Assembly: GCA_033762625.1 (NCBI GenBank) | Contig: JANRLI010000002.1 | Location: forward strand, 62,001 to 126,000 | Direction of reading: 5' to 3' | Length of the DNA stretch: 64,000 bases | Origin: Alphaproteobacteria bacterium | GTDB taxonomy: Bacteria; Pseudomonadota; Alphaproteobacteria; UBA9219; RGZA01 | Shown here: piece by piece, positions 1-64,000 of the stretch | Position numbering within the stretch: position 1 is the first letter of the stretch | How the letters are laid out: each line of letters begins with the position of its first letter | Notes under the pieces: model-generated | The model's input: the letters and a program-made list of their open reading frames with translations, nothing else | What the model was told of the DNA's origin: nothing | Databases searched by the model: none | Position numbers and translations under genes: made by a program

Positions 1-172
1 CGCTCGGGCGGAAACGATAGACCCCGCGACCTATTTCGAAAAACTGGCGCAATTGGCAAAAGCCAATCAACTAAAAACCATCAGCATGGGTATGAGCGCG
101 GATTACGAAACGGCGATTGAATGCGGTTCAACCGAAATTCGCGTGGGTACGGGGATCTTTGGCAGAAGGTAG
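1..172 (+). CDS. yggS: YggS-family PLP-binding protein, C-terminal fragment
   Basis: This is the last 56 codons of a gene that begins before the window. The tail [20 protein letters not shown] followed by VGTGIFG is the characteristic C-terminus of the YggS/PROSC family, which binds pyridoxal 5'-phosphate without a known catalytic activity and helps keep free PLP and amino-acid pools in balance in the cytoplasm. The stop TAG is at 170-172. The gene overlaps the convergent minus-strand orphan by about 45 nt. The first ten bases, read ARA in this frame, match the end of the interspersed hairpin repeat seen elsewhere in the window, so an in-frame repeat may sit just upstream; too little is visible to say. 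Family assignment is firm, function is by family only. Confidence 0.85.
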
Positions 173-1636
173 AAGATCATTGCGCGCAAGGTCGCGCCGT
201 GTGAATGCGGCTTCAATCTGCGGCAATGCTTCGGATTTATGGAAAAACCCAAGTACGGCGGGTTTATCAAACCCGTAATGTTCAAATACGCCAACATCAT
301 TGGTGTAGCTGTAAGCCATCATCGCAAAATAATAGGGCAGGGCCTGTTTGATAAAAAATTCGGGTGCGCCTTTTGGAAACGCCGCAACCAGCGCGCTGTT
401 TACTTCGGCAAGCGCGATGCAATATTTGCCATTGATCTTGGAGCGTTCCCATACAACATAGTTGTCATCGCTGCGGTCGTTGGCGGCTTTATCTGGGTTT
501 TTCAGATCATCGAGTCCGCCCAATGCGACCCCCAGCTTGTTCAGCGCAGGCAGAATTTCGGCGCTGCTTTGCGGGAATGACCCAAAACCCGCGCGCAAAA
601 ATACCTTATCCAGCTTGGCCATGAACTCGCGGTCATCCCACAAATAGACAAATTTTTTCCATGCGGCATCAAGCGGGCCAAACTTTCCGGCGTTTTGTTT
701 ATCCCGCAGATCGGCCAGCGATGTGCGCAGGATGCCGGCAAAGAATTTTCCAAATGGCAAGGGCGGCTTATTGAGTGCATCGGGCATGGATTTGCGTTCG
801 CGCAAGACGCGCGCACGCTCGGCGCGCATGGCATGGCGCATGTAATCATGGGGAACGCCCAAAGCTTCTTGTACAGCGTGATAGGATTCTTCGCGCGTCG
901 CATATTTTTTCTTGCGCACGACATCGGCGGGTTTGCGAATAAAATCGCGGTAGATGAACAAGGCGATGCGCTGATCGCGGCTGAGCACGATGCCGTTATG
1001 TTCAACTACTTCGCGCGCGGCGATCTTTTGCAGTGCGGCAATAGTGCGGATTTTTGGACCGATAAACGCAGTATATTTGGATTTAAGCCGTTTGGCCCGC
1101 AGCTCGCGCTTGATGCTGGCTGTTAATCCTTCCACCAATGGTTCTTCGGGCGGGGTGGGCAGCAACGGCGTTTCAATGGTTTGTTCTGTGGTTTGTTCTG
1201 TGATTTGTTCTGTGGTTGGTGCCGGTGTTGGTTTGTCGCGCATCATGCGCGCGATATTGAAATAGATGAACTGATGCTTACCTGAAGGCGCGCGCAATTT
1301 ACGTCGTTCCAGATCGCTTTGCGACATGCGAATAGCGCGCGTTGTTGTATCATCCTTGCTATAGGCGCCCATGTAAACTTGGGTCTCTTTAAGCACCGAA
1401 AGATCGGACGCAGGCGTGACCATCAACGAACCACCCGTTGCCTGCCAAACCGACAACAAGTCGGATTGCACAAAGGTCACGCCTTCGGTAGCGGGTTTTT
1501 CGGGAAGATTAGGGTTGTGTTGCGTTAGGGTTTGCAAAAGCCATGTCGGAAATTTTTTCGCCGGCAAGGGCGGCGAAATGCTTTCCAGATCAATCGTCTT
1601 TGATGGCGTTGTGACCGTCATGAACCTATTTTTCAT
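128..1636 (-). CDS. Orphan protein, about 502 aa
   Basis: I do not recognise this protein. It has no signal peptide or membrane segment. Residues 1-140 are a soluble-looking domain. They are followed by a short low-complexity linker rich in Thr-Glu-Gln ([13 protein letters not shown]) and then by a long Lys/Arg-rich helical region from about residue 165, containing [15 protein letters not shown] and many basic residues. A C-terminal domain ends near [15 protein letters not shown]. The basic middle suggests nucleic-acid or membrane contact, which is inference only. The start is uncertain: ATG at 1636 or ATG at 1621, neither with a strong ribosome binding site. The 3' end overlaps the yggS stop. 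The codon use looks native, so I regard it as a real gene. Confidence 0.7.
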
Positions 1637-1719
1637 CAAAAATGCGAAAGTAATGAATCAAATAGGCTTTTCAACAAAATTAGTTGTTGCAGTGCAGCGG
1701 AAACCCTAAGCTTGGTGCT

Positions 1720-2556
1720 ATGAACGATGCAGCAATCACCCACAGCCCCGTTACCTTTACCATCGACCTTGAAGACCATCTGGGCGTGTATGCGGGCGAT
1801 GGGCGCTGGCTGCGCAATACACAAACAATTCTGGATTTTTGCGCACAAAAACACATCCGCGCCACGTTCTTCACGGTGGGCAAGGTGGCGGCGCATCCTG
1901 AATTATTGAAACGGATTGTAAATGATGGCCACGAGCTGGCGTTACATTCGTATGACCACATCGCGCTTACACAAGAAAACCCCGCAACCTATGCGGCGCA
2001 TTTGCTCGATGCCAAAAAAGCATTTGAAGATATTGCGGGCAATGCGGTTGAAGGATTTCGCGCGCCGATTTTTTCACTCACGCCCAAATCAGTATGGGCG
2101 GTGGATGTATTAAAGGAATTGGGATTTATTTATTCATCCAGCGTGATTGCTGGTAAGGGCGCGGTGAACGGTTTTCCGGGCGTGCCCAATAAGCCGTTCA
2201 AATGGAAGAACGGTTTAATCGAATTGCCGGTGCCGATGGTGAATTTAGGTGTGCTGGCCCTGCCGTTTTTGGGCGGGGTGTATTTGCGCTATTTGCCGTT
2301 GCCGGTTGTGCAGATGTTGAAAAAAACGGTTTATGCTGATGCACTGCTATGGACCTATACGCATCCTTATGATGTTGATGCCAGCGAAGGCTATGTGCGC
2401 CTTGATGATGGCACGCCGCTATGGATGAATGTGCTGCTTATGAATAATCGCAAGCATTTCCTGAACAAGCTGGATGCAGTGCTGAATGGCGATGCGGGTG
2501 CGCCATTGATTGAGCGTGCGCGCAGCTTGAACCATTTGCCGCAATTCGATTTATAG
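1720..2556 (+). CDS. Polysaccharide deacetylase (NodB/PuuE-like, carbohydrate esterase 4 type)
   Basis: Predicted metal-dependent N-deacetylase of the polysaccharide deacetylase superfamily. The NodB fold signatures are in order: TFTIDLEDH carries the catalytic Asp and metal Asp, HELALHSYDH supplies the two metal histidines (HSxxH), and GFRAPIFS is the third motif. The layout, with an early DLED rather than DDG motif and a long C-terminal segment, resembles the deacetylases found in exopolysaccharide loci. There is no signal peptide, so a cytoplasmic or membrane-face site is likely. I chose ATG 1720 over an in-frame TTG at 1684 because homologues start shortly before the TFTID strand. It stands alone on its strand and converges with the next gene by 6 nt overlap. 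The substrate cannot be told from sequence. Confidence 0.85.
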   Translation: MNDAAITHSPVTFTIDLEDHLGVYAGDGRWLRNTQTILDFCAQKHIRATFFTVGKVAAHPELLKRIVNDGHELALHSYDHIALTQENPATYAAHLLDAKKAFEDIAGNAVEGFRAPIFSLTPKSVWAVDVLKELGFIYSSSVIAGKGAVNGFPGVPNKPFKWKNGLIELPVPMVNLGVLALPFLGGVYLRYLPLPVVQMLKKTVYADALLWTYTHPYDVDASEGYVRLDDGTPLWMNVLLMNNRKHFLNKLDAVLNGDAGAPLIERARSLNHLPQFDL

Positions 2557-3006
2557 GGATGGCGCGAATCCGCCTTTTTTAAAATCAGGCTTGGCGATTT
2601 CAATCGCTGCGGCGGCGCTTAAGGCACGCATTTCAGGGCGATGTGCTTGCGAACGCAGCATCACGCGCGAGCCTTGAATACGATCAATCAGCTCGTCATT
2701 CGCCTGTTCGGTATAAGCAACCGCTGCACGGTAAATCGTCGCGATATCCAGCATGTCGATATTAATTTGGCCCATGCTGGAGCCGGTATCATTTGAAATG
2801 CGTTCCCACGCGGCAATCATGGCGGGAGGTGAGCCGTAACGATCAATCACAGCTGCATAATCACCAAGCCGCCGGGCGATGGTTTGGATGAGCGCGGGGC
2901 TTGGCGCTAAAAACGATTCACGCCCTCGTTCGTTCATCAGGCAAATCGCACGCGCTTCCATGAATAAAAGGGTATCCGGTGAAATGGATGCAGGTTTGGA
3001 CGGCAT
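2551..3006 (-). CDS. Orphan protein, 151 aa
   Basis: A small soluble, mostly helical protein that I do not recognise. It begins MPSKPASISPDTLLFMEARA and ends in a short basic and glycine-containing tail (KPDFKKGGFAPSL). There is no signal peptide or obvious motif. The stretch ISNDTGSSMGQINIDMLDIA looks like a loop-helix transition. The gene converges with the deacetylase gene, the two stops overlapping by 6 nt, which argues that both reading frames are genuine. Nothing indicates function. Confidence 0.6.
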   Translation of the reverse strand: MPSKPASISPDTLLFMEARAICLMNERGRESFLAPSPALIQTIARRLGDYAAVIDRYGSPPAMIAAWERISNDTGSSMGQINIDMLDIATIYRAAVAYTEQANDELIDRIQGSRVMLRSQAHRPEMRALSAAAAIEIAKPDFKKGGFAPSL

Positions 3007-3237
3007 GAAAATTTCTTTAAAAAAGCATTAAAAATATGCCGCGAGATAATCATATCCGGCGGGTGGAAGCAAGCGAAACAATGCCGACGTTAAATAAAAA
3101 ACCGCGCGTTATATTGGGAAAACGCACAAAAATTGTGCCCGCCATGCTGGTCATTAAACATGTTGTAAGTTTTGGATGATAGGGTTGCCCCTATTCAGAA
3201 GGTTTGATTTTTTATTCTATTTTTCAGGAGACACCCC

Positions 3238-3765
3238 GTGAAAGCATTTTCATGCAAGACATTATTGTCTGTTGCCGCGCTTGTTCTTTCGATTGCATCC
3301 GCCGCCCCAGCCCATGCTACTTATATCAGTTATCGCAGCCATGATGCCGGCGTTGAAGCAGCGCAAATGCGCTTGAAACAGCTTGGCTATTTCGTTGGCA
3401 AGGTGGACGGCATTAATGGCCCACGCACCAGCAATGCGCTTGCTGCATTCCAGCGCAATAATGGCTTGATGGTCACCGGCAATTACGATTACTACACCCA
3501 AGCCGCATTGTTCCCCGTGTATCAAACACCGTATTACACATCGAATGTCGTCGTGCCAACCATGGCGTATCCGGTTGCCTATACCGTTCCGTTGAATGAA
3601 TACCGTGCTGGCGCTGTGTATGCACAACCCATCGCGTATGCTGCGCAATTACCAACCCAGCGCCCGATTGCGCAAACCTACGCTATCTCGGAAGCGGTGC
3701 GTTATGGTAATTGGTACACACCAGCAGGCAGCCAGATCACCACGGTGGTTCCACGCCCTTGGTAA
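3238..3765 (+). CDS. Exported peptidoglycan-binding-domain protein
   Basis: Sec-exported periplasmic protein of 175 aa. A clear signal peptide (residues 1-27, cleavage after APAHA) is followed by one PG_binding_1 domain at about residues 38-85: VEAAQMRLKQLGYFVGKVDG, then INGPRTSNALAAFQRNNGL, the usual repeat that binds peptidoglycan. The rest is a Tyr/Ala/Pro-rich tail without a catalytic domain, so it probably binds the wall rather than cutting it. Translation starts at GTG 3238, chosen because an AGGAG ribosome binding site lies 7 nt upstream and the signal peptide begins there. The gene is monocistronic and closed by a strong terminator. Confidence 0.85.
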   Translation: MKAFSCKTLLSVAALVLSIASAAPAHATYISYRSHDAGVEAAQMRLKQLGYFVGKVDGINGPRTSNALAAFQRNNGLMVTGNYDYYTQAALFPVYQTPYYTSNVVVPTMAYPVAYTVPLNEYRAGAVYAQPIAYAAQLPTQRPIAQTYAISEAVRYGNWYTPAGSQITTVVPRPW

Positions 3766-3788
3766 GATAATTTCTGGTATATTGAACG

Positions 3789-3819
3789 ATGGCCCGCGAG
3801 CAATTGCGGGCCATTTTTA
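3789..3819 (+). terminator. Rho-independent terminator after the peptidoglycan-binding gene
   Basis: A 9-bp stem ATGGCCCGC / GCGGGCCAT with an 8-nt loop is followed by a T-rich tract (TTTTATTT). It lies 24 nt after the stop of the peptidoglycan-binding gene. Confidence 0.85.
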
Positions 3820-3836
3820 TTTCCGGAACAGGTGGT

Positions 3837-4379
3837 TTAAAAAACCTGCTGCGGCCATTTGCCGAGCATACCTTTTTGTTCCGATAAAACACCCGGAACA
3901 ATTTCCAAACCCAGAAAACGGCTTTCATCCACCCAGCCGGGCAGGGTGATGCCCAGCATCACTTCGCGCACAAAGCCAAAACGGTTGTAATACGGCGCAT
4001 CGCCCACAAGGATGATGGAGGCGTAATGCAGCCCGCGCGCTTTGGCCAAGGAATAATTCATCAGCTCAATGCCAATGCCATCGCTTTGCCGCGCGGGTTC
4101 AACCGCGATGGGGCCCAGCAATAAACTGGGCGTGCCATCGGGCAGCACCACCGGCCAATAGCGGATGGTGCCAACCAGCTGTTTGGTGTCTTTGTCTTCA
4201 ACCACAAAACTAAGCGCTGCAATCGGCGCCACATCTTCACGAAAACGGTAGGCGGTTTTTTTATGGCGGTCGGGTCCAAAGCAGACATCGAGCAGCGCTT
4301 CGATGGATGCGGCGTCGCTTTCGCGTTCAGGGCGCACCAGCGTTTTATCGGTAAGGGGCTGCGGGGTTGAATGAGGCAT
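3837..4379 (-). CDS. GNAT-family N-acetyltransferase (YhbS-like)
   Basis: Predicted acetyl-CoA-dependent N-acyltransferase of the GNAT fold, 180 aa. The pattern VRPERESDAASIEALLD at the N-terminus, LLLGPIAVEPARQSDGIG (motif A, acetyl-CoA pyrophosphate loop, here with a slightly degenerate RxxGxG as RQSDGIG) and GDAPYYNRFGF near residue 125 match the YhbS group, where the last motif is highly conserved. The protein is cytoplasmic. Its substrate is unknown. It stands alone on the minus strand between a terminator and the divergent apaG. Confidence 0.85.
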   Translation of the reverse strand: MPHSTPQPLTDKTLVRPERESDAASIEALLDVCFGPDRHKKTAYRFREDVAPIAALSFVVEDKDTKQLVGTIRYWPVVLPDGTPSLLLGPIAVEPARQSDGIGIELMNYSLAKARGLHYASIILVGDAPYYNRFGFVREVMLGITLPGWVDESRFLGLEIVPGVLSEQKGMLGKWPQQVF

Positions 4380-4492
4380 ATCAGCTTTTTAAAAATTGTG
4401 ACCGTTTCATGTAGTAGTAATGGCTTTTTTGTTGGAACAAAATAAATAAATTTGCCCTTTATTTTCAAAACCAGATTGCTTAAATGATGGGT

Positions 4493-4888
4493 ATGTACAC
4501 AGCCATTACCCGCGATATAAAAGTCTCTGTTAATCCCGTTTATCTGGAAGGGCAATCCACGCCCGATGATCGTCATTTTGTGTGGGCGTATCAGGTCAAG
4601 ATTGAAAACCAGAGCAAGGCAACGGTGCAGCTGATTAACCGTTATTGGCGCATCACCGATGCGCTTGGCCGCGTGCAGGAAGTGCGCGGCGAAGGCGTGG
4701 TGGGCGAACAGCCGATTTTAAAACCCGGGCAATCGTTTGAATATACCAGCGGCACACCCTTGCCCACACCATCCGGCATTATGCTGGGCCGCTATGAAAT
4801 GGTGGGCGAGGGCGGCGAACGCTTCGAGATTGATGTTCCGGCCTTCTCGCTCGATGTGCCCAGCGCCGGAAAGCCATTACTCAATTAG
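4493..4888 (+). CDS. apaG: ApaG protein
   Basis: ApaG-family protein of about 131 aa, an all-beta fibronectin-like fold. It is recognised by the near-universal ApaG string: [11 protein letters not shown], then [34 protein letters not shown] and [10 protein letters not shown]. In enterobacteria it is linked to cobalt/magnesium efflux phenotypes, and in eukaryotes the fold is used for protein-protein contact in F-box proteins; the biochemical role is still unsettled. I prefer the ATG at 4493 ([13 protein letters not shown]), which matches the family start, over the ATG at 4484. The gene is monocistronic here. Confidence 0.92.
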
Positions 4889-5094
4889 CGATATGCATCC
4901 GTTGCGCAAGCGGGGCCCCGTTTTATTCTAAACCGGATGTCGACTTTTGCCGAGATATGCGGTCATCAACCTTGATAATTCCGCCCAACTTAGTTAATAA
5001 CGCCCGCATTAACTAGGTAACCAATGAAGAAAGTAATTTCACATCCTGAATTCGTTTTTCCAAATGGTAGTCTTGGATTAAGGGGAAAACAGCT

Positions 5095-5394
5095 ATGAGC
5101 GATAAAATTAAAAATCCTGAAGATAAAAAATATCCAACTGCCAGCCATATGGAAGAGTTGGGTTCATCCACCGCCGAAGCCATTTGTGCAGGCATGAAGG
5201 CTGCGAATGATGATGCGCCTTCCTTTGGCCCATCGCGCCTTGGCACATCAATCACCGGACTTTCAGGACTTGATGCCGATACGCTGGCCAGCGCATTGAA
5301 CCAGTTGAAAGCGCACGTCAACCCGAAGCCATTTTACAAAGCCAAGTTCATGCAAAAATTCAAATTGATTTTGGGCAAGGACGATAAGAAGTAA
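5095..5394 (+). CDS. Orphan small protein, 99 aa
   Basis: A short, charged, soluble protein that I do not recognise. It starts MSDKIKNPEDKKYPTASH behind a good ribosome binding site (AAGGGGA about 9 nt before the ATG). The middle SGLDADTLASALNQL resembles a short helix-loop-helix, and the C-terminus is basic (FYKAKFMQKFKLILGKDDKK). It ends one base before the stop of the convergent 479-aa orphan. Confidence 0.6.
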   Translation: MSDKIKNPEDKKYPTASHMEELGSSTAEAICAGMKAANDDAPSFGPSRLGTSITGLSGLDADTLASALNQLKAHVNPKPFYKAKFMQKFKLILGKDDKK

Positions 5395-6834
5395 TTAGCC
5401 GTTGATATCAAGGCTGGCACCACGTGATGTGCCGCCCTTCATATCCTGATATTTCTGCATATTCATCAGCATCATATCCTGAATAAGCTGCGCCGGAATG
5501 GGGTTGCCGCCGGTTGTCACATTGCTGTTGGCTGCTGGCATTTGCAGTGGCGCGGTAAAGCCGGGATCTGGAAGGCGCGTTGCAGGAATATCAAATTCAT
5601 TGGCTGGCGCAGCGGCAATCGCTGCGGAAGGTTGCGTAAGGCCAAGTAATCCGGCGCCATCTTTCATACTGCCCATTTGTGGAGCAGCCGATGCCGATTT
5701 TGCAATTTCCTTACCATAGGTTTTTAAGCGTACATCCGGCACATCGCGTGCGGGCATGTGGGTGGCAATGCTGGGGTGGCGGGCAACACCGGCCAGCGAA
5801 TACATTTTATGACCATCGGCTTCAACCGGGCCGTGGGGTAGGGGTGATTTAACCTGCTGCGCGCCTGCAATCTTGCGTGCGGTTGCTTCATCGACAGCGC
5901 CCATATCCGCATCATCATGTGCTGTATTATTGGCAACATCAACCGGTGTTTCATTGCCCATCACGCCGCCAAAGGGCTGTTTAGCCGGCGCAGCCTTGGC
6001 AGCAACCCGGTGTGTATTGGCAGCCTTAATCGCAATGTTTTCTTCCGGCGCTGCGCTGGCCAGCATGGTTTCTTGCGCTTTGATTTGGTTGCTTGGAAGT
6101 TTATGCGCATTGGGGGTATCCACACCCAGCAAGCCTGCGATAACCGTTTGGCCAACATCGCCGCCTTTTTCCTGTTCGAACATCGCGTCAATCGCGCCAG
6201 TAACCACGCCCATAGGGCCCCAATACAGAGCGCTGCCCATTACTTTGGCATGGCCGCTAATCTCATCGCCCGAAACATGACGGTAAATCATATTGACGAC
6301 GGGGATTTGTTGCAGCGGGTTGATGGTATCGATGAAATCTTCAAAGGAGTAATCAACCGTATCAACATCGGGCCCGACGGTTTTTTTGTTGGCACCGCTA
6401 TGGTTGAACGCATTCATCTTTACGCCGTCATTTTTATTGCGTTCAGGATAAAGCGAACCATCTTGCGAAATTTCGCTGGGCTGCGGCGCTGCATCCTCGT
6501 CGGATGTTTCCTGCGGTTTAACGTCGCTACGCGCGGATGGCTGGGATGATTTGTTTAATTGTTCGGTAATCGCTTCAGCCTTGGCATAGCGGCTGGCTTT
6601 TTTATGTGCGCCATGGGCATCTTTGGCGGCTTTGTAAGCGGCATCATGGGCATCCACAGCGGCTGCGAAGTCAGAGTTTGTTTGGCGCGCTGCCTCTGCG
6701 CCTTTATTCGCCATTCGCTCTGCGCTATCGCGCAACCGCTCGGGCGAAGTTGGCGCAACCGCGACTGCACTTGCCCAATCTGGCTTGTGTAATGCGAGCT
6801 GTCCGCGACCTTTTAAAACATAATCTGAATTCAT
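5395..6834 (-). CDS. Alphaproteobacterial orphan with NPLQxIPxVxxIYR motif, 479 aa
   Basis: Large protein of unknown function. Its core at about residues 170-250 (NPLQQIPVVNMIYRHVSGDE, then GSALYWGPMGVVTGAIDAM) matches a motif I have seen in uncharacterised alphaproteobacterial proteins, possibly a membrane-associated helical pair. The N-terminal 90 residues are Ala- and charge-rich, likely helical or disordered, and the C-terminal half is Ala/Pro-rich and low complexity. Residues of about 21-50 are encoded by a copy of the interspersed hairpin repeat (6686-6773) that stays in frame. The TTAACCAT octamer at 6863-6870 is 29 nt upstream. There is no signal peptide. Confidence 0.65.
   Translation of the reverse strand: MNSDYVLKGRGQLALHKPDWASAVAVAPTSPERLRDSAERMANKGAEAARQTNSDFAAAVDAHDAAYKAAKDAHGAHKKASRYAKAEAITEQLNKSSQPSARSDVKPQETSDEDAAPQPSEISQDGSLYPERNKNDGVKMNAFNHSGANKKTVGPDVDTVDYSFEDFIDTINPLQQIPVVNMIYRHVSGDEISGHAKVMGSALYWGPMGVVTGAIDAMFEQEKGGDVGQTVIAGLLGVDTPNAHKLPSNQIKAQETMLASAAPEENIAIKAANTHRVAAKAAPAKQPFGGVMGNETPVDVANNTAHDDADMGAVDEATARKIAGAQQVKSPLPHGPVEADGHKMYSLAGVARHPSIATHMPARDVPDVRLKTYGKEIAKSASAAPQMGSMKDGAGLLGLTQPSAAIAAAPANEFDIPATRLPDPGFTAPLQMPAANSNVTTGGNPIPAQLIQDMMLMNMQKYQDMKGGTSRGASLDING
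6686..6773. repeat. Interspersed hairpin repeat, copy inside a coding region
   Basis: Contains the family blocks CTCTGCGCC, TTCGCTCTGCGC, CGCAACCGCTCGGGCGAAG and GGCGCAACCGCGACTGCACT. It lies within the N-terminal coding part of the 479-aa orphan and is read without a stop as a peptide including VAPTSPERL and AERMANKGAEA. Related copies occur at 14431, 16216, 16436, 18519, 38931, 52921, 53762 and 54379. Confidence 0.8.
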
Positions 6835-6862
6835 AAATACTCTTTATTGTCTTGCCCTTTCA

Positions 6863-6870
6863 TTAACCAT
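6863..6870. promoter_or_regulatory. TTAACCAT octamer, possible CtrA-type site
   Basis: One of five intergenic TTAACCAT copies noticed in this window. It lies in the divergent spacer between the 479-aa orphan (minus) and the winged-helix regulator (plus). The octamer resembles the TTAA-based site of the alphaproteobacterial cell-cycle regulator CtrA. The assignment is inferred from sequence only. Confidence 0.3.
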
Positions 6871-6993
6871 TGCAAGCGCCATGCCAAGCCAAACAATAAA
6901 AAAATTGTTTACAAACAATGACTTAGTATAATAAAACACATTTGAAGGAAAATATGACCCCGCACCGGTGCCCTTGAGATAGCCTAGGCCTTA

Positions 6994-7629
6994 ATGAGCG
7001 AAAAAATCCAGATCACCCTGATTGGCAAAGATGATGTGCTGGCCGCCGTGCTGGCCGAGCAAGCCAAGGGGCAAATGGGCGGTGTCCGCGATTTTGATTT
7101 TATGGTGGCAGTAAGCGTGAGTGAAGCTTCGCCCGCTAGCGATGTCTGGGTGTTGCCGCGCGCGATGCCGGTGCCGGCGCTGGAACAGATGCCATTGTGC
7201 ATTCGTATTGCCAACGCAGATGAAGCGCCCCAGCCAAGCGATGACATTGTATTCATAAAACCATTCCGCCTTGCGCAGCTTCTGGACGTTATGTTAAGCG
7301 GCGCAAAGTTGCGGCGCAGAAAGCAGCCGCGTGCGCTTGGCGATGCACATGTGTTTCATCCTTTTGCGCGGTTGGTTGAAGCGACGGCTTCCGGTCAAAA
7401 CGTATCCTTGACTGAAAAGGAAGCATCGTTTTTATGCGCTGTGCTGGATGCCGGGCAAAATGGCTTGTCGCGCAAGGATGCCATGACCGAATTATGGGGC
7501 TATCACCCCGATGCCGAAAGCCATGCGGTTGATACAACCTTGTACCGCCTTCGCCAGAAATTGCAGGAATTAGGCAGTTTTGATGCGCATCTGGTCAATG
7601 AAGGCGGCGTTTACAAATGGTGTGACTAG
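6994..7629 (+). CDS. OmpR/PhoB-type winged-helix regulator with degenerate receiver
   Basis: Predicted DNA-binding regulator of 211 aa. The C-terminal 95 residues form a Trans_reg_C winged helix: VSLTEKEASFLCAVLDAG, LSRKDAMTELWGY, and DTTLYRLRQKLQELG (recognition helix), ending in the wing NEGGVYKW. The N-terminal 110 residues have receiver-like size and order, with a KPF near the right place (IVFIKPFRLAQLLDVML), but I see no acidic pair or phospho-acceptor Asp, so control by phosphorylation is unlikely. No sensor kinase lies nearby. The next gene, an M15 peptidase lipoprotein, follows after 107 nt on the same strand and could be a target, which is conjecture. Confidence 0.8.
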   Translation: MSEKIQITLIGKDDVLAAVLAEQAKGQMGGVRDFDFMVAVSVSEASPASDVWVLPRAMPVPALEQMPLCIRIANADEAPQPSDDIVFIKPFRLAQLLDVMLSGAKLRRRKQPRALGDAHVFHPFARLVEATASGQNVSLTEKEASFLCAVLDAGQNGLSRKDAMTELWGYHPDAESHAVDTTLYRLRQKLQELGSFDAHLVNEGGVYKWCD

Positions 7630-7736
7630 ATACGCGTGATGCGCAAATGAACTGCAAATCAGGGCAGATAAAGGGTTGACGAAACACCCGACTTCTACAA
7701 AGCTTTTGCGATCCATAACGAAAAGCAAATTACCTG

Positions 7737-8741
7737 ATGAACAAACCATTTTTGAATTGCGCGCTGATTGCGCTGCTTGCCCTTGTTGTTTCCTGCGCAC
7801 CTACCCGCGATTTATCGGTTGCGCCCAAAGGCGATCAAAGCATTGTGATATGGCACCGCCTAAGCGGCGAGCGTATTGATGTAACCACGCGTCGCAACGG
7901 CCAGTACAACAAAGAAGCCTTCGACCAGATTGATCATATTTTCCGTGACCGTCATACGGGCGAAGAATATCCCATCGACCCAAAGCTGATTGATGTGATT
8001 ACCGATTTGCGTGACAAGCTGTTGATGTCGCCGAGCGATCCGATTGAATTATTGTCCGGTTTCCGCTCGCCCGAGAGCAACCGGAATTTGGCAAAGACCA
8101 ATAAATATGTGGCCAAAAACAGCTATCACATGAAGGGACAGGCGGCCGATATCCGCATTCCGGAAATGAACAGCAGCGCGCTGGAAGCGGTTGCCAAAAC
8201 CATGCAAAGGGGCGGTGTTGCACTTTATCCCGATAGCGGCCATGTGCATGTGGATACAGGACCTGTGCGCGGCTGGTCGGTCATTCGCGGTAAGGAAGCA
8301 GGGCTGAATGACCGCATCAGAAAGCCTGGCGAGTCTGCACCGATGCCAACGGTGCGCGGACGTGTACCGGTACAACCCCGTGCCACGAATTTGAAAGTGA
8401 AGCCGATAACATCACCCATCAATTCATATGATGATCTGCCGGAGCCCGCAGCGCCTGATCACGCAAAAATTCTGCCAGCGGTTACGCCAAAGCATGCGCC
8501 CAAAATCATTGGCGGCGCGACCGTAACCACCAAGCAAGGTGTGCCCGTGCGCACGGCGCCAAAAGCCATTGGGTCAAAAGCAGCTGCCAAACCAGCCGCG
8601 CCACAAAAGAAAACCGTTGAAGACGCCAAGAAGCAGTGGGTTAAAACGCCTTATCATGGTGGTGTTCAGGGGGGCGTGAAAACCCCTGCAAAAGCGCCAG
8701 CCAAGAAGCCAGTGGCCAAAAAACCCGCCAAAAAAGAATGA
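7737..8741 (+). CDS. M15-family (YcbK/DUF882-like) lipoprotein peptidase
   Basis: Predicted envelope metallopeptidase of the M15 type, which cuts D-amino-acid-containing peptide bonds in peptidoglycan or acts as its binding relative. A lipoprotein signal peptide ends in a lipobox VVSC (Cys at residue 20). The catalytic part is at residues 75-190: SGFRSPESNRNL, then NSYHMKGQAADI with the HxxxxxxD pair His131/Asp138, and GHVHVD with His171 as the third zinc ligand. The last 100 residues are a Pro/Ala/Lys-rich tail ending KKPAKKE, likely disordered and able to contact anionic wall polymers. The start ATG is the first codon of the signal peptide. Confidence 0.87.
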   Translation: MNKPFLNCALIALLALVVSCAPTRDLSVAPKGDQSIVIWHRLSGERIDVTTRRNGQYNKEAFDQIDHIFRDRHTGEEYPIDPKLIDVITDLRDKLLMSPSDPIELLSGFRSPESNRNLAKTNKYVAKNSYHMKGQAADIRIPEMNSSALEAVAKTMQRGGVALYPDSGHVHVDTGPVRGWSVIRGKEAGLNDRIRKPGESAPMPTVRGRVPVQPRATNLKVKPITSPINSYDDLPEPAAPDHAKILPAVTPKHAPKIIGGATVTTKQGVPVRTAPKAIGSKAAAKPAAPQKKTVEDAKKQWVKTPYHGGVQGGVKTPAKAPAKKPVAKKPAKKE

Positions 8742-8858
8742 GTAATGCAAGCCCTTTAAAATAAGACTTTCTCAAATGTTCACGCATCAGTAATACTTAT
8801 CGGATAGACCATACTAACGCCCTTTTCCAAGACCCCATTTTTGAATACGAGGTTGAAT

Positions 8859-9440
8859 ATGATCAAGCAGCGCTTTACGCAAAATGCCGGTATGACCTTG
8901 GTGGAAGCAACGATTGTGTTAGCGGTTGCCTCGGTGATTATCGCTGCCGTGTGGATGGTATCAGCGGTTGTATATGAAAATGCGCGCCAATATCAGGCGA
9001 ACCGCCAATTGCAAACGATTGTACAAAATGTCCGCCAGCTTTATGCGCGTGTGAATGCGTTGACCAATATTGCCGATGTGACCTGTACGCTGGATGCGCA
9101 AGCTGCATTTCCGGTTGAAATGCGCGTCGCGCAGGGAACGCCGTGTTCTACAACGCCAGCGCTTAATCATCCATGGTCATCAGCAACGGCGGGTACGGTG
9201 CGCGTTTTCAATAGAACGTCAACCACATTTGGCATTGTGTTTTCAGGATTGCCCAAGAAAGCCTGCGTGGGTCTTGCGACAAAGCTGACCGGCGGCGATA
9301 TCACAAACCTTACAGCCGTTATCATTAACAGCGGCACGCCGATTACAGGAACAAGCTTGCCCATCACGATTGTGACGTCAAACGCAGCCTGCAATGTTAC
9401 TTCGAATACGCTTGAATGGCAGTTTGATATTCGGGCTTAA
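8859..9440 (+). CDS. Type IV pilin-like protein
   Basis: Prepilin-like protein of 193 aa. The leader MIKQRFTQNAG is followed by MTLVEATIVLAVASVIIAAV: Gly at -1, Glu at +5 and a hydrophobic helix, the hallmarks of a substrate of prepilin peptidase. A globular C-terminal domain carries four cysteines, the last pair (CVGLATKL ... SNAACNV) suggesting a disulfide-bounded loop as in type IVb pilins. ATG 8859 was chosen because GAGG lies 6 nt before it and the leader has a normal length; an upstream TTG at 8841 is possible. No pilus assembly genes are in the window, so it acts with machinery encoded elsewhere or is a minor pilin. Confidence 0.8.
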   Translation: MIKQRFTQNAGMTLVEATIVLAVASVIIAAVWMVSAVVYENARQYQANRQLQTIVQNVRQLYARVNALTNIADVTCTLDAQAAFPVEMRVAQGTPCSTTPALNHPWSSATAGTVRVFNRTSTTFGIVFSGLPKKACVGLATKLTGGDITNLTAVIINSGTPITGTSLPITIVTSNAACNVTSNTLEWQFDIRA

Positions 9441-9464
9441 TCTACCCAACCGCCGTTTTTATAG

Positions 9465-10673
9465 TTAGGTTCCGTACATTTTTTGCGTATCACTAGCGCA
9501 GCTATGGGCGAGCCATTTGGCTTCGACCGCTTCCAGCGTATCAGTGCGGATACCGTTGCGGATTTCGCGCATCAACCGGTTCATCACCGCCACATTATGC
9601 TCGGTCAGAATTTGCATGCCGAGCATTTCCTCGGCCTTCACCAGATGATGCAGATAGGCGCGCGTGTAGTGCGAGGTATGTTCGTGATGATGCTCGGGAT
9701 CGAGCGGTGTTTTATCATCGCGAAAACGCGCATTGCGCAAATTGAGCCGCGCGCCGGGTTCCGATGGCATTAGTGCAACCCCGTGGCGGCCAAGGCGCGT
9801 GGGTTGCACGCAGTCAAAGGTATCAATGCCATGTTTGATGCCGACAAAAATATCGGCAATATCACCCACACCCAATAAATGCACAGGCCGTTCGGGTTTA
9901 TGCAATGGCGCGGTCCAACGAAGTATAGAATACAAATCGTCTTTGCTCTTGCCAAAGGAACCGCCAACCGCCGTGCCAAAATAGGGAAGCTGTGTGACGT
10001 CGTTCATGGCGCTGATCCGCAAATCCTGATAATGCGCGCCTTGCACTATGCCGTACAAGGCTTGCTTGCCGTCACTATTTTGTTTGGTGAAGGCTTCGAG
10101 TGAACGCACCCCCCAGCGGTTGGAGCGTGCCAAAGCCTGAATTTGATATTCTTTTGAATGATGGAATGCCGTGCATTCATCAAACGCCATGATGAGATCG
10201 GCGCCCAGCTGGCGCTGCATCTGCATCGACGTTTCAGCGGTGAGCAGAATTTTTTTGCCATCCAGATAGGATTGAAACGTCACGCCTTCTTCGGTGATGT
10301 CGATGACGGTATTGGGACGCGCGGCCTTGTTGCGGCCTTTGACCTCATCCGATATGCCGCCGAATTGCATCGCAAAGACCTGATACCCGCCGCTATCGGT
10401 CAGCATTGGGCCTTGCCAGCGCATGAAATCATGCAGGCCGCCCTGACGTTCAATGACATCGGGCCCTGGTTGCAGCATCAGGTGATAGAGATTGGAAAGA
10501 ATAATATCGCTGCCTGCGCGCTTCATCACATCGGGCGCAAGGCCCTTAATCGCAGCTTTGGTGCCGCAGAAAATGAAATTGGGTGTTTCCAAAACGCCAT
10601 GCGGCGTGGTTAAGCAGCCAAGGCGTGCCTTGGTCGTGGGACAGATTTTTTCAACTGTAAAATTGTGCTTCAT
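9465..10673 (-). CDS. tgt: tRNA-guanine transglycosylase, atypical zinc site
   Basis: Homologue of the enzyme that exchanges guanine 34 of GUN-anticodon tRNAs for a queuosine precursor or queuine. Present are LTDSGGYQVF with the substrate-binding Asp93, FDECT, GIVQGAHYQDLR, FDCVQPTRLGRHG with the nucleophile Asp287, and LRNARFRDDKTPLDPE. The zinc motif of the family, CxCxxC plus His, is altered: it reads His328, His330, Thr333 and His359, with an extra His332. The signature AVGGLAVGE is also changed, to AVGGSFGKS. These changes suggest a different metal site or a diverged specificity. rpmB lies 32 nt upstream on the same strand, so the two are probably cotranscribed. Family membership is certain; exact activity is less so. 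Confidence 0.88.
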   Translation of the reverse strand: MKHNFTVEKICPTTKARLGCLTTPHGVLETPNFIFCGTKAAIKGLAPDVMKRAGSDIILSNLYHLMLQPGPDVIERQGGLHDFMRWQGPMLTDSGGYQVFAMQFGGISDEVKGRNKAARPNTVIDITEEGVTFQSYLDGKKILLTAETSMQMQRQLGADLIMAFDECTAFHHSKEYQIQALARSNRWGVRSLEAFTKQNSDGKQALYGIVQGAHYQDLRISAMNDVTQLPYFGTAVGGSFGKSKDDLYSILRWTAPLHKPERPVHLLGVGDIADIFVGIKHGIDTFDCVQPTRLGRHGVALMPSEPGARLNLRNARFRDDKTPLDPEHHHEHTSHYTRAYLHHLVKAEEMLGMQILTEHNVAVMNRLMREIRNGIRTDTLEAVEAKWLAHSCASDTQKMYGT

Positions 10674-10705
10674 GCGACATCACATATCATGCCGCTTTTA
10701 AAAGC

Positions 10706-11008
10706 TTACGCAGCTTTCTTTTCTTTGCGGGCTTTTGCTGCAACAACGCGGCGTTGTTGAACGAGCAATTTTGCATCCAATTCGGACTTTTTAGCTTTGA
10801 GCAAATAGGCATCAATACCGCCACGCTTTTCAACGGTGCGGATGCCATTCGGGGTCAAGCGCAGGGTGATGGAACGGCCCAAGAGTTCGCTTGGGAATGA
10901 GCAAACCTGCACATTCGCTTCGAAACGGGTGCGGGTCTTGCGGTTGGAGTGGCTTACCATGTTGCCAAACAAAACCTTCTTACCTGTAACTGCGCATACT
11001 CTAGCCAT
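10706..11008 (-). CDS. rpmB: 50S ribosomal protein L28
   Basis: Ribosomal protein L28 of 100 aa, in the large subunit near the E site. It is recognised by MARVCAVTGKKVLFGNMVSH, SNRKTRTRFEANVQ and GIDAYLLKAK. The C-terminal extension is Lys/Ala-rich, common in alphaproteobacteria. It precedes tgt on the same strand, 32 nt apart, and is divergent from the FkbM gene with 140 nt between the starts, where its promoter must lie. Confidence 0.95.
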   Translation of the reverse strand: MARVCAVTGKKVLFGNMVSHSNRKTRTRFEANVQVCSFPSELLGRSITLRLTPNGIRTVEKRGGIDAYLLKAKKSELDAKLLVQQRRVVAAKARKEKKAA

Positions 11009-11148
11009 AACCGTAATCCTTCGTAATTTAATTGAGGCCGTGTTTTAGGGGAAAACTATCCACAAGGTCAAGCAAAATGCTGCTTGTTTAACACTTTAAA
11101 AGGGCTGACACTGCAAGTGTTAAAGCTAAGGATTCCCAAGGAATATCA

Positions 11149-11994
11149 ATGGATAGATGGCAAGACAGGCTGGACGCCATACGGCAAAGCGGCTGGCAGG
11201 CAGGGGATGATGATTATTTAAGGCTTATTGCGCCCTTGTTTAAGTTGCGCCGTGGGTGTTCGGGCGTGGATGTGGGGGCTTTGGTTGGGCTTTATGCCAG
11301 CAAAATGGCCGAGAATGCCGCCCATACGCTGTGCTTTGAACCGTTGCCGGATGCCCGTGCTGTTTTAACGCAAAACCTTGAAAGCTATAAGGGTAGGGTG
11401 ACGATACGCGATTGCGCACTCGCTGATAAAGAAACGGTGGCCGACAAACGCGGCGAAGCGCAATTGTCATTTCCGATTTGCGGGCAGACTGCCGTGAAGC
11501 AATGGGCAAGCATTGAAAAAGATTTTGCAAAACTGGCCAGCGATTATCCCGGGAAAATTGACGGCATTGCCAGCATGACGGTGCCATTGCGCACGCTTGA
11601 TGAAGAGCTGATTGAATTGCAATTGCCGCCGCCCGCATATGTTAAAATTGATGCCGAAGGCGCGGAAGAAGCGATATTACGCGGCGCGCAAAAAACATTG
11701 CACAAGCATCGGCCATTTGTCGTGTGCGAATTGGAAGAACGCCATGTACCCGGTTGCACGCTGCGCACGCCGCAATTTTTAGATACACTTAACTACGATA
11801 TGTATTTTATTTTGGGTCATGCAATTTATCCGATTGCTGCATTTGATGCAGGCGTTTTGCAATTTGGCCCGCCGGTGCCGCAATTTGCAATGCCCGAGGC
11901 AAATTTTTCTAAACCCTACATCCAGATGTTTATGGGCTTGCCACGCGAAGACAAGGCTATGCTAGATTGCGTGAAGCATACATTGGCGCAATGA
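11149..11994 (+). CDS. FkbM-family methyltransferase
   Basis: Predicted S-adenosylmethionine-dependent methyltransferase, 281 aa. The SAM site reads SGVDVGALVGLYASKMA followed by CFEPLPDARAVL, and the FkbM hallmarks are VPLRTLDEELIE and YVKIDAEGAEEAILRGA. Family members O-methylate sugars or macrolides, and in Gram-negative bacteria often modify surface polysaccharide. The start ATG has AAGGAA 5 nt upstream. The MFS transporter gene begins one base after its stop, so the pair is cotranscribed. Confidence 0.85.
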   Translation: MDRWQDRLDAIRQSGWQAGDDDYLRLIAPLFKLRRGCSGVDVGALVGLYASKMAENAAHTLCFEPLPDARAVLTQNLESYKGRVTIRDCALADKETVADKRGEAQLSFPICGQTAVKQWASIEKDFAKLASDYPGKIDGIASMTVPLRTLDEELIELQLPPPAYVKIDAEGAEEAILRGAQKTLHKHRPFVVCELEERHVPGCTLRTPQFLDTLNYDMYFILGHAIYPIAAFDAGVLQFGPPVPQFAMPEANFSKPYIQMFMGLPREDKAMLDCVKHTLAQ

Positions 11995-11995
11995 A

Positions 11996-13237
11996 GTGAT
12001 TAAAAAAATGTTTGATAAACTGTTCAATAATCCCAATTCCCCGTTTCACTATCGTGATTTCTGTCTTTTAAGCTTGTCGCGTTTTATTGGCACGCTGGGC
12101 TGGCAAATGTTGGGTGTTGCGATTGGCTGGCAGATTTATGAAATCACCCATGATCCCTTTGCCATCGGCCTTGTGGGATTATCGCAATTTTTGCCCAGCA
12201 TCATTTTGGTGCTGTTTGCCGGGCAGCTCGCTGACCAGATGGACCGCAAGCTGATTATGGCGGTTACGCATTTCATTGCGGCTTTTGCCGGTGCGATGCT
12301 CATGCTGGGCGTCAATTTTGATTTTATGTCGCCTGCGTTGATTTATATCTTGTCGGCATTGCTGGGCGCGGTGCGTATTTTCGGCGCGCCTGCGATGCAG
12401 GCGCTGCTCCCTAATTCTGTGCCGCCTGAACAGTTCAGCAAGGCGGTCGCACTCAATTCCAGCATGTTTCAGATTGGCACGATTATGGGCCCCGCGATTG
12501 GCGGCGCGCTGTTCTTCTTTGGGGTATCAACGGTCTATACGGTTGCGGGAATTCTGTTATTGCTGGCGGGTATTTTAAATATGCAAATGCGCGTCAAAAC
12601 CGCGATTGTGAAACGCCCGCTCACGCTTGAGAATTTATTCGCCGGTATTTTATTCATCAAGGAACGCCCGATTTTATTGGGCGCCATTTCACTGGATTTG
12701 TTCGCGGTATTATTCGCAAGCGTGATTGCGCTGCTGCCGGTTTATGCCAAAGACATTCTGCATGTCGGCCCGCAAGGGTTAGGGTTATTGCGCTGTGCGC
12801 CCGCGATTGGCGCGGTTATCATGTCGCTATGGCTGGCCAAGCATGGCCTTAAAGCAAATGCCGGACGCAATCTGTTTTTAAGCATCGTCGTATTTGCAAT
12901 AGTGACGATTATTTTCGGTCTTTCGACTAATGCGTATCTATCGTTTGTAATGCTGATGGTGTTGGGTTGTGCCGATATGGTCAGCGTTTATGTGCGCACG
13001 CATCTGATGCAAATGAACACCCCCGATGAAATGCGCGGCCGCGTTGCCAGCGTGAACATGCTGTTCATCACCACATCCAACGAGCTGGGCGATTTTGAAT
13101 CCGGCGCCATGGCGGCGTGGCTGGGCACGGTGCCTGCGGTGGTGGTGGGCGGAATTTTATCACTGGCGGTTGCCGGCATCATCGCATGGCGCGTGCCGTC
13201 GCTGCGCAATCTGAAAACACTGGAAGAAGTGAAGTAG
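11996..13237 (+). CDS. MFS transporter (EntS-like, MFS_3 family)
   Basis: Inner-membrane major facilitator superfamily protein of 413 aa with about twelve hydrophobic segments. LFAGQLADQMDRKLIM is the conserved MFS loop 2-3 motif, and NTPDEMRGRVASVNML is typical of the MFS_3 / enterobactin-exporter-like branch. Drug, siderophore or metabolite efflux by proton antiport is the family role; the substrate is unknown. Translation probably starts at GTG 11996 or ATG 12008. It is coupled to the FkbM gene and abuts the stop of a convergent orphan. Confidence 0.87.
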   Translation: MIKKMFDKLFNNPNSPFHYRDFCLLSLSRFIGTLGWQMLGVAIGWQIYEITHDPFAIGLVGLSQFLPSIILVLFAGQLADQMDRKLIMAVTHFIAAFAGAMLMLGVNFDFMSPALIYILSALLGAVRIFGAPAMQALLPNSVPPEQFSKAVALNSSMFQIGTIMGPAIGGALFFFGVSTVYTVAGILLLLAGILNMQMRVKTAIVKRPLTLENLFAGILFIKERPILLGAISLDLFAVLFASVIALLPVYAKDILHVGPQGLGLLRCAPAIGAVIMSLWLAKHGLKANAGRNLFLSIVVFAIVTIIFGLSTNAYLSFVMLMVLGCADMVSVYVRTHLMQMNTPDEMRGRVASVNMLFITTSNELGDFESGAMAAWLGTVPAVVVGGILSLAVAGIIAWRVPSLRNLKTLEEVK

Positions 13238-13906
13238 TTACAGTTTTAACGCCTGCTTGAATGTTCTGGGCAAATCAGGGCGTATGCTGCGCACCAGTTT
13301 GCTGTGGCGGCGCGCGGTGTAACGCCGCAGATGGGTTTTGCTGAATGGCATCGGCACATTGCCGGTCTTGCCGGGGCGCAAAATGGAGCGCAGATAGTTT
13401 TCTTTCCCGCCTGCTTTCATGCTGATGCTGTGGGTGATTTCATCAATTGCTTCCTGTAAGGCGATATGCGGCTGTTCGCCGTGGATGAATTTGGCGATTT
13501 CTGTTTTCCATACTACGCCTTGCAGTTTGCAGCGTGCCTGCAAGCGTTGCAGCAGCGCGGCGCGCAGGGTTTGGCTATGGGTAATTTTTGCATGACGCGC
13601 AAAATAACGGCGCAAATATTTCGCGATGGTTTTATGTGCAGGGTTGGTTTCATCTTGCATCGGCATTTGGCCGACGGGTAAGTCAACATGCAAATATCTG
13701 CCGCGCAAAATAGCCGCGATGATTTCGTGACCGCCGATCAGCGCTTCGTTTTTCATTCGCGAGGGCAGGATACGTAACTCTACCTCGCGCAGGATGCTGT
13801 TATTGGGTTCATCGGTATAGGGCAGTTTCGGATTGAAATCGGGATGCTCGCGGCGCAGAAATTCGTGCAAGGCTTCGTGCAGATTTTTAGGATTGTTTTT
13901 TGCCAT
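13238..13906 (-). CDS. Orphan basic protein, 222 aa
   Basis: I do not recognise this protein. It is Arg/His/Lys-rich and helical, with dense basic stretches towards the C-terminus (SKTHLRRYTARRHSKLVRSI), suggesting contact with nucleic acid or anionic surfaces. There is no signal peptide. A ribosome binding site AAAGGA lies 6 nt before the ATG. It is the second gene after the 121-aa orphan, 12 nt apart, likely one transcript. Confidence 0.6.
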   Translation of the reverse strand: MAKNNPKNLHEALHEFLRREHPDFNPKLPYTDEPNNSILREVELRILPSRMKNEALIGGHEIIAAILRGRYLHVDLPVGQMPMQDETNPAHKTIAKYLRRYFARHAKITHSQTLRAALLQRLQARCKLQGVVWKTEIAKFIHGEQPHIALQEAIDEITHSISMKAGGKENYLRSILRPGKTGNVPMPFSKTHLRRYTARRHSKLVRSIRPDLPRTFKQALKL

Positions 13907-13918
13907 GAGCTTTTCCTT

Positions 13919-14284
13919 TTAAAGATCTTTGCCGGTGCGCGGCGGGCGCGGTTTGCGGGTATGGCGGCGGGTGCGCACGGGTTCGGCGGCTGCCCGTTGC
14001 ATCGGCGGCGCGGGAGGGATGATGTAAACGGGCAAGCCAAGGCGCGCGCGGTGGCTCATCAGATATTTCGCAAGTTCATTCATCGCGCCATCTGCGCGGC
14101 GGGAATAAAGCAGCGTGTCATTATAACCATTGCGGATGGTGTGCAGGGCATTCAACCCGCCTATATAGGGCGCATCGAGATCAGGGTTTAAGAACACGAC
14201 CTGATTGATATGTTCGAGGGTTTCGCCCGATGCCTCTAAATGCTCGACCAACGCCTGACTTAATGTGAGTGCTTTTGCGTTCAT
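13919..14284 (-). CDS. Orphan protein, 121 aa
   Basis: Small protein without a recognised domain. The first 85 residues look folded (LSQALVEHLEASGETLEHIN, then a hydrophobic stretch with YIGGLNALHTI). The last 35 are Pro/Arg-rich (RTRRHTRKPRPPRTGKD). It is upstream of and probably cotranscribed with the 222-aa orphan, and the shared basic C-termini suggest related roles. Confidence 0.55.
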   Translation of the reverse strand: MNAKALTLSQALVEHLEASGETLEHINQVVFLNPDLDAPYIGGLNALHTIRNGYNDTLLYSRRADGAMNELAKYLMSHRARLGLPVYIIPPAPPMQRAAAEPVRTRRHTRKPRPPRTGKDL

Positions 14285-14370
14285 AAAAACTCTAAAAAAT
14301 ATCTGTTTTTAATAGCGCGTGGCGAGGATTAACCACAAGCATGGTTTTACTTGCATTTAGCAATGTTAAT

Positions 14371-14400
14371 AAAAAATCCCCCGCCATTACTGACGGGGGA
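14371..14400 (-). terminator. Rho-independent terminator
   Basis: On the minus strand a stem TCCCCCG / CGGGGGA with a 10-nt loop is followed by six T residues. It closes the transcript of the 415-aa orphan at 14489-15736. Confidence 0.8.
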
Positions 14401-14430
14401 AGCAGTTTTGAGGGTAAAAGATTAAAACGA

Positions 14431-14487
14431 ATTTGCCATTTGCTCTGCGCCTGCCGTTGGCGCGGGTGACGCAACCGCTCGGGCAAA
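14431..14487. repeat. Interspersed hairpin repeat copy
   Basis: Contains TTTGCTCTGCGCC and GACGCAACCGCTCGGGC. It begins immediately after the stop of the 415-aa orphan (minus strand) and precedes its terminator, so it is transcribed in the 3' untranslated region. Confidence 0.75.
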
Positions 14488-14488
14488 C

Positions 14489-15736
14489 TTAAGTCATTAC
14501 AAGATGCCGAGGCGTGCCGCCCATGCTGCGTTTGACGCGCTCGATCATGCGTATATCGCGGCGCTTAATCGCATCGGTAAATAGTGCGGAGGCATCTTCA
14601 TTCATCTGTTCAAAGTTATCGTTGGTGAACAGGGTTTGCGTGATGCGTTTTACTTCCGCTTCGCCTTTGGTTTCCAAAACGCCCGCCAGATAAAATTCCT
14701 TCATCCGTTCCAGTACCGCCGATGTTTTGGCCAGCACACGTTTGGGATTTTCTTCCAGCGCATGCACCATTTCCTTGGAGGCTTTATATACCCGCGCTTC
14801 TTCGCGCGATTGCTTGAGCCAGCGCGGCCCTTTGGAAATGATATTCGCAACCTGCAATTGCGCAAGGGTAAGCCACGCACCGATATAGGCGGTGGCAACC
14901 CCAAGGCCGATTTTTTGCGATGGGCGCTCGCTGCCCAAGGCTTTTAAATCCGCCGCGGTGCGCGATGCTTCCAATACCGCGGCATCAAAGGCTTTTTGCG
15001 CGGTGGCCAAATCCTTGACCAGATAATCATTATGCGGATTGCCATCAACCATCACATGCTTGCCGCCCACGCCGCCATGATTGACCTGTTCGGTTAGCCG
15101 CGCGACTTGATCCTGCAAATTGGCTTTGGCATCGGCTGCGATTGCTGCTTTGGTCGCGGCGGCGTTATGCACACCATCCCATCCTGTAAAGGCATTCGCC
15201 CATGTGTTCACGTATTCAGGATTTGCGCTCGCCACCTGATACGCTGCAGCAAGTGCAAGCGCCGATGCTGCCGCCGTGTAACCTGCCCGCGCCGCATTGC
15301 TTTCCGAGGTGCCGATTAGTGATGCGGTGAGCAGAGATGCCGCCGCCATGCCATAGAACATCGGGCTTTTGGCGATCAGCATGGTTGCGCCGCCGCCAAA
15401 CACCGCAATATCAACCGCAAAAGCTGAAAGCAGACCAATAGTAATCAATGATTTCGATGAAAGATTGTTGATGTTGTTAAACAAAAGCCCAATGGAGCTG
15501 CCGAATTTCAGCGTGGTTTCGGCCTTGGCCAGTTCATATTGCTGCAATAAGTATTCGGCGGCCAAATTTGCGAATTGCTTGGCGGTCATTTCTTCGCCAT
15601 TGCGGCCTTTATTGACCAGCAATTCCTTGATGTTCATTTCAATGATGTTGGTTTTATCGGCTCCGCTATCACCCGATGGAATGATGGAAGGTGAGGCAAC
15701 AACAGGCAAAGCAATGGTGTCATGGGACGAACGCAT
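14489..15736 (-). CDS. Orphan membrane protein, 415 aa
   Basis: Unknown protein with a hydrophobic core. After a 75-residue soluble N-terminus (MNIKELLVNKGRNGEEMTAK), residues about 90-165 hold several Ala/Gly-rich membrane segments (LITIGLLSAFAVDIAVFGGG, then MFYGMAAASLLTASLIG and a further Ala-rich stretch). A coiled-coil-like linker (ANLQDQVARLTEQVN) follows, then another hydrophobic stretch near residue 270 and a basic helical C-terminus. The layout resembles a scaffold or host-directed membrane protein, which is inference only. The same general design, short soluble head then Ala/Gly-rich hydrophobic block, recurs in the 33633-35219 protein. Confidence 0.65.
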   Translation of the reverse strand: MRSSHDTIALPVVASPSIIPSGDSGADKTNIIEMNIKELLVNKGRNGEEMTAKQFANLAAEYLLQQYELAKAETTLKFGSSIGLLFNNINNLSSKSLITIGLLSAFAVDIAVFGGGATMLIAKSPMFYGMAAASLLTASLIGTSESNAARAGYTAAASALALAAAYQVASANPEYVNTWANAFTGWDGVHNAAATKAAIAADAKANLQDQVARLTEQVNHGGVGGKHVMVDGNPHNDYLVKDLATAQKAFDAAVLEASRTAADLKALGSERPSQKIGLGVATAYIGAWLTLAQLQVANIISKGPRWLKQSREEARVYKASKEMVHALEENPKRVLAKTSAVLERMKEFYLAGVLETKGEAEVKRITQTLFTNDNFEQMNEDASALFTDAIKRRDIRMIERVKRSMGGTPRHLVMT

Positions 15737-15777
15737 GGGAACCCCTCATTCAGATTTTATAATTTTTATGGTTTGGT

Positions 15778-15996
15778 TTAGTTAGCGGAGCGCTGCTCGC
15801 TCGCTTGCGGGGGCCCGCGGCCTGAATGCTGCAAAATAGCAGTGCGGTGGCATAATTCGCGTGATTGGGCACGTGACTGAGTGCAGGCGCGATGCGCGCG
15901 GTGCAGCAGTTGGGTGAGGAAGTCGAGATCATCCGCAACGCTGGTGCGGGTGCTGGATGGTGCTGGTGGTTGTTGAACTTTTGACAGTTCGGCCAT
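15778..15996 (-). CDS. Possible small protein, about 72 aa
   Basis: A weakly supported reading frame starting MAELSKVQQPPAPSS, with a plausible helical segment DDLDFLTQLLHRAHRAC and a low-complexity C-terminus. The GC-rich tail around 15785-15825 may be an eroded copy of the interspersed repeat. There is no good ribosome binding site. It lies 41 nt upstream of the 415-aa orphan on the same strand and could be its leader gene. Confidence 0.35.
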   Translation of the reverse strand: MAELSKVQQPPAPSSTRTSVADDLDFLTQLLHRAHRACTQSRAQSRELCHRTAILQHSGRGPPQASEQRSAN

Positions 15997-16215
15997 GACC
16001 AACGCTTTCTTAAAAATTCTTAAACGCTTAAATCAATTAATTAAACAAAATCGGCTATGTGACTAATGTGCACCGTTTTCGATGAAGAATGTATTAAGTG
16101 AATTTTGTTTCATTTCAATTTGCGCAAAATAGTTTGCAAGTATTAGTGGGCAAGTAATTCATACGCACGTGCAAGTAAAAATGTATTTAAATATTTGATT
16201 TTGCCCGAACTGCAA

Positions 16216-16281
16216 GCAGAGCCGGTTGCGCGTATGCGCAGAGGCATCGCGTAAATAAAATGGCGCAACCGCTCGGGCGGT
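16216..16281. repeat. Interspersed hairpin repeat, two copies in opposite orientation
   Basis: The first part (16216-16251) reads GCAGAGCCGGTTGCGC then GCGCAGAGGCATCGCG; the second (16257-16281) reads TGGCGCAACCGCTCGGGCGG in the opposite sense. Together they could fold as nested hairpins. Confidence 0.75.
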
Positions 16282-16292
16282 TTGGAAATACC

Positions 16293-16371
16293 GTCATTGC
16301 GAGCGCAGCGAAGCAATCCACACGAACATAAATTGGATTGCTTCGCCTCATAGAGATGAGGCTCGCAATGA
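16293..16371. repeat. Long palindromic intergenic repeat
   Basis: About 79 nt in which GTCATTGCGAGCG at the left pairs with CGCAATGAC at the right, and GAAGCAATCC pairs with GGATTGCTTC inside. A degenerate second copy follows atpA at 41706-41782. Elements of this look are common in proteobacterial intergenic DNA. Confidence 0.8.
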
Positions 16372-16390
16372 CGATTGGGAAATGCAGGTA

Positions 16391-16420
16391 ATAAAAAACC
16401 CCGCCATTTCTGACGGGGTT
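16391..16420 (-). terminator. groESL terminator
   Basis: On the minus strand AACCCCG / CGGGGTT pairs across a 10-nt loop and is followed by a T-rich run. It lies about 72 nt after the groEL stop. Confidence 0.8.
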
Positions 16421-16435
16421 CTCTATGTTTTTTTG

Positions 16436-16476
16436 GCGCGATGCCTCTGAGCTACGCTCAACCGGCCCTGCGCCTA
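16436..16476. repeat. Interspersed hairpin repeat copy
   Basis: Short copy with GCGATGCCTCTGAGC, a four-base loop GTAG in the complementary sense, and GCTCAACCGGCCCTGCGC. It lies between the groEL stop and its terminator. Here the usual TGCGCC/GGCGCA stem is replaced by TGAGC/GCTCA, a compensated change that supports a selected hairpin. Confidence 0.7.
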
Positions 16477-16491
16477 TGGACTTTTAATTTA

Positions 16492-18150
<1,659 letters not shown>

Positions 18151-18158
18151 TTAAATTC

Positions 18159-18473
18159 TTAAGCAGCTTTTTTCTTGGATGATGTGGTTTCCACAACGCC
18201 CATAATGTCGCTTTCCTTCATGATGAGGAGGTCTTCGCCATCAATCTTCACTTCGGTACCTGACCACTTGCCGAAAATCACGCGGTCGCCGGTCTTTACA
18301 TCCAAAGGAACAATCTTGCCGCTTTCATCGCGTGCGCCTGCGCCCACGGCAATGATTTCGCCTTCTTGTGGTTTTTCTTTAGCGGTGTCTGGGATGATGA
18401 TGCCGCCAGCGGTCTTTGCTTCGCCTTCCAGGCGACGCACCACAACGCGGTCATGTAATGGTCTGAATTTCAT
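18159..18473 (-). CDS. groES: Co-chaperonin GroES (10 kDa)
   Basis: Lid of the GroEL chamber, 104 aa. [34 protein letters not shown] with the mobile loop, and [14 protein letters not shown] are canonical; a short Ser/Lys/Ala tail (TSSKKKAA) is added. The start at 18473 is set by GGAG 7 nt upstream and by the family start; longer upstream reading frames run through repeat DNA. It is the first gene of groESL. Confidence 0.97.
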
Positions 18474-18518
18474 ATATGTCTCCATTATAGTTTTGTTTAT
18501 CCCGCTGATTATTTTGGT

Positions 18519-18560
18519 GCGACTGCTCTGCGCCAAATGGCGCAACCGCGACTGCACTTG
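18519..18560. repeat. Interspersed hairpin repeat in the groES leader
   Basis: Contains CTGCTCTGCGCC, a short loop and GGCGCAACCGCGACTGCACT. It lies in the leader between the CIRCE operator and the groES ribosome binding site, so it is part of the heat-shock mRNA 5' end. Confidence 0.8.
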
Positions 18561-18607
18561 ATATTCCGCGCGAAAAACGGGTTGGTTTTAACGGGATCTA
18601 AGGGCTG

Positions 18608-18634
18608 TTAGCACTCTCGCCCCGCGAGTGCCAA
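18608..18634. promoter_or_regulatory. CIRCE operator for HrcA
   Basis: TTAGCACTC, nine bases, GAGTGCCAA: eight of nine positions of each arm fit the CIRCE inverted repeat bound by the heat-shock repressor HrcA. It lies 135 nt upstream of groES and just downstream of the predicted -10 box, so bound HrcA would block groESL transcription at normal temperature. Confidence 0.95.
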
Positions 18635-18636
18635 TG

Positions 18637-18665
18637 TATATAGCTTGTGTTCCCGCAATCCTCAA
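18637..18665 (-). promoter_or_regulatory. groESL promoter
   Basis: On the minus strand TTGAGG (-35, 18660-18665) and TATATA (-10, 18637-18642) are 17 bp apart, directly in front of CIRCE. The sequence CTTGAGG also resembles the -35 of alphaproteobacterial RpoH promoters, so dual control is possible. Confidence 0.7.
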
Positions 18666-18937
18666 GCGGTGATATTGTTGAAAATAATGAAAGTAAATTT
18701 TATGGATGTAACTTTTGCTTAGGGTCGGGTTGTCAGCCATTTGGCGCTGATCGATGGTGGCAATTTTTTTTAAAAATGCGCTGTGCATACCCGGAGCCTC
18801 AAATCAATTCTTCAAAACTGTTCGGCGCGCAATTCCTTTCCTTCAAACCAACACGTTCCGGCTTCAATAAAAATCGTTTTACCAATTTGTAAGCAATTTA
18901 TGGTTTTTTGGACATCGCGTCATCACAAGGGAACACT

Positions 18938-19483
18938 ATGTCCAAAGACCAGCAATCCAAAAAGAACCTGCCCAAAAATTTTACACGTGGTGAAGACGGC
19001 ACGCTGTTTGTAAAGCCCGATCTCAGCTTGAAGAAAAAACTCGGCATGGGGAAATCGATCAAAGCGATGCTGAATACATCAGCAATCGAAAAAGCCGAAG
19101 CAGCGATGCAAAGCACATTGCCCGAATTGATGAATGAAATTAAGGGCGCGCTGAAAACGCTGCAACGGATTGTCGGGGAATTAAAGCCCGGCGCGGTTGC
19201 ATCCGATGAAATGCGCGCGATTATCGAAAAGAGCTTTGAAATTAAGGGCAAGGCGGGGTTCTGCAATTACCCGATGGCCTCGTCTTTCTCGCGCTTCCTT
19301 TATCTGTTCTGCGAAGGGCTGGTTGAACAGAAAATCACCGCGCAGGAAATCACCATGATTTCAACCTGCGTGAACATTCTTACCGTTATCTTCGAGCGCA
19401 ATTTCGAAGGTGAAGGTGATAATGAAAGCATTGAAGATTTCATTGAAGATGGCGCGGATAAAAGCCCATTTGCCGATTTATAA
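18938..19483 (+). CDS. Orphan protein, 181 aa
   Basis: Soluble helical protein that I do not recognise. It starts MSKDQQSKKNLPKNF after an AAGGGA ribosome binding site and ends with an acidic stretch (DNESIEDFIEDGADKS). The centre, CNYPMASSFSRFLYLFCEG, is hydrophobic enough to form a core or dimer interface. It stands alone between groESL and the convergent Sel1 gene. Confidence 0.65.
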   Translation: MSKDQQSKKNLPKNFTRGEDGTLFVKPDLSLKKKLGMGKSIKAMLNTSAIEKAEAAMQSTLPELMNEIKGALKTLQRIVGELKPGAVASDEMRAIIEKSFEIKGKAGFCNYPMASSFSRFLYLFCEGLVEQKITAQEITMISTCVNILTVIFERNFEGEGDNESIEDFIEDGADKSPFADL

Positions 19484-19501
19484 ACGCATGCAGCGTTAGC
19501 C

Positions 19502-21160
19502 CTAGCGATCATTCTTCTTGTCTTTGCCTTTTTTCTTTTTCTTGCCGGTCTGGCTGTTATCGGCCGGGCGTGTGGGCGTAGCGGCAAGTGTATCACCTGT
19601 TTGGCCAGCTTCGCGTGCTAGACGCGCAGCAGCTTTGGCCGCCCTTTCTGCGTCTCTTTTTATTTTCCATTCCGGTACTTCTTTTGGCCCTGCGAAAACA
19701 ACCTGGTCAGGGTTTTTTCCGCCCATTTTATAAATCAAGGTGCGTTTGCCATCGGGTTGCGTGATGGTTTCATCGGCGCGGTCTTCAAGCGCGGTCATCA
19801 ACGCTTTTATTTGCTTGATCTGTGCTTGGCTTGGCATGGCGTATTCGCCGCCTTCCTTGCGTGCCAGAATGTCGCGGTAAATGGAGTACGCTTCGTTATA
19901 GCTCAACGCATGGCCGTTGCCGGTTTCGTGGTCTTGCGCCTGTTGAATATCGGCGGCGACATTTTTTTCAGGACTATCAAAGCCGTTATTCGGGCCAAAG
20001 GTAATCGATGTGCCGTCATCAAAAGTGATACGACGATCGCCATTGGCATAGCGATACCACGTCTTGGTATCTTTTATCGCTTCTTCTTCCAAGGCACGGC
20101 GTGCGCGTTTCACATCCGCAATCTGGGTAGGCGTTAATGGCTGGGTTGATACGGTAATGGTATCGCCAGGGCGGCGCGGGCGGCCCAGCAAATGGTAATA
20201 GATATTGAGCGCGGTTGCCTTGTTGTGTTCAGGATGATTGCTGCCGGTATCCTTGAACCAGGTTTCATAGAGTTTTGCGAGTTCGATAAAGGAACGCGGA
20301 TAGCCTTTATCCACCGCTTTCTTGTGCCATTCAACGGCCCGCACCACATCGCGCGGTACTGCGTTGTTGAATGCCGCTGCACCTGAGTAAGCGCGGCCCA
20401 GCGAATACATGGCAGAGATACGGCCTTGTGCTGCGGATTGATGCAGCATGTCCATGCCGAATTTTGCGTTTTGCAAATCTTCAAATTCGGCTGCGCGTTC
20501 AGGGTGCTTGAGCGCGATGTCGGCAATGCGCGCAGAAACACCTATATCCGTGCTCAAGGCATTGGTGATGACAATACCCAGCTCGCGCTGCGCATCGGAA
20601 TGGCCCATCAATGCAGCTTTCTTGAAAACCCGAGCGGCCTCCAGATAATCGCGGTCGCTTTCCCGCGCTTCACCCATGTAAATAGTGCCCAAATCATAAA
20701 GCGCAAACGGATCATCTTTGTTAGCGGCCAATTTCAAAAGTTCAATGGCTTTATCAACGCTGCGTTCAACGCCCAACCCGCCACGGCCATGCATGAAGCT
20801 GAGAATGCGCAGCGCACCGGCATGGCCTTCATTCGCTTGCACGATAAGCCATTGGCGGTTTTTGAGCAGTTTTTCGCGGCCCTTAGCTTCTTCGCCAATC
20901 ATGCCGATGCTGCCAGCCTGCATTAGGCCAAGCATTACGGTGCAAAGGCGTTCGCCATTATCAAGGGTTTCTTCAATCGCTGCGCCCTGTTCAAGCCAGG
21001 TGCGCGCAAGAACAGTATCCACTTCACGAAGCCCAAAACCTTGGAAAATAATATTCGCGCCAATCGCGATGGCTTCCAGATCGCCATCTTCCGCGCGTGA
21101 AAAAATATCCGCGAAATCCACGTTCTTGTAATTGAAATGCCCGCTTAACGGATGAACCAT
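19502..21160 (-). CDS. Sel1-repeat (TPR-like) protein, 552 aa
   Basis: Protein-interaction scaffold of Sel1-like repeats. Units visible in order include ALRILSFMHGRGGLGVERSV, DPFALYDLGTIYMGEA, HSDAQRELGIVIT, ISAMYSLGRAYSGAA and YPRSFIELAKLYETW, each with the A-x-x-x-L-G-x-x-Y pattern. The C-terminal 200 residues leave the repeat pattern and end in a lysine-rich tail (GKKKKKGKDKKNDR). There is no signal peptide, so it is probably cytoplasmic. Sel1 proteins in alphaproteobacteria often serve envelope or cell-cycle regulation; nothing here decides the partner. A TTAACCAT octamer lies 113 nt upstream. Confidence 0.85.
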   Translation of the reverse strand: MVHPLSGHFNYKNVDFADIFSRAEDGDLEAIAIGANIIFQGFGLREVDTVLARTWLEQGAAIEETLDNGERLCTVMLGLMQAGSIGMIGEEAKGREKLLKNRQWLIVQANEGHAGALRILSFMHGRGGLGVERSVDKAIELLKLAANKDDPFALYDLGTIYMGEARESDRDYLEAARVFKKAALMGHSDAQRELGIVITNALSTDIGVSARIADIALKHPERAAEFEDLQNAKFGMDMLHQSAAQGRISAMYSLGRAYSGAAAFNNAVPRDVVRAVEWHKKAVDKGYPRSFIELAKLYETWFKDTGSNHPEHNKATALNIYYHLLGRPRRPGDTITVSTQPLTPTQIADVKRARRALEEEAIKDTKTWYRYANGDRRITFDDGTSITFGPNNGFDSPEKNVAADIQQAQDHETGNGHALSYNEAYSIYRDILARKEGGEYAMPSQAQIKQIKALMTALEDRADETITQPDGKRTLIYKMGGKNPDQVVFAGPKEVPEWKIKRDAERAAKAAARLAREAGQTGDTLAATPTRPADNSQTGKKKKKGKDKKNDR

Positions 21161-21272
21161 GAAGGCTCCATATGGTTTAAAAATAATACGCTACGTGCGT
21201 GTCACCGTTCTACTGCGAAAGCGTGAAAGTAACAAAGTCACATTGTTTAATTTGGATAATAATTTAGAAGCG

Positions 21273-21280
21273 TTAACCAT
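21273..21280. promoter_or_regulatory. TTAACCAT octamer, possible CtrA-type site
   Basis: Lies in the spacer upstream of the Sel1 gene (minus strand). Same octamer as at 6863. Confidence 0.3.
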
Positions 21281-21350
21281 ACTTGGTGGTCAACATATAG
21301 CAGTATGATTACAACGCATTAGCTGCACTGTTAAAAATCCAGCACGCATA

Positions 21351-21379
21351 AAAAAAGCCCCGCATGTGCGGGGCTTTTA
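21351..21379 (-). terminator. Terminator of the autotransporter gene
   Basis: A 12-bp perfect stem AAAAGCCCCGCA / TGCGGGGCTTTT with a 2-nt apex and T run on the minus strand. Its symmetry could also stop plus-strand transcription. Confidence 0.85.
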
Positions 21380-21402
21380 GGTTAGGCATTAAGAACCGTT
21401 GA

Positions 21403-23751
21403 TTAGAAGCTCAGCTTGTAGCGTGCCATAGCAATCGCTTCGCTTTGGCCAGCCACATGGCCGGCATTTTCACGAAGGAGCAAACCGGCTGCGAATTTGC
21501 CTTTTTCGTTGACTTCTGTTGTGTAGAACGCCTGCAAGTCCAGTTCGTGGGCTTCAGCACTGATATCAGCAGTTGAAGAATGGAAGTTCACGCTGCCATC
21601 TGCATTTTGCGAGTCAGCCATATTAAGGTTCATGGTTGCATTGTTTACGCGCAGTGGCTCGCTGACCACGAAACCGAAGGTGTCGGATTTGCCAATCACG
21701 CCCGTCTTGGTCAAGCCAGCGCGGAAGGATTGGGAATTGATATCCGATACATTTTCAACCAGGGAGCTGCGTGCGCTTTGTACCTTCGACCAGCCCATTT
21801 CAAAGCCACCGAATGCATTCAAGCCGCCGCCCAAATCAACCTTCGCGCTTACACCGGCAAACATGGTGTTGGTGCTATCAGCCAGTTTGGTTACACCGCT
21901 GGAGATTGAACCGAGCATCGCGTTTTGTTCGTTCACAAAACCGCCGGTGAACGCAAAGCCGGAATGTTTGGTGCCAAACGTGGTGCCGATTTCAGCAACG
22001 CCGCCATATACCTTGCCAAGATTTTTGGAATAGTTTGGATCTTGAGAAAGGGTCACTGGCGCATTCAAATCGGTTGCTTGTTCACCAAAGAAGCTACCGC
22101 CTTTTACCCATACATCATCGCTAAGGTTTGCTTTTGCTGCGACCGTAATCGGGTTCTTGGCCAGTGACATATAAGGGTTTACCAGGGCTTCGCCATCGAC
22201 CAGCTTGCCGGCAAAGGCAACATCGCGTGGCGCCAGGCCAAAGACCAGGCTTGGGTTGATGTTGAATGCCGCTGTAGTAGTGGTGCCAGCAACTGGGGTT
22301 TCAATAAACATCCGCACACCATCAAATTGTGCGCCGCCAATCGTTGTTTTGGTGTCTGCATTGGCAAAGCCATAAGTGGTTTGGCCGATGGTGGTCGTTT
22401 CCATGCCATTATTGAAATCACGCAGTGCGCTTACGCTATCAAAGCTTGGCATCGCATTGCTAAAGAACGCAGCGCTATCCATGTAGAAATCGCGGCCGAA
22501 TTCATCAAAGGTGATGATGCGAAGTTGTTCAGCACTTTTGGCGCTGCGACCATAAGTACCAAAGCCGCGTCCGAACTTGCTGCCCGAACCGGTCGTTGGG
22601 CTGGTTGGGGTAACGGGTTTTGGTGTGGTCGGGGTTGTGGGTGTGGTTGGTTTTGGTGTCGTTGGCGTTGGGGTTGGCGTGGTGGTTGTGCCAACGGGAC
22701 GTGTAGCTGCTTCAAGATTTAACAAGCCCTGACCGTACACGGCGCTATTGGCATAGATGCCGGTCTTGGTTGCAGTTTTGAACAAAATTGCCTTGATTTG
22801 CGCATTGGTCAGCTTTGGCCATTGTTGTTTAAGTACAGCCGCAGCGCCCGAGATAACCGGCGCAGCGAACGATGTGCCGCTACCCGTACCATAGGAATTG
22901 TTGGCATTGCGCATGGTTGAAACCACCGCGCTGCCCGGAGCAGCAAGACACCATGCCGCTGTATCACCGCAGCGGTTTGAATAGCTGGCGATTGCGCCGG
23001 TACCATCAATCGCCACCGCTGAAATCCAGCCGGCGGTCAATTCGGAATAAAGTTTTGGCAAGGCCGCATAGAAACCGGGTTGGGATTTACCTTCATTACC
23101 GGCTGCGAACACGATGATGCGGTTTGCCTTTACCGCTTCGCGGTATGCTTGCAAGGTTTGACCCATAAAACCATCAAGGCCAGCTTTGGTTACTGCGCTG
23201 ATTTGGGTGGACGTGTTCCATGAATTATTCATCACGCCAGCGCCGTGGCTGGTTGCATAACGGATAGCGGTTGCAAGCTTGTTATCCGAAAGGCTAACCG
23301 AACCATCGGCGTTTACAATGCGGATGGTCAGGATTTTGCTGTTATACGCGATACCTTGGGCACCAAGTCCGTTGCGTTCACCAGCGATGATGCCCGATAC
23401 GAATGTACCATGGCCGTTTACGTCGGATGCAACACCTTCAAGACCGGTTACCGCATCAAAGCCCACGCCTGAAATGTTAGCATTCAGATCTTCATGGGTT
23501 TTGTTCATGCCGCTATCGAATACGGCAACGATTTGGCCTGCGCCGGTAAATCCGCGTGCATAGGCATCGGCCGCGCCAATCGCGCTCAGCTGCCAGCCGC
23601 GGTTATATTCTGCTGTCTTGAAGTCGGATGCTGATGCTGCCATCGCATCGGTTGCGGCAAAGGATGCAAGGGTGAAAAGGCCTGAAAGAACGGTATGGCG
23701 TAAAGAATTCTTAGCAATTATCTGAAAGCTTTTTTTGCTCTTCTCGGTCAT
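21403..23751 (-). CDS. Subtilisin-like serine protease autotransporter
   Basis: Secreted or surface-held S8 protease of 782 aa. An extended Sec signal peptide (1-38, cleavage near DAMA) is followed by the subtilase domain with the full triad: Asp79 in VAVFDSGMNKTHEDL, His114 in NGHGTFVSGI and Ser294 in GTSFAAPVISGAA; the oxyanion Asn219 lies in AAGNEG. A Thr/Pro linker (about 354-392) leads to a passenger remainder, and the C-terminal 260 residues alternate polar and hydrophobic positions and end in a terminal Phe (MARYKLSF), as in an autotransporter beta-barrel. It is monocistronic, with a strong terminator, and has a 500-nt upstream region containing TTAACCAT. It probably degrades external protein. 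Confidence 0.9.
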   Translation of the reverse strand: MTEKSKKSFQIIAKNSLRHTVLSGLFTLASFAATDAMAASASDFKTAEYNRGWQLSAIGAADAYARGFTGAGQIVAVFDSGMNKTHEDLNANISGVGFDAVTGLEGVASDVNGHGTFVSGIIAGERNGLGAQGIAYNSKILTIRIVNADGSVSLSDNKLATAIRYATSHGAGVMNNSWNTSTQISAVTKAGLDGFMGQTLQAYREAVKANRIIVFAAGNEGKSQPGFYAALPKLYSELTAGWISAVAIDGTGAIASYSNRCGDTAAWCLAAPGSAVVSTMRNANNSYGTGSGTSFAAPVISGAAAVLKQQWPKLTNAQIKAILFKTATKTGIYANSAVYGQGLLNLEAATRPVGTTTTPTPTPTTPKPTTPTTPTTPKPVTPTSPTTGSGSKFGRGFGTYGRSAKSAEQLRIITFDEFGRDFYMDSAAFFSNAMPSFDSVSALRDFNNGMETTTIGQTTYGFANADTKTTIGGAQFDGVRMFIETPVAGTTTTAAFNINPSLVFGLAPRDVAFAGKLVDGEALVNPYMSLAKNPITVAAKANLSDDVWVKGGSFFGEQATDLNAPVTLSQDPNYSKNLGKVYGGVAEIGTTFGTKHSGFAFTGGFVNEQNAMLGSISSGVTKLADSTNTMFAGVSAKVDLGGGLNAFGGFEMGWSKVQSARSSLVENVSDINSQSFRAGLTKTGVIGKSDTFGFVVSEPLRVNNATMNLNMADSQNADGSVNFHSSTADISAEAHELDLQAFYTTEVNEKGKFAAGLLLRENAGHVAGQSEAIAMARYKLSF

Positions 23752-24257
23752 GTTGCTAACCTAAAAATTATTCGTTTCGGGTAGCACCAGAATAAGGTTA
23801 AAATCGTCACCGAAACATTAATGTCGCTGTGGATAACCTTTTGTTTTATAATGAAAATTTACCAAGAAAATGATTAAAATTTTTGAGAAAATGTATTTCA
23901 AATTTGATGCATTTTGAATCTATTAACCATGCTCAAAAACTTTATTCAGGAAGATTAACAGCGCGCAAAAAAGTACGGCGCGCCATTTTAAGAATTGGGG
24001 CGCCTAAAAAACCGCAGATTCAAAAATTTGCGCGTTAATTGAATGGTATTTGAAGCGCTTTGTTCAAAGAATTTTTAGCTGTGCGAACCTTTGCTTAAGG
24101 TTACTCATCGATTTCGGAAAAAAAATGCCGCGTTTTAACCACGCTTTGCCGCATTGTGCGAATTAGTTTCTGATCCATGCTGTAAATTAGAATGCATATT
24201 CAAGATGTTGGGCCGCGACTCAAGGCTTTTTAAGCCGCTTTTTTTAAAGGGTTTACA
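23752..24257. other. AT-rich intergenic region upstream of the autotransporter
   Basis: Five hundred bases without a supportable gene. Apart from one TTAACCAT octamer at 23923-23930 I see nothing defined; it must hold the promoters of the two diverging genes. Confidence 0.6.
23923..23930. promoter_or_regulatory. TTAACCAT octamer, possible CtrA-type site
   Basis: 172 nt upstream of the autotransporter start; same octamer as at 6863. Confidence 0.3.
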
Positions 24258-24842
24258 GTGTCGGATTACATAAATGCCAAACGTGAAATTGCCAATCAAC
24301 AAGCGGCAGCAGCTGCACGCATTGAAGTAGCAGCGATGGTGGAACGCGAAAGACAACGCGCAGAAGCCGCAGCCAATCCTGCACAAGCGCCATTGAACCA
24401 CGATGATATTGATGCAAAACGCATCGCATTCATTGCTGCGCGTGAAATAAATGATGGATACAAGACAGATGTGTATCTGCTTCCTGATGTTGCAGGTGGC
24501 CCTTTGATCGCTGTTCCCTATCCACACAATACCGCTGATGCAGTCACGCATTTCAACGAGATGGGTGAGGGTGATATCGCGCTGATAAAAGCCCAAGGCT
24601 GCGGGCTTGCCGTAAATGCCAAAACCGTTTCCGAATTGCGCCGCACGCCTGACGCCATCACCAGCGCATTGGTATTTTGGAATAGCAGTGACGGGCCCCA
24701 AGGATTGCCAGCGCGTTTGAGAATTGAGGAGATTGAGCAGATCGAAGCCGAGATCAATCTTGCCAAATTGCAGGCAATAGCTAAACATAATCTGGTGCAG
24801 CATGGCGCGCCAGCCAAAGAGGTGCAGTTAAATTGTGCGTGA
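24258..24842 (+). CDS. Orphan protein, 194 aa
   Basis: Unknown soluble protein. The N-terminal 40 residues are an Ala/Glu/Arg-rich helix, probably a coiled coil (NQQAAAAARIEVAAMVERER). The remainder looks globular, with LPDVAGGPLIAVPYPHN, and ends in a further helix (IEEIEQIEAEINLAKLQAI). It starts at GTG 24258 after AAAGGG. The downstream possible oxygenase gene follows closely, so the two are probably cotranscribed. Confidence 0.6.
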   Translation: MSDYINAKREIANQQAAAAARIEVAAMVERERQRAEAAANPAQAPLNHDDIDAKRIAFIAAREINDGYKTDVYLLPDVAGGPLIAVPYPHNTADAVTHFNEMGEGDIALIKAQGCGLAVNAKTVSELRRTPDAITSALVFWNSSDGPQGLPARLRIEEIEQIEAEINLAKLQAIAKHNLVQHGAPAKEVQLNCA

Positions 24843-24872
24843 TAAACTATATCCGGCGGGTTGAGTGGCAGC

Positions 24873-25580
24873 ATGAGTGAGATCGCATCAGCATTACCCC
24901 AACATCCAAACGCTGCTGCGCTTACGTTGACGCCGGCTGAACACCGCCTCCTTGATCAATTGAAGATAGATAAAACCCTTGCCCTTGACCATTTCGGGCT
25001 TGCTCCAAATGATGAGGAAACCGCCCGTTTTATCCGTCTGCTTGGTAATGACCATTCGGTATCGGTTGGCGTGGCCGCGCTTGTCGAACGGCTTTATGCG
25101 CAAGTAACCGAGGCGTTTGGTGCGCAGTCAGCGTGGGTTACGCTGCGCGCTTCACTTCCCAATCACAAATTTGATGTGCCGCGTTGGCACATCGATGGAT
25201 ATTTTTATGAACCATTCCAAGGTGCCCAGTACAAGGCAGCCATCGCGTTAAAAGGGCCCGGAACATTGTTCGCCTCCCTTAATGATGAATGGCGCAGCGC
25301 ATTTCTTGAATGCATGATGCAGCACAATCCAAGCAATCCATTGGATGACCGTATTAAGCTAGCGAAAATGATTGCCGAGCAAGGACAAGTAACGATGACC
25401 GGAGAACGCCAAGGGGCGGTATTTGCAGTGGGTGATAGAAAAGCCAGTACCATTCATTCGGAACCGCCCGTGAACGCGCCACGATTATTTCTTTCAATCG
25501 TGCCCGGGACCCGTGACCAGATTGCGGCATTAAAAAAGCGTTGGTCGAATAATAATAAGCCTGCTGCGAACGCAACATAA
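24873..25580 (+). CDS. Possible Fe(II)/2-oxoglutarate-like oxygenase
   Basis: Protein of about 235 aa that I cannot place in a named family. The pattern RWHIDGYFYEPF supplies an HxD pair, and STIHSEPPVNAPRLFLSIVPG supplies a later His and an Arg in the positions used by cupin-fold 2-oxoglutarate oxygenases (HxD...H...R). This would make it a cytoplasmic hydroxylase acting on an unknown small molecule, but the match is at motif level only. ATG 24873 (MSEIASALPQ) is preferred to ATG 24861. It follows the 194-aa orphan within 30 nt. Confidence 0.45.
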   Translation: MSEIASALPQHPNAAALTLTPAEHRLLDQLKIDKTLALDHFGLAPNDEETARFIRLLGNDHSVSVGVAALVERLYAQVTEAFGAQSAWVTLRASLPNHKFDVPRWHIDGYFYEPFQGAQYKAAIALKGPGTLFASLNDEWRSAFLECMMQHNPSNPLDDRIKLAKMIAEQGQVTMTGERQGAVFAVGDRKASTIHSEPPVNAPRLFLSIVPGTRDQIAALKKRWSNNNKPAANAT

Positions 25581-25674
25581 ATCAGCTTTGGTTTGGTAAC
25601 TTATCTAGACCCCTTGCCTTTATTTGGTCGCGGGCTAGATAGGTTGCACCCCTTTATCCAAACGGAGCTTCCTT

Positions 25675-26181
25675 ATGACCCTATCTATGTATCAGGCCTC
25701 TATTCCCGTTATTACCCGTGAATTGGGTATTCTTTCCGAGATTTTAAAAAAGGGTGAAGCCTTGGCGGCGGCTAAAAAAATTGATCCCAGCGTGCTGATT
25801 AATGCACGCCTTGCACCCGATATGTTGCCGCTTGCCAAACAAATCCAGATTGCCAGTGATGTCACCAAGGGCGGCATTGCCCGTTTGGCCGGCGCAGAAA
25901 TTCCAAGCTATGCAGATACCGAAACCACCTTTGCCGAATTGCAGGAACGCATCGCCAAGACCATTAAATTCGTAAGCGGTTTTACGGCTGCGCAGATCGA
26001 TGGCAGCGAAGAAAAAACCATTTCATTGAAAGTGGGCGGACAGGATATGCAGATGAAGGGTCAGCAATATTTGCTGGGGTTTGTGCTGCCGAACCTCTTT
26101 TTCCATATCACGATTGCCTACGCAATTTTGCGTCACAATGGCGCCGAACTTGGCAAGCGCGACTTTTTGGGCAGTCTATAA
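25675..26181 (+). CDS. DUF1993 family protein
   Basis: DUF1993 member of 168 aa, with the family start MTLSMYQASIPVITREL, then APDMLPLAKQIQIASD, the centre RLAGAEIPSYADTETTFAEL and the end LPNLFFHITIAYAILRHNG, where the His-containing segment resembles the DinB-like four-helix fold. Function is unknown. It is immediately followed by a long hairpin repeat, which probably ends its transcript. Confidence 0.85.
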   Translation: MTLSMYQASIPVITRELGILSEILKKGEALAAAKKIDPSVLINARLAPDMLPLAKQIQIASDVTKGGIARLAGAEIPSYADTETTFAELQERIAKTIKFVSGFTAAQIDGSEEKTISLKVGGQDMQMKGQQYLLGFVLPNLFFHITIAYAILRHNGAELGKRDFLGSL

Positions 26182-26300
26182 TCTCTAACTGGCACGTTGG
26201 CTTTTTGTCGTTTTTTTCCGCTCCGGTACTCACGTACTTAAACGTACGCTGCGCTCCGGTGCTCAAAAAACAGCAAAAATCCTTAGCGCCAGCGAGATTC
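26180..26300. repeat. About 120-nt hairpin repeat, copy 1
   Basis: Outer arms around AATCTC...CTGGC pair with the segment near 26290-26300. The core holds CTCACGTACTTAAACGTACG and CTGCGCTCCGG, also found in copy 2 at 32224-32346. It begins at the stop codon of the DUF1993 gene. Confidence 0.75.
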
Positions 26301-26360
26301 TAAAGCTTTGGGAATCTTGCTTTTAACTAAAAATTATCTGTATTTTCGTAACCTAAAGGA

Positions 26361-26654
26361 ATGGCAGATGGTGGTGGCATCATTGTTCCAAGTAATGATT
26401 TTAAGCGGCAGCTTGAAAACTACAGGCTGACCACCGCGGAAATTCTCTACCGCATGCCGGACCACCCCAAATTATTGCAAAGTTTCATCTGGCAGGATTT
26501 AGACCTGTTGCCGAAGTTTCCTGTCTTGCGCAAATTTCTGAATTTCTGGGAAAGCAAGCTGGATGGCAAATTGTATCAGGTGCGCATCGCGGTGGTTGAC
26601 CATATCAGCAGCCGCGATTATCAGGTCATCGAAAAAGAACTGACGATTAATTAG
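26361..26654 (+). CDS. usg: Usg-family protein
   Basis: Usg family protein of 97 aa, typical of alphaproteobacteria. DFKRQLENYRLTTAEILYRM, then PDHPKLLQSFIWQDLDLLPK and FPVLRKFLNFWESKLDGKL match the family almost throughout. The role is unknown; in some genomes it lies beside tryptophan genes, which is not so here. Starts at ATG 26361 with AAAGGA directly before it. Confidence 0.88.
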   Translation: MADGGGIIVPSNDFKRQLENYRLTTAEILYRMPDHPKLLQSFIWQDLDLLPKFPVLRKFLNFWESKLDGKLYQVRIAVVDHISSRDYQVIEKELTIN

Positions 26655-26665
26655 AAATATTTTGC

Positions 26666-27391
26666 TCAAACGCTCTCAATCGCGGCTTGCAACTTCTGCA
26701 TCATTTCATCGCGTGGCAGTCCTGCGGGGATGGGCTTATGAATGGTGACGCGCACGGTTCCCGGAAAATGGATATCCAAAAAGCCGAAGAGTTTGAGGCG
26801 TGACCAGTATTCACCCGAATTAAGTGAAATAGGCACCACCGGCACGTTCAAATGTTCATACAAAACGCCAACACCGCGTTGATAGGGCCGTGTTTCGCCG
26901 AGTTTCACGCGTGTGCCTTGCGGGAAAATAATGATGGCGCGCTTTTGACGGATAAAGGCTTCGCCCGCACCGAGCATCCGGCGGATATCGCTGCCCTTTT
27001 TGGCGCGCTGCACCGGAATGGCACCATATTTATCCATACAGGGGCCCCATAAGGGCACTTTGAGCAATTCTTCCTTGAGCACAATTGCGGCATCAGGGAA
27101 CCAGATGGGTACCTGCATCGCTTCCCATGCAGCTTGGTGTTGCAGGGCGGCGATGAACGGCTTTTCCGGCAGGTTTTCAAGGCCGATTTTCTCGTGGTGC
27201 AAATTCAGGATAACGCGTTCGCCCCAATCAATCACCTTAACCCATGCGGCGATGAATTTTAAAAACAAGGCGCGGTCATTGGAAACCGTGCCGGCAATGA
27301 GTGCCGCCAGACTGCCCAAGGGCGCCCATGTGAAAAAGAAAATAGTGAACGCAATGTTGCGTAGCACGATAAGGGGGGTAACTTTCGGCAT
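26666..27391 (-). CDS. plsC: 1-acyl-sn-glycerol-3-phosphate acyltransferase
   Basis: Inner-membrane acyltransferase that makes phosphatidate from lysophosphatidate in phospholipid synthesis. It has an N-terminal membrane segment (ITLRNIAF-like, residues 9-35), the block I motif HQAAWE in the place of HxxxxD as common in alphaproteobacterial PlsC, IIFPQGTRVK as block III, and VPISLNSGEYW as block IV. The gene follows the ydcF-like gene by 2 nt, so they are translationally linked in the ftsX run. Confidence 0.9.
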   Translation of the reverse strand: MPKVTPLIVLRNIAFTIFFFTWAPLGSLAALIAGTVSNDRALFLKFIAAWVKVIDWGERVILNLHHEKIGLENLPEKPFIAALQHQAAWEAMQVPIWFPDAAIVLKEELLKVPLWGPCMDKYGAIPVQRAKKGSDIRRMLGAGEAFIRQKRAIIIFPQGTRVKLGETRPYQRGVGVLYEHLNVPVVPISLNSGEYWSRLKLFGFLDIHFPGTVRVTIHKPIPAGLPRDEMMQKLQAAIESV

Positions 27392-27393
27392 GC

Positions 27394-28008
27394 TTATTCA
27401 AGTACCATGATGCTGTGCACGGCAGCCTTTAAGGTGGCGAAGATGTATTTGGCATATTCTTCCATCAGCATTCCCGCCGTGCCGGGGTGTAACCACCATT
27501 CATGAATATGGGCAATGCTGGGGTTCACCGCGACATGATAGACAGGATTGTTCGGCAAGGACTGATGGAATTCCAGTAATGCACGACGCATATGGTAATT
27601 GGCCGTAACCATGATGATGCTTTTCATATTGTATTTTTGCATCCAGCCTGCGGCTTCCTTGGCATTGCCATGGGTATCTTCGGCAAAGACGCCAAGGGTG
27701 ATGCAACATTCCATTTTATTGCGCACGGGATGGTTTTGAATGAACTGGGTCGGATTGGCGCGCGGATCAACGCCGGAGATAAGCAAACGCGGTGCATACC
27801 CGCCTTGCAATAATTCAAGACCCATGGGCACGCGTTCTGTGCCACCGGTTAGCACCACAATGCCATCGGCTTTGAGCGCCGGATCGATGATGTTGGTGGG
27901 CATGGTTACCACATCATTGGTGAATAACAAAAACCCGCCCAGCCAAAACACCAGGATTAAGAAGAAGCCGTTGAACAGTGGCGGCAGGAATGAATTGCGC
28001 AAACTCAT
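27394..28008 (-). CDS. YdcF/DUF218-family protein
   Basis: Predicted inner-membrane protein with a periplasm-facing DUF218 domain, 204 aa. An N-terminal membrane segment (GFFLILVFWLGGFLLF) is followed by DGIVVLTGGTERV, GYAPRLLISGVDP and IIMVTANYHMRRALLEFH, the DUF218 signatures. E. coli relatives (SanA, ElyC, YdcF) relate to envelope barrier function. It lies between ftsX and plsC with gaps of 10 and 2 nt, an arrangement I recognise as common in alphaproteobacteria. Confidence 0.88.
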   Translation of the reverse strand: MSLRNSFLPPLFNGFFLILVFWLGGFLLFTNDVVTMPTNIIDPALKADGIVVLTGGTERVPMGLELLQGGYAPRLLISGVDPRANPTQFIQNHPVRNKMECCITLGVFAEDTHGNAKEAAGWMQKYNMKSIIMVTANYHMRRALLEFHQSLPNNPVYHVAVNPSIAHIHEWWLHPGTAGMLMEEYAKYIFATLKAAVHSIMVLE

Positions 28009-28017
28009 AAGAAGATA

Positions 28018-29088
28018 CTACAGCAGACGACGCAGGGCCTGCAAGACGGTGAAGCGCGCCGCCAGTAAACAAAAGAGAATGGAGGCGCAAAACAGAATGC
28101 CCCATTCAAGGATTAGCGCGACCCAGTCAAAGAAACCGATATCGAAATTAGGGAACATTGAAAAATCAAGACCCGCTGCGCTTTTGACAATCAGGATGAG
28201 CGTGATGAAGAGGAAGGCGAGCGCAACCGAACAGGACACCAGCATCAGGCGTAAAATGCTCATACCGGTGTGCTGGGCAATTGCGTTATCTTCCGCGCCG
28301 ATGAGATGCAAAATTTCAATCATGTCGCGGTTCATGTAAAATGTTGCTTGCGCGGCAAAATATGCGGAGAGGATTAACGCGCCAACACTCAGCACAATAA
28401 TGGTAAGCGAGATGTTGCGCATGCTCTGGCCAAAGGCGACAAGCTGCCCCATAAATCTTCCATGATCATCCAGCGTGGTGCCGGGTACATCGGCAATGAT
28501 TTTGGCGATGGCGTTTTTATCAATCGTGGCCTTTGGATCAAGCTGCACATCCAGCAGTAACGGCAGCGGCAAGCCATCCAGCGTGATTTTTTCGCCCAGC
28601 CACGGCTTTAATAAATCGCGCATATGGTTGAGGGGCACGGGTTCAGCCTTTGTCACGCCGGGGAGTTTGCGCAGCGCCGTTTGTACCTGCTTTAAACGGT
28701 CTTCGGCGGATTTCCAATCCTTCTGCTCCGATGTTGCGCTTAAGATTTCAACGGTCATGGAAGAACGAATACCGGTATCCATGCCATCAGCCGCGTGACC
28801 CAATACAAAGTGAATAAGTAGCGCGAGCGCGGAAACAAACAGAAGCGTTGCAAGAAGAATGGCGAGCGCGACCGACATTTTGCGGTCATTAGTCGGCAGT
28901 TGTACTGCCATGGGTTTGCGCATCATGCCTTTCAGGCTTTGCTGCATATCGGCAATTTTATGTTGCCAGCCCATGAACCAGTGCGCCCACGGCGTTTGCG
29001 GGTTGCTATCGGTGATTTCAACAACAGAGGTAACGGGTTCGCGGGTCAGCATGCGCGGATTCTCATGCGCGATGCCTGCAAAGGTCAA
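28018..29088 (-). CDS. ftsX: Cell division protein FtsX
   Basis: Permease-like subunit of the FtsEX complex, which passes ATP-driven conformational signals to peptidoglycan hydrolases at the septum. A long cytoplasmic N-terminus (about 80 residues) is followed by TM1 (VALAILLATLLFVSALALLI), a periplasmic loop of about 120 residues, and three C-terminal membrane segments. Translation could begin at 29088 or at Met13. The usual partner ftsE is not adjacent: a 458-aa orphan gene lies between them on the same strand. Confidence 0.9.
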   Translation of the reverse strand: MTFAGIAHENPRMLTREPVTSVVEITDSNPQTPWAHWFMGWQHKIADMQQSLKGMMRKPMAVQLPTNDRKMSVALAILLATLLFVSALALLIHFVLGHAADGMDTGIRSSMTVEILSATSEQKDWKSAEDRLKQVQTALRKLPGVTKAEPVPLNHMRDLLKPWLGEKITLDGLPLPLLLDVQLDPKATIDKNAIAKIIADVPGTTLDDHGRFMGQLVAFGQSMRNISLTIIVLSVGALILSAYFAAQATFYMNRDMIEILHLIGAEDNAIAQHTGMSILRLMLVSCSVALAFLFITLILIVKSAAGLDFSMFPNFDIGFFDWVALILEWGILFCASILFCLLAARFTVLQALRRLL

Positions 29089-29112
29089 GTATAAAGATGA
29101 AGCGCAGCGCTG

Positions 29113-30489
29113 TTACGGATTAGGGCGTGTATCGTTGCTTGCGCCAGTCATCCACGCAAAAGCACCGCGTGCTGCGGCAACCACCGGCGCGATATAGGCA
29201 TAAGCGCCAGTTGGACGCGTGCCTCTGCTACTACGTGCTTCGGGAACTGCGGAGCCAAGTTTTTTTACGATGCCATCCACAACCGCAGATTTATATTCAT
29301 TCCACGTGCCGCCGGGTAATGAAAGTTCAAAATCGCGCGCGCGAAGCTTTTCCAATTGGCTGGCCTGGCTGGCATCGATGATGCCGGCCTGAATGGCTTG
29401 CTCTAATTTCTGGCTGAACCCTTTGGCATCATCGAATTGATAACCTTCTGCCGGATTCATCAAGGACATCACGCGGTAATCACGGTAGCTGGTACGGGAA
29501 AAAAGTTCTCCATCCATCAATTGGCGGTCAATTTTTATACCTTGCTGCCTTGCAGCACTTATCACGCGGTTGCGCAGCAAGGCTGTAAACACATGATATC
29601 CGGTATCGCGTTTTGATTCAGGGTAGGTGTGATGGGTTAATGCCAAATCAGGGTGGCTGGCATGCGCGAATTGATCAAGCGCCTGCGTGACTACGCCAGA
29701 TTTGATATCTTCCCAAGCTTTACTAAACGTCAAATCCTGCAGGGTCGGGCGTTTGTAATTCTCCAAGAACGATTTATAGAATTGCGGCGTGAGCAAGTGG
29801 TTTAAAAGGCCTTGTTCATCGAGATGCAAATGGTGTGCTTTGGCCTGCTTTTCAGTTTCGTTGATGATGCGGTTAAGTTCACGATTAAAATACGTATCCC
29901 ATTCTGCCAAACGGTATTCGGCGCGAAGCTCAACTAATGCCGGATAATCTGCGGCATTTTTTGCCTGAACGTCAGCAATTTCTGAAACATTATAGGCTGC
30001 GGTTCTATCCACAATCAGGTTCTGTGCAGCCGATATCAACCCGTCCGCAGCTTTGGATGTTTCGCCATGAAACCACGCCACATATTTTTTGTAATCCAAA
30101 GGAATGGCATCGGGAACTGTTTGACGCGCAAGTTTGATGATGTCGCCAATCGGCATGTCTATAAACCCTTTGGCGGATTCCGAGGATTCAAATGCCAAGG
30201 CCTGAGGAATGAACCCTTCTTGCTGCAAATGGGCATGAATGAGTTTTGCGCCTTGATACTTTGCTTCTGATATGTCGAGTATCAAGGATGAACGAATAAA
30301 CCGTGAACTGTCGCTTACATCCATGGAAACGTCGTAACGGCCCTTGGGCTCCGGCGGTAAGCCCAAATCCGCTTTGGCTTTTTGGTGGGCAAGATCAATC
30401 AATGGACGTTCTGCCAAATAGGTACTATGAATGAAGTCACCTATCGTCCACTGCAAAAGAATTTCGTTACTGAAAACTGGCGCTGTCAT
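29113..30489 (-). CDS. Orphan protein inserted between ftsE and ftsX, 458 aa
   Basis: Not recognised. It is soluble, helical and charged for 420 residues, with a hydrophobic Ala-rich C-terminal stretch (YAYIAPVVAAARGAFAWMTG) that may anchor or insert. Its unusual position between ftsE and ftsX on the same strand, with 25 nt to ftsX and a 150-nt gap before it that could hold a promoter, means ftsX is probably transcribed with it. A TTAACCAT octamer (as ATGGTTAA) lies in that gap. Whether it takes part in FtsEX function is unknown. Confidence 0.65.
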   Translation of the reverse strand: MTAPVFSNEILLQWTIGDFIHSTYLAERPLIDLAHQKAKADLGLPPEPKGRYDVSMDVSDSSRFIRSSLILDISEAKYQGAKLIHAHLQQEGFIPQALAFESSESAKGFIDMPIGDIIKLARQTVPDAIPLDYKKYVAWFHGETSKAADGLISAAQNLIVDRTAAYNVSEIADVQAKNAADYPALVELRAEYRLAEWDTYFNRELNRIINETEKQAKAHHLHLDEQGLLNHLLTPQFYKSFLENYKRPTLQDLTFSKAWEDIKSGVVTQALDQFAHASHPDLALTHHTYPESKRDTGYHVFTALLRNRVISAARQQGIKIDRQLMDGELFSRTSYRDYRVMSLMNPAEGYQFDDAKGFSQKLEQAIQAGIIDASQASQLEKLRARDFELSLPGGTWNEYKSAVVDGIVKKLGSAVPEARSSRGTRPTGAYAYIAPVVAAARGAFAWMTGASNDTRPNP

Positions 30490-30625
30490 GGTTGTTCGCT
30501 CTTAAAAAAAAATCGTTATCAAAAATGTCGTTCTTTTAAAAATATCAGATATTAATGAAACTAATGAATTTTAATGCTCCGGTAACACGCAAAATGCGCC
30601 AACAGATGCACCATCAATAACATCT

Positions 30626-30633
30626 ATGGTTAA
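30626..30633. promoter_or_regulatory. TTAACCAT octamer on the minus strand
   Basis: Reads ATGGTTAA on the plus strand, 137 nt upstream of the 458-aa orphan and just past the ftsE stop. It is flanked by a 13-bp direct repeat ATGCACCATCAAT (30607-30619 and 30641-30653). Confidence 0.3.
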
Positions 30634-30638
30634 CTTAA

Positions 30639-31313
30639 CTAATGCACCATCAATTGGCCGTGCTGCAAATGCAGGCAGGGCTTTTCCATTTTTTCAATTA
30701 ACTGGCGGTTATGCGTTGCTATCACCACGGTGGTACCGAGTTTATTAAGCTCCATGAACAAATGCATCAGCCGGTAGCCCGTTTCATCATCGACATTGCC
30801 GGTGGGTTCATCTGCCAGCAGCAAGCGCGGGCGGTTAATCACCGCGCGCGCAATCGCAATGCGTTGCTGTTGCCCGCCGGATAATTCGGAAGGCTTTGCC
30901 ATGATATGATCGCCAAGCCCAACCCAGCGCAGCAATTCGCCGACATAGCTGCGGATTTCGCTTTCGCCGATGTTGTTTTCACCAGCCCCGCTTGCAATGC
31001 GCAAGGGCAGTGCGACGTTATCCAGCGCGGAAAGATGGTCAAGCAAATGGAAATCCTGAAACACAACACCGATACGGCGGCGAAGCGATGGCAATTCATC
31101 CCGCGCCAATTCATCCACTTTTTTGTCAAACAGTACGACATGGCCGGATGTCGGCTTGGCGCCAAGATACATCAGGCGCAAGAGACTGGATTTGCCCGCG
31201 CCCGATGCCCCCGTTAAAAAATAGAACGATCCGGCATCAAGCGAGAAGGAAATATCCTTCAGGACTTCGGGGCCGGAATCATAATGCAGACTGACATTTT
31301 CAAAGCGAATCAC
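30639..31313 (-). CDS. ftsE: Cell division ATP-binding protein FtsE
   Basis: ATPase of FtsEX, cytoplasmic, 224 aa. Walker A is LTGASGAGKSSLLRL, the Q-loop VVFQDFHLL, the ABC signature LSGGQQQRIAIARA, Walker B LLLADEPTGNVDDE and the switch His in VVIATHN. I place the start at GTG 31313 (VIRFENVSLHY), the position at which FtsE proteins begin; an upstream ATG at 31355 would add 14 residues. It is divergent from the zinc-ribbon gene and separated from ftsX by an orphan. Confidence 0.95.
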   Translation of the reverse strand: MIRFENVSLHYDSGPEVLKDISFSLDAGSFYFLTGASGAGKSSLLRLMYLGAKPTSGHVVLFDKKVDELARDELPSLRRRIGVVFQDFHLLDHLSALDNVALPLRIASGAGENNIGESEIRSYVGELLRWVGLGDHIMAKPSELSGGQQQRIAIARAVINRPRLLLADEPTGNVDDETGYRLMHLFMELNKLGTTVVIATHNRQLIEKMEKPCLHLQHGQLMVH

Positions 31314-31462
31314 TGCGTGTGCCTTAAAGAGTGGCGGTAATTGGTGGATGGGCAAGATAGGGACAAATCAGGCCCAACTCTATCCAATTCTTGTCTTTAT
31401 ATGAATAGAAATTTAATATCGGTAGCTATCTGCCTCATTTAGACTCTATTTTGTGAATCCCT

Positions 31463-32224
31463 TTGATACTGACCTGCCCATCTTGTGCTGCCCAATTTAA
31501 TGTTGACCCGAATGCACTCGGCGAAACAGGGCGCACTGTGCGTTGTGGAAAATGCAAAAACCAGTGGCATGCATCGCGCCCGCTGATCACGCTTCCGGCC
31601 GATGATCTGAAATTTTCGCGCCCTGATGCGACATCGGCCGTTTCATCGGATGATGTGTCGCAAGAACCACCGCCCATTTCCCGTGTGACACAAAACACCA
31701 TTTCGCAGAAAAATTTTTACACCGGCCGCACCAGCATAGAGGGGGATAACGAACCCATCCTCCCGGATTTCAGCAGCGATGTGGAACCCGTGGCCAAGCG
31801 TAATGCAGTGATTGCTGCCGTGATACTGGCGGGATTGCTCAGCATCCCGGTATTCATGATGCATGGTAATGAGGCGCAGGACGGCCCCGTGAAAGCGCCG
31901 CTTGAAAAGGTCACGCAAGTAAAACCACCAGAAAAGAAAGAGGATAGGGAAATCGTGCTGGATGGCACGCCGACCACCCTTTTAAAAGAAGATCAGGGCC
32001 GCACGATTTTAAGCATTGAAGGCGCCTTAATTAACAAAACCAACAAAACACTGACGGTGCCAATTTTGCAGGCCCAAGCGCTGAATGCCAAAGGCAAAGT
32101 CGTTAAAGAATGGATTATACCGATTGTAACCAAGGAAATGGACCCGGGAATGCGGCAAAATTTTTCCTTTTCCATGCCATTTAACGAACAGGGCGTGGTT
32201 GATATAGCGTTTCATTTCCTCTAA
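31463..32224 (+). CDS. Zinc-ribbon (MJ0042) and DUF3426 membrane protein
   Basis: Predicted single-pass inner-membrane protein, 253 aa. The N-terminus MILTCPSCAAQFNVDP with CxxC, and RCGKCKNQWHA with the second CxxC, form an MJ0042-type zinc ribbon. After a 75-residue linker there is one membrane segment (NAVIAAVILAGLLSIPVFMM) and a periplasmic DUF3426 domain with the pattern LSIEGALINKTNKTL. Translation starts at TTG, fixed by the family start. Placement next to ftsE is usual in alphaproteobacteria. Followed by a hairpin repeat. Confidence 0.85.
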   Translation: MILTCPSCAAQFNVDPNALGETGRTVRCGKCKNQWHASRPLITLPADDLKFSRPDATSAVSSDDVSQEPPPISRVTQNTISQKNFYTGRTSIEGDNEPILPDFSSDVEPVAKRNAVIAAVILAGLLSIPVFMMHGNEAQDGPVKAPLEKVTQVKPPEKKEDREIVLDGTPTTLLKEDQGRTILSIEGALINKTNKTLTVPILQAQALNAKGKVVKEWIIPIVTKEMDPGMRQNFSFSMPFNEQGVVDIAFHFL

Positions 32225-32346
32225 GAATTCCAATTAGGCTAGCCTGCAAATCGCGTCTTTCTGCGCTTCCGTTGCTCACGTACTTTATGTACGCTGCGCT
32301 CCGGTTCTCGAAATCCACAATTTTCGGCACAGCCTAATGAAATTCT
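32224..32346. repeat. About 120-nt hairpin repeat, copy 2
   Basis: Outer arms AGAATTCCAATTAGGCT and AGCCTAATGAAATTCT pair around a core with CTCACGTACTTTATGTACG and CTGCGCTCCGG shared with 26180-26300. It begins at the stop codon of the zinc-ribbon gene, 150 nt before the response regulator. Confidence 0.75.
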
Positions 32347-32373
32347 GTTCCGTTTCTTTTCTTTTTAAAATTC

Positions 32374-32754
32374 ATGACTGATGCACCTCCAAGCAAAGGC
32401 TATCGCATTTTAGTTGCCGAAGATAATCCGGCGGTGCGGGAATTTATCCAGCGTGCCTTGGGCGGCGCTGGCCATGACGTGACCGTGACGGCAGACGGCC
32501 AGCAGGCGCTCGACCAGCTTTCCAAAGAAAGCTACGACGTATTGGTGACAGACATTGTGATGCCGAATGTCGACGGGATTGCGCTGGCGCTTAAAGCCAC
32601 ATCGCTGCATCCCGATTTGCGTATTGTGATGATTTCAGGCTATGCGCAAGAGCGCATGCGCGCCCATAATATTGATGCTTTGGTACACCGGATTATCGCC
32701 AAGCCCTTTTCAATTATCGAGATATGTGACGCGGTTAAGGACGCGATGAACTAA
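32374..32754 (+). CDS. cpdR: CpdR-like single-domain response regulator
   Basis: Stand-alone receiver of 126 aa. ILVAEDNPAVREFIQRAL gives the acidic pair, LVTDIVMPNVDGIAL the phospho-Asp, MISGYAQ the Ser/Thr position and IIAKPF the Lys. Similarity over the whole length, and the absence of an output domain, point to CpdR, which controls ClpXP proteolysis of cell-cycle factors in alphaproteobacteria. The stop overlaps the galU start in TAATG, so both are coupled. Orthology is likely but not proven by these motifs. Confidence 0.75.
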   Translation: MTDAPPSKGYRILVAEDNPAVREFIQRALGGAGHDVTVTADGQQALDQLSKESYDVLVTDIVMPNVDGIALALKATSLHPDLRIVMISGYAQERMRAHNIDALVHRIIAKPFSIIEICDAVKDAMN

Positions 32755-33632
32755 TGCAAAAAGTACGCAAGGCCGTTTTTCCGGTTGCTGGTCTTGGCAC
32801 CCGTTTCCTTCCCGCTACCAAGGCGATGCCCAAAGAAATGCTTACCCTGGTCGATAAACCGCTCATCCAATATGCGGTTGAAGAAGCGCGCGCGGCGGGG
32901 ATTGAAGAATTTATTTTTGTAACATCAAAGGGCAAAGACCCTTTGGAAGACCATTTTGATATGCACAGCGATTTATATCGCACGCTGGAAGCGCGCGGCA
33001 AAACCGCAGAGCTGGAAGCCTTGAAAAAAACCGAAATTCCATCGGGCCAGTTATTCTTTACGCGTCAACGCGAGCCGTTGGGGTTAGGCCATGCCGTGTG
33101 GTGCGCAAGAGCCGCGCTGGGCAATGAACCTTTTGCAGTATTATTGCCGGACGTCGTGGTGTTATCGAACACGCCATGTCTTGAACAGATGGTGGGTGCG
33201 TATAAATCCGTAGGCGGCAATATGCTCGCGGTGGAAGATGTGCCACGCGAAGATACCAATAAATACGGTATTCTTGATGTGGCCAGTGAGAATGGAAAGC
33301 TTGCGGTTGTAAAAGGGTTGGTTGAAAAACCAAAACCCGAAGCCGCGCCATCCACGTTGTCCATCATTGGCCGATATATCTTGCAACCTGAAATCCTCAC
33401 GCTCCTTGATAATAACGTGCAGAAAAATGCGCGCGGCGCAGGCGGTGAAATTCAACTGACCGATGCGCTGGTAGGGTTATTGGGCAAACAACCTTTCCAT
33501 GGGTTCCGTTTTGAAGGAAAGACTTATGATTGCGGCGACAAGGTTGGCTTTATCGAAGCCAATGTCGCTTTCGCACTTTCGCGCCCTGATTTAAAGGCGG
33601 ATGTTGCCAAGAAATTAAAGACGCTGGTTTAA
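32754..33632 (+). CDS. galU: UTP-glucose-1-phosphate uridylyltransferase
   Basis: Cytoplasmic enzyme that makes UDP-glucose from UTP and glucose 1-phosphate. The signature VFPVAGLGTRFLPATKAMPK with the activating Lys (KEML), GLGHAVWCARAALG, VLLPDVVV and GGEIQLTDAL are all present; 292 aa is the normal length. UDP-glucose dehydrogenase, which uses its product, is encoded 2.7 kb away. Translation begins at the ATG within TAATG of the regulator gene. Confidence 0.95.
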   Translation: MQKVRKAVFPVAGLGTRFLPATKAMPKEMLTLVDKPLIQYAVEEARAAGIEEFIFVTSKGKDPLEDHFDMHSDLYRTLEARGKTAELEALKKTEIPSGQLFFTRQREPLGLGHAVWCARAALGNEPFAVLLPDVVVLSNTPCLEQMVGAYKSVGGNMLAVEDVPREDTNKYGILDVASENGKLAVVKGLVEKPKPEAAPSTLSIIGRYILQPEILTLLDNNVQKNARGAGGEIQLTDALVGLLGKQPFHGFRFEGKTYDCGDKVGFIEANVAFALSRPDLKADVAKKLKTLV

Positions 33633-35219
33633 TTAAGCGTGGCGGTAATGCTTTGCGCCGGAGGCCTTTGCGTCAACCGTGCGCACAGGGCGTTGCACAC
33701 GCATCAGCCGTTTCATCGCAATACGCAAGGACCCATGATCGTGTAGTGCGGCGCAGTCGCTGCCGGTTACGGGTGCTTTGGCAATTCTGGCCAGCAATCT
33801 GGTCTTCACTGCATTGGGCACCGCCGCAAAACGCTGGCGGATGGCGCTGTGTGAAACGGGTGGCAAGCTGGTTGCAAACATATCGCGGAATGTGCGCGGC
33901 GGCCTACGATCTGCTGTTTCAGTATTGGCTGTATGCCGTTCTAAAAATTCGCGTTTGGCTTGATTGATGCGCCGATATTCATCGTGAATTTTACGATAAC
34001 CACCAAACATAGCTAAGCCACCAGATACTGCTTCGGCCCCTGCAAGGGCTGTGGTGGCATGAATGGCGTGCTCCGCAAAATGTTGACCACCTGCTGCTAC
34101 TGTCCCAATTAATAGGCCTTCGTGCATGGCTTGCGCGGTAGCTATATCACCATTTCTGCTTACTTCGCACACGCCTTGCGCGGCTTTGGTGAACAAGCGC
34201 CGCGACATATTCGCAACTCCATAGACACCACCTAATAATACCGCAGCACCTACAGGAATAGCAGCGGCTACCCCTACGGCGCTGAAACCCATGATAGCGA
34301 ACGCGCCGATAGCCAGAGAGCTGGCAGCGCCGTAAGCCGATGTGGTGGCCATCACTGTTGCGGCCGGAATAGCGGTTGCGCCGCCATATACCAGCAGGGT
34401 GTGCATGACGGCTTTTGCTTTTATTTTTGAATCGGATTCAACAGTGATGTCTTCAGGATTAATAGGCTTGGGTTCTTTTTGTTCTGGCGTGACGTAAGAC
34501 ATCATGCTTCGGACTGCTGAAGATACAGATCCGACCGTGCGGCCAATCGATGACTCCCTGATCCTGGTTTTTAGATTGGCAATAGATGCCCGAAATCCAA
34601 CCGTGTGATCTTTGATAAACTCATTAGATTTTGTTCCAATCCATTTAAGCCCATCAAGCACTGGAACAGTAAGTTTTTGGTGGATCCAAGAATCTTTGAA
34701 TTGTGGGCAGCAGGTGGCGATGATAATCGCCGGCACTTTGGCAATCTTGCCTATGACTGCAAGACCCACCGTCGCTTTGGCAATTCCGCCAAGTGTGCCG
34801 ATGTAAGCTCCAACCAGCGGAATTTTTGCCATTGCCGCCGCTGCTCCTGGAACTGCGTGCAATAGCAAGGCTACTTTGAGGCCTAATCCTACCACCGTGA
34901 ATCCTGCCACTAGGCCAGCAAATAGCAATGCGGGAACCCAAGGCCATATGCGTCCAGTGATGTTTTTTACCAGCCGACTTTCTTTTAACAGTTCCTCCGA
35001 ATGATGAAGGTCATCCATTAATTGTTTTAAACTAATGTTTTTCCCAATCGCTGCCCTGATGGCCATTTTGGCAGGCGAAAAAGCAAGATTGAAAAGCTCA
35101 TTGAATGCGACAACCGCAAGCGCACCAACAAAGATAGGTGCTTCAGCAATCCTGCGTAGCTTAGATTTGCGCATTGGCGCGGTGGATGGTGTTGTTGGTA
35201 GTTCTGAATGATCGGCCAT
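33633..35219 (-). CDS. Orphan Ala/Gly-rich membrane protein, about 528 aa
   Basis: Unknown multi-pass protein. It has a short basic head (RKSKLRRIAEAPIFVGAL), at least two clusters of hydrophobic segments (about residues 90-165, and 260-335 with long Ala/Gly runs such as GFSAVGVAAAIPVGAAVLLG), a further hydrophobic stretch near 370-395, and a basic C-terminal tail (VQRPVRTVDAKASGAKHYRHA). The start ATG 35219 follows AAGGA by 5 nt. It converges with galU, the stops abutting. Similar in design, though not obviously in sequence, to the 14489-15736 protein. Confidence 0.65.
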   Translation of the reverse strand: MADHSELPTTPSTAPMRKSKLRRIAEAPIFVGALAVVAFNELFNLAFSPAKMAIRAAIGKNISLKQLMDDLHHSEELLKESRLVKNITGRIWPWVPALLFAGLVAGFTVVGLGLKVALLLHAVPGAAAAMAKIPLVGAYIGTLGGIAKATVGLAVIGKIAKVPAIIIATCCPQFKDSWIHQKLTVPVLDGLKWIGTKSNEFIKDHTVGFRASIANLKTRIRESSIGRTVGSVSSAVRSMMSYVTPEQKEPKPINPEDITVESDSKIKAKAVMHTLLVYGGATAIPAATVMATTSAYGAASSLAIGAFAIMGFSAVGVAAAIPVGAAVLLGGVYGVANMSRRLFTKAAQGVCEVSRNGDIATAQAMHEGLLIGTVAAGGQHFAEHAIHATTALAGAEAVSGGLAMFGGYRKIHDEYRRINQAKREFLERHTANTETADRRPPRTFRDMFATSLPPVSHSAIRQRFAAVPNAVKTRLLARIAKAPVTGSDCAALHDHGSLRIAMKRLMRVQRPVRTVDAKASGAKHYRHA

Positions 35220-35312
35220 ATCTATCCTTAAAATATAGGGCAAAGTTTAAGGCTTCGTTTTACTTTCGACCACCGAAAAACTTTCAATAACCCAGATGGT
35301 GGATAAAGGCGA

Positions 35313-35708
35313 TTAGCCCAGAAAGCGGCTTTTGAATGCGGAGAGGAAAAGGGGCGGTTTCACTTCATCCTTTTCACCGTTCAGACTGTCGGCAATGCTG
35401 TTCAAAAATGAAATGGCGGTCGCAAAATTGCTGCCATCATCATAATCTTCTTCATCGGTGAGCGGAATAAGATGATCGTCATACGCATCGGTTTCATCAC
35501 CGAGCATTTCGTTGCGCGTTGAAATGAGGCTCAGCGCGGAATTCAAAAGCCCGCCCAACGAATTCAAAGTAAGCGGATGCGCAATTTTTTCATCGGCTAC
35601 GGTTTCAACCGGCGCGGTGGGATATTGTTCGGCTTCATTCGCGCAGCCATAGGTTTTTTCATCATCAAAAACCAAAATTGTTTTCGCGCTGTTTTGCAGA
35701 TGTTTCAT
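35313..35708 (-). CDS. Orphan acidic protein, 131 aa
   Basis: Unknown protein starting MKHLQNSAKTILVFDDEKT, with an acidic stretch (DETDAYDDHLIPLTDEED) and a hydrophobic helical middle (LNSLGGLLNSALSLIS). The start overlaps the stop of the preceding gene in TAATG, so the two are translationally coupled. Confidence 0.6.
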   Translation of the reverse strand: MKHLQNSAKTILVFDDEKTYGCANEAEQYPTAPVETVADEKIAHPLTLNSLGGLLNSALSLISTRNEMLGDETDAYDDHLIPLTDEEDYDDGSNFATAISFLNSIADSLNGEKDEVKPPLFLSAFKSRFLG

Positions 35709-36184
35709 TATGCCACCTTCGACGATGTGGCGGGCGCATTCGCCGGCAACGCACGACCATGGCTGCGGTGCCATTCATGCGCAAAGGCAAATGCTTTTAA
35801 TTCGGCGGGCATCACAAACATCATGCTGCTAAAGGTGGTGATGTATACGCCGCCTTCATTGGTTGTGCCACCAAAGGACATGATGTCGGATGGATTAAGC
35901 AGCACCATTTCGCCTTGGTGCACATTATCCATGCTTTGAAATTCCAGAAACAACGGACGATCAGCCATGATAAAGCTGCGCGCGATATATTGCTCCGGCG
36001 ATAGCACCGTGCAATCACGTACAAACACCTGGCGAATTTCATCAAAGGATTGCGGGGCAGTGTGACGTTCCGGTTTTTTTGATGCGCCGGTTTTCTTATG
36101 AATGATTTCGGTGCCCGTATCCGATGAACGCACCGCGCTTACAAGCTCATACATAAAAAAGAGGGACTGTGTTGCAGGGCGCAT
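35708..36184 (-). CDS. Orphan protein, 158 aa
   Basis: Unknown soluble protein, with MFVMPAELKAFAFAHEWHR near the C-terminus and an Ala-rich end. Coupled to the 131-aa acidic orphan downstream. It is divergent from the UDP-glucose dehydrogenase gene. Confidence 0.6.
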   Translation of the reverse strand: MRPATQSLFFMYELVSAVRSSDTGTEIIHKKTGASKKPERHTAPQSFDEIRQVFVRDCTVLSPEQYIARSFIMADRPLFLEFQSMDNVHQGEMVLLNPSDIMSFGGTTNEGGVYITTFSSMMFVMPAELKAFAFAHEWHRSHGRALPANAPATSSKVA

Positions 36185-36316
36185 AATTTAAATATCCTAA
36201 AAGCAAAACTTCTTTTTATTTCTTATAGTTCGAGTGTATCTGAAAAACGCGAAACTAAATAAAGCTAGTATTAAAACTGCGCAAATGACGTTATAGTGCT
36301 GCGCATCATGGTAAAA

Positions 36317-36324
36317 TTAACCAT
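36317..36324. promoter_or_regulatory. TTAACCAT octamer within a short inverted repeat
   Basis: TTAACCAT lies at 36317-36324, inside CATGGT (36307-36312) and ACCATG (36320-36325), a 6-bp inverted repeat, 39 nt before the UDP-glucose dehydrogenase start. A repressor or CtrA-type site is possible. Confidence 0.35.
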
Positions 36325-36363
36325 GACACTAAAAAAATCTATAGGAAATTTTTTAAGGTCGTC

Positions 36364-37782
36364 ATGCGCATTGTTATGCTTGGCACAGGATATGTGGGGC
36401 TGGTTTCCGGCGCCTGCTTTGCCGAATTCGGTATGGAAGTGGTCTGCGTTGATAAGGATGCAGGTAAAATCGCGCGTTTGCAAAATGGCGAAATTCCAAT
36501 TTACGAACCCGGCCTTGATGAATTGGTGCGCAAGAATTCACAGCGCCAAACATTGTCCTTCACCACTGATCTAGCCGCAGCGATGCAGGGCGCGGAAGCA
36601 GTGTTCATTGCCGTTGGAACACCCAGCCGGCGCGGGGATGGCCATGCGGATTTGACGTATGTGTACGAAGCAGCCAAAGACATTGCGGCGCATATCAACG
36701 AATACACTGTGGTTGTGACGAAGTCGACGGTGCCGGTTGGCACGGGCCGCGAGGTTGAACGCATCATCAGCAACCTGGTGCCGCGCGATTTATTTGATGT
36801 GGCATCAAATCCGGAATTCTTGCGCGAAGGTTCAGCGATCGGTGATTTCATGCGCCCCGACCGCGTGGTGATCGGCGCGCACAGCCAGCGTGCGGAAGCC
36901 ATTTTGAAAAGCATTTACCGCCCGCTGTATTTAATTGAAACGCCCGTTGTCATGTGCGATTTGGAAACAGCGGAACTGGCGAAATATGCAGCTAACGCCT
37001 TTCTTGCTACCAAAATTACCTTCATCAACGAGATTGCGGATTTATGCGAAAAAACCGGCGCCGATGTGCAGGGCGTGGCGCGCGCCATCGGGTTGGATGG
37101 ACGTATTGGCCGAAAGTTTTTACATGCGGGCCCCGGCTTTGGCGGTTCATGCTTTCCAAAAGACACGCTTGCATTGATGCGCACGGGTCAGGAAAAACAT
37201 TCGCCGTTGCGCATTGTTGAAACCGTGGTGGATGTGAATGCCAAACGCAAAAAGCAAATGGCGGCACGCGTGATTGCCGCATGTGGCGGCGATGTGAAGG
37301 GCACCACGATTGCTGTGCTCGGCGTGACATTCAAACCCAACACCGATGATATGCGCGATGCACCAAGCCTTGATATTCTTCCCTTGCTGCAACAGGCGGG
37401 CGCGCAGCTTCGCGCCTATGATCCTGCTGGCATGAAGGAGGCTGCGGCGATGCTGCCGGATATTGAATGGTGCAAAGATGCTTATGACGCGTTGCAGGGT
37501 TCGGATGCGGCGGTGCTGATTACTGAATGGAATGAGTTCCGCGGGCTTGAACCGGAAAAAATTGCATCGCTGCTGCGCCGGAAAATCCTTGTTGATTTGC
37601 GCAATGTCTATAAGCCCGAAGATATGCGCGATGCCGGTTTGCACTATACCCGCATTGGCGAAAGCATGTTCAAAAGCGCCCCGCAAAATAATGCAGGAAA
37701 CGCGCTGGCAGCCATCCGCCATTTGGATCTGCTTGAAGATGATGCGGATGCCTTTGAACCCGCAACATCCAAGACAGCGTAA
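36364..37782 (+). CDS. ugd: UDP-glucose 6-dehydrogenase
   Basis: Cytoplasmic NAD-dependent enzyme that oxidises UDP-glucose to UDP-glucuronate. The N-terminal Rossmann motif is MLGTGYVGLVSGACFAEFG, the catalytic Cys lies in GFGGSCFPKDTLAL, and the centre (TKSTVPVGTG, NPEFLREGSAI) is canonical. At 472 aa it is slightly longer than most (about 435), the extra lying in an acidic C-terminal tail (LEDDADAFEPATSKTA). Together with galU it supplies UDP-glucuronate for surface polysaccharide. The start follows AAGG. Confidence 0.95.
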   Translation: MRIVMLGTGYVGLVSGACFAEFGMEVVCVDKDAGKIARLQNGEIPIYEPGLDELVRKNSQRQTLSFTTDLAAAMQGAEAVFIAVGTPSRRGDGHADLTYVYEAAKDIAAHINEYTVVVTKSTVPVGTGREVERIISNLVPRDLFDVASNPEFLREGSAIGDFMRPDRVVIGAHSQRAEAILKSIYRPLYLIETPVVMCDLETAELAKYAANAFLATKITFINEIADLCEKTGADVQGVARAIGLDGRIGRKFLHAGPGFGGSCFPKDTLALMRTGQEKHSPLRIVETVVDVNAKRKKQMAARVIAACGGDVKGTTIAVLGVTFKPNTDDMRDAPSLDILPLLQQAGAQLRAYDPAGMKEAAAMLPDIEWCKDAYDALQGSDAAVLITEWNEFRGLEPEKIASLLRRKILVDLRNVYKPEDMRDAGLHYTRIGESMFKSAPQNNAGNALAAIRHLDLLEDDADAFEPATSKTA

Positions 37783-37820
37783 AGACCCTTGTCACCGCCG
37801 ATATGACGGGATATACATTC

Positions 37821-37837
37821 TTGTATAGTATATACAA
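37821..37837. promoter_or_regulatory. Perfect inverted repeat, possible operator
   Basis: TTGTATA, three bases, TATACAA: a 7-bp perfect inverted repeat 18 nt before the start of the 102-aa orphan. It is in the position of an operator or overlaps its promoter. Confidence 0.45.
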
Positions 37838-37855
37838 TATTTAAGGTGTTCGATT

Positions 37856-38164
37856 ATGGATAGACAAGAAGCCATTGGGCTGGGCATGGCTGTGCTGGCC
37901 GCAGCATCCGCCATGACTGCGAAGCCAGCAAGCGGACAACCCGTGCGCACTGATCCGGTACCTGCTGCTGAAGACACCCTTCAAGGATTGAGAAGATGTC
38001 TTGCCCCATTCACCGTTCATCATGATTATTGCGCAGCGAAATATCCGCTGACCGTTGCTGCCCAGCATTGCACGTTAGTCAGACGGTGGATGTTGGTGGG
38101 CACTAAAACATGGGGCTATGCAAACCGTTTGGAAGGCTGCGATTACTTTAAAAGCCCGAGGTAA
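37856..38164 (+). CDS. Small exported-looking Cys protein, 102 aa
   Basis: Unknown protein. Residues 1-26 resemble a weak signal peptide (GLGMAVLAAASAMTAKPASG). The rest contains four cysteines spaced over 50 residues (LRRC, DYC, QHC, EGC), suggesting two disulfides. It overlaps the convergent glycosyltransferase gene by 17 nt. The AAGG before the ATG and the palindrome upstream support expression. Confidence 0.5.
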   Translation: MDRQEAIGLGMAVLAAASAMTAKPASGQPVRTDPVPAAEDTLQGLRRCLAPFTVHHDYCAAKYPLTVAAQHCTLVRRWMLVGTKTWGYANRLEGCDYFKSPR

Positions 38165-39329
38165 TAAACGCCAGCCACGCATCAGCGTGGTTGTCCCAGT
38201 TATAATGTGAATTCACAAAATCAACTTGCGCGCGAAGCTGTGCCTCCGTGCGCGGTTTGCGGATGGTTTGCGCAGCTAGTTCGATAAACGCATTCACATC
38301 CACGCACCCGCTTTCCATATTTACACTGTTTGCATGAGAGACCGGTAATTGCGCGCCAAAGCCATGCGCGGTTTCAGGCAATGCTGCACGCGCAGTGATG
38401 ATGGGAACGCAGCCTGCCGCCATCGCTTCCGCCAGGCAAATGCAGAAAGTTTCAGGGTATGGATTAGGCGATAAGAACCAAGAGGCGCGTTTGAATTTTG
38501 CGGGCAAATCTTTTTGCGGCACGGCATCGACATGCGTTACGCCTGAAAGTCCCAACAATTCAAAGCGCATTTGCAATTGCGCGGTCGGGTCGTTATCGAC
38601 ATTACAATCGGAATAAACCTCGAAGGTCAGTTCGGGAATTTGCTTTTTAAGCGCGGGAATAATCTGCGGCAAAAGCTGTAACCCGCGCTTGGTGCTGCCA
38701 GCATACATCGCGATTGGCGCTTTATCGTGCAGAATATTACCGCTGAATAGCGAATGAAATGCAGGTTCAACCCCATTGGGGATAACCGCAACTTTTGCGT
38801 TTGCCGGAATAAGCGGTGCATTGGTTTGTTTTTGCCAGTTACTTACGAATACAAAGCCATCAAAATCGGGCAGCGGTAAAATCCACGGGTCGTTAAACGC
38901 AGCCTCGTGCATCCAAGCAATTATTTTTGGTTTCGCCGTTCGCTCTGCGTTTTGTTGTTGCGAAGCCTCTGTGCCCAAAAATGAATTGGGCACAACCGGC
39001 CCTGCAAGCGGAGTAACCGTTCCCGCGTTAGTTTTTTTTCTGAGCGTTTGAACCAATTTTTGTGTCCAGCGCCCATTGATAATCAGCGCATCGAATTGGG
39101 TTAGGGTTGCGCTATCGTCCAGTTTTTCGGGCGGCACAGAGATGAGGCCGGAAAAAACCCCCGCGTTACGATTCTGGTTGATAAGGGTGACGGATGCGCC
39201 TTTTTTGACCAGCGCCGCGCCCAGATGACACACGGCAGCCTGCGTGCCGCCCAACGCATCCGTTAACGGACTGGAACCGGTATAATTCGCGGCAATGTCG
39301 ATAAAGGCAAAATGGGGCATTAATAGCAT
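38148..39329 (-). CDS. Glycosyltransferase (family 4-like, GT-B fold)
   Basis: Predicted cytoplasmic glycosyltransferase of 393 aa. The N-terminal DALGGTQAAVCHLGAAL is the acceptor-domain glycine loop; IAMYAGSTKRGLQLLPQIIP and PETFCICLAEAMAAGCVPII form the donor-sugar site with the ExxxxxG pattern (ETFCICLAEAMAAG). An insertion encoded by the interspersed repeat at 38931-39008 (including AGPVVPNSFLGTEASQQQNA) lies in the linker before KIIAWMHEAAF and keeps the frame. It lies near galU and ugd and may use their products. Confidence 0.85.
   Translation of the reverse strand: MLLMPHFAFIDIAANYTGSSPLTDALGGTQAAVCHLGAALVKKGASVTLINQNRNAGVFSGLISVPPEKLDDSATLTQFDALIINGRWTQKLVQTLRKKTNAGTVTPLAGPVVPNSFLGTEASQQQNAERTAKPKIIAWMHEAAFNDPWILPLPDFDGFVFVSNWQKQTNAPLIPANAKVAVIPNGVEPAFHSLFSGNILHDKAPIAMYAGSTKRGLQLLPQIIPALKKQIPELTFEVYSDCNVDNDPTAQLQMRFELLGLSGVTHVDAVPQKDLPAKFKRASWFLSPNPYPETFCICLAEAMAAGCVPIITARAALPETAHGFGAQLPVSHANSVNMESGCVDVNAFIELAAQTIRKPRTEAQLRAQVDFVNSHYNWDNHADAWLAFITSGF
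38931..39008. repeat. Interspersed hairpin repeat inside the glycosyltransferase gene
   Basis: Contains TTCGCCGTTCGCTCTGCG, TTGTTGTTGCGAAGCCTC, TGTGCCC / GGGCACA stem arms, and ACAACCGGCCCTGC. On the minus strand it is read in the same frame as the copy at 6686-6773: compare AERTAK with AERMAN, and GTEAS with GAEAA. Confidence 0.85.
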
Positions 39330-39470
39330 GTTATACGCATGTTAAAACGATTTGCGAGGGTCTTTTTTAACCCCTGCTTTGCCTCGTACTTTGCATGTTG
39401 CATGCAGGGGTTCCTCATGCTAAATCCACCCCCGTCTTTATCCCACCTTTTGCCTGTTTCTAAGGGTTCT

Positions 39471-40076
39471 GTGTCTGTGACTGATAATATTTCCGGTGCG
39501 ACTTTTTCAGGAAAACCACTTCCCGTGGTGGCCACCCGTTATGCCAACGCGTTGTACCTGCTCGCGAGCGAGCGCAGCCAATTGCAAATGGTCGAAAAAG
39601 AATTGCGCGCATTCCAAGGCTTGTTGAACTCCAGCGCAGAACTGATGCGCTTTATCACCAGCCCATTGTTGCGCCGTGATGTGATTGTAAAAGGGCTTGA
39701 TGCACTTTTTGTGAAAGCGAATATTTCCGGGCTTGCCCAGCAATTTTTCCATGTGGTTGTTAAAAACGGCCGCGCGGCTGCCATTCCAACGGTTATTCAG
39801 GCGTTCCTGAATATTGTTGCACAAGCGCGCGGCGAAGTGGTTGCCGAAGTGACCGCAGCGCATCCGCTGACCGACGCGCAAAAGGAAATGATTGCCAGCG
39901 CGCTGCAAAACAGCTTATCCGCCAAAGGCGTGAAGAAGATTGTGATTGCTGACAGGGTCGATAGCTCGGTATTGGGCGGCATGATGGTGCAAATTGGTTC
40001 ATCCCTTTATGACGGCACCATCAAGGGTAAGCTGCAAAAATTATCACAAGTATTAAAGGCCAGCAGGGCTGCTTAA
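39471..40076 (+). CDS. atpH: ATP synthase F1 delta subunit
   Basis: Stalk subunit of F1Fo ATP synthase, connecting F1 to the b subunits. ATRYANALYLLASERSQLQ is the N-terminal six-helix domain, and the C-terminal block EVVAEVTAAHPLTDAQKEMI and LGGMMVQIGSSLYDGTIKGK is diagnostic. The start is GTG 39471 or GTG 39477 after AAGGG, which gives the normal length; the frame is open back to an ATG at 39339. It precedes atpA by 29 nt. Confidence 0.93.
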   Translation: MSVTDNISGATFSGKPLPVVATRYANALYLLASERSQLQMVEKELRAFQGLLNSSAELMRFITSPLLRRDVIVKGLDALFVKANISGLAQQFFHVVVKNGRAAAIPTVIQAFLNIVAQARGEVVAEVTAAHPLTDAQKEMIASALQNSLSAKGVKKIVIADRVDSSVLGGMMVQIGSSLYDGTIKGKLQKLSQVLKASRAA

Positions 40077-40105
40077 TTATTTTATAACAGAGGAAAAAAA
40101 CGACT

Positions 40106-41644
40106 ATGGAACTTAACGCTGCTGAAATTTCAAATGTTCTGAAAAACCAGATTGCCGCTGAAGCGCAAAACGCCGACTGGACCGAAGTGGGTCAGGTGTT
40201 ATCGGTGGGTGACGGTGTTGCCCGCGTATATGGTCTTGCTAATGTGCGCGCTGGTGAAATGGTGGAATTCATCACCGCTTCCGGTGGCATTAAAGGCATG
40301 GCGCTGAACCTTGAAGCCGACAATGTTGGTGTTGTTATCTTTGGTTCGGACAGAGACATTAAAGAAGGCGATAAAGTAAAACGTACAGGTGCGATCGTGG
40401 AAGTGCCCGTGGGCAAGGGTTTGCTGGGCCGCGTGGTTGACGCGCTGGGTAACCCGATTGATGGCAAAGGCCCATTAAAAGATGTGAAGATGACCCGCGT
40501 GGAAGTAAAAGCGCCGGGCATTATGCCCCGTAAATCGGTGCACGAACCCATGCAAACGGGATTGAAGGCGATTGATACCTTGGTTCCCGTTGGTCGTGGT
40601 CAACGCGAATTGATCATCGGTGACCGCCAAACCGGTAAGACCGCCGTTGCGATTGATACTATTTTGAACCAAAAGACCGTCAACGCTGGAACAGATGAAT
40701 CCAAGAAACTGTACTGCGTTTATGTGGCGATCGGCCAGAAGCGTTCCACCATCGCGCAGATCGTAAAGACATTGGAAGATGCAGGCGCATTGCAATACAC
40801 CATTATTGTTGCAGCTTCCGCTTCCGACCCAGCGCCGATGCAGTTCCTCGCGCCTTATACCGGTTGCGCAGCGGGTGAATTCTTCCGCGACAATGGCATG
40901 CACGGGCTGATGATTTATGACGATTTGTCGAAACAAGCTGTGGCGTATCGCCAAATGTCCTTGCTGCTTCGCCGCCCGCCCGGCCGTGAAGCATATCCGG
41001 GCGACGTGTTCTACTTACACTCCCGTTTGCTGGAACGTGCTGCGAAATTGAATGAAAAGAACGGCGCAGGGTCATTGACCGCCTTGCCGATTATTGAAAC
41101 CCAAGCCGGCGACGTTTCCGCCTATATTCCAACCAACGTGATTTCGATTACCGACGGCCAGATTTTCTTGGAAACCGGTTTGTTCTATAAGGGTATCCGT
41201 CCCGCGATTAACGTGGGTATCTCGGTATCCCGCGTGGGCTCGGCCGCACAAACCAAGGCGATGAAGAAAGTTGCGGGTTCGATTAAACTGGAACTTGCGC
41301 AATACCGCGAAATGGCAGCCTTCGCCCAGTTCTCATCCGATTTGGATGCGACCACCCAGCGGTTGCTCAACCGCGGCGCACGCTTGACCGAATTGCTGAA
41401 GCAACCACAATACTCCCCATTGCCATTCGAAGAACAGGTTGTGGTGATTTATGCAGGCGTAAAAGGCTATACCGATAAAATTGCGGTTGGCGATATCGTC
41501 CGCTATGAAGGCGCGTTGCTGCGTGAACTGCGTGGCCGTGGCGCCGATGTGCTGACCGCCATTCGCACCGATGCAGATATTAAACCAGAAACCGAAACCA
41601 AGTTGAAAGCGTTCCTGGAAGATTTCAATAAGTCGTTTGCTTAA
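40106..41644 (+). CDS. atpA: ATP synthase F1 alpha subunit
   Basis: Non-catalytic nucleotide-binding subunit of F1, 512 aa, full length. Walker A is [35 protein letters not shown] is the family signature, and [19 protein letters not shown] is canonical. AGAGGA lies upstream of the ATG. The operon ends here: a terminator and a palindromic repeat follow, rather than atpG. Confidence 0.98.
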
Positions 41645-41670
41645 GCAATTAAGCAAAAACGTTATTGCAG

Positions 41671-41703
41671 AAAAGGCCACCGCGGCTGCGGTGGCCTTTT
41701 TTT
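41671..41703 (+). terminator. Terminator after atpA
   Basis: A 13-bp stem AAAAGGCCACCGC / GCGGTGGCCTTTT with a 4-nt loop, then TTT. It is one of the strongest terminators in the window. Confidence 0.9.
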
Positions 41704-41705
41704 AT

Positions 41706-41782
41706 ATTGCGAGGAGCTTTTGTGCAACGAAGCAATTCAGAAAATGGATTGCCGCGCTCCCTATCGGTCGCTCGCAATGACG
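41706..41782. repeat. Long palindromic intergenic repeat, degenerate copy
   Basis: Related to 16293-16371: ATTGCGAGGAGC on the left, CGAAGCAATTC, GGATTGCCGCGC and TCGCTCGCAATGACG on the right. Confidence 0.7.
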
Positions 41783-41794
41783 AAATAGAAGGCG

Positions 41795-42538
41795 TTATTG
41801 TTGCAACTGAACAGCTTTAAAGGCTTCCGCAAGTACCTTCGCCATTTTTTCCTGACCATCCGTATTGCTGATCAGATCCTGACGGATTTCGATGGCAATG
41901 TGCGGAATGCCATGTGCGCCAAAATGCTTGCGCATCGTGTAACTGGCATCGGAAAACGCGGTATAGGGTTCGTTATCACCCACTACATAATCGGTATGGT
42001 GTTCAAACCACAATTTCAAACGCTGCGCAGTACGTTCATCATCACGCCACAACAGGCCAATATGCCACGGGCGTGGATGTTCAATGCAGGTGAGGCATGG
42101 CGTGAAGCTGTGCACCAGAATGCCTAAGGATTTTTCGGCGTGTTTGTCATGATGCGCCTTGGCAATCGAAGCCAGCGCAAGATGATAGGGCAAATGATAG
42201 CGCATTAAACGAATACTGCGCTCTGCTTCCGACAGGTTTTTATTGAAGGGCAGATCGGTGCCATCGGAAATTTCCGGTATGACATCGGCGCAATCGCCGG
42301 CGCGGTTCAAATCAACCACCAGACGGGAAATTTCTGCGGTAAAGGTATGCGCGGGTAAATGCGCGCCCAAAAGCTTTGTGACTTCAGCGGCGCCAATATC
42401 ATGGCTGATATGGCGTGCGGCATCTTGCGCGCTGATGGCATTGGGTCCGAATTCGTCGGGTAATACCGCGCTGGCGTGATCGCAAACGATCAGGAATGGC
42501 GTGGATTGACGGGCTTCACGGTAGGTATGGGTAAGCAT
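41795..42538 (-). CDS. N-formylglutamate amidohydrolase family protein
   Basis: Predicted cytoplasmic zinc amidohydrolase of the FGase family, 247 aa, that splits N-formylglutamate in histidine degradation or acts on related N-acyl compounds. FLIVCDHASAVLPDEFG carries metal-ligand residues, EISRLVVDLNR is the family signature, and HIAIEIRQDLI is the last conserved block. No other hut genes are nearby, so the physiological substrate may differ. Confidence 0.85.
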   Translation of the reverse strand: MLTHTYREARQSTPFLIVCDHASAVLPDEFGPNAISAQDAARHISHDIGAAEVTKLLGAHLPAHTFTAEISRLVVDLNRAGDCADVIPEISDGTDLPFNKNLSEAERSIRLMRYHLPYHLALASIAKAHHDKHAEKSLGILVHSFTPCLTCIEHPRPWHIGLLWRDDERTAQRLKLWFEHHTDYVVGDNEPYTAFSDASYTMRKHFGAHGIPHIAIEIRQDLISNTDGQEKMAKVLAEAFKAVQLQQ

Positions 42539-42653
42539 CAGAGACGATAAAAAAGAAGTACAAAAAAGGTATTATCGCATTTTATAAGGCGAAACCATGG
42601 CGCTCAAGCAATGCATTCATGGCAAATCATATCAACACCGTATAACCGAATGC

Positions 42654-43445
42654 CTATAAACTGCCACCTGGTGGTGCGCTGTGGGTGGGGACCGCTTTGC
42701 GGATCTTGTCCTTTGGATCTTTAGGTCCATGAAATGCGCCAAGCCCACGGCGAATTTCACCATGCGGTGTTTCGCGCAAGGGTTCAACGCCGACATAACC
42801 GAACACCAGCTGCGTTGCTTTTACCTTCGGGTCGTACACCAGCTTTTGCAAATGGCGGGCATCTTCGTATGAAAAGAACAAACCGCTTGGATGCGCGGTC
42901 GAGGGAATGTTGACCGTTTCTTTGCGTGTTTCGCCCCATTCCACCTGCACCGTTTTAATTGCTGGAAATGCAACCGTGACCATCGCCCAATCATTGGGCA
43001 GGGGTTGTGGTTTATAGCCGTGATGCGCAGGATCTGCAATCAGTGGATGATGGGTATAGTAATTGACAGGATCAATCGTGACATCATTGGCCGCCGCATC
43101 ACGTTGTTCAAACACCTCGTTTTGAATGGCGGCTAGTTTCACTTCATCGGCATTCAATCCCGGTTTGGAGAGATTGAAAACCTGCAACCCGATTTCATCA
43201 ATTACTTCGACCAGCTGGCGCGCTTTATTGAATAGATCCTGACGGGTGGTTTCATCGGCGGTGATGCCTGCTGCTTTGAAATGTTCTGCGCGGATATCGT
43301 ATTCGCCAATCTCGCCGTTTAAATCGAGGCGGCGCGGATCATTGGCGATGCTTTCAATTAGTTTGGCGACCTGTTTGGCAGGAATGCTTTTGTAGCTTTG
43401 GATGATCAGTGGCGCATGCGCCATTTCGCGGTTACCAATCAGCAT
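42654..43445 (-). CDS. Orphan protein, 263 aa
   Basis: Unknown soluble protein. It begins MLIGNREMAHAPLIIQSYKS behind AAGGAG, has a helical first half and a second half with beta-like spacing (WAMVTVAFPAIKTVQVEWGE, LVFGYVGVEPL), ending in a basic loop region. It may represent a small-molecule or protein binding module. No neighbour suggests its task. Confidence 0.6.
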   Translation of the reverse strand: MLIGNREMAHAPLIIQSYKSIPAKQVAKLIESIANDPRRLDLNGEIGEYDIRAEHFKAAGITADETTRQDLFNKARQLVEVIDEIGLQVFNLSKPGLNADEVKLAAIQNEVFEQRDAAANDVTIDPVNYYTHHPLIADPAHHGYKPQPLPNDWAMVTVAFPAIKTVQVEWGETRKETVNIPSTAHPSGLFFSYEDARHLQKLVYDPKVKATQLVFGYVGVEPLRETPHGEIRRGLGAFHGPKDPKDKIRKAVPTHSAPPGGSL

Positions 43446-43558
43446 AATATGCTCCTTAAAAAATCACGCCTTTTAGCAAACAAGATGCCGCAGCATCTGT
43501 CAATTCGCTATACTTTCACCCATAGTTTCGAATGGATTTAATAGGGCAGTCCATTTAT

Positions 43559-43570
43559 GGTCATATGACC
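43559..43570. promoter_or_regulatory. Perfect 12-bp palindrome
   Basis: GGTCATATGACC lies 21 nt upstream of the aldehyde dehydrogenase start. Possible operator. Confidence 0.35.
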
Positions 43571-43591
43571 CATTATATAGAGGAGCATTTC

Positions 43592-45112
43592 ATGTCGGTT
43601 TCCCCAGCACCCCGTTCCGAACCACGGTTAAGCGTTAATCTGGATGCGCAGGCGCTAGCGCAAAGTCTATCGGGTAAGAATTATATTAATGGGCAATTGG
43701 TCGGCAGTGTTTCAGGAAAAACATTCGATGTTGTTTCCCCCGCCACGCGCCAAGTAGTTGGCAAAGCCGCATACGGCGAAAAGGCCGATGTGGATGCTGC
43801 GGTGAAATCGGCAAAGTCCGCACAAAAGGAATGGGCCAAGCTCACGCCGCGTGAACGCGGACGCATGGTTGCAGAATGCGGCAGATTATTGGAAGTGCAC
43901 GCCGAAGAATTGGCGCGGCTGGTGTGTTTGGAAACCGGCAAGGCGCTGCGCACCGAATGCCGACCTGAAAGCAAGGTATTGACCGATGCATTTGAAATGT
44001 TCGGCGGCTTGGGCAGCGAGATAAAAGGCGAAACCGTACCGCATAAAACCGATATGCTCGTGATGACCATGCGTGAACCCGTAGGCATTATCGGCGCGAT
44101 CATTCCGTGGAATGTGCCGATGATGCTGTTATCGCTAAAAGTATGCCCGGCATTGGTTGCGGGGAATGCGGTGGTTGTCAAATCCGCCGAGGAAGCGCCA
44201 TTAGCAGTGTTGCGTATTGCCCAATTATGCGGACAAATTTTGCCGCCGGGTATTTTCAACATGCTGTCTGGCATGGGGCCGGAATGCGGTGCGCCATTGG
44301 CCCAACATAAGGATGTGGGCAAGGTGAGCTTTACGGGGTCGGTTGAAACCGGAAAGATCGTTTACAAATATGCAGCCGAACGCATGGCAACCGCCACGAT
44401 GGAACTTGGCGGTAAAAGCCCGATGATCATCATGCAGGATGCGGATTTGGACCGCGCGGTGGAAGGGGCAGCAAATGGCATGCGTTTCACGCGTTGCGGT
44501 CAAAGCTGCACCGCGGCATCACGCATTTTCGTGCATGAGACCTTGCACGATGCCTTCGTTGAAAAATTGAAGGCCAAGGTGGACGCCATGAAAATGGGCG
44601 ACCCGTTCGATGAAACGACCGATATCGGTACCATCATTTCACCGGGCCAGTTCGAAAAAGTGAAAAATTATATCAGCGTTGGCGAAGCAACGGCAGGCGG
44701 CAAAGCCATTCGCTGCTCTGCATTGCCCAGCGATGCCAAATTGAAAGACGGGTTCTATGTGCAGCCGGTATTGTTTGTGGGGCTGGATAACAATAGCAAG
44801 CTGGCGCGCGAAGAAATTTTTGGCCCCGTAACCTGCATCATTAAATTCAAAACCTATGCGGAAGTATTGGCAGCGGCAAATGACAGTGAATATGGTTTAG
44901 CCGCAACCATTTGGACCAAGGATTTGAAAACCGCGATGGATGCCGCGCATAAACTGGAAGCCGGATTTGTGCAGGTGAACCAGAATGTGGTGGTGCAGCC
45001 CGGCCTTTCCTATGGCGGGTTCAAGCAATCGGGTATCGGCAAGGAAGCCACGCTGGAAGCGATGCTGGAGCATTTCACCAAGAAGAAAACGGTACTCATC
45101 AATTTGAATTAG
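43592..45112 (+). CDS. NAD(P)-dependent aldehyde dehydrogenase
   Basis: Cytoplasmic aldehyde dehydrogenase of 506 aa from ATG 43592, which has AGGAG 6 nt upstream. VGIIGAIIPWNVPMMLLSLK is the coenzyme site, TATMELGGKSPMII gives the general-base Glu, and RCGQSCTAASRI the catalytic Cys. The length and the N-terminal INGQLV pattern fit the betaine/succinate-semialdehyde type, but the substrate cannot be fixed. A 12-bp palindrome lies just upstream. Confidence 0.92.
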   Translation: MSVSPAPRSEPRLSVNLDAQALAQSLSGKNYINGQLVGSVSGKTFDVVSPATRQVVGKAAYGEKADVDAAVKSAKSAQKEWAKLTPRERGRMVAECGRLLEVHAEELARLVCLETGKALRTECRPESKVLTDAFEMFGGLGSEIKGETVPHKTDMLVMTMREPVGIIGAIIPWNVPMMLLSLKVCPALVAGNAVVVKSAEEAPLAVLRIAQLCGQILPPGIFNMLSGMGPECGAPLAQHKDVGKVSFTGSVETGKIVYKYAAERMATATMELGGKSPMIIMQDADLDRAVEGAANGMRFTRCGQSCTAASRIFVHETLHDAFVEKLKAKVDAMKMGDPFDETTDIGTIISPGQFEKVKNYISVGEATAGGKAIRCSALPSDAKLKDGFYVQPVLFVGLDNNSKLAREEIFGPVTCIIKFKTYAEVLAAANDSEYGLAATIWTKDLKTAMDAAHKLEAGFVQVNQNVVVQPGLSYGGFKQSGIGKEATLEAMLEHFTKKKTVLINLN

Positions 45113-45621
45113 TTCACATCACGGCGAACTGTTTTCTTCGGCTTCTTTTTTGCGTCTGATTTTGTTGACGCCGATGGTCGGCGGGCTTTGCTTACGCGCT
45201 TACGTTCCTTGGGTTCATGTTCGATAACTTTATCATCATCGGCATGTGGGCCGGTGATGAAGGTGCCACGCTCTTTAAGCAGAGGTAAGTCTTCGTCAGA
45301 ATAATGTCCCGTGACCGGACCGCTCAGCAATTTTCGCGCAACCGGGTCACCATCATCAGCAGCTTCTATGCATTCGGCGATGTTACCAACATCGGGAACG
45401 AGTAAAACATCTTGCGCTTCAATTGCATCAAGTTCGGCGAGTTGATCTGATTTACTGCCTGTACGGATGGCGGGCGCCATGATGCCTTTCTCGATACGCT
45501 TATCACCGCATACTTCGCAGACCAGTTTCTTGGCCCTTTGTAGTTTATCGAATGCATCGCCGCTGTTGAACATGCTGTCATATTCATGGCCGTTGCCGCA
45601 GCGTAATCTAAATTTAATCAT
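45109..45621 (-). CDS. DUF1178 family protein
   Basis: DUF1178 family member of 170 aa, common in alphaproteobacteria. The N-terminus MIKFRLRCGNGHEYDSMFNS and LVCEVCGDKRIEKGIMAPAI hold a CxxC-containing zinc ribbon-like element. The C-terminus is Lys/Arg-rich (KRKRVSKARRPS-like, KKKPKKTVRRD). The start at 45621 follows the family start. Converges with the aldehyde dehydrogenase, overlapping by 4 nt. Function unknown. Confidence 0.85.
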   Translation of the reverse strand: MIKFRLRCGNGHEYDSMFNSGDAFDKLQRAKKLVCEVCGDKRIEKGIMAPAIRTGSKSDQLAELDAIEAQDVLLVPDVGNIAECIEAADDGDPVARKLLSGPVTGHYSDEDLPLLKERGTFITGPHADDDKVIEHEPKERKRVSKARRPSASTKSDAKKKPKKTVRRDVN

Positions 45622-45747
45622 GGGTTTGCCTTTAAAAAATACATACTGAAATCGGTTCAATCGAATACTGCTTTTTTTGCTTAGGAAAAAGCGGTTGTAA
45701 AGGCTAAAAATACTAGCAGCAGTAACGATTGTATTAAGGGCTGTTTG

Positions 45748-48099
45748 ATGATGAAGAAAACCACGGCGGTATTAACCGGTTTTGCGTTATTAATAGCACT
45801 GCCTATTATTGCGCTTGCCTGCTGGTTTATTTATTTAACCTGCCCATCCATCGGCACGCAAACCACGGATGCAGTCATTGCTGAAACGCGCATTTACCGG
45901 TATGCGCATGGCGTGCCGCATATTTTTGCGAATAATTTAAATGATGGCTATGCGGCGTTGGGATATTTGCATGCCAGTGATCGTTTATTCCAGATGGAAA
46001 TGATGCGCAGGGCAGGCACCGGACGCCTTGCTGAAATTCTTGGCGCTGACTTAATCAACTACGACAAGAAAATGCGTGCGCTGGGATTTTATGCATTAGT
46101 GAAGCCGTATTACGATGGTTTATCGAATGATACGAAGGCGGCATTGGATGCCTATGCGCGGGGCGTAAATGCATATATGCGCAAAGGAAAATTCCCCGCC
46201 GAATTCGCATTACTGAATTTCAAACCCGCGCCATGGAATCCATGGGATGGGTTGGTTTGGGCCAAGATGATGGCCTGGCAGCTCAGCGGTAATGTTGAAG
46301 ATGAAATTTTGCGCGAGCAGTTAGTGCAAAAAGGCTGGAGCCGCGAACAAATCAACGCGCTGTATCCCGCGATGGATAAAAACGTGCCCACAACAATAAA
46401 GCCGTTCGAATGGGCGCGCAGTGTAAAAATAAAAGCAGAAGCATCTGTGCCGAAAATTCCAGTGGAAGTGCCGCAACAAGCCGCGTTGCCCAGCATGTTG
46501 CCGACCATGGCGGATGCGTTTGAACGTCTGCCGCATACGGCATCAAATGCTTATGTGATTTCCGGCGCGCATACCAAAACCAACACACCGATTTTGGCGA
46601 ATGACCCGCATCTGCAATTGCAGTCGCCCATTCTTTGGTATCTTGCGCGTATCATCACGCCCGAATTGGAATTGAAAGGCGCGACCGCGCCCGGCATTCC
46701 ATTTTTCCCGCTGGGGCAAAATGGTCATGTGGCGTGGGGCTTTACCACATCGAATATCGATGTGCAGGATATTACGTATATCGATGATGCGGCAAAGAAC
46801 CTGCAGCTGCGCCCAGAAACCATTCATGTGAAAGGCGCGCCAGATGTAAAAATGCTGGTGGAAGAAAATGATGCGGGCGTTGTGCTCAGCGGTATTGTGC
46901 CCGCGATAACCGCAATTACGCCGCCCCATAAAAAAGCCCTGCTGCAATTCACCGCATTTAACAAAAGCGATCGCACCGCGCAGGCGCTGTATCAGATAAA
47001 CACTGCGACGAGCGCTGCGGGAATTGAAGCAGCGCTGAAGGACTATTCCGTGCCGCCGCAAAATCTGGTCTATGCCGATAGGGATGGACGCATCGGGTAT
47101 GCCGCGGTGGGCACTGTGCCGCGCCGAAGCGGGGATGGATTTCTCGCCAGCCAAAACAAATTCTGGCAGGGCGTGTATGCGCAAACCCCGCGCTTGAAAG
47201 ACCCGCAGCAAGGCGTGATGATGACTGCCAATCAAGCCATCGTGAGCGATAAGGCCTGCGCGCAATTCAGCTGTGCTTTTTCGCGGGATTGGGCCGAACC
47301 CTACCGCGCCATGCGATTGGAAAAATGGTTTGATGAAAGATTAACTGCGCAGACAAAGTTTGATGTGCGTGAGGCCAGCGGCGCGATGCTGGATACTGTA
47401 TCTGAGGCAACCTTGCGGTTTCTTCCGGTATTGCTGCGCAATATGGAAGCGCGCAACGAACCCGAAAAGCAAATCATCGCCGCGCTTGCCAAATGGGATG
47501 GCCGGATGGAGCGGGATAGCCCTTTGCCGTTGATTTATCATGCTTGGCTTGATGCGCTGATGACGAATATATTCGGCGCGAATTATACCGATGACACGAT
47601 GTGGCCGCGTATGTGGGCGCTGGAAGCACAGCTGCTGCCTGATGTCACTATTCGCAGCGCCTTTGATACGGCATTAAACGATTTAACAAAACGTCATGGC
47701 GCGGCATGGCGCACATGGCGCTGGGGCGATGATCATAAAGCACCGCTTAAACATCTGTTGTGGTCACATGTGCCATTAATTGGCGACATCACGTCACTGG
47801 CAACAGAAACCGATGGCGATGGTTGGACATTGCGCCGCGCGGCGCCGGGGGATTACACACGCCCGTTTACGGTGGAGCATGGCGCGGGCTATCGCGGTGT
47901 GTATGATGTGGCGCAGCCAGCGCAATCCCTGTTTATCATTGCGGGCGGCGAAAGCGGACAGATTTTTGCAAAGCATTATGGTGATTTGCGAACGCCATGG
48001 AATAAGGGGGAGTTCATCACGCTGACCGGCGATGAACACGCGCTACAAAAGCTTGGCGCAGTGCTGCTGACCTTACAACCGCAGACAATTAATCCGTAA
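45748..48099 (+). CDS. Penicillin acylase family Ntn-hydrolase
   Basis: Envelope-located N-terminal nucleophile hydrolase of about 783 aa. A membrane anchor or signal (TAVLTGFALLIALPIIALAC) is followed by the alpha chain with GYAALGYLHASDRLFQMEMM, a spacer, and the beta-chain start at Ser267 (counted from 45745) in HTASNAYVISG, whose Ser becomes the catalytic nucleophile after self-cleavage; ANDPHLQLQ and GQNGHVAWGFTTSNIDVQD complete the site. Family members cleave penicillins or acyl-homoserine lactones; quorum-signal hydrolysis is possible but unproven here. Starts at ATG 45748 or 45751 after TAAGGG. Confidence 0.9.
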   Translation: MMKKTTAVLTGFALLIALPIIALACWFIYLTCPSIGTQTTDAVIAETRIYRYAHGVPHIFANNLNDGYAALGYLHASDRLFQMEMMRRAGTGRLAEILGADLINYDKKMRALGFYALVKPYYDGLSNDTKAALDAYARGVNAYMRKGKFPAEFALLNFKPAPWNPWDGLVWAKMMAWQLSGNVEDEILREQLVQKGWSREQINALYPAMDKNVPTTIKPFEWARSVKIKAEASVPKIPVEVPQQAALPSMLPTMADAFERLPHTASNAYVISGAHTKTNTPILANDPHLQLQSPILWYLARIITPELELKGATAPGIPFFPLGQNGHVAWGFTTSNIDVQDITYIDDAAKNLQLRPETIHVKGAPDVKMLVEENDAGVVLSGIVPAITAITPPHKKALLQFTAFNKSDRTAQALYQINTATSAAGIEAALKDYSVPPQNLVYADRDGRIGYAAVGTVPRRSGDGFLASQNKFWQGVYAQTPRLKDPQQGVMMTANQAIVSDKACAQFSCAFSRDWAEPYRAMRLEKWFDERLTAQTKFDVREASGAMLDTVSEATLRFLPVLLRNMEARNEPEKQIIAALAKWDGRMERDSPLPLIYHAWLDALMTNIFGANYTDDTMWPRMWALEAQLLPDVTIRSAFDTALNDLTKRHGAAWRTWRWGDDHKAPLKHLLWSHVPLIGDITSLATETDGDGWTLRRAAPGDYTRPFTVEHGAGYRGVYDVAQPAQSLFIIAGGESGQIFAKHYGDLRTPWNKGEFITLTGDEHALQKLGAVLLTLQPQTINP

Positions 48100-48589
48100 T
48101 ATTACCAAGCGCATGATAATGCCTGCGCCAATACAGCAAGGGACGTGCCTGCTTATCTACCGCAGAACACGCATCGACTTTGCCAATAATAATCACATGG
48201 TCACCGCTTTTTATATTTTTGGTAACGGTACAGGAAAGCGAGGCGATGGAATTTTTTAGAAGGCGCACACTGTTTTTTGTACCGGGTTTGGTTTCTTCGT
48301 ATGGCGCCGCATCCCATGATTTTTTTCCAGTCGCAGCAAAATGTTGCGCAAGGTGTTTTTGCGCATCGCTTAATATATTCACGGCAAATTTTTTGCGTGG
48401 TTTAAATGCATCACGGCTTTTGGATTTCAGATCGAGACAAAATAAAATCAGCGGTGGATGCAGCGAGAGCGAAGTGAAGGAACTGACTGTAATCCCAATC
48501 GCATCACCTTTGTGATGCGCAGTGATCACCGACACGCCAGCGGGGAGGGAGCCTAAAGCTTCACGGAAAAGTGTAGAATCGATACTCAT
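48089..48589 (-). CDS. Flavin reductase-like (FMN-binding split barrel) protein
   Basis: Predicted NAD(P)H:flavin oxidoreductase or the reductase part of a two-component monooxygenase, 166 aa. LPAGVSVITAHHKGDAIGIT and VSSFTSLSLHPPLILFCLD are the FMN-binding signature; the end DHVIIIGKVDACSAVDKQ and PLLYWRRHYHAL is typical. No partner oxygenase lies next to it. It overlaps the acylase stop by 11 nt. Confidence 0.9.
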   Translation of the reverse strand: MSIDSTLFREALGSLPAGVSVITAHHKGDAIGITVSSFTSLSLHPPLILFCLDLKSKSRDAFKPRKKFAVNILSDAQKHLAQHFAATGKKSWDAAPYEETKPGTKNSVRLLKNSIASLSCTVTKNIKSGDHVIIIGKVDACSAVDKQARPLLYWRRHYHALGNITD

Positions 48590-48802
48590 ATAGATATGAG
48601 CTTAAGGGAGGGGCAAACCATCCATGAACAGGTAATCGCGAATCAATAGACTGGTTGGTTATGCCAATATCGGCGAGGGCTTTAATAATTGTTACGGTAT
48701 AACAATAAAAAGCACTTGCCATTATAACGCCATAAAAATAGTTTGTGCCCACTCCTTAATCATTCATTAATTTTAGCACCGATTTTTCAGAAGGCATTGA
48801 AG

Positions 48803-51800
48803 ATGCGTAAATCTGCCCTAGCACTGCTTGTCGCGTTCCTTTTTCTGCTTATGCCGCATATGTCCTATGCCGCAACGTGTACGCTTGATGAAGCGACGGT
48901 CGGCGGAACCGATGCAACCTGTCCTGTGGGCGGCGGAAATAATTTCCTTCCTCAATCCGGATTTAATTCTGCGCGTTTGCAACCGACCAATATCCTAAGC
49001 GGCACACCTATCAACATTAATAATACATGCCGTTATGTCGATGCGCGCGGCATCACTGCATCTATTTTCGTTCCATTTAATTCATCGACCGAATGGAACG
49101 CATTCATCGCCAATCACCCTGCGCAAACCAATGTTACGCAATGTTGTATTCCGCGCGTGATGCGCGTTTCGGATGTTCCGCGTCCAACCGAAAGCTGTAA
49201 TCATGGCCGCTGGAATTTGCAGGGAATTGTTGCATCAACTGCTTCCACAACCTATATCGCGCGTCCTGTTTCACAAGCCCCAACCTCTGCCATCGTGCTG
49301 CAAACAGGCAATTCCGAAGACCCTGATTTTCCAATTTCCTTATTCCCGATTGAACGCGATGATATCGGTTCGGTATTCCCGGCCGGCGCACGGGTAAGCG
49401 AAACCTATCTTGCACGCTGGCAGTGCTTTGGCGTTGTGCCGCGCGGTACAGGCGCAGATACAACCGCGCACACAACCGATATTACTGGCGGTACCGTTGG
49501 TGCGATCGCCGGCGAAATTGGCGATATCACATTTACCAGTTTCAGAATGCAATGCCGCAACAGCAACTGGACATCCATTGATCCGGACACCTGTGTTGAG
49601 ACGATTACCGCTTCGACGCGCAGCTGCTCGCAGAATGACCATCCATCCAATTGGGTTGGAACGGTTGGTGTGCTCAATACCAAGTATTGCCCTGCTGGCA
49701 ATATCACATCACAAGTTGTGATTGATACCTGCCGCGCACCAACAACGTGCACCCCATCATCGAGCACAACTACGGTTCCGTGCGCGAGCGGCTATACCGG
49801 CAACATCACCCGCACCACCGCGCATGTCTGTGATGGCAGCAACAATGGCGCAGGCCGTGATACCGTTACCGATGACACCAGCCAGTGCGTTGCGATTACC
49901 TGCACGCCGGGCCAAGTCGGTAACAATTTTACCGAAAGCTGCGGCGAAAATTTCACCGGCACAGCGGTTTACAAAAACATGCGCACCTGCCCAACCGGTA
50001 GCGGCACAGATGGTGTGATTACCAAGACGCTGGTTTCAAATACCTGCGTTTGCCCTCCAACCACCGATTTGGGTAATGTCAACAAAACCTGCCCAACAGG
50101 CCAGACTGGAACATGGACTGTTCGCCAGACCAAGACCTGCGTTCAGGCACAGCCAACAGGCAATGTCATCCAGCCATGGGGCATTTGTTCATGCAGCACA
50201 TCTGAAACCGATGTGACGAATACCTGTGCGCCAACCACCTGTGTGCCTGGCCCTTATGGTGATAACTTCACCGAGGCTTGCCCATCCGGCCAAATCGGCA
50301 TCATCACCAAGCGCCATGTTCGTGCATGCCCTGCGGGTACCACCACCGATGAAGTGGTAAGCAACACCTGCACCACATGCGTTGCCGGTCCTTACGGTGA
50401 CACCTTCACTGAAGAATGCCCTGTCGGTAAAACAGGCATCATCACCAAGCGCCATGTGCGCCAGTGCCCATCCGGCGCTACGGTTGATGAAGTGGTAAGC
50501 AATACCTGCGTTCCGGGTTGCCGTGCTGGCCAAGTGGGTCAGACCTTTGCGGTCGCTTGCCCGAACGGACAAAGCGGTCTTATCACCAAGAAGCGTGTTC
50601 GTGCTTGCCCATCGGGGATTATCACCGAAGAAGAAGTTTCCAACACCTGCAGCGCAACCTGTGTTCCGGGTCAGGTGGGTGATACCTACGCACTGGAGTG
50701 CCCATCGGGTCAAACCGGCTTGATTACCAAGAAGCATGTTCGTGCATGCCCATCGGGGATTATCACCGACGTTGAAGTTTCCAACACCTGCACGGCGCAA
50801 GCATGTGTGCCGGGCCAAGTTGGCCAGACCTTCACTGCCGCTTGCCCATCGGGTCAGATTGGTACAATCACCAAGCGCAATGTCCGCGCTTGCCCATCGG
50901 GTGTCATTTCCGAGGAAGTTATCAGCAATAGCTGCGTGACGACTACGGGTTGCATCCCTGGCGAGGTGAGTCGTTCGGCCGTTGATTGCGGAATTGGCAG
51001 AACAGGCCAGATCACAACCATCAACACCCGCGTATGCGATGGCAGCAATAACGGCGCAGGCCGCATTGTGACCACAACCCAAAACACATGCAGCGGCGGT
51101 TCAACTTGCGTTCCTTCGCGCACGGAAACACGGGAAGTTTGTCCGGTTGGCCAGCAAGGTTATATAAAAGTCATCACCATGCATGTGTGCCACAGCCGCA
51201 TGGGATTACGCGGTTGGGAAGGCTGCGATGATGAATACAACGCCAATAGCGGTAACAACGGCTGGCTGCGTTGGTTCGATGGCGGTGAACGCGATATCAT
51301 TATCCGCGAAAACCATTGCCGCCCGATGACCAGCTGCACCCCGTCAGATACATCGACGAGTTCGGCATGTCCATCAGGGCAGAGTGGACAAATCATCACC
51401 CGCCGCCAGCATATCTGTGATGGTAGCAATGATGGCGCAGGCCGCGATGTGGTAACAACCACGAACCAATGCACCACATCTTGTACACCTGGCGCTGTAT
51501 GCAACCCTTACACATCACCCTGCCCAACAGGCCAAGTTGGTGTGATTACACGCCAGAATTTCCGTGTATGCCCATCGGGTGACATTGAAATCCGTGAGCT
51601 TTCCAACACCTGCCATACGGCGTGTGTGGGTGGCAGCAGCACGGTGGATACGCCGTGCCCATCAGGACAAACAGGCGTTATTCGCACCACCACAACCCAT
51701 ATCTGTGATGGCAGCAACAATGGCGCTGGCCGTGATGAAGTAACGACCGATAACCAATGCCGTTCCGCATGTACGCCGGGCGTTACAAGAACAACGCGCG

Positions 51801-52912
51801 CTTGCCCAACAGGCCAGACTGGTGAAATCGTTGTAAGAACCCGCCACATCTGTGATGGTTCGAACAATGGCGCTGGCCGTGATGAAGTGACGGAGCGTAA
51901 CCGTTGCCGCACGGCTTGTGTTCCAAACATCTCGATGATGGTTGAAGATTGCGCGCCAGGTTATACCGGTGGCCGCACCATTAAAACCGAACATGTCTGC
52001 GATGGCAGTAACGACGGCGCTGGCCGCGATGTTGTGACCACAACTGGTGAAGCTTGCCGTGTGCTCTGCACCCCAAGCGCAACCGCGCTGCTTGAAAACT
52101 GCCCTGTGGGTCAGGTTGGCGGCCGCACGACGCGCACCGAACATGTGTGCGATGGTTCGAACAATGGCGCTGGCCGTGATGTGGTGACCGTGACAGGCCC
52201 TGCATGTCATTATGAATGCACCCCATCGAACAATGTGGTGGAAAGCGCATGCCCGTCTGGTCAGACAGGTGTCATTCGTACACGCACACGCCATGTTTGC
52301 GATGGCAGCAATGACGGTGCTGGCCGTGACATTGTAACGACCGATAATCAATGCCGCACGGCATGCACGCCTTCATCAAGCTATGTGGATGCATCATGCC
52401 CATCGGGACAGACCGGTTACATCCGCACCACCACCGCGCATATCTGTGATGGTTCGAATAATGGCGCGGGCCGTGACACCGTTACAACCGATAACCAATG
52501 CCGCGCAACCTGCATCCCCGGTGCGACATGTCAGCCATATACCAGAGCGTGTCCTACGGGCCAGACAGGGATCATTACCTTGCACCGTGTGCGTCAATGC
52601 CCATCGGGTAATGAGGTTGAAGAAGTGATCAGCAATACCTGCACGCCGATTATTGTGTGTGTTCCAACAAGCAATACCACGTCACGTGCATGCCCATCGG
52701 GTTACACAGGTCTGATCTATACAACCAATGCCCATATCTGCGATGGCAGCAATGGCGGATTGGGCCGTGATACAACAACCGAAGATAACCAATGCACCTT
52801 TGTTGTAAGCGGTGACGGCGGTGGTTACAGCGGCGATGGCGGCGGCGGTGATGGTGGAGGCGATGGCGGCGGCGACGGTGGTGGTGACGGCGGCGGCGAT
52901 GGCGGCGGTTAG
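48803..52912 (+). CDS. Exported cysteine-rich mosaic repeat protein 1, 1369 aa
   Basis: Large Sec-exported protein of unknown family. A signal peptide (MRKSALALLVAFLFLLMPHM..., cleavage near SYA-A) is followed by a unique N-terminal domain of about 290 residues, shared with the protein at 57278, with FVPFNSSTEWNAFI, CCIPRVMRVSDVP and RDDIGSVF. The array has two module types of 45-50 residues: one with CPSGQxGxITK and VSNTC, the other with CPSGQTG and HICDGSNNGAGRD. Ten DGSN-type modules are present. It ends in a repeated Gly-Gly-Gly-Asp tail. Start ATG 48803 has AAGG upstream. Even cysteine spacing implies disulfide-stabilised extension from the cell surface. Adhesin or sheath roles are guesses. 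Confidence 0.85.
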   Translation: MRKSALALLVAFLFLLMPHMSYAATCTLDEATVGGTDATCPVGGGNNFLPQSGFNSARLQPTNILSGTPININNTCRYVDARGITASIFVPFNSSTEWNAFIANHPAQTNVTQCCIPRVMRVSDVPRPTESCNHGRWNLQGIVASTASTTYIARPVSQAPTSAIVLQTGNSEDPDFPISLFPIERDDIGSVFPAGARVSETYLARWQCFGVVPRGTGADTTAHTTDITGGTVGAIAGEIGDITFTSFRMQCRNSNWTSIDPDTCVETITASTRSCSQNDHPSNWVGTVGVLNTKYCPAGNITSQVVIDTCRAPTTCTPSSSTTTVPCASGYTGNITRTTAHVCDGSNNGAGRDTVTDDTSQCVAITCTPGQVGNNFTESCGENFTGTAVYKNMRTCPTGSGTDGVITKTLVSNTCVCPPTTDLGNVNKTCPTGQTGTWTVRQTKTCVQAQPTGNVIQPWGICSCSTSETDVTNTCAPTTCVPGPYGDNFTEACPSGQIGIITKRHVRACPAGTTTDEVVSNTCTTCVAGPYGDTFTEECPVGKTGIITKRHVRQCPSGATVDEVVSNTCVPGCRAGQVGQTFAVACPNGQSGLITKKRVRACPSGIITEEEVSNTCSATCVPGQVGDTYALECPSGQTGLITKKHVRACPSGIITDVEVSNTCTAQACVPGQVGQTFTAACPSGQIGTITKRNVRACPSGVISEEVISNSCVTTTGCIPGEVSRSAVDCGIGRTGQITTINTRVCDGSNNGAGRIVTTTQNTCSGGSTCVPSRTETREVCPVGQQGYIKVITMHVCHSRMGLRGWEGCDDEYNANSGNNGWLRWFDGGERDIIIRENHCRPMTSCTPSDTSTSSACPSGQSGQIITRRQHICDGSNDGAGRDVVTTTNQCTTSCTPGAVCNPYTSPCPTGQVGVITRQNFRVCPSGDIEIRELSNTCHTACVGGSSTVDTPCPSGQTGVIRTTTTHICDGSNNGAGRDEVTTDNQCRSACTPGVTRTTRACPTGQTGEIVVRTRHICDGSNNGAGRDEVTERNRCRTACVPNISMMVEDCAPGYTGGRTIKTEHVCDGSNDGAGRDVVTTTGEACRVLCTPSATALLENCPVGQVGGRTTRTEHVCDGSNNGAGRDVVTVTGPACHYECTPSNNVVESACPSGQTGVIRTRTRHVCDGSNDGAGRDIVTTDNQCRTACTPSSSYVDASCPSGQTGYIRTTTAHICDGSNNGAGRDTVTTDNQCRATCIPGATCQPYTRACPTGQTGIITLHRVRQCPSGNEVEEVISNTCTPIIVCVPTSNTTSRACPSGYTGLIYTTNAHICDGSNGGLGRDTTTEDNQCTFVVSGDGGGYSGDGGGGDGGGDGGGDGGGDGGGDGGG
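49744..52800 (+). repeat. Tandem cysteine-rich module array 1
   Basis: About twenty tandem modules of about 146-150 nt each in the CDGSN type. The CPSGQ/VSNTC type clusters in the first half (50.2-50.95 kb) and reappears singly at about 51.5 and 52.5 kb. The Ser of DGSN is coded AGC/AGT in seven modules and TCG in three (near 51859, 52155, 52454). Confidence 0.85.
52815..52909 (+). repeat. Gly-Asp codon repeat tail of mosaic protein 1
   Basis: Imperfect 12-nt units coding GGGD, beginning after VVSGDGGGYSGD and running to the stop. Being multiples of three, slippage would change length without breaking the frame. Confidence 0.85.
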
Positions 52913-52920
52913 TTAAACTA

Positions 52921-53060
52921 GCGCGATGCCTCTGTGCCTTTATTCGCCGTTCGCTCTGCGCCATTTTATTGATGCGATGCTTCTGCGCCTATCGGCGCAA
53001 CCAGCCCTGCTAAATGGCGCAACCGCTTGGGCGAAGTTGGCACAACCGGCCCTGCTTATA
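52921..53060. repeat. Interspersed hairpin repeat, composite copy
   Basis: The longest copy, 140 nt: GCGATGCCTCTGTGCC, TTCGCTCTGCGCC, GCGATGCTTCTGCGCC, GGCGCAACCAGCCCTGC, GGCGCAACCGCTTGGGCG and GGCACAACCGGCCCTGC. It looks like nested insertion of several units. It directly follows the stop of mosaic protein 1. Confidence 0.85.
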
Positions 53061-53194
53061 TTAATTAATATTAAACGTGCGGCATAAAAAAATAGGATGA
53101 AAGTATAATCATGCTTGTTGCGCATATTATCGGGGCCTATAACAAGCGCACGAAATTTAGAGCGATTGGTTTATAGTTTTTTTAGGAGATTGAT

Positions 53195-53701
53195 ATGGCA
53201 GTAACACTCGATAATGTTCAGCTCGATACAAACGCAACCTTCACCGAAATGCTCGGTTTTGCACGTGGTTTGGTTGACCGCGACCAACCAATTGAAGAAT
53301 TGTTTGGCCCATCAGGTAAAGCCGTGACGATTGTTATGTCGCGCTCTGAAATGATTGTGCTCGCACAAGCTTGCCCAGATGGCACCAACCGTTGCCTTAG
53401 CCGTAATCACTTTGACCGAGTGCCAGGTGCACGTACCAAGCGTGATTTCAACGATGTAGGCTGGGGTCAAAATCGTTTTCAAGGCCGTGGTACCAAGCAA
53501 GCGGGTCCTAACTATCAGCAAATTGACTCCTATGATGCGCATCCAAGATTGAGATTTAATCAACGCGGTCAATTCTTTAACGGCCGTGAGTGCATCGTTG
53601 TAGCAGGCGGTAATTCAAGAGATGGTGGTACAACCCCGCGCCGCGTTGTTAGCCGTCGTGCTGGCACAGCTGCTAGCTGCCCGACGGTTACTCTGGACTA
53701 A
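53195..53701 (+). CDS. Orphan Arg/Gly/Asn-rich protein, 168 aa
   Basis: Unknown protein without a signal peptide. MAVTLDNVQLDTNATFTEML follows a strong AGGAG. The N-terminal third is acidic and ordered; the rest is rich in Arg, Asn, Gly and Gln (GWGQNRFQGRGTKQAG), with four cysteines. It stands between the mosaic protein genes with its own terminator. The codon use and strong ribosome binding site suggest high expression. Confidence 0.65.
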   Translation: MAVTLDNVQLDTNATFTEMLGFARGLVDRDQPIEELFGPSGKAVTIVMSRSEMIVLAQACPDGTNRCLSRNHFDRVPGARTKRDFNDVGWGQNRFQGRGTKQAGPNYQQIDSYDAHPRLRFNQRGQFFNGRECIVVAGGNSRDGGTTPRRVVSRRAGTAASCPTVTLD

Positions 53702-53719
53702 TCAATTAAACAGCCTGTT

Positions 53720-53752
53720 TAAAAACCCCGCCACATCAGCGGGGTTTTTTTA
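53720..53752 (+). terminator. Rho-independent terminator
   Basis: AAAACCCCG / CGGGGTTTT stem with a 9-nt loop and a T run, 20 nt after the stop of the 168-aa orphan. Confidence 0.85.
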
Positions 53753-53761
53753 TTGAAGTAT

Positions 53762-53812
53762 TTGCGCCATTCGTTCTGTTCCGCTGCGCGGAACAACCGC
53801 TCGGGCGAAGCA
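53762..53812. repeat. Interspersed hairpin repeat copy
   Basis: TTGCGCCATTCGTTCTG, TTCCGC / GCGGAA stem arms and CAACCGCTCGGGCGAAG. The TTCCGC arms replace the usual TGCGCC arms, again a compensated stem. Confidence 0.75.
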
Positions 53813-53978
53813 GGACGCTTATATATGTGCATGAATCAATCTTCGTATTAACCACGTTATCTGCATCAGAAACTATTTAAATAATTGCTGAAGCTTTGTT
53901 TCATCATGTATAACCAAGAAACAGTAATTTTGATTTTTTAGAATTGTTTTTAACGAAGTCATTTTAAGGGGAATACCC

Positions 53979-54320
53979 ATGGTTGGAAAAGTTATGCGCG
54001 CTGGCGCAGTAATATTAGAACTCGGCGCTGTGGCAGCAGGTATGGGCTTGCGTTCAGCACAAGCAGATACCACTATTATCACAGCCAAAGAAAGCAAAGT
54101 GGTTTGTGTAACCACGATTAAAGGCGGCCGTACCACGACCGATTGCATTGGCGCAGAAGAAGCCGTTGAGATTAAAGTTCAAACGCTTCCTGCCACGACA
54201 AGCGGATTTGCACCCATGCAGCGGATTTGTGATCCTGCCCGCCCTGCGACATTAAATAGTGGTTTGGTATGCGGCCCTGATGGCTTGGTGTATGCCCCCG
54301 GTTCCGGAAATGGCGGCTAA
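53979..54320 (+). CDS. Small exported protein, 113 aa
   Basis: Unknown Sec-exported protein. A signal peptide at residues 1-29 (AGAVILELGAVAAGMGLRSA, cleavage after AQA) precedes a Thr-rich mature part of about 84 residues with four cysteines (VVCVTT, TTDCIG, QRICDP, LVCGPDG) and a Gly-rich end (APGSGNGG). The pattern CVTTIKGGRTTTDCIG could be a disulfide loop. It has AAGGGG before the ATG and a terminator after it. The Gly-rich end recalls the tails of the flanking mosaic proteins. Confidence 0.7.
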   Translation: MVGKVMRAGAVILELGAVAAGMGLRSAQADTTIITAKESKVVCVTTIKGGRTTTDCIGAEEAVEIKVQTLPATTSGFAPMQRICDPARPATLNSGLVCGPDGLVYAPGSGNGG

Positions 54321-54340
54321 TTAAAAATTGATAACCTCAT

Positions 54341-54376
54341 AAAAAACCCCGCTTTTCAGCGGGGTTTGTTTTTTTG
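54341..54376 (+). terminator. Rho-independent terminator
   Basis: AAACCCCGC / GCGGGGTTT stem with a 6-nt loop, followed by GTTTTTTTG, behind the 113-aa exported protein gene. Confidence 0.85.
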
Positions 54377-54378
54377 TT

Positions 54379-54446
54379 TGCGCCATTCGCTCTCCGCCTT
54401 GTTGTTGCGATGCCTCTGCGCCTTGCGGCGCAACAGGCTCTGCTTA
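54379..54446. repeat. Interspersed hairpin repeat copy at a gene end
   Basis: CGCCATTCGCTCTCCGCC, TTGTTGTTGCGATGCCTC, TGCGCC / GGCGCA and CAACAGGCTCTGC. It overlaps the stop of the DUF1513 gene by 3 nt and continues open in that frame beyond the stop as AEPVAPQGAEASQQQ. Confidence 0.85.
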
Positions 54447-55742
54447 TGCTAAATCCGCATCGTGATAAAGATGCGTTGAATCGTAATTGGATGATTTGAA
54501 CTGTGCGAGCACTTCGCGGGTCTTCAAATCCATCACAGCAACATCATAGTACGTGCCGCACACGGCAATGCAGGTGGTACCGGGAATTTCGGCAACGCCG
54601 CGGATACCATTCAGTTTCAATTGTTCATGGGTGATGATTTCCGCATCCTTGCCCGGGGTGTGCAGCACAAGATTATCGGAGTGGTAATAAAGCCCAATCG
54701 CCGTATCCATCGCTGTGTTATAAGCAACCGATTGCGAGCGCATATGATGTTTGTTGCCAAGATAAATCACTTGGCGTTCACCGGTTTGGGTATTGATGCG
54801 CAGGAAGGGCAAGCCAACCGCCAGATGTTTTTCCTGCATGGCAATGCTTGGAACCGGATAATCCCATTTCTGTTTGAAGATGCGTTCCATTTCAGCGAGC
54901 GCGATTTTATCCGCTTCTTCGCCGGGCTTGAGGTTTTCCGGTTTTTCAAAGGTGACGTATTGGGTAAGCACGATGTATGCCCAGCCATCTTTTGAAACGC
55001 GCATATGCGTGGACATGGCGTTGAATTCATTCTGGTCATAGTGACGTTTTGGCTTATAGGTCTGGCTATCCAGAATGGTGAGCTTGGTGTCAATCACATT
55101 GAATTCCAGCGGCTTTTTGCGCTCTGCTATATCGCCGTAATGGGTTACTGCAAGCTCTGCCGGATTATTGGGAATCTTGTGAATTTCATGCGGTTGAATG
55201 CCGCCGCTGTCAATCATATCCAGCTTTTTCAGGCTGGTTAAATCATAGACTTCAAAGCGGCCAGTATCGGAGGCGGCGTGAGGTTTTGATGCGCGCATCG
55301 GCAGAATGAACTGGTTGCGTTCAGGGAATACCAGACCATGGCCGCCATAAAGATAGCCTTCGGGCGCGGTGAAGGTTGCAAGCACCTTGTGGTCTTTATC
55401 AACCATCATGCTGAGCGGTTTGTGGTGGGACACGCACAAAATGCGATTATCGCCTGCGCCCATGGCGGCATGGCCTTCGCCCATATCGAGCGATGTTTGC
55501 TTCATCTCGCGCGTTTCCAAGTCAAACGTCGTCAGAATGCTGGTGGTTTTCCTTTCTTTGTGTTCATTGCCGGGGTATTTTTTCCCGCCAAGACCGAATG
55601 CGAAGAGTTTGCCTTTCAGCGTCGGTTTTACCTCGGCAACTTTTGGCGCGGCTGTTTCTGCGGCTGATAGCGGGTTGCCAAACATCAGGGCGCTGCCCAT
55701 CAAGCCTGCACCAATTATAAAGTCGCGGCGGGTCGTTTTCAT
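54444..55742 (-). CDS. Tat-exported DUF1513 protein
   Basis: Periplasmic DUF1513 protein of 432 aa, predicted beta-propeller. The twin-arginine signal reads MKTTRRDFIIGAGLMGSAL, with SAAETAAPK after the h-region; ATG 55742 is the natural start. The body has DGDNRILCVSH-like (GAGDNRILCVSHHKP) and GYLYGGHGLVFPERNQF blocks. Family members occur next to iron-uptake or peroxidase genes (imelysin, DyP), none of which is here. Export by Tat implies a folded or cofactor-bound protein. Confidence 0.87.
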   Translation of the reverse strand: MKTTRRDFIIGAGLMGSALMFGNPLSAAETAAPKVAEVKPTLKGKLFAFGLGGKKYPGNEHKERKTTSILTTFDLETREMKQTSLDMGEGHAAMGAGDNRILCVSHHKPLSMMVDKDHKVLATFTAPEGYLYGGHGLVFPERNQFILPMRASKPHAASDTGRFEVYDLTSLKKLDMIDSGGIQPHEIHKIPNNPAELAVTHYGDIAERKKPLEFNVIDTKLTILDSQTYKPKRHYDQNEFNAMSTHMRVSKDGWAYIVLTQYVTFEKPENLKPGEEADKIALAEMERIFKQKWDYPVPSIAMQEKHLAVGLPFLRINTQTGERQVIYLGNKHHMRSQSVAYNTAMDTAIGLYYHSDNLVLHTPGKDAEIITHEQLKLNGIRGVAEIPGTTCIAVCGTYYDVAVMDLKTREVLAQFKSSNYDSTHLYHDADLA

Positions 55743-56013
55743 TGCCAATAACTCCAAAATGATTTTATTTTACGCAAGGTGAATGTGAGCCTTGCGCAAA
55801 ACAACGCAATATCACGCTGTTCAATATAGTGTCATTAAATAAACAACTGGTTTATGAAGCCATTAAACCATTAAATTTTGTTAAGATTTGGGCAGTTTGT
55901 GCTTATTTTTTCAGTGGGATTATGCGGTTTTATGGGCCGCTAACGCGGCATTAACCCAAAACTGAAAGCTTTTATTTTAAGCTTGGAACATAACCTGTTT
56001 TTAAAGGATGCTG

Positions 56014-56982
56014 ATGGTCAGCCGGATACTGCCACCCCACGCATTGCCAGGCGTGCATAACGAGCCATTGCCGCAGAACCGTATTTTTGGACGGCATCAA
56101 CACCTCGTTTATGACATCCCATCCAGCCGTCCGGAGCAGGGTTATGATGTCAATGGCATTGGCCACTTGTCATCGAATACCAAAATCGCCGCGCTGGCGC
56201 TGATCGCGCGGGTAAGGGGTGTTGAATATTTACAGCAGAATATGGGGCGCCTTACACGGATGATGAGCCAGTCCCATAATGATGCAACGATTGTTGAAGT
56301 ATCGCGCGCGCTGAATTATTCCGGCGCAAATGTGTTTGCCGCGAATTTCCGCCCGATGACCATGCAGGGCGGCGTGCTTAATCGCGGCAATGATAATCAT
56401 CTTTCCAATACCATGAATGGAAATGTGCAGCGTTTTTATGAAACCTATCGCGCAGAGTTGGCAAAATACCAAACCGAGCTTGGTATCGCCGGTTCCAGAT
56501 TCCGTGATACATCAGGGATTGCCGATCGAGCATCACGCATCGGCACATCGCAGGCATCGCCGCTGCATGTCGCGCATTTGGTGGATTATCTCTACAAGCT
56601 GGATAACGGAAAAACGCTAAGCCAGCTTGCAACGCCCGCCAATCCACAACACACAACACACAGATATTTGGCAGAGCGTGCGATAAGAGATCCGCAACGT
56701 CCGCGAAATGGCGAAATATTTTTTGCCAAAACCGGAACGCTGGATGTATCGCAATTTCACAAGTTGCCAGCAGGCAGCGGTGTGCCGCAGCAATTTCCAA
56801 CCGGCGTATTCGTGTTGACGCTTGGATATATTCAAGATGGAAAACCGAAAATGGCATTCATCCGCGCGAATTCATCCGAAGAACGCAAACAACTTGCGAA
56901 CAGATTTCTGGATGATGTTGCGGGCACAACGCCGCAACTGATTGCGCAACGCCGCACACAACCCTTTCCACCTACCGCATAA
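56014..56982 (+). CDS. Penicillin-binding-protein-like serine hydrolase (S11-like)
   Basis: The three active-site motifs of penicillin-binding proteins are in the right order. Numbered from the ATG at 56008, they are Ser56-x-x-Lys59 in HLSSNTKIAALAL, Ser89-His-Asn91 (SxN) in MMSQSHNDAT and Lys241-Thr-Gly243 in FFAKTGTLD. The segment RFRDTSGIADRASRIGTSQA resembles the S11 stretch before the active-site cleft closure. This makes it a low-molecular-weight DD-carboxypeptidase-like or beta-lactamase-fold hydrolase. There is no signal peptide, which is odd for an enzyme acting on peptidoglycan. Start ATG 56014 has AAAGG 6 nt upstream. Confidence 0.7.
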   Translation: MVSRILPPHALPGVHNEPLPQNRIFGRHQHLVYDIPSSRPEQGYDVNGIGHLSSNTKIAALALIARVRGVEYLQQNMGRLTRMMSQSHNDATIVEVSRALNYSGANVFAANFRPMTMQGGVLNRGNDNHLSNTMNGNVQRFYETYRAELAKYQTELGIAGSRFRDTSGIADRASRIGTSQASPLHVAHLVDYLYKLDNGKTLSQLATPANPQHTTHRYLAERAIRDPQRPRNGEIFFAKTGTLDVSQFHKLPAGSGVPQQFPTGVFVLTLGYIQDGKPKMAFIRANSSEERKQLANRFLDDVAGTTPQLIAQRRTQPFPPTA

Positions 56983-57277
56983 ATCAAAATACACATCGGT
57001 TTTTTGTGCGCATGGCAGCTCGTAGCAATTTGCCTGTTGCGGGCATTTTTAGTGCCTTAATTTAACATTTTTTCGAAGGCCGTTAACCTTTTAACCAAGA
57101 TAGGAAAAAAAACGTAAGTCTTTTGAACGCATTAACCAGTTAACGAAAAATGAAAGTAAATTTCGGACTCGCAAACCCTTTAAAAAGTGCTAAAAAACGA
57201 TTGATAAAAGTTTAGGCAATTCAATTTGTCTTTCGGGCGTTTTTGGTACGAAACGAACATTTTAAAAGGGTATTTTT

Positions 57278-59599
57278 ATGCGCAATATTATTCTTTCTCT
57301 GATTGTTTCCTTGCTGCTGTGTGGTACAGCGCAAGCAGAAGTATCAACGCAGTGTTCGATCGATAAAGCTGTTACCGATGGTAACACCACTTATCCCAAG
57401 TGCCCTGTGCGCAGCGAAAATGGTCAGTTGATCACCACCGATCATTTCACCGGCGCTCGCCTGCAACCCGATGTGACCATCAGCAAGACACCAATATATG
57501 TGCACGGCGCATGCCATTATATTGATGCTGCTGGTATCACCAGCCCGTTATTCGTTCCATTTAACACGTCCGAAGAATGGGCAGCATTCCTGACCAACAC
57601 CCCCGATAACGTGCACGTTGCAAATTGCTGTATTGCGCGCAACTTGCAAGTGTCGGACGTTAAAGCTCCAACCCAAACCTGCTCGGCAGGTTCATGGCGT
57701 TTGCAAGGTTTGGTGAATTCTTCAAACACCAGCCAGTGGTTTGCACAAACCATCACCACCACCACAACCTCTTCATCATGGTTTTATTACTACTCGACCA
57801 GCTCTTCGTCATCGGGCACCATTTCGGGTAGCACCAGCGGTTCAAGCAGTTCATCGGGCAGCTCATCGAGCAGCTCATCCAATGGCCGTCAAACCGTTGC
57901 TGTTACCAATAACCCCGTTTCTTTGCCAATCTCACGTGATGATATCGGTTACCTTGAACCACGTGAAGGCAACAACCCAGGTTCGTTCACTGCACGCTGG
58001 ATTTGCGGCACGGGCGGCACTGAAAATGTACCCATCCCTGGCCCAGCAGCTAACGCAACCGTTGGCGCAGGTACCGTTGTATTCGTAGATTTCCGCATGA
58101 CCTGCCAAGACCAAGCTTGGAAGACCGTGACGGGCTGTGTTGACAGAACATACTCTGCAACCAGAACCTGTCAGGAAGCTGGCCACCCAGAAGGCTGGAC
58201 CGGCAGCGTTTCCGTTATCGTTCGTGAAATCTGCCAAGGCGATGATGCGATTGCTCCTTCGACCGACGTTATCAGCGACACCTGCGTACCACCGACCACC
58301 ACTGGTGATCTGTGTGAAGAAGGCCAAGTTGGCGAGACCTTCACCAAGGCATGCCCAGATGGTGACATGGATGGTACCATTACCATGAAGCGTTACCGTT
58401 CATGCCCAGAAGGTTCTGGCACGGATGGCGTGGTAAGCGAACTTCAGGTTTCCAACACCTGCGTATGCGTTCCGACCAAGGATCTTGGCAACGTGGAAAA
58501 GAATTGCCCATCGGGTCAGACCGGTAAAATCACTGTGCACCAAGTTCGCACATGTATTGATGGTTCTGTAAAAGCGACCTATGGCCGTATTCCAGTTGGC
58601 TACAGCAAGAAGACGTCTTCTGCGACCACCTCACGCGGTGTAAGCACCAAAGCTGTAGGCGATACCAACACCATCGATACAACCACCACCAACCCCGGCA
58701 CCTGCAACTGCACCATTGCAGAAACAGAAGTGTCCAACACCTGCACCAGCTGCACGCCTTCGGAAGTAACCACAACCGAACCTTGCACAGAAGGTTCAGG
58801 CATCGTAACTGTCAAGACCAAGCATATCTGCGATGGTTCGAACAATGGTGCAGGCCGCGATGAAGTAACCCGTGACACCAGCCAGTGCCATGCAGTGTGC
58901 GTACCAAGCGAACGCTATGTGGATACGGCTTGCCCACAAGGCCAAACAGGTTACATCCGCACCACCACCAAGCATGTATGCGACGTTTGTGGATGCAATG
59001 CTGGCCGCGATATTGTCACCGTGGACAATCAATGCCGCACAACCTGCGTACCTTCAACCAACACCACTTGCGGCCCATGCCCATCTGGTCAGGAAGGTCA
59101 CATCAACACCACCACAGAACATATCTGCGATGGTTCGAATAATGGTGCTGGTCGTGACGTGGTACGCACAGACAACCAGTGCCGTGTGATCTGCACACCT
59201 TCAACCAGCACCACCTGTGGCCCATGCCCAGCTGGTTATGAAGGTCATATCAACACAACCACTGCGCATCTTTGCGATGGTTCGAACAATGGCGCAGGCC
59301 GCGATGTGGTGACCACTGACAATCAGTGCCGCCCAACCTGCACACCTTCGACCCATGTGACATCCCGTTCATGCCCACCAGGCTATAGCGGTTCAATCAC
59401 AGTGACGACAACCCGCACCTGCCCGGACAACCAAGACCATGTAACCGAGCAGAACAACTGCACCTATATCCCACCATGCACCTATGGCTGTGGTGGCGAC
59501 GGCGGTGGTGACGGCGGCGGTGACGGTGGTGGCGACGGCGGCGGAGATGGCGGCGGAGATGGCGGTGGTGGTGACGGCGGCGGCGATGGCGGCGGCTAA
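57278..59599 (+). CDS. Exported cysteine-rich mosaic repeat protein 2, 773 aa
   Basis: Paralogue of the protein at 48803. A signal peptide (MRNIILSLIVSLLLCGTAQA) and an N-terminal domain that aligns with it: FVPFNTSEEWAAFL, CCIARNLQVSDV and SRDDIGYLEP. A Ser-rich spacer (about residues 165-205) separates the first part of this domain from the second. The array has the CPDGD/VSNTC types first and then four DGSN-type modules, three canonical and one altered (CDVCGCNAGRD). It ends with the same GGGD tail. Likely surface exposed and disulfide stabilised. A strong terminator follows. Confidence 0.85.
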   Translation: MRNIILSLIVSLLLCGTAQAEVSTQCSIDKAVTDGNTTYPKCPVRSENGQLITTDHFTGARLQPDVTISKTPIYVHGACHYIDAAGITSPLFVPFNTSEEWAAFLTNTPDNVHVANCCIARNLQVSDVKAPTQTCSAGSWRLQGLVNSSNTSQWFAQTITTTTTSSSWFYYYSTSSSSSGTISGSTSGSSSSSGSSSSSSSNGRQTVAVTNNPVSLPISRDDIGYLEPREGNNPGSFTARWICGTGGTENVPIPGPAANATVGAGTVVFVDFRMTCQDQAWKTVTGCVDRTYSATRTCQEAGHPEGWTGSVSVIVREICQGDDAIAPSTDVISDTCVPPTTTGDLCEEGQVGETFTKACPDGDMDGTITMKRYRSCPEGSGTDGVVSELQVSNTCVCVPTKDLGNVEKNCPSGQTGKITVHQVRTCIDGSVKATYGRIPVGYSKKTSSATTSRGVSTKAVGDTNTIDTTTTNPGTCNCTIAETEVSNTCTSCTPSEVTTTEPCTEGSGIVTVKTKHICDGSNNGAGRDEVTRDTSQCHAVCVPSERYVDTACPQGQTGYIRTTTKHVCDVCGCNAGRDIVTVDNQCRTTCVPSTNTTCGPCPSGQEGHINTTTEHICDGSNNGAGRDVVRTDNQCRVICTPSTSTTCGPCPAGYEGHINTTTAHLCDGSNNGAGRDVVTTDNQCRPTCTPSTHVTSRSCPPGYSGSITVTTTRTCPDNQDHVTEQNNCTYIPPCTYGCGGDGGGDGGGDGGGDGGGDGGGDGGGGDGGGDGGG
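58756..59460 (+). repeat. Tandem cysteine-rich module array 2
   Basis: Four CDGSN-type modules and one further module. The Ser codon of all three canonical DGSN motifs (near 58836, 59134, 59280) is TCG. Confidence 0.8.
59493..59596 (+). repeat. Gly-Asp codon repeat tail of mosaic protein 2
   Basis: Imperfect 12-nt GGGD units from CGGDGGGD to the stop, matching the tail of mosaic protein 1. Confidence 0.85.
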
Positions 59600-59623
59600 C
59601 GCAAACCAAGCCTAACAAATCAG

Positions 59624-59657
59624 AACCCGGCTCTTCATCGAGCCGGGTTTTTTGTTT
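59624..59657 (+). terminator. Terminator of mosaic protein 2 gene
   Basis: Stem AACCCGGCTC / GAGCCGGGTT with a 6-nt loop, then TTTTGTTTT. The remaining 240 nt before the next gene show nothing I can name. Confidence 0.9.
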
Positions 59658-59895
59658 TGCGGATATACGGCTTATTGCGCGCCTTGGTGTATTTCCATAA
59701 TTGATTTAGCTGAAGCAGTCCAAGTAATGGACAAGATATCTGTGCCCTTATTAACACTTCGCATGTGCCAAACTGCGCATTTGCTTGAGAAAAACATCAC
59801 CGGCAGCAGTTTTCTTAACGATTTAGTTGCAATCTTTACGCTATCGATAAAAGCACCCCGTTTGTGCACCTATTTCCAATTTAAGCGAATTTATT

Positions 59896-61650
59896 TTGTC
59901 CAACGTCATAGCAACATCGCTGCCGCCCGAGTTTGACCTGATGACACGCATGCGTCACCGGTTGCAAAGCCTCGCCTATGCCAGCTCGCTCTATCGCATG
60001 ATGATTTCAGGGCCTGTGCCCAAGGCGTTGGAGGTTATTCCATCGGACCCCTGGCCGGGCGATAGCGCGATGGGTGAAAGCATCGTCGATGGCAAATTCA
60101 GTTTTGCCGGACAAAGTTTTTCAGCGCATCCGCCGCAATGGCTGCCGGAAAAGGCCAATACCACATGGCTGACCACTGTGCATGGCTTTGAATGGCTGCG
60201 TGATTTGCGTTCGCTGGGCGGCGATACCGCGCGGCGTGTTGCCCGAAGCCTGATGGCATCGTGGCTGGACCGGTTCGAGCAATGGTCACCCTATGTGTGG
60301 GAACCGCATCTGGTTGCACTGCGTTTAACGCATTTAATCGCCATGCATGATTTTGTATTGGCGAGCGCCGATACGCCGTTCCGGATGCGGGTGTTTGAAT
60401 GCCTCGTGCGGCATCATAAACACTTGCTACGCCTGCTTCCCCGCGCGGTTGCCGGATATGTCATGCAGGAAGATGAGGATGCACCGGAAAAACTCAACAA
60501 CGTAAACCTGCCTGCGACTGCGCAATTGCAGGGCGTTGAACTGTTACTGGCGCTGCGCGGTTTGATTTTTGCAGGCGTGGCATTTCCCGACGGGGATAAA
60601 GCGTTAAAGCTTGGTCTTGAAATTATGCCCATTGCATTGCGCCACGCGATATTGGCCGATGGGTCGAATGCCGAACGCAACCCGACGCAACAGATGATCG
60701 CGCTGAAATGCCTTGTCGATCTACGCCATGCATTAAAGGCCGGAAAAATACCCTTGCCGCCCGAATTGCCCATAGCGATTGAACGCGCAGCTGCTGCGCT
60801 GCGTTTTTACCGCCACGGCGATGGAGCTTTATGTTTGTTCAACGGCGCGCAGGAAGAAAACCCCGTGATGCTGGAAGCCTTGCTGACGCAGGCCGATACG
60901 CGCGGGCGCGCGCCAAAAAATCTGGTGCATGGCGGGTATGAACGGTTATCGTTGGGCCGCATGCTGGTGTTTGTGGATGTTGGCGCCCCGCCAACGCAAG
61001 GGCTGGATAGCGCGGCGCATGCGGGACTTTCCAGTTTTGAATGCAGCATTGGGCGCGAGCGGCTGTTTGTAAATTGCGGCGCCCATCCTGGCCACGATAA
61101 CGATGATTGGTATGCGGCCATGGCGGCAACCGCGGCGCATACCACGTTGAATGTGGATGATAAAAACAATTGCGAAGTACTGGCGAATGGCGGCATTGGG
61201 GCGCGTCCGTCCAGTATTGAATGTCTGCGCGAAGATACCAAAGGCCAGCAGCAGGTGGTGGTAACGCATGACGGCTATTTGGCAGGCGAACAGATTATTC
61301 ATCAGCGCACATTGACGTTATTGAATGAAGGCGATGCGTTGCGCGGTGAAGACAAGGTTTCCGGGCGCGAAGGAAAAAATATTACGTTGCGTTTTCATCT
61401 GCATCCGCTGGTGCAGACCAGCCTTATTCAAAATGGCAAAGCGGTGCTGATTAAAATGCCGGGCGGGAATGGATATCGCTTCCGCTGTGAAAACGGGCAT
61501 GGCGAAGCGCAAAGCCTATCGCTGGATGAAACATTGTATTATGGAAAGGTCTATGCCCGCCCAAGCCGCCAGATTGTGGTGCGCGGAATTACCAATGCGG
61601 GTGATACGAAATGGCTGTGGTCATTGCTGCGCGAAGGTAAAAGCAAATAA
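59896..61650 (+). CDS. Heparinase II/III family protein
   Basis: Predicted polysaccharide lyase-like protein of 584 aa. The N-terminal helical domain contains WLRDLRSLGGDTARRVARSL and WSPYVWEPHLVALRLTHLIA; the C-terminal beta domain has FVDVGAPPTQGLDSAAHAGL and RERLFVNCGAHPGHDNDD. This layout belongs to the alphaproteobacterial heparinase II/III group regularly found before purH. Its substrate is unknown; no signal peptide is evident. Start is TTG 59896 or ATG 59941. Confidence 0.85.
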   Translation: MSNVIATSLPPEFDLMTRMRHRLQSLAYASSLYRMMISGPVPKALEVIPSDPWPGDSAMGESIVDGKFSFAGQSFSAHPPQWLPEKANTTWLTTVHGFEWLRDLRSLGGDTARRVARSLMASWLDRFEQWSPYVWEPHLVALRLTHLIAMHDFVLASADTPFRMRVFECLVRHHKHLLRLLPRAVAGYVMQEDEDAPEKLNNVNLPATAQLQGVELLLALRGLIFAGVAFPDGDKALKLGLEIMPIALRHAILADGSNAERNPTQQMIALKCLVDLRHALKAGKIPLPPELPIAIERAAAALRFYRHGDGALCLFNGAQEENPVMLEALLTQADTRGRAPKNLVHGGYERLSLGRMLVFVDVGAPPTQGLDSAAHAGLSSFECSIGRERLFVNCGAHPGHDNDDWYAAMAATAAHTTLNVDDKNNCEVLANGGIGARPSSIECLREDTKGQQQVVVTHDGYLAGEQIIHQRTLTLLNEGDALRGEDKVSGREGKNITLRFHLHPLVQTSLIQNGKAVLIKMPGGNGYRFRCENGHGEAQSLSLDETLYYGKVYARPSRQIVVRGITNAGDTKWLWSLLREGKSK

Positions 61651-61754
61651 GGCCAATAAATACGGCAAAATATAGCTGTTTCCGTATGTCTTGAGAGTTA
61701 TCAAAAACTCCGTTAAATCTCTAGGCCTTCATTACATTATTAATAAGGCCGTTC

Positions 61755-63365
61755 ATGTCGCTCCATGCTGTTTCCACCGTTCCTGCGCCAGATTTAGTCA
61801 AACCTGTTCGCGCGCTGATTTCTGTTTCCGATAAAACGCAATTGATTGAAACCGCGAAAGCCTTGCGCGCGGTTGGTGTTGAAATTCTTTCAACTGGTGG
61901 TTCTGCCAAAGCGCTCGAAGCCGAAGGCATCATGCTGACGGAAGTTGGAACCTTTACCGGCTTTCCGGAAATGATGGATGGCCGCGTTAAAACACTGCAT
62001 CCCAAAATTCATGGCGGCATTTTGCAGGTGCGCACCAACAGCCAGCACCAGTTTCAGGCAACCGAACATTCCATTCCACCGATCGATATTGTAATCGTGA
62101 ATTTATACCCGTTTGCGGCAACCATTGATAAAGGCGCGGATTTTGCAACCAGCATCGAAAATATCGATATTGGCGGGCCTGCGCTGATCCGCGCCGCTGC
62201 AAAGAACCATGATTTCGTGACGGTGCTAACCTCTCCATCACAATACGCAGGACTTCTGGATGAGCTGAAGAAAAATAATGGCGCGATTGGTCTGGATTTT
62301 AGAAAACGCTGCGCCTTTGAAGCGTTTACGCACACTGCTGCCTATGACAGCATGGTATCAAGCTGGTTTGCAGGACAGTTAGGCGATGACTATCCCGAAG
62401 TGATTACCGCAAGCTATACGCGCAAACAAATGCTGCGCTATGGCGAAAACCCGCACCAGAAGGGCGCAGTATATGTTGCCCGTAAGACCGAGCCATGCGT
62501 AGCCCGAGCAGAGCAAGTGCAAGGCAAGGAACTCAGCTATAATAACTACAATGATGCGGATGCGGCATTCGAACTGGCCTCCGAATTTTCAAAACCCACG
62601 GTTGCGATTATCAAGCACGCAAACCCGTGCGGTGTTGCTAGCGCAAAGGATTATGTGAGCGCGTATAAGCAAGCATTGGCATGTGATCCCGTCAGTGCAT
62701 TTGGCGGCGTGATTGCCATTAACGGCAAATTGGATGCGGCAACGGCAACAGCGATTTCCGATATTTTCACCGAAGTCATCATCGCGCCCGAAGCGGATGA
62801 GGATGCCAAGAAGATCATCGCGGCAAAAAAGAATTTGCGCTTGCTTTTGACGCATGGCATGGCGGATGCGAAGCGCGCAGGCGCAACGCTGCGTTCGATT
62901 GCGGGCGGGTTGTTGCTGCAAAGCCGCGATGACGGGCATGTGACAGCCGAGACATTAAAGGTGGTAACAAAACGCAAACCATCGGATGATGAAGTGCGCG
63001 ATATGTTGTTCGCCTTCCGCGTTGGCAAACATGTGAAATCGAATGCGATTGTCTATGCAAAGAACGAAGCCACGGTGGGCGTGGGCGCAGGCCAAATGAG
63101 CCGTGTGGATTCATCACGTATCGCCGCATGGAAAGCCGGCGAAGCCGCAAAAGCTGCTGGTTTGGCTGAGCCGCTCACCAAGGGCTGTGTGGTGGCATCC
63201 GATGCATTTTTCCCCTTCGCTGATGGCTTATTGGCAGCAGCCGAAGCAGGCGCAACTGCCATCATTCAACCAGGCGGCAGCGTGCGGGATGATGAAGTCA
63301 TCGCCGCAGCAGATAATGCGGGCTTGGCGATGGTGTTTACGGGCATTCGCCATTTCAGACATTAA
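61755..63365 (+). CDS. purH: Bifunctional AICAR transformylase / IMP cyclohydrolase
   Basis: Cytoplasmic enzyme catalysing the last two steps of IMP synthesis, 536 aa. The N-terminal cyclohydrolase domain has [31 protein letters not shown] and [15 protein letters not shown]. The transformylase domain has [31 protein letters not shown] and [12 protein letters not shown] with the catalytic Lys-His pair. Placement after the heparinase-family gene is as in many alphaproteobacteria. Confidence 0.97.
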
Positions 63366-63372
63366 TAATCGA

Positions 63373-63745
63373 GTCATGCCCGCGAAGGCGGGCATCCACG
63401 ATTTTATTTATTTAAATCTTCAATCAAATCATCCCAATTCGGATTCGTTGTAAGAATCCGTCTGACCTTCCAAGCTCTATTCCATTTTTTCATACGCTTT
63501 TCAGCAACTATTGCGGATTCCGGATCATTATAGACTTCGTAATATACAAGTTTATTAAGGCCATATTTTTTAGAAAACCCTTCATATAAATTTTGCTTAT
63601 GTTCGATTATGCGTCTGGCAATATTATTCGTCATGCCGACATATAAGATACCGTTAGGTTTGTTTGTGAGAATATATACGAAATAATTTTCAGGCATGAA
63701 TTATCCGAAAGTAAGTTCGTGGATGCCCGCCTTCGCGGGCATGAC
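63373..63745. mobile_element. Possible small element: GIY-YIG gene between perfect 29-bp inverted repeats
   Basis: Left end 63373-63401 (GTCATGCCCGCGAAGGCG...) and right end 63717-63745 are exact reverse complements over 29 bp, each itself a hairpin GCCCGCGAAGGCGGGC. They enclose one gene and about 345 nt. The arms resemble REP-type sequences widespread in bacteria. No target-site duplication is visible. Confidence 0.6.
63404..63697 (-). CDS. GIY-YIG nuclease superfamily protein (UPF0213-like)
   Basis: Single-domain GIY-YIG protein of 97 aa. YFVYILTNKPNGILYVGMTN holds the GIY-YIG strands as YIL...YVG, followed by Arg in ARRIIEHKQ and the catalytic Glu in AEKRMKKWNRAWK. The small family is abundant in bacterial genomes and often lies among short repeats. 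Nuclease activity is inferred from the fold. It lies wholly inside the inverted repeats. Confidence 0.88.
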   Translation of the reverse strand: MPENYFVYILTNKPNGILYVGMTNNIARRIIEHKQNLYEGFSKKYGLNKLVYYEVYNDPESAIVAEKRMKKWNRAWKVRRILTTNPNWDDLIEDLNK

Positions 63746-63749
63746 GGAA

Positions 63750-64000
63750 TTATATCCGCGGTTCGTAATCGGGGATGCTGGGCGTAATCTGCCCGTTCTC
63801 GGCGATCACATTGTGGTGAATGTCGGTGCATTCGATTAAACCTTTTGGCACTTCGCCATCACCGCGCTCCTTCGGGATGCACAGCACATTGGTATTGCAG
63901 CGGTTGCCGAATAAATTTTCATCACTCTTGTTAAAATTATCGATTTTGAACAAACGGCCCGTATGCCACCATGCGCGGTAACCCAGATTAAAAATGGTTT
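63750..64000 (-). CDS. Orphan protein, C-terminal fragment
   Basis: The reading frame runs out of the window; only 83 C-terminal codons are visible, including YRAWWHTGRLFKIDNFNKSD and GLIECTDIHHNVIAENGQIT. The residues look like a folded domain but I do not recognise it. The stop TAA is at 63750-63752, only 5 nt beyond the GIY-YIG element. Confidence 0.6.
   Translation of the reverse strand, partial: TIFNLGYRAWWHTGRLFKIDNFNKSDENLFGNRCNTNVLCIPKERGDGEVPKGLIECTDIHHNVIAENGQITPSIPDYEPRI

Follow-up and report, generated by a model that had tools for sequence, protein, structure and literature searches.

The Peptidase_S74 domain is a self-cleaving chaperone of trimeric phage-type fibers, and in T4-like phages the fiber gene (gp37) is followed by a separate gene for the protein that contacts the receptor at the tip, the Gly-rich gp38. 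The position of gp38 at the tip of the T4-like phage fiber has been described (PMC12892980). Among bacteria, Bdellovibrio bacteriovorus produces mosaic adhesive trimeric (MAT) fibers, many of which are S74 proteins; the MAT fibers have diversified tips, one of which was shown to bind bacterial glycans. Members of the S74 subgroup carry Peptidase_S74 at the C terminus, and the NS74 subgroup of these trimeric fibers has a conserved ∼130-aa β-rich N-terminal domain (PMC10769870). The same report gives 13 S74 fiber genes for B. bacteriovorus, and the terms 'fibrinogen', 'neighbour', and 'gene pair' are absent from its text as searched (PMC10769870). A further adhesin of this species, the MIDAS/VWA protein Bd0875, is described with a lipobox and with a small domain different from the one analyzed here (PMC11003981).

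The window, a stretch of 64,000 nucleotides from an alphaproteobacterial genome (G000), encodes two exported mosaic adhesin-like proteins, A and B, that are tied to an unnamed, fiber-linked domain (the core domain) and probably represent fiber-type attachments at the surface, not an isolated curiosity. As in the MAT fibers, one end of these exported mosaic surface proteins is conserved and the other diversified, and S74-type fiber genes precede genes for core-domain proteins. However, A and B are chains of disulfide modules in which the S74 domain (PF13884) is absent, and they are therefore not S74 MAT proteins. The two-gene layout recalls gp37/gp38, and some core-domain proteins are Gly-rich like gp38, whereas they differ from it in having signal peptides and conserved Cys residues; searches of phage records, IMG/VR, and BFVD for phage tips similar to the core-domain proteins were negative, although the two may share a fold. 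A paralogue in G000 (L014) joins the core domain to a VWA domain and so resembles Bd0875, but VWA is missing from A and B. Short Cys-rich tandem modules, here with a predicted β structure, are also a property of TSP1, EGF, and ephrin-receptor-like modules. Those of A and B differ in having four Cys residues in a C-P-x-G..G pattern and in lacking a Pfam, PDB-sequence, or significant Foldseek match, and on sequence grounds both proteins appear to lie outside any named Cys-module family. The features of the region, in window positions, are listed below.

48803..52912, plus strand: protein A, 1369 aa, exported, 97 Cys; ATG at 48803, dN/dS 0.11 against G002
48803..48871, plus strand: Sec signal peptide of A, residues 1–23, MRKSALALLVAFLFLLMPHMSYA, read from the sequence
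48872..49747, plus strand: N-terminal region of A, including the core domain, from alignments; model mean pLDDT 80.8
48971..49144, plus strand: core domain of A, from the core profile match; 7.9e-12 with the outgroup-only HMM
49748..52795, plus strand: array of 20 Cys modules in A, from module profile matches; three-module model with pLDDT 90
52796..52909, plus strand: Gly/Asp tail of A, from the sequence; replaced by a Ser/Ala tail in G001
53195..53701, plus strand: P0003, Arg/Gly-rich orphan, no signal; in 2/33 genomes of the order, own terminator at about 53721-53750
53979..54320, plus strand: P0004, small exported four-Cys orphan; in 2/33 genomes of the order, terminator at 54344-54367
54444..55742, minus strand: P0005, DUF1513 protein with a twin-arginine start; PF07433 at 29.8 bits against a cut-off of 27
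56008..56982, plus strand: P0006, PBP-like by motifs only; SxxK, SxN, and KTG visible in order
57278..59599, plus strand: protein B, 773 aa, exported, 49 Cys; ATG at 57278, dN/dS 0.14 against G002
57278..57337, plus strand: Sec signal peptide of B, residues 1–20, MRNIILSLIVSLLLCGTAQA, read from the sequence
57455..57628, plus strand: core domain of B, from the core profile match; 1.7e-11 with the outgroup-only HMM
58310..59461, plus strand: Cys-module array of B, about 7–8 modules, from module profile matches
59462..59596, plus strand: short linker of B with two Cys, then the (GGGD)n tail, from the sequence
59622..59651, plus strand: strong intrinsic terminator 3′ of B

A and B have a common layout of a Sec signal, an N-terminal region of about 290–320 residues, tandem four-Cys modules, and a Gly/Asp tail. 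The modules of A start after an N-terminal region that ends near residue 315; in B, this region carries a Ser-rich insert ahead of the modules. Two large exported Cys-rich proteins with a common N-terminal region had been proposed in the preliminary description of this DNA, and the reading frames, the signals, and the 97 and 49 Cys residues bear this out. Both genes are under purifying selection relative to their G002 orthologues, and dN/dS values of 0.11 (A) and 0.14 (B) indicate that they are constrained protein-coding genes. Taken with the paralogues bearing the same N-terminal region on other contigs of the genome, these low values place the architecture beyond chance. Neither protein matched Pfam (none up to E = 1), NCBIfam, or PHROGs, in agreement with the earlier view that the N-terminal domain and the modules belong to no named family.

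The core domain comprises ∼56 aa with the consensus C..V.N....FVPTKT..EW..F....P.GV....C. No model for it was found in Pfam or NCBIfam and no match in the PDB by sequence profile; searches of phage and plasmid records, of IMG/VR, and, by fold, of BFVD were equally negative. For the model of the N-terminal region, the best Foldseek match in the PDB had an E value of 0.18, and neither Foldseek nor VIA returned anything significant. To avoid circularity, an outgroup-only HMM was built from 44 sequences of Bdellovibrionota, Patescibacteria, and Hyphomicrobium, with none from the organism's own order. It detected A at 7.9e-12 and B at 1.7e-11, compared with 0.044 for the best of 1000 shuffled decoys. 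With a signal peptide and a core, A and B both belong to the core-domain superfamily, which is unnamed and is defined here. The HMM search of the N-terminal domain suggested in the preliminary description led to no named family, and the core of the domain was found well outside the order.

Within the order, 19/33 genomes match the core profile, as do a few other alphaproteobacteria. The core is homologous across phyla and stands at the N terminus of exported proteins in named genomes of Parcubacteria, Falkowbacteria, other Patescibacteria, Bdellovibrionota (34/192 genomes, with Bdellovibrio bacteriovorus kdesi among the carriers), and Hyphomicrobium. General occurrence in Pseudomonadota was considered and rejected, with 0/298 other sampled genomes positive at 1e-5; it was likewise rejected for Patescibacteria, where the domain is sporadic (1/287, the center genome itself). 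The sequence that follows the core varies each time and includes Fibrinogen_C/GGGW, LVIVD, a Vgb_lyase propeller, Gly_rich_2, and Ephrin_rec_like, with PA14 and VWA in addition in the organism's own order. In G000, paralogues with an N-terminal region of the A/B type are C (contig C17), D and the VWA protein E (both on C16), and one on C20; in f1, this protein family has 5–9 members per genome. D and E form a conserved pair in which the core-plus-VWA protein E lies beside the core-domain protein D (L014:4769-7380, with equivalents in L045 and L046), and in G001 and G002 the pair adjoins an hslV-like gene.

The link of the core domain to fibers comes from gene order in other bacteria. Four proteins encoded upstream of core-domain genes, at the Parcubacteria, Falkowbacteria, Hyphomicrobium, and CG_2015-02 loci, contain PF13884 according to Pfam, and the Falkowbacteria locus has another S74 gene, closer to the core-domain gene than the first. 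The loci were also scanned with our own S74 profile, and the count was restricted to core-domain hits from outside the order for which 800 bp or more of upstream sequence was available. In 27/46 of these, the same strand carried an S74 gene <800 bp upstream, and no S74 gene was located downstream or on the opposite strand; the figure overstates independence, as many of the Bdellovibrionota loci are closely related. The chance expectation for upstream cases is estimated at well under one, taking a density of 13 S74 genes per genome of about 3.5 Mb. The same gene pair is seen in several phyla, and its two members mostly overlap or abut, nearly all gaps being −32 to +54 bp. In some Bdellovibrionota, one fiber gene is followed by two core-domain genes in tandem. 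The fiber is gone in B. bacteriovorus kdesi, and a remnant of it, the coiled-coil end, persists just 5′ of a pair of core-domain genes (score 188 against a shuffle maximum of 60). This site (L109:5675-9350) shows an S74 deletion scar in which the coiled-coil C terminus is fused to a regulator-like gene, TIGR02147-type by inspection; the two tandem core-domain genes of this locus are fibrinogen-like. In the part of the literature covered by our search, we found no account of either the core domain or its pairing with S74 fibers.

S74 fibers are encoded in 32/33 genomes of the organism's own order, and pairing with a core-domain gene is rare there (G002, G027, and G032, and G003 at about 0.6 kb). 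The case in G002, a species of the same genus as G000 (contig C11, L221:8048 onwards), is a 104-aa protein encoded 40 bp behind an S74 fiber gene and consisting of little beyond a signal peptide, the core domain, and a short Gly-rich end, a minimal fiber-linked member of the superfamily. No S74 gene adjoins A or B, and in three species none was found in the vicinity of any of A through E. The only S74 gene found in G000 encodes a 3379-aa protein on contig C19 (L217:1511-11650), the N terminus of which resembles a pilin/TadE-type membrane anchor. After 12 bp comes a gene (11663-12694) whose exported product of 343 aa contains 12 Cys and belongs to no known family, and a further protein similar to P0005, also with a twin-arginine start, is encoded near this locus (L217:15335-16639).

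Beyond the N-terminal region, A consists mainly of 20 modules of 46–76 aa. The modules of A and B follow the pattern C-x(10-13)-C-P-x-G-x-x-G-x-I-...-C-...-C and are of three kinds: a CDGSNNGAGRD type, a RACPSG type, and a longer CPPTTDLGN type with extra Cys. The modules had been recognized in the preliminary description, but as two kinds only. The GGGD tail that it reported for both proteins is present in A and B of G000 but is not a conserved feature and was rejected as a defining one, since both proteins of G001 end in Ser/Ala tails. In a set of 385 genomes drawn from the class, the module HMM matched G000 and G002 only; modules are also present in G001 and, more distantly, in G003 and G004 of the same family. 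As found so far, the Cys modules appear confined to this one bacterial family. AlphaFold, applied to three modules in line with an earlier suggestion to model adjacent ones, predicts repeated three-stranded sheets, one per module, with a mean pLDDT of 90 and a pTM of 0.46; the modules appear structured at the level of the model, with each single module well defined but its arrangement relative to the others not fixed by the prediction. Comparison of the three-module model with the PDB gave nothing significant in Foldseek (best E 0.23), and the best VIA match, with a Z score of 4.2 (rmsd 3.1, 40 residues), was to an unrelated chain. The modules had no PDB match by sequence profile and were not found in phage and plasmid records.

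Nearly all modules of G000 pair with a counterpart at the same position in G002. The sister species G001 shows a different relation, in that the terminal modules of A align in succession with those of B, with identities of 76% (A17-B4), 84% (A18-B5), and 79% (A19-B6), and the Ser/Ala tail that replaces GGGD is common to both proteins. These matches indicate an exchange of distal ends between A and B within one genome, despite the separate sites of the genes. In G001 (L042 and L043), the homogenized segment comprises the last three modules and the tail. Simple gene conversion may account for the exchange; alternatively, it may reflect a need for the two distal ends to correspond.

The preliminary description treated A, B, and the four intervening genes as one functional set at a single locus, which could build or anchor an extended surface structure such as an adhesin, holdfast, or sheath. 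The gene order from A to B is kept entire in the close species G002, which favors such a unit. In G001, of the same genus, A occupies the same chromosomal site, flanked by the same two neighbors (a heparinase-like gene before purH and a flavin-reductase-like gene, both named by inspection), but none of the four intervening genes is present, and B is found on a different contig, close to leuS, between lptE/holA-like genes and an exported-protein gene, again named by inspection. P0003 and P0004 have relatives in G002 alone among the 33 genomes of the order, strong intrinsic terminators lie 3′ of P0003, P0004, and B, and P0005 is on the opposite strand. The comparison with G001 largely refutes the single locus, the idea of a conserved locus was rejected on the same comparison, and we regard a joint role in an extended structure as very improbable. 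P0003 and P0004 are probably neighbors and not parts of the A/B system, and P0005 and P0006 are read in the same way. The characters first assigned to the individual genes fared better: P0003 is Arg/Gly-rich, P0004 is an exported Cys protein, and P0005 is a DUF1513 protein, with PF07433 above the gathering score. Its Tat export is less firm, as the twin-arginine motif is visible but the TIGR01409 score is sub-threshold. P0006 contains, in order, the three motifs of the penicillin-binding/β-lactamase superfamily (SxxK, SxN, KTG), but the proposed PBP-like hydrolase has no family-model match, in either Pfam or PDB sequences.

Because the core of the N-terminal domain is homologous to fiber-linked exported proteins, a cell-surface role of A and B is more likely than it would be from their sequences alone. 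We infer that they reach the surface, dock there, and adhere. In the reading that we prefer, and to which we give about even chances, A and B would be secreted surface proteins of the core-domain mosaic superfamily, in which the small disulfide-type core docks its own protein onto an S74 fiber or a comparable scaffold at the surface, with contact made by the variable C-terminal part. In A and B, this part would be a chain of 46–50-residue modules, three-stranded and stapled by disulfides, that serves as an extended, flexible spacer or as an adhesin and carries the low-complexity tail at its distal end. The constant N terminus, the freely exchanged remainder, and the position of the gene directly behind a fiber gene give the superfamily the look of a plug-in tip or fiber-associated adhesin. 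The weakest point of docking is that A and B have no adjacent fiber gene. They may represent a fiber-unlinked, lineage-expanded branch of the superfamily, and the partner would then be encoded elsewhere or the scaffold would be a different one.

The missing S74 gene near A to E in three species suits surface or secreted adhesins that are no longer fiber-related, their core having been recruited anciently and serving now as a generic folding or retention domain. The 5–9 members per genome in f1 point the same way, as does the extension of the A/B N-terminal region to about 290 residues when the fiber-linked versions are short; the retention of S74 fibers in 32/33 genomes of the order and of the gene pair in G002, G027, and G032 argues against it, and we consider this loss of the fiber connection possible but somewhat unlikely. 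The strict order of fiber gene and then core-domain gene, overlapping or abutting as with phage fiber chaperones, could instead mean that the core domain is an assembly or quality-control partner of S74 fibers, active in folding, secretion, or processing, to which the C-terminal parts are secondary fusions. These parts are large, diverse, and adhesin-like, however, A and B exist without an adjoining fiber gene, and tandem pairs of core-domain genes stand behind one fiber in some Bdellovibrionota, all of which makes a mere assembly partner improbable. A more ambitious form of the docking reading is that the core is the common adaptor of a two-gene surface system, an S74 fiber with a separately encoded, swappable tip, that spans Bdellovibrio relatives, Patescibacteria, and alphaproteobacteria. 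On this view, the tips formed by A and B would be very long ones, disulfide-stapled arms of up to 20 modules on fibers encoded elsewhere in the genome. We hold this two-gene system as a speculative and rather unlikely possibility.

How predatory and epibiotic bacteria recognize other cells is an open question, to which the MAT fibers of Bdellovibrio are an early specific answer. If S74 fibers bear a swappable, separately encoded protein attached through one common domain, host or prey specificity would be built from two genes. Many exported proteins now annotated as 'hypothetical' could then be assigned a cellular location, and searches for them could start from the short core domain. The size that the swappable part may reach is illustrated by A and B: 20 disulfide modules, of a kind so far found in a single bacterial family.
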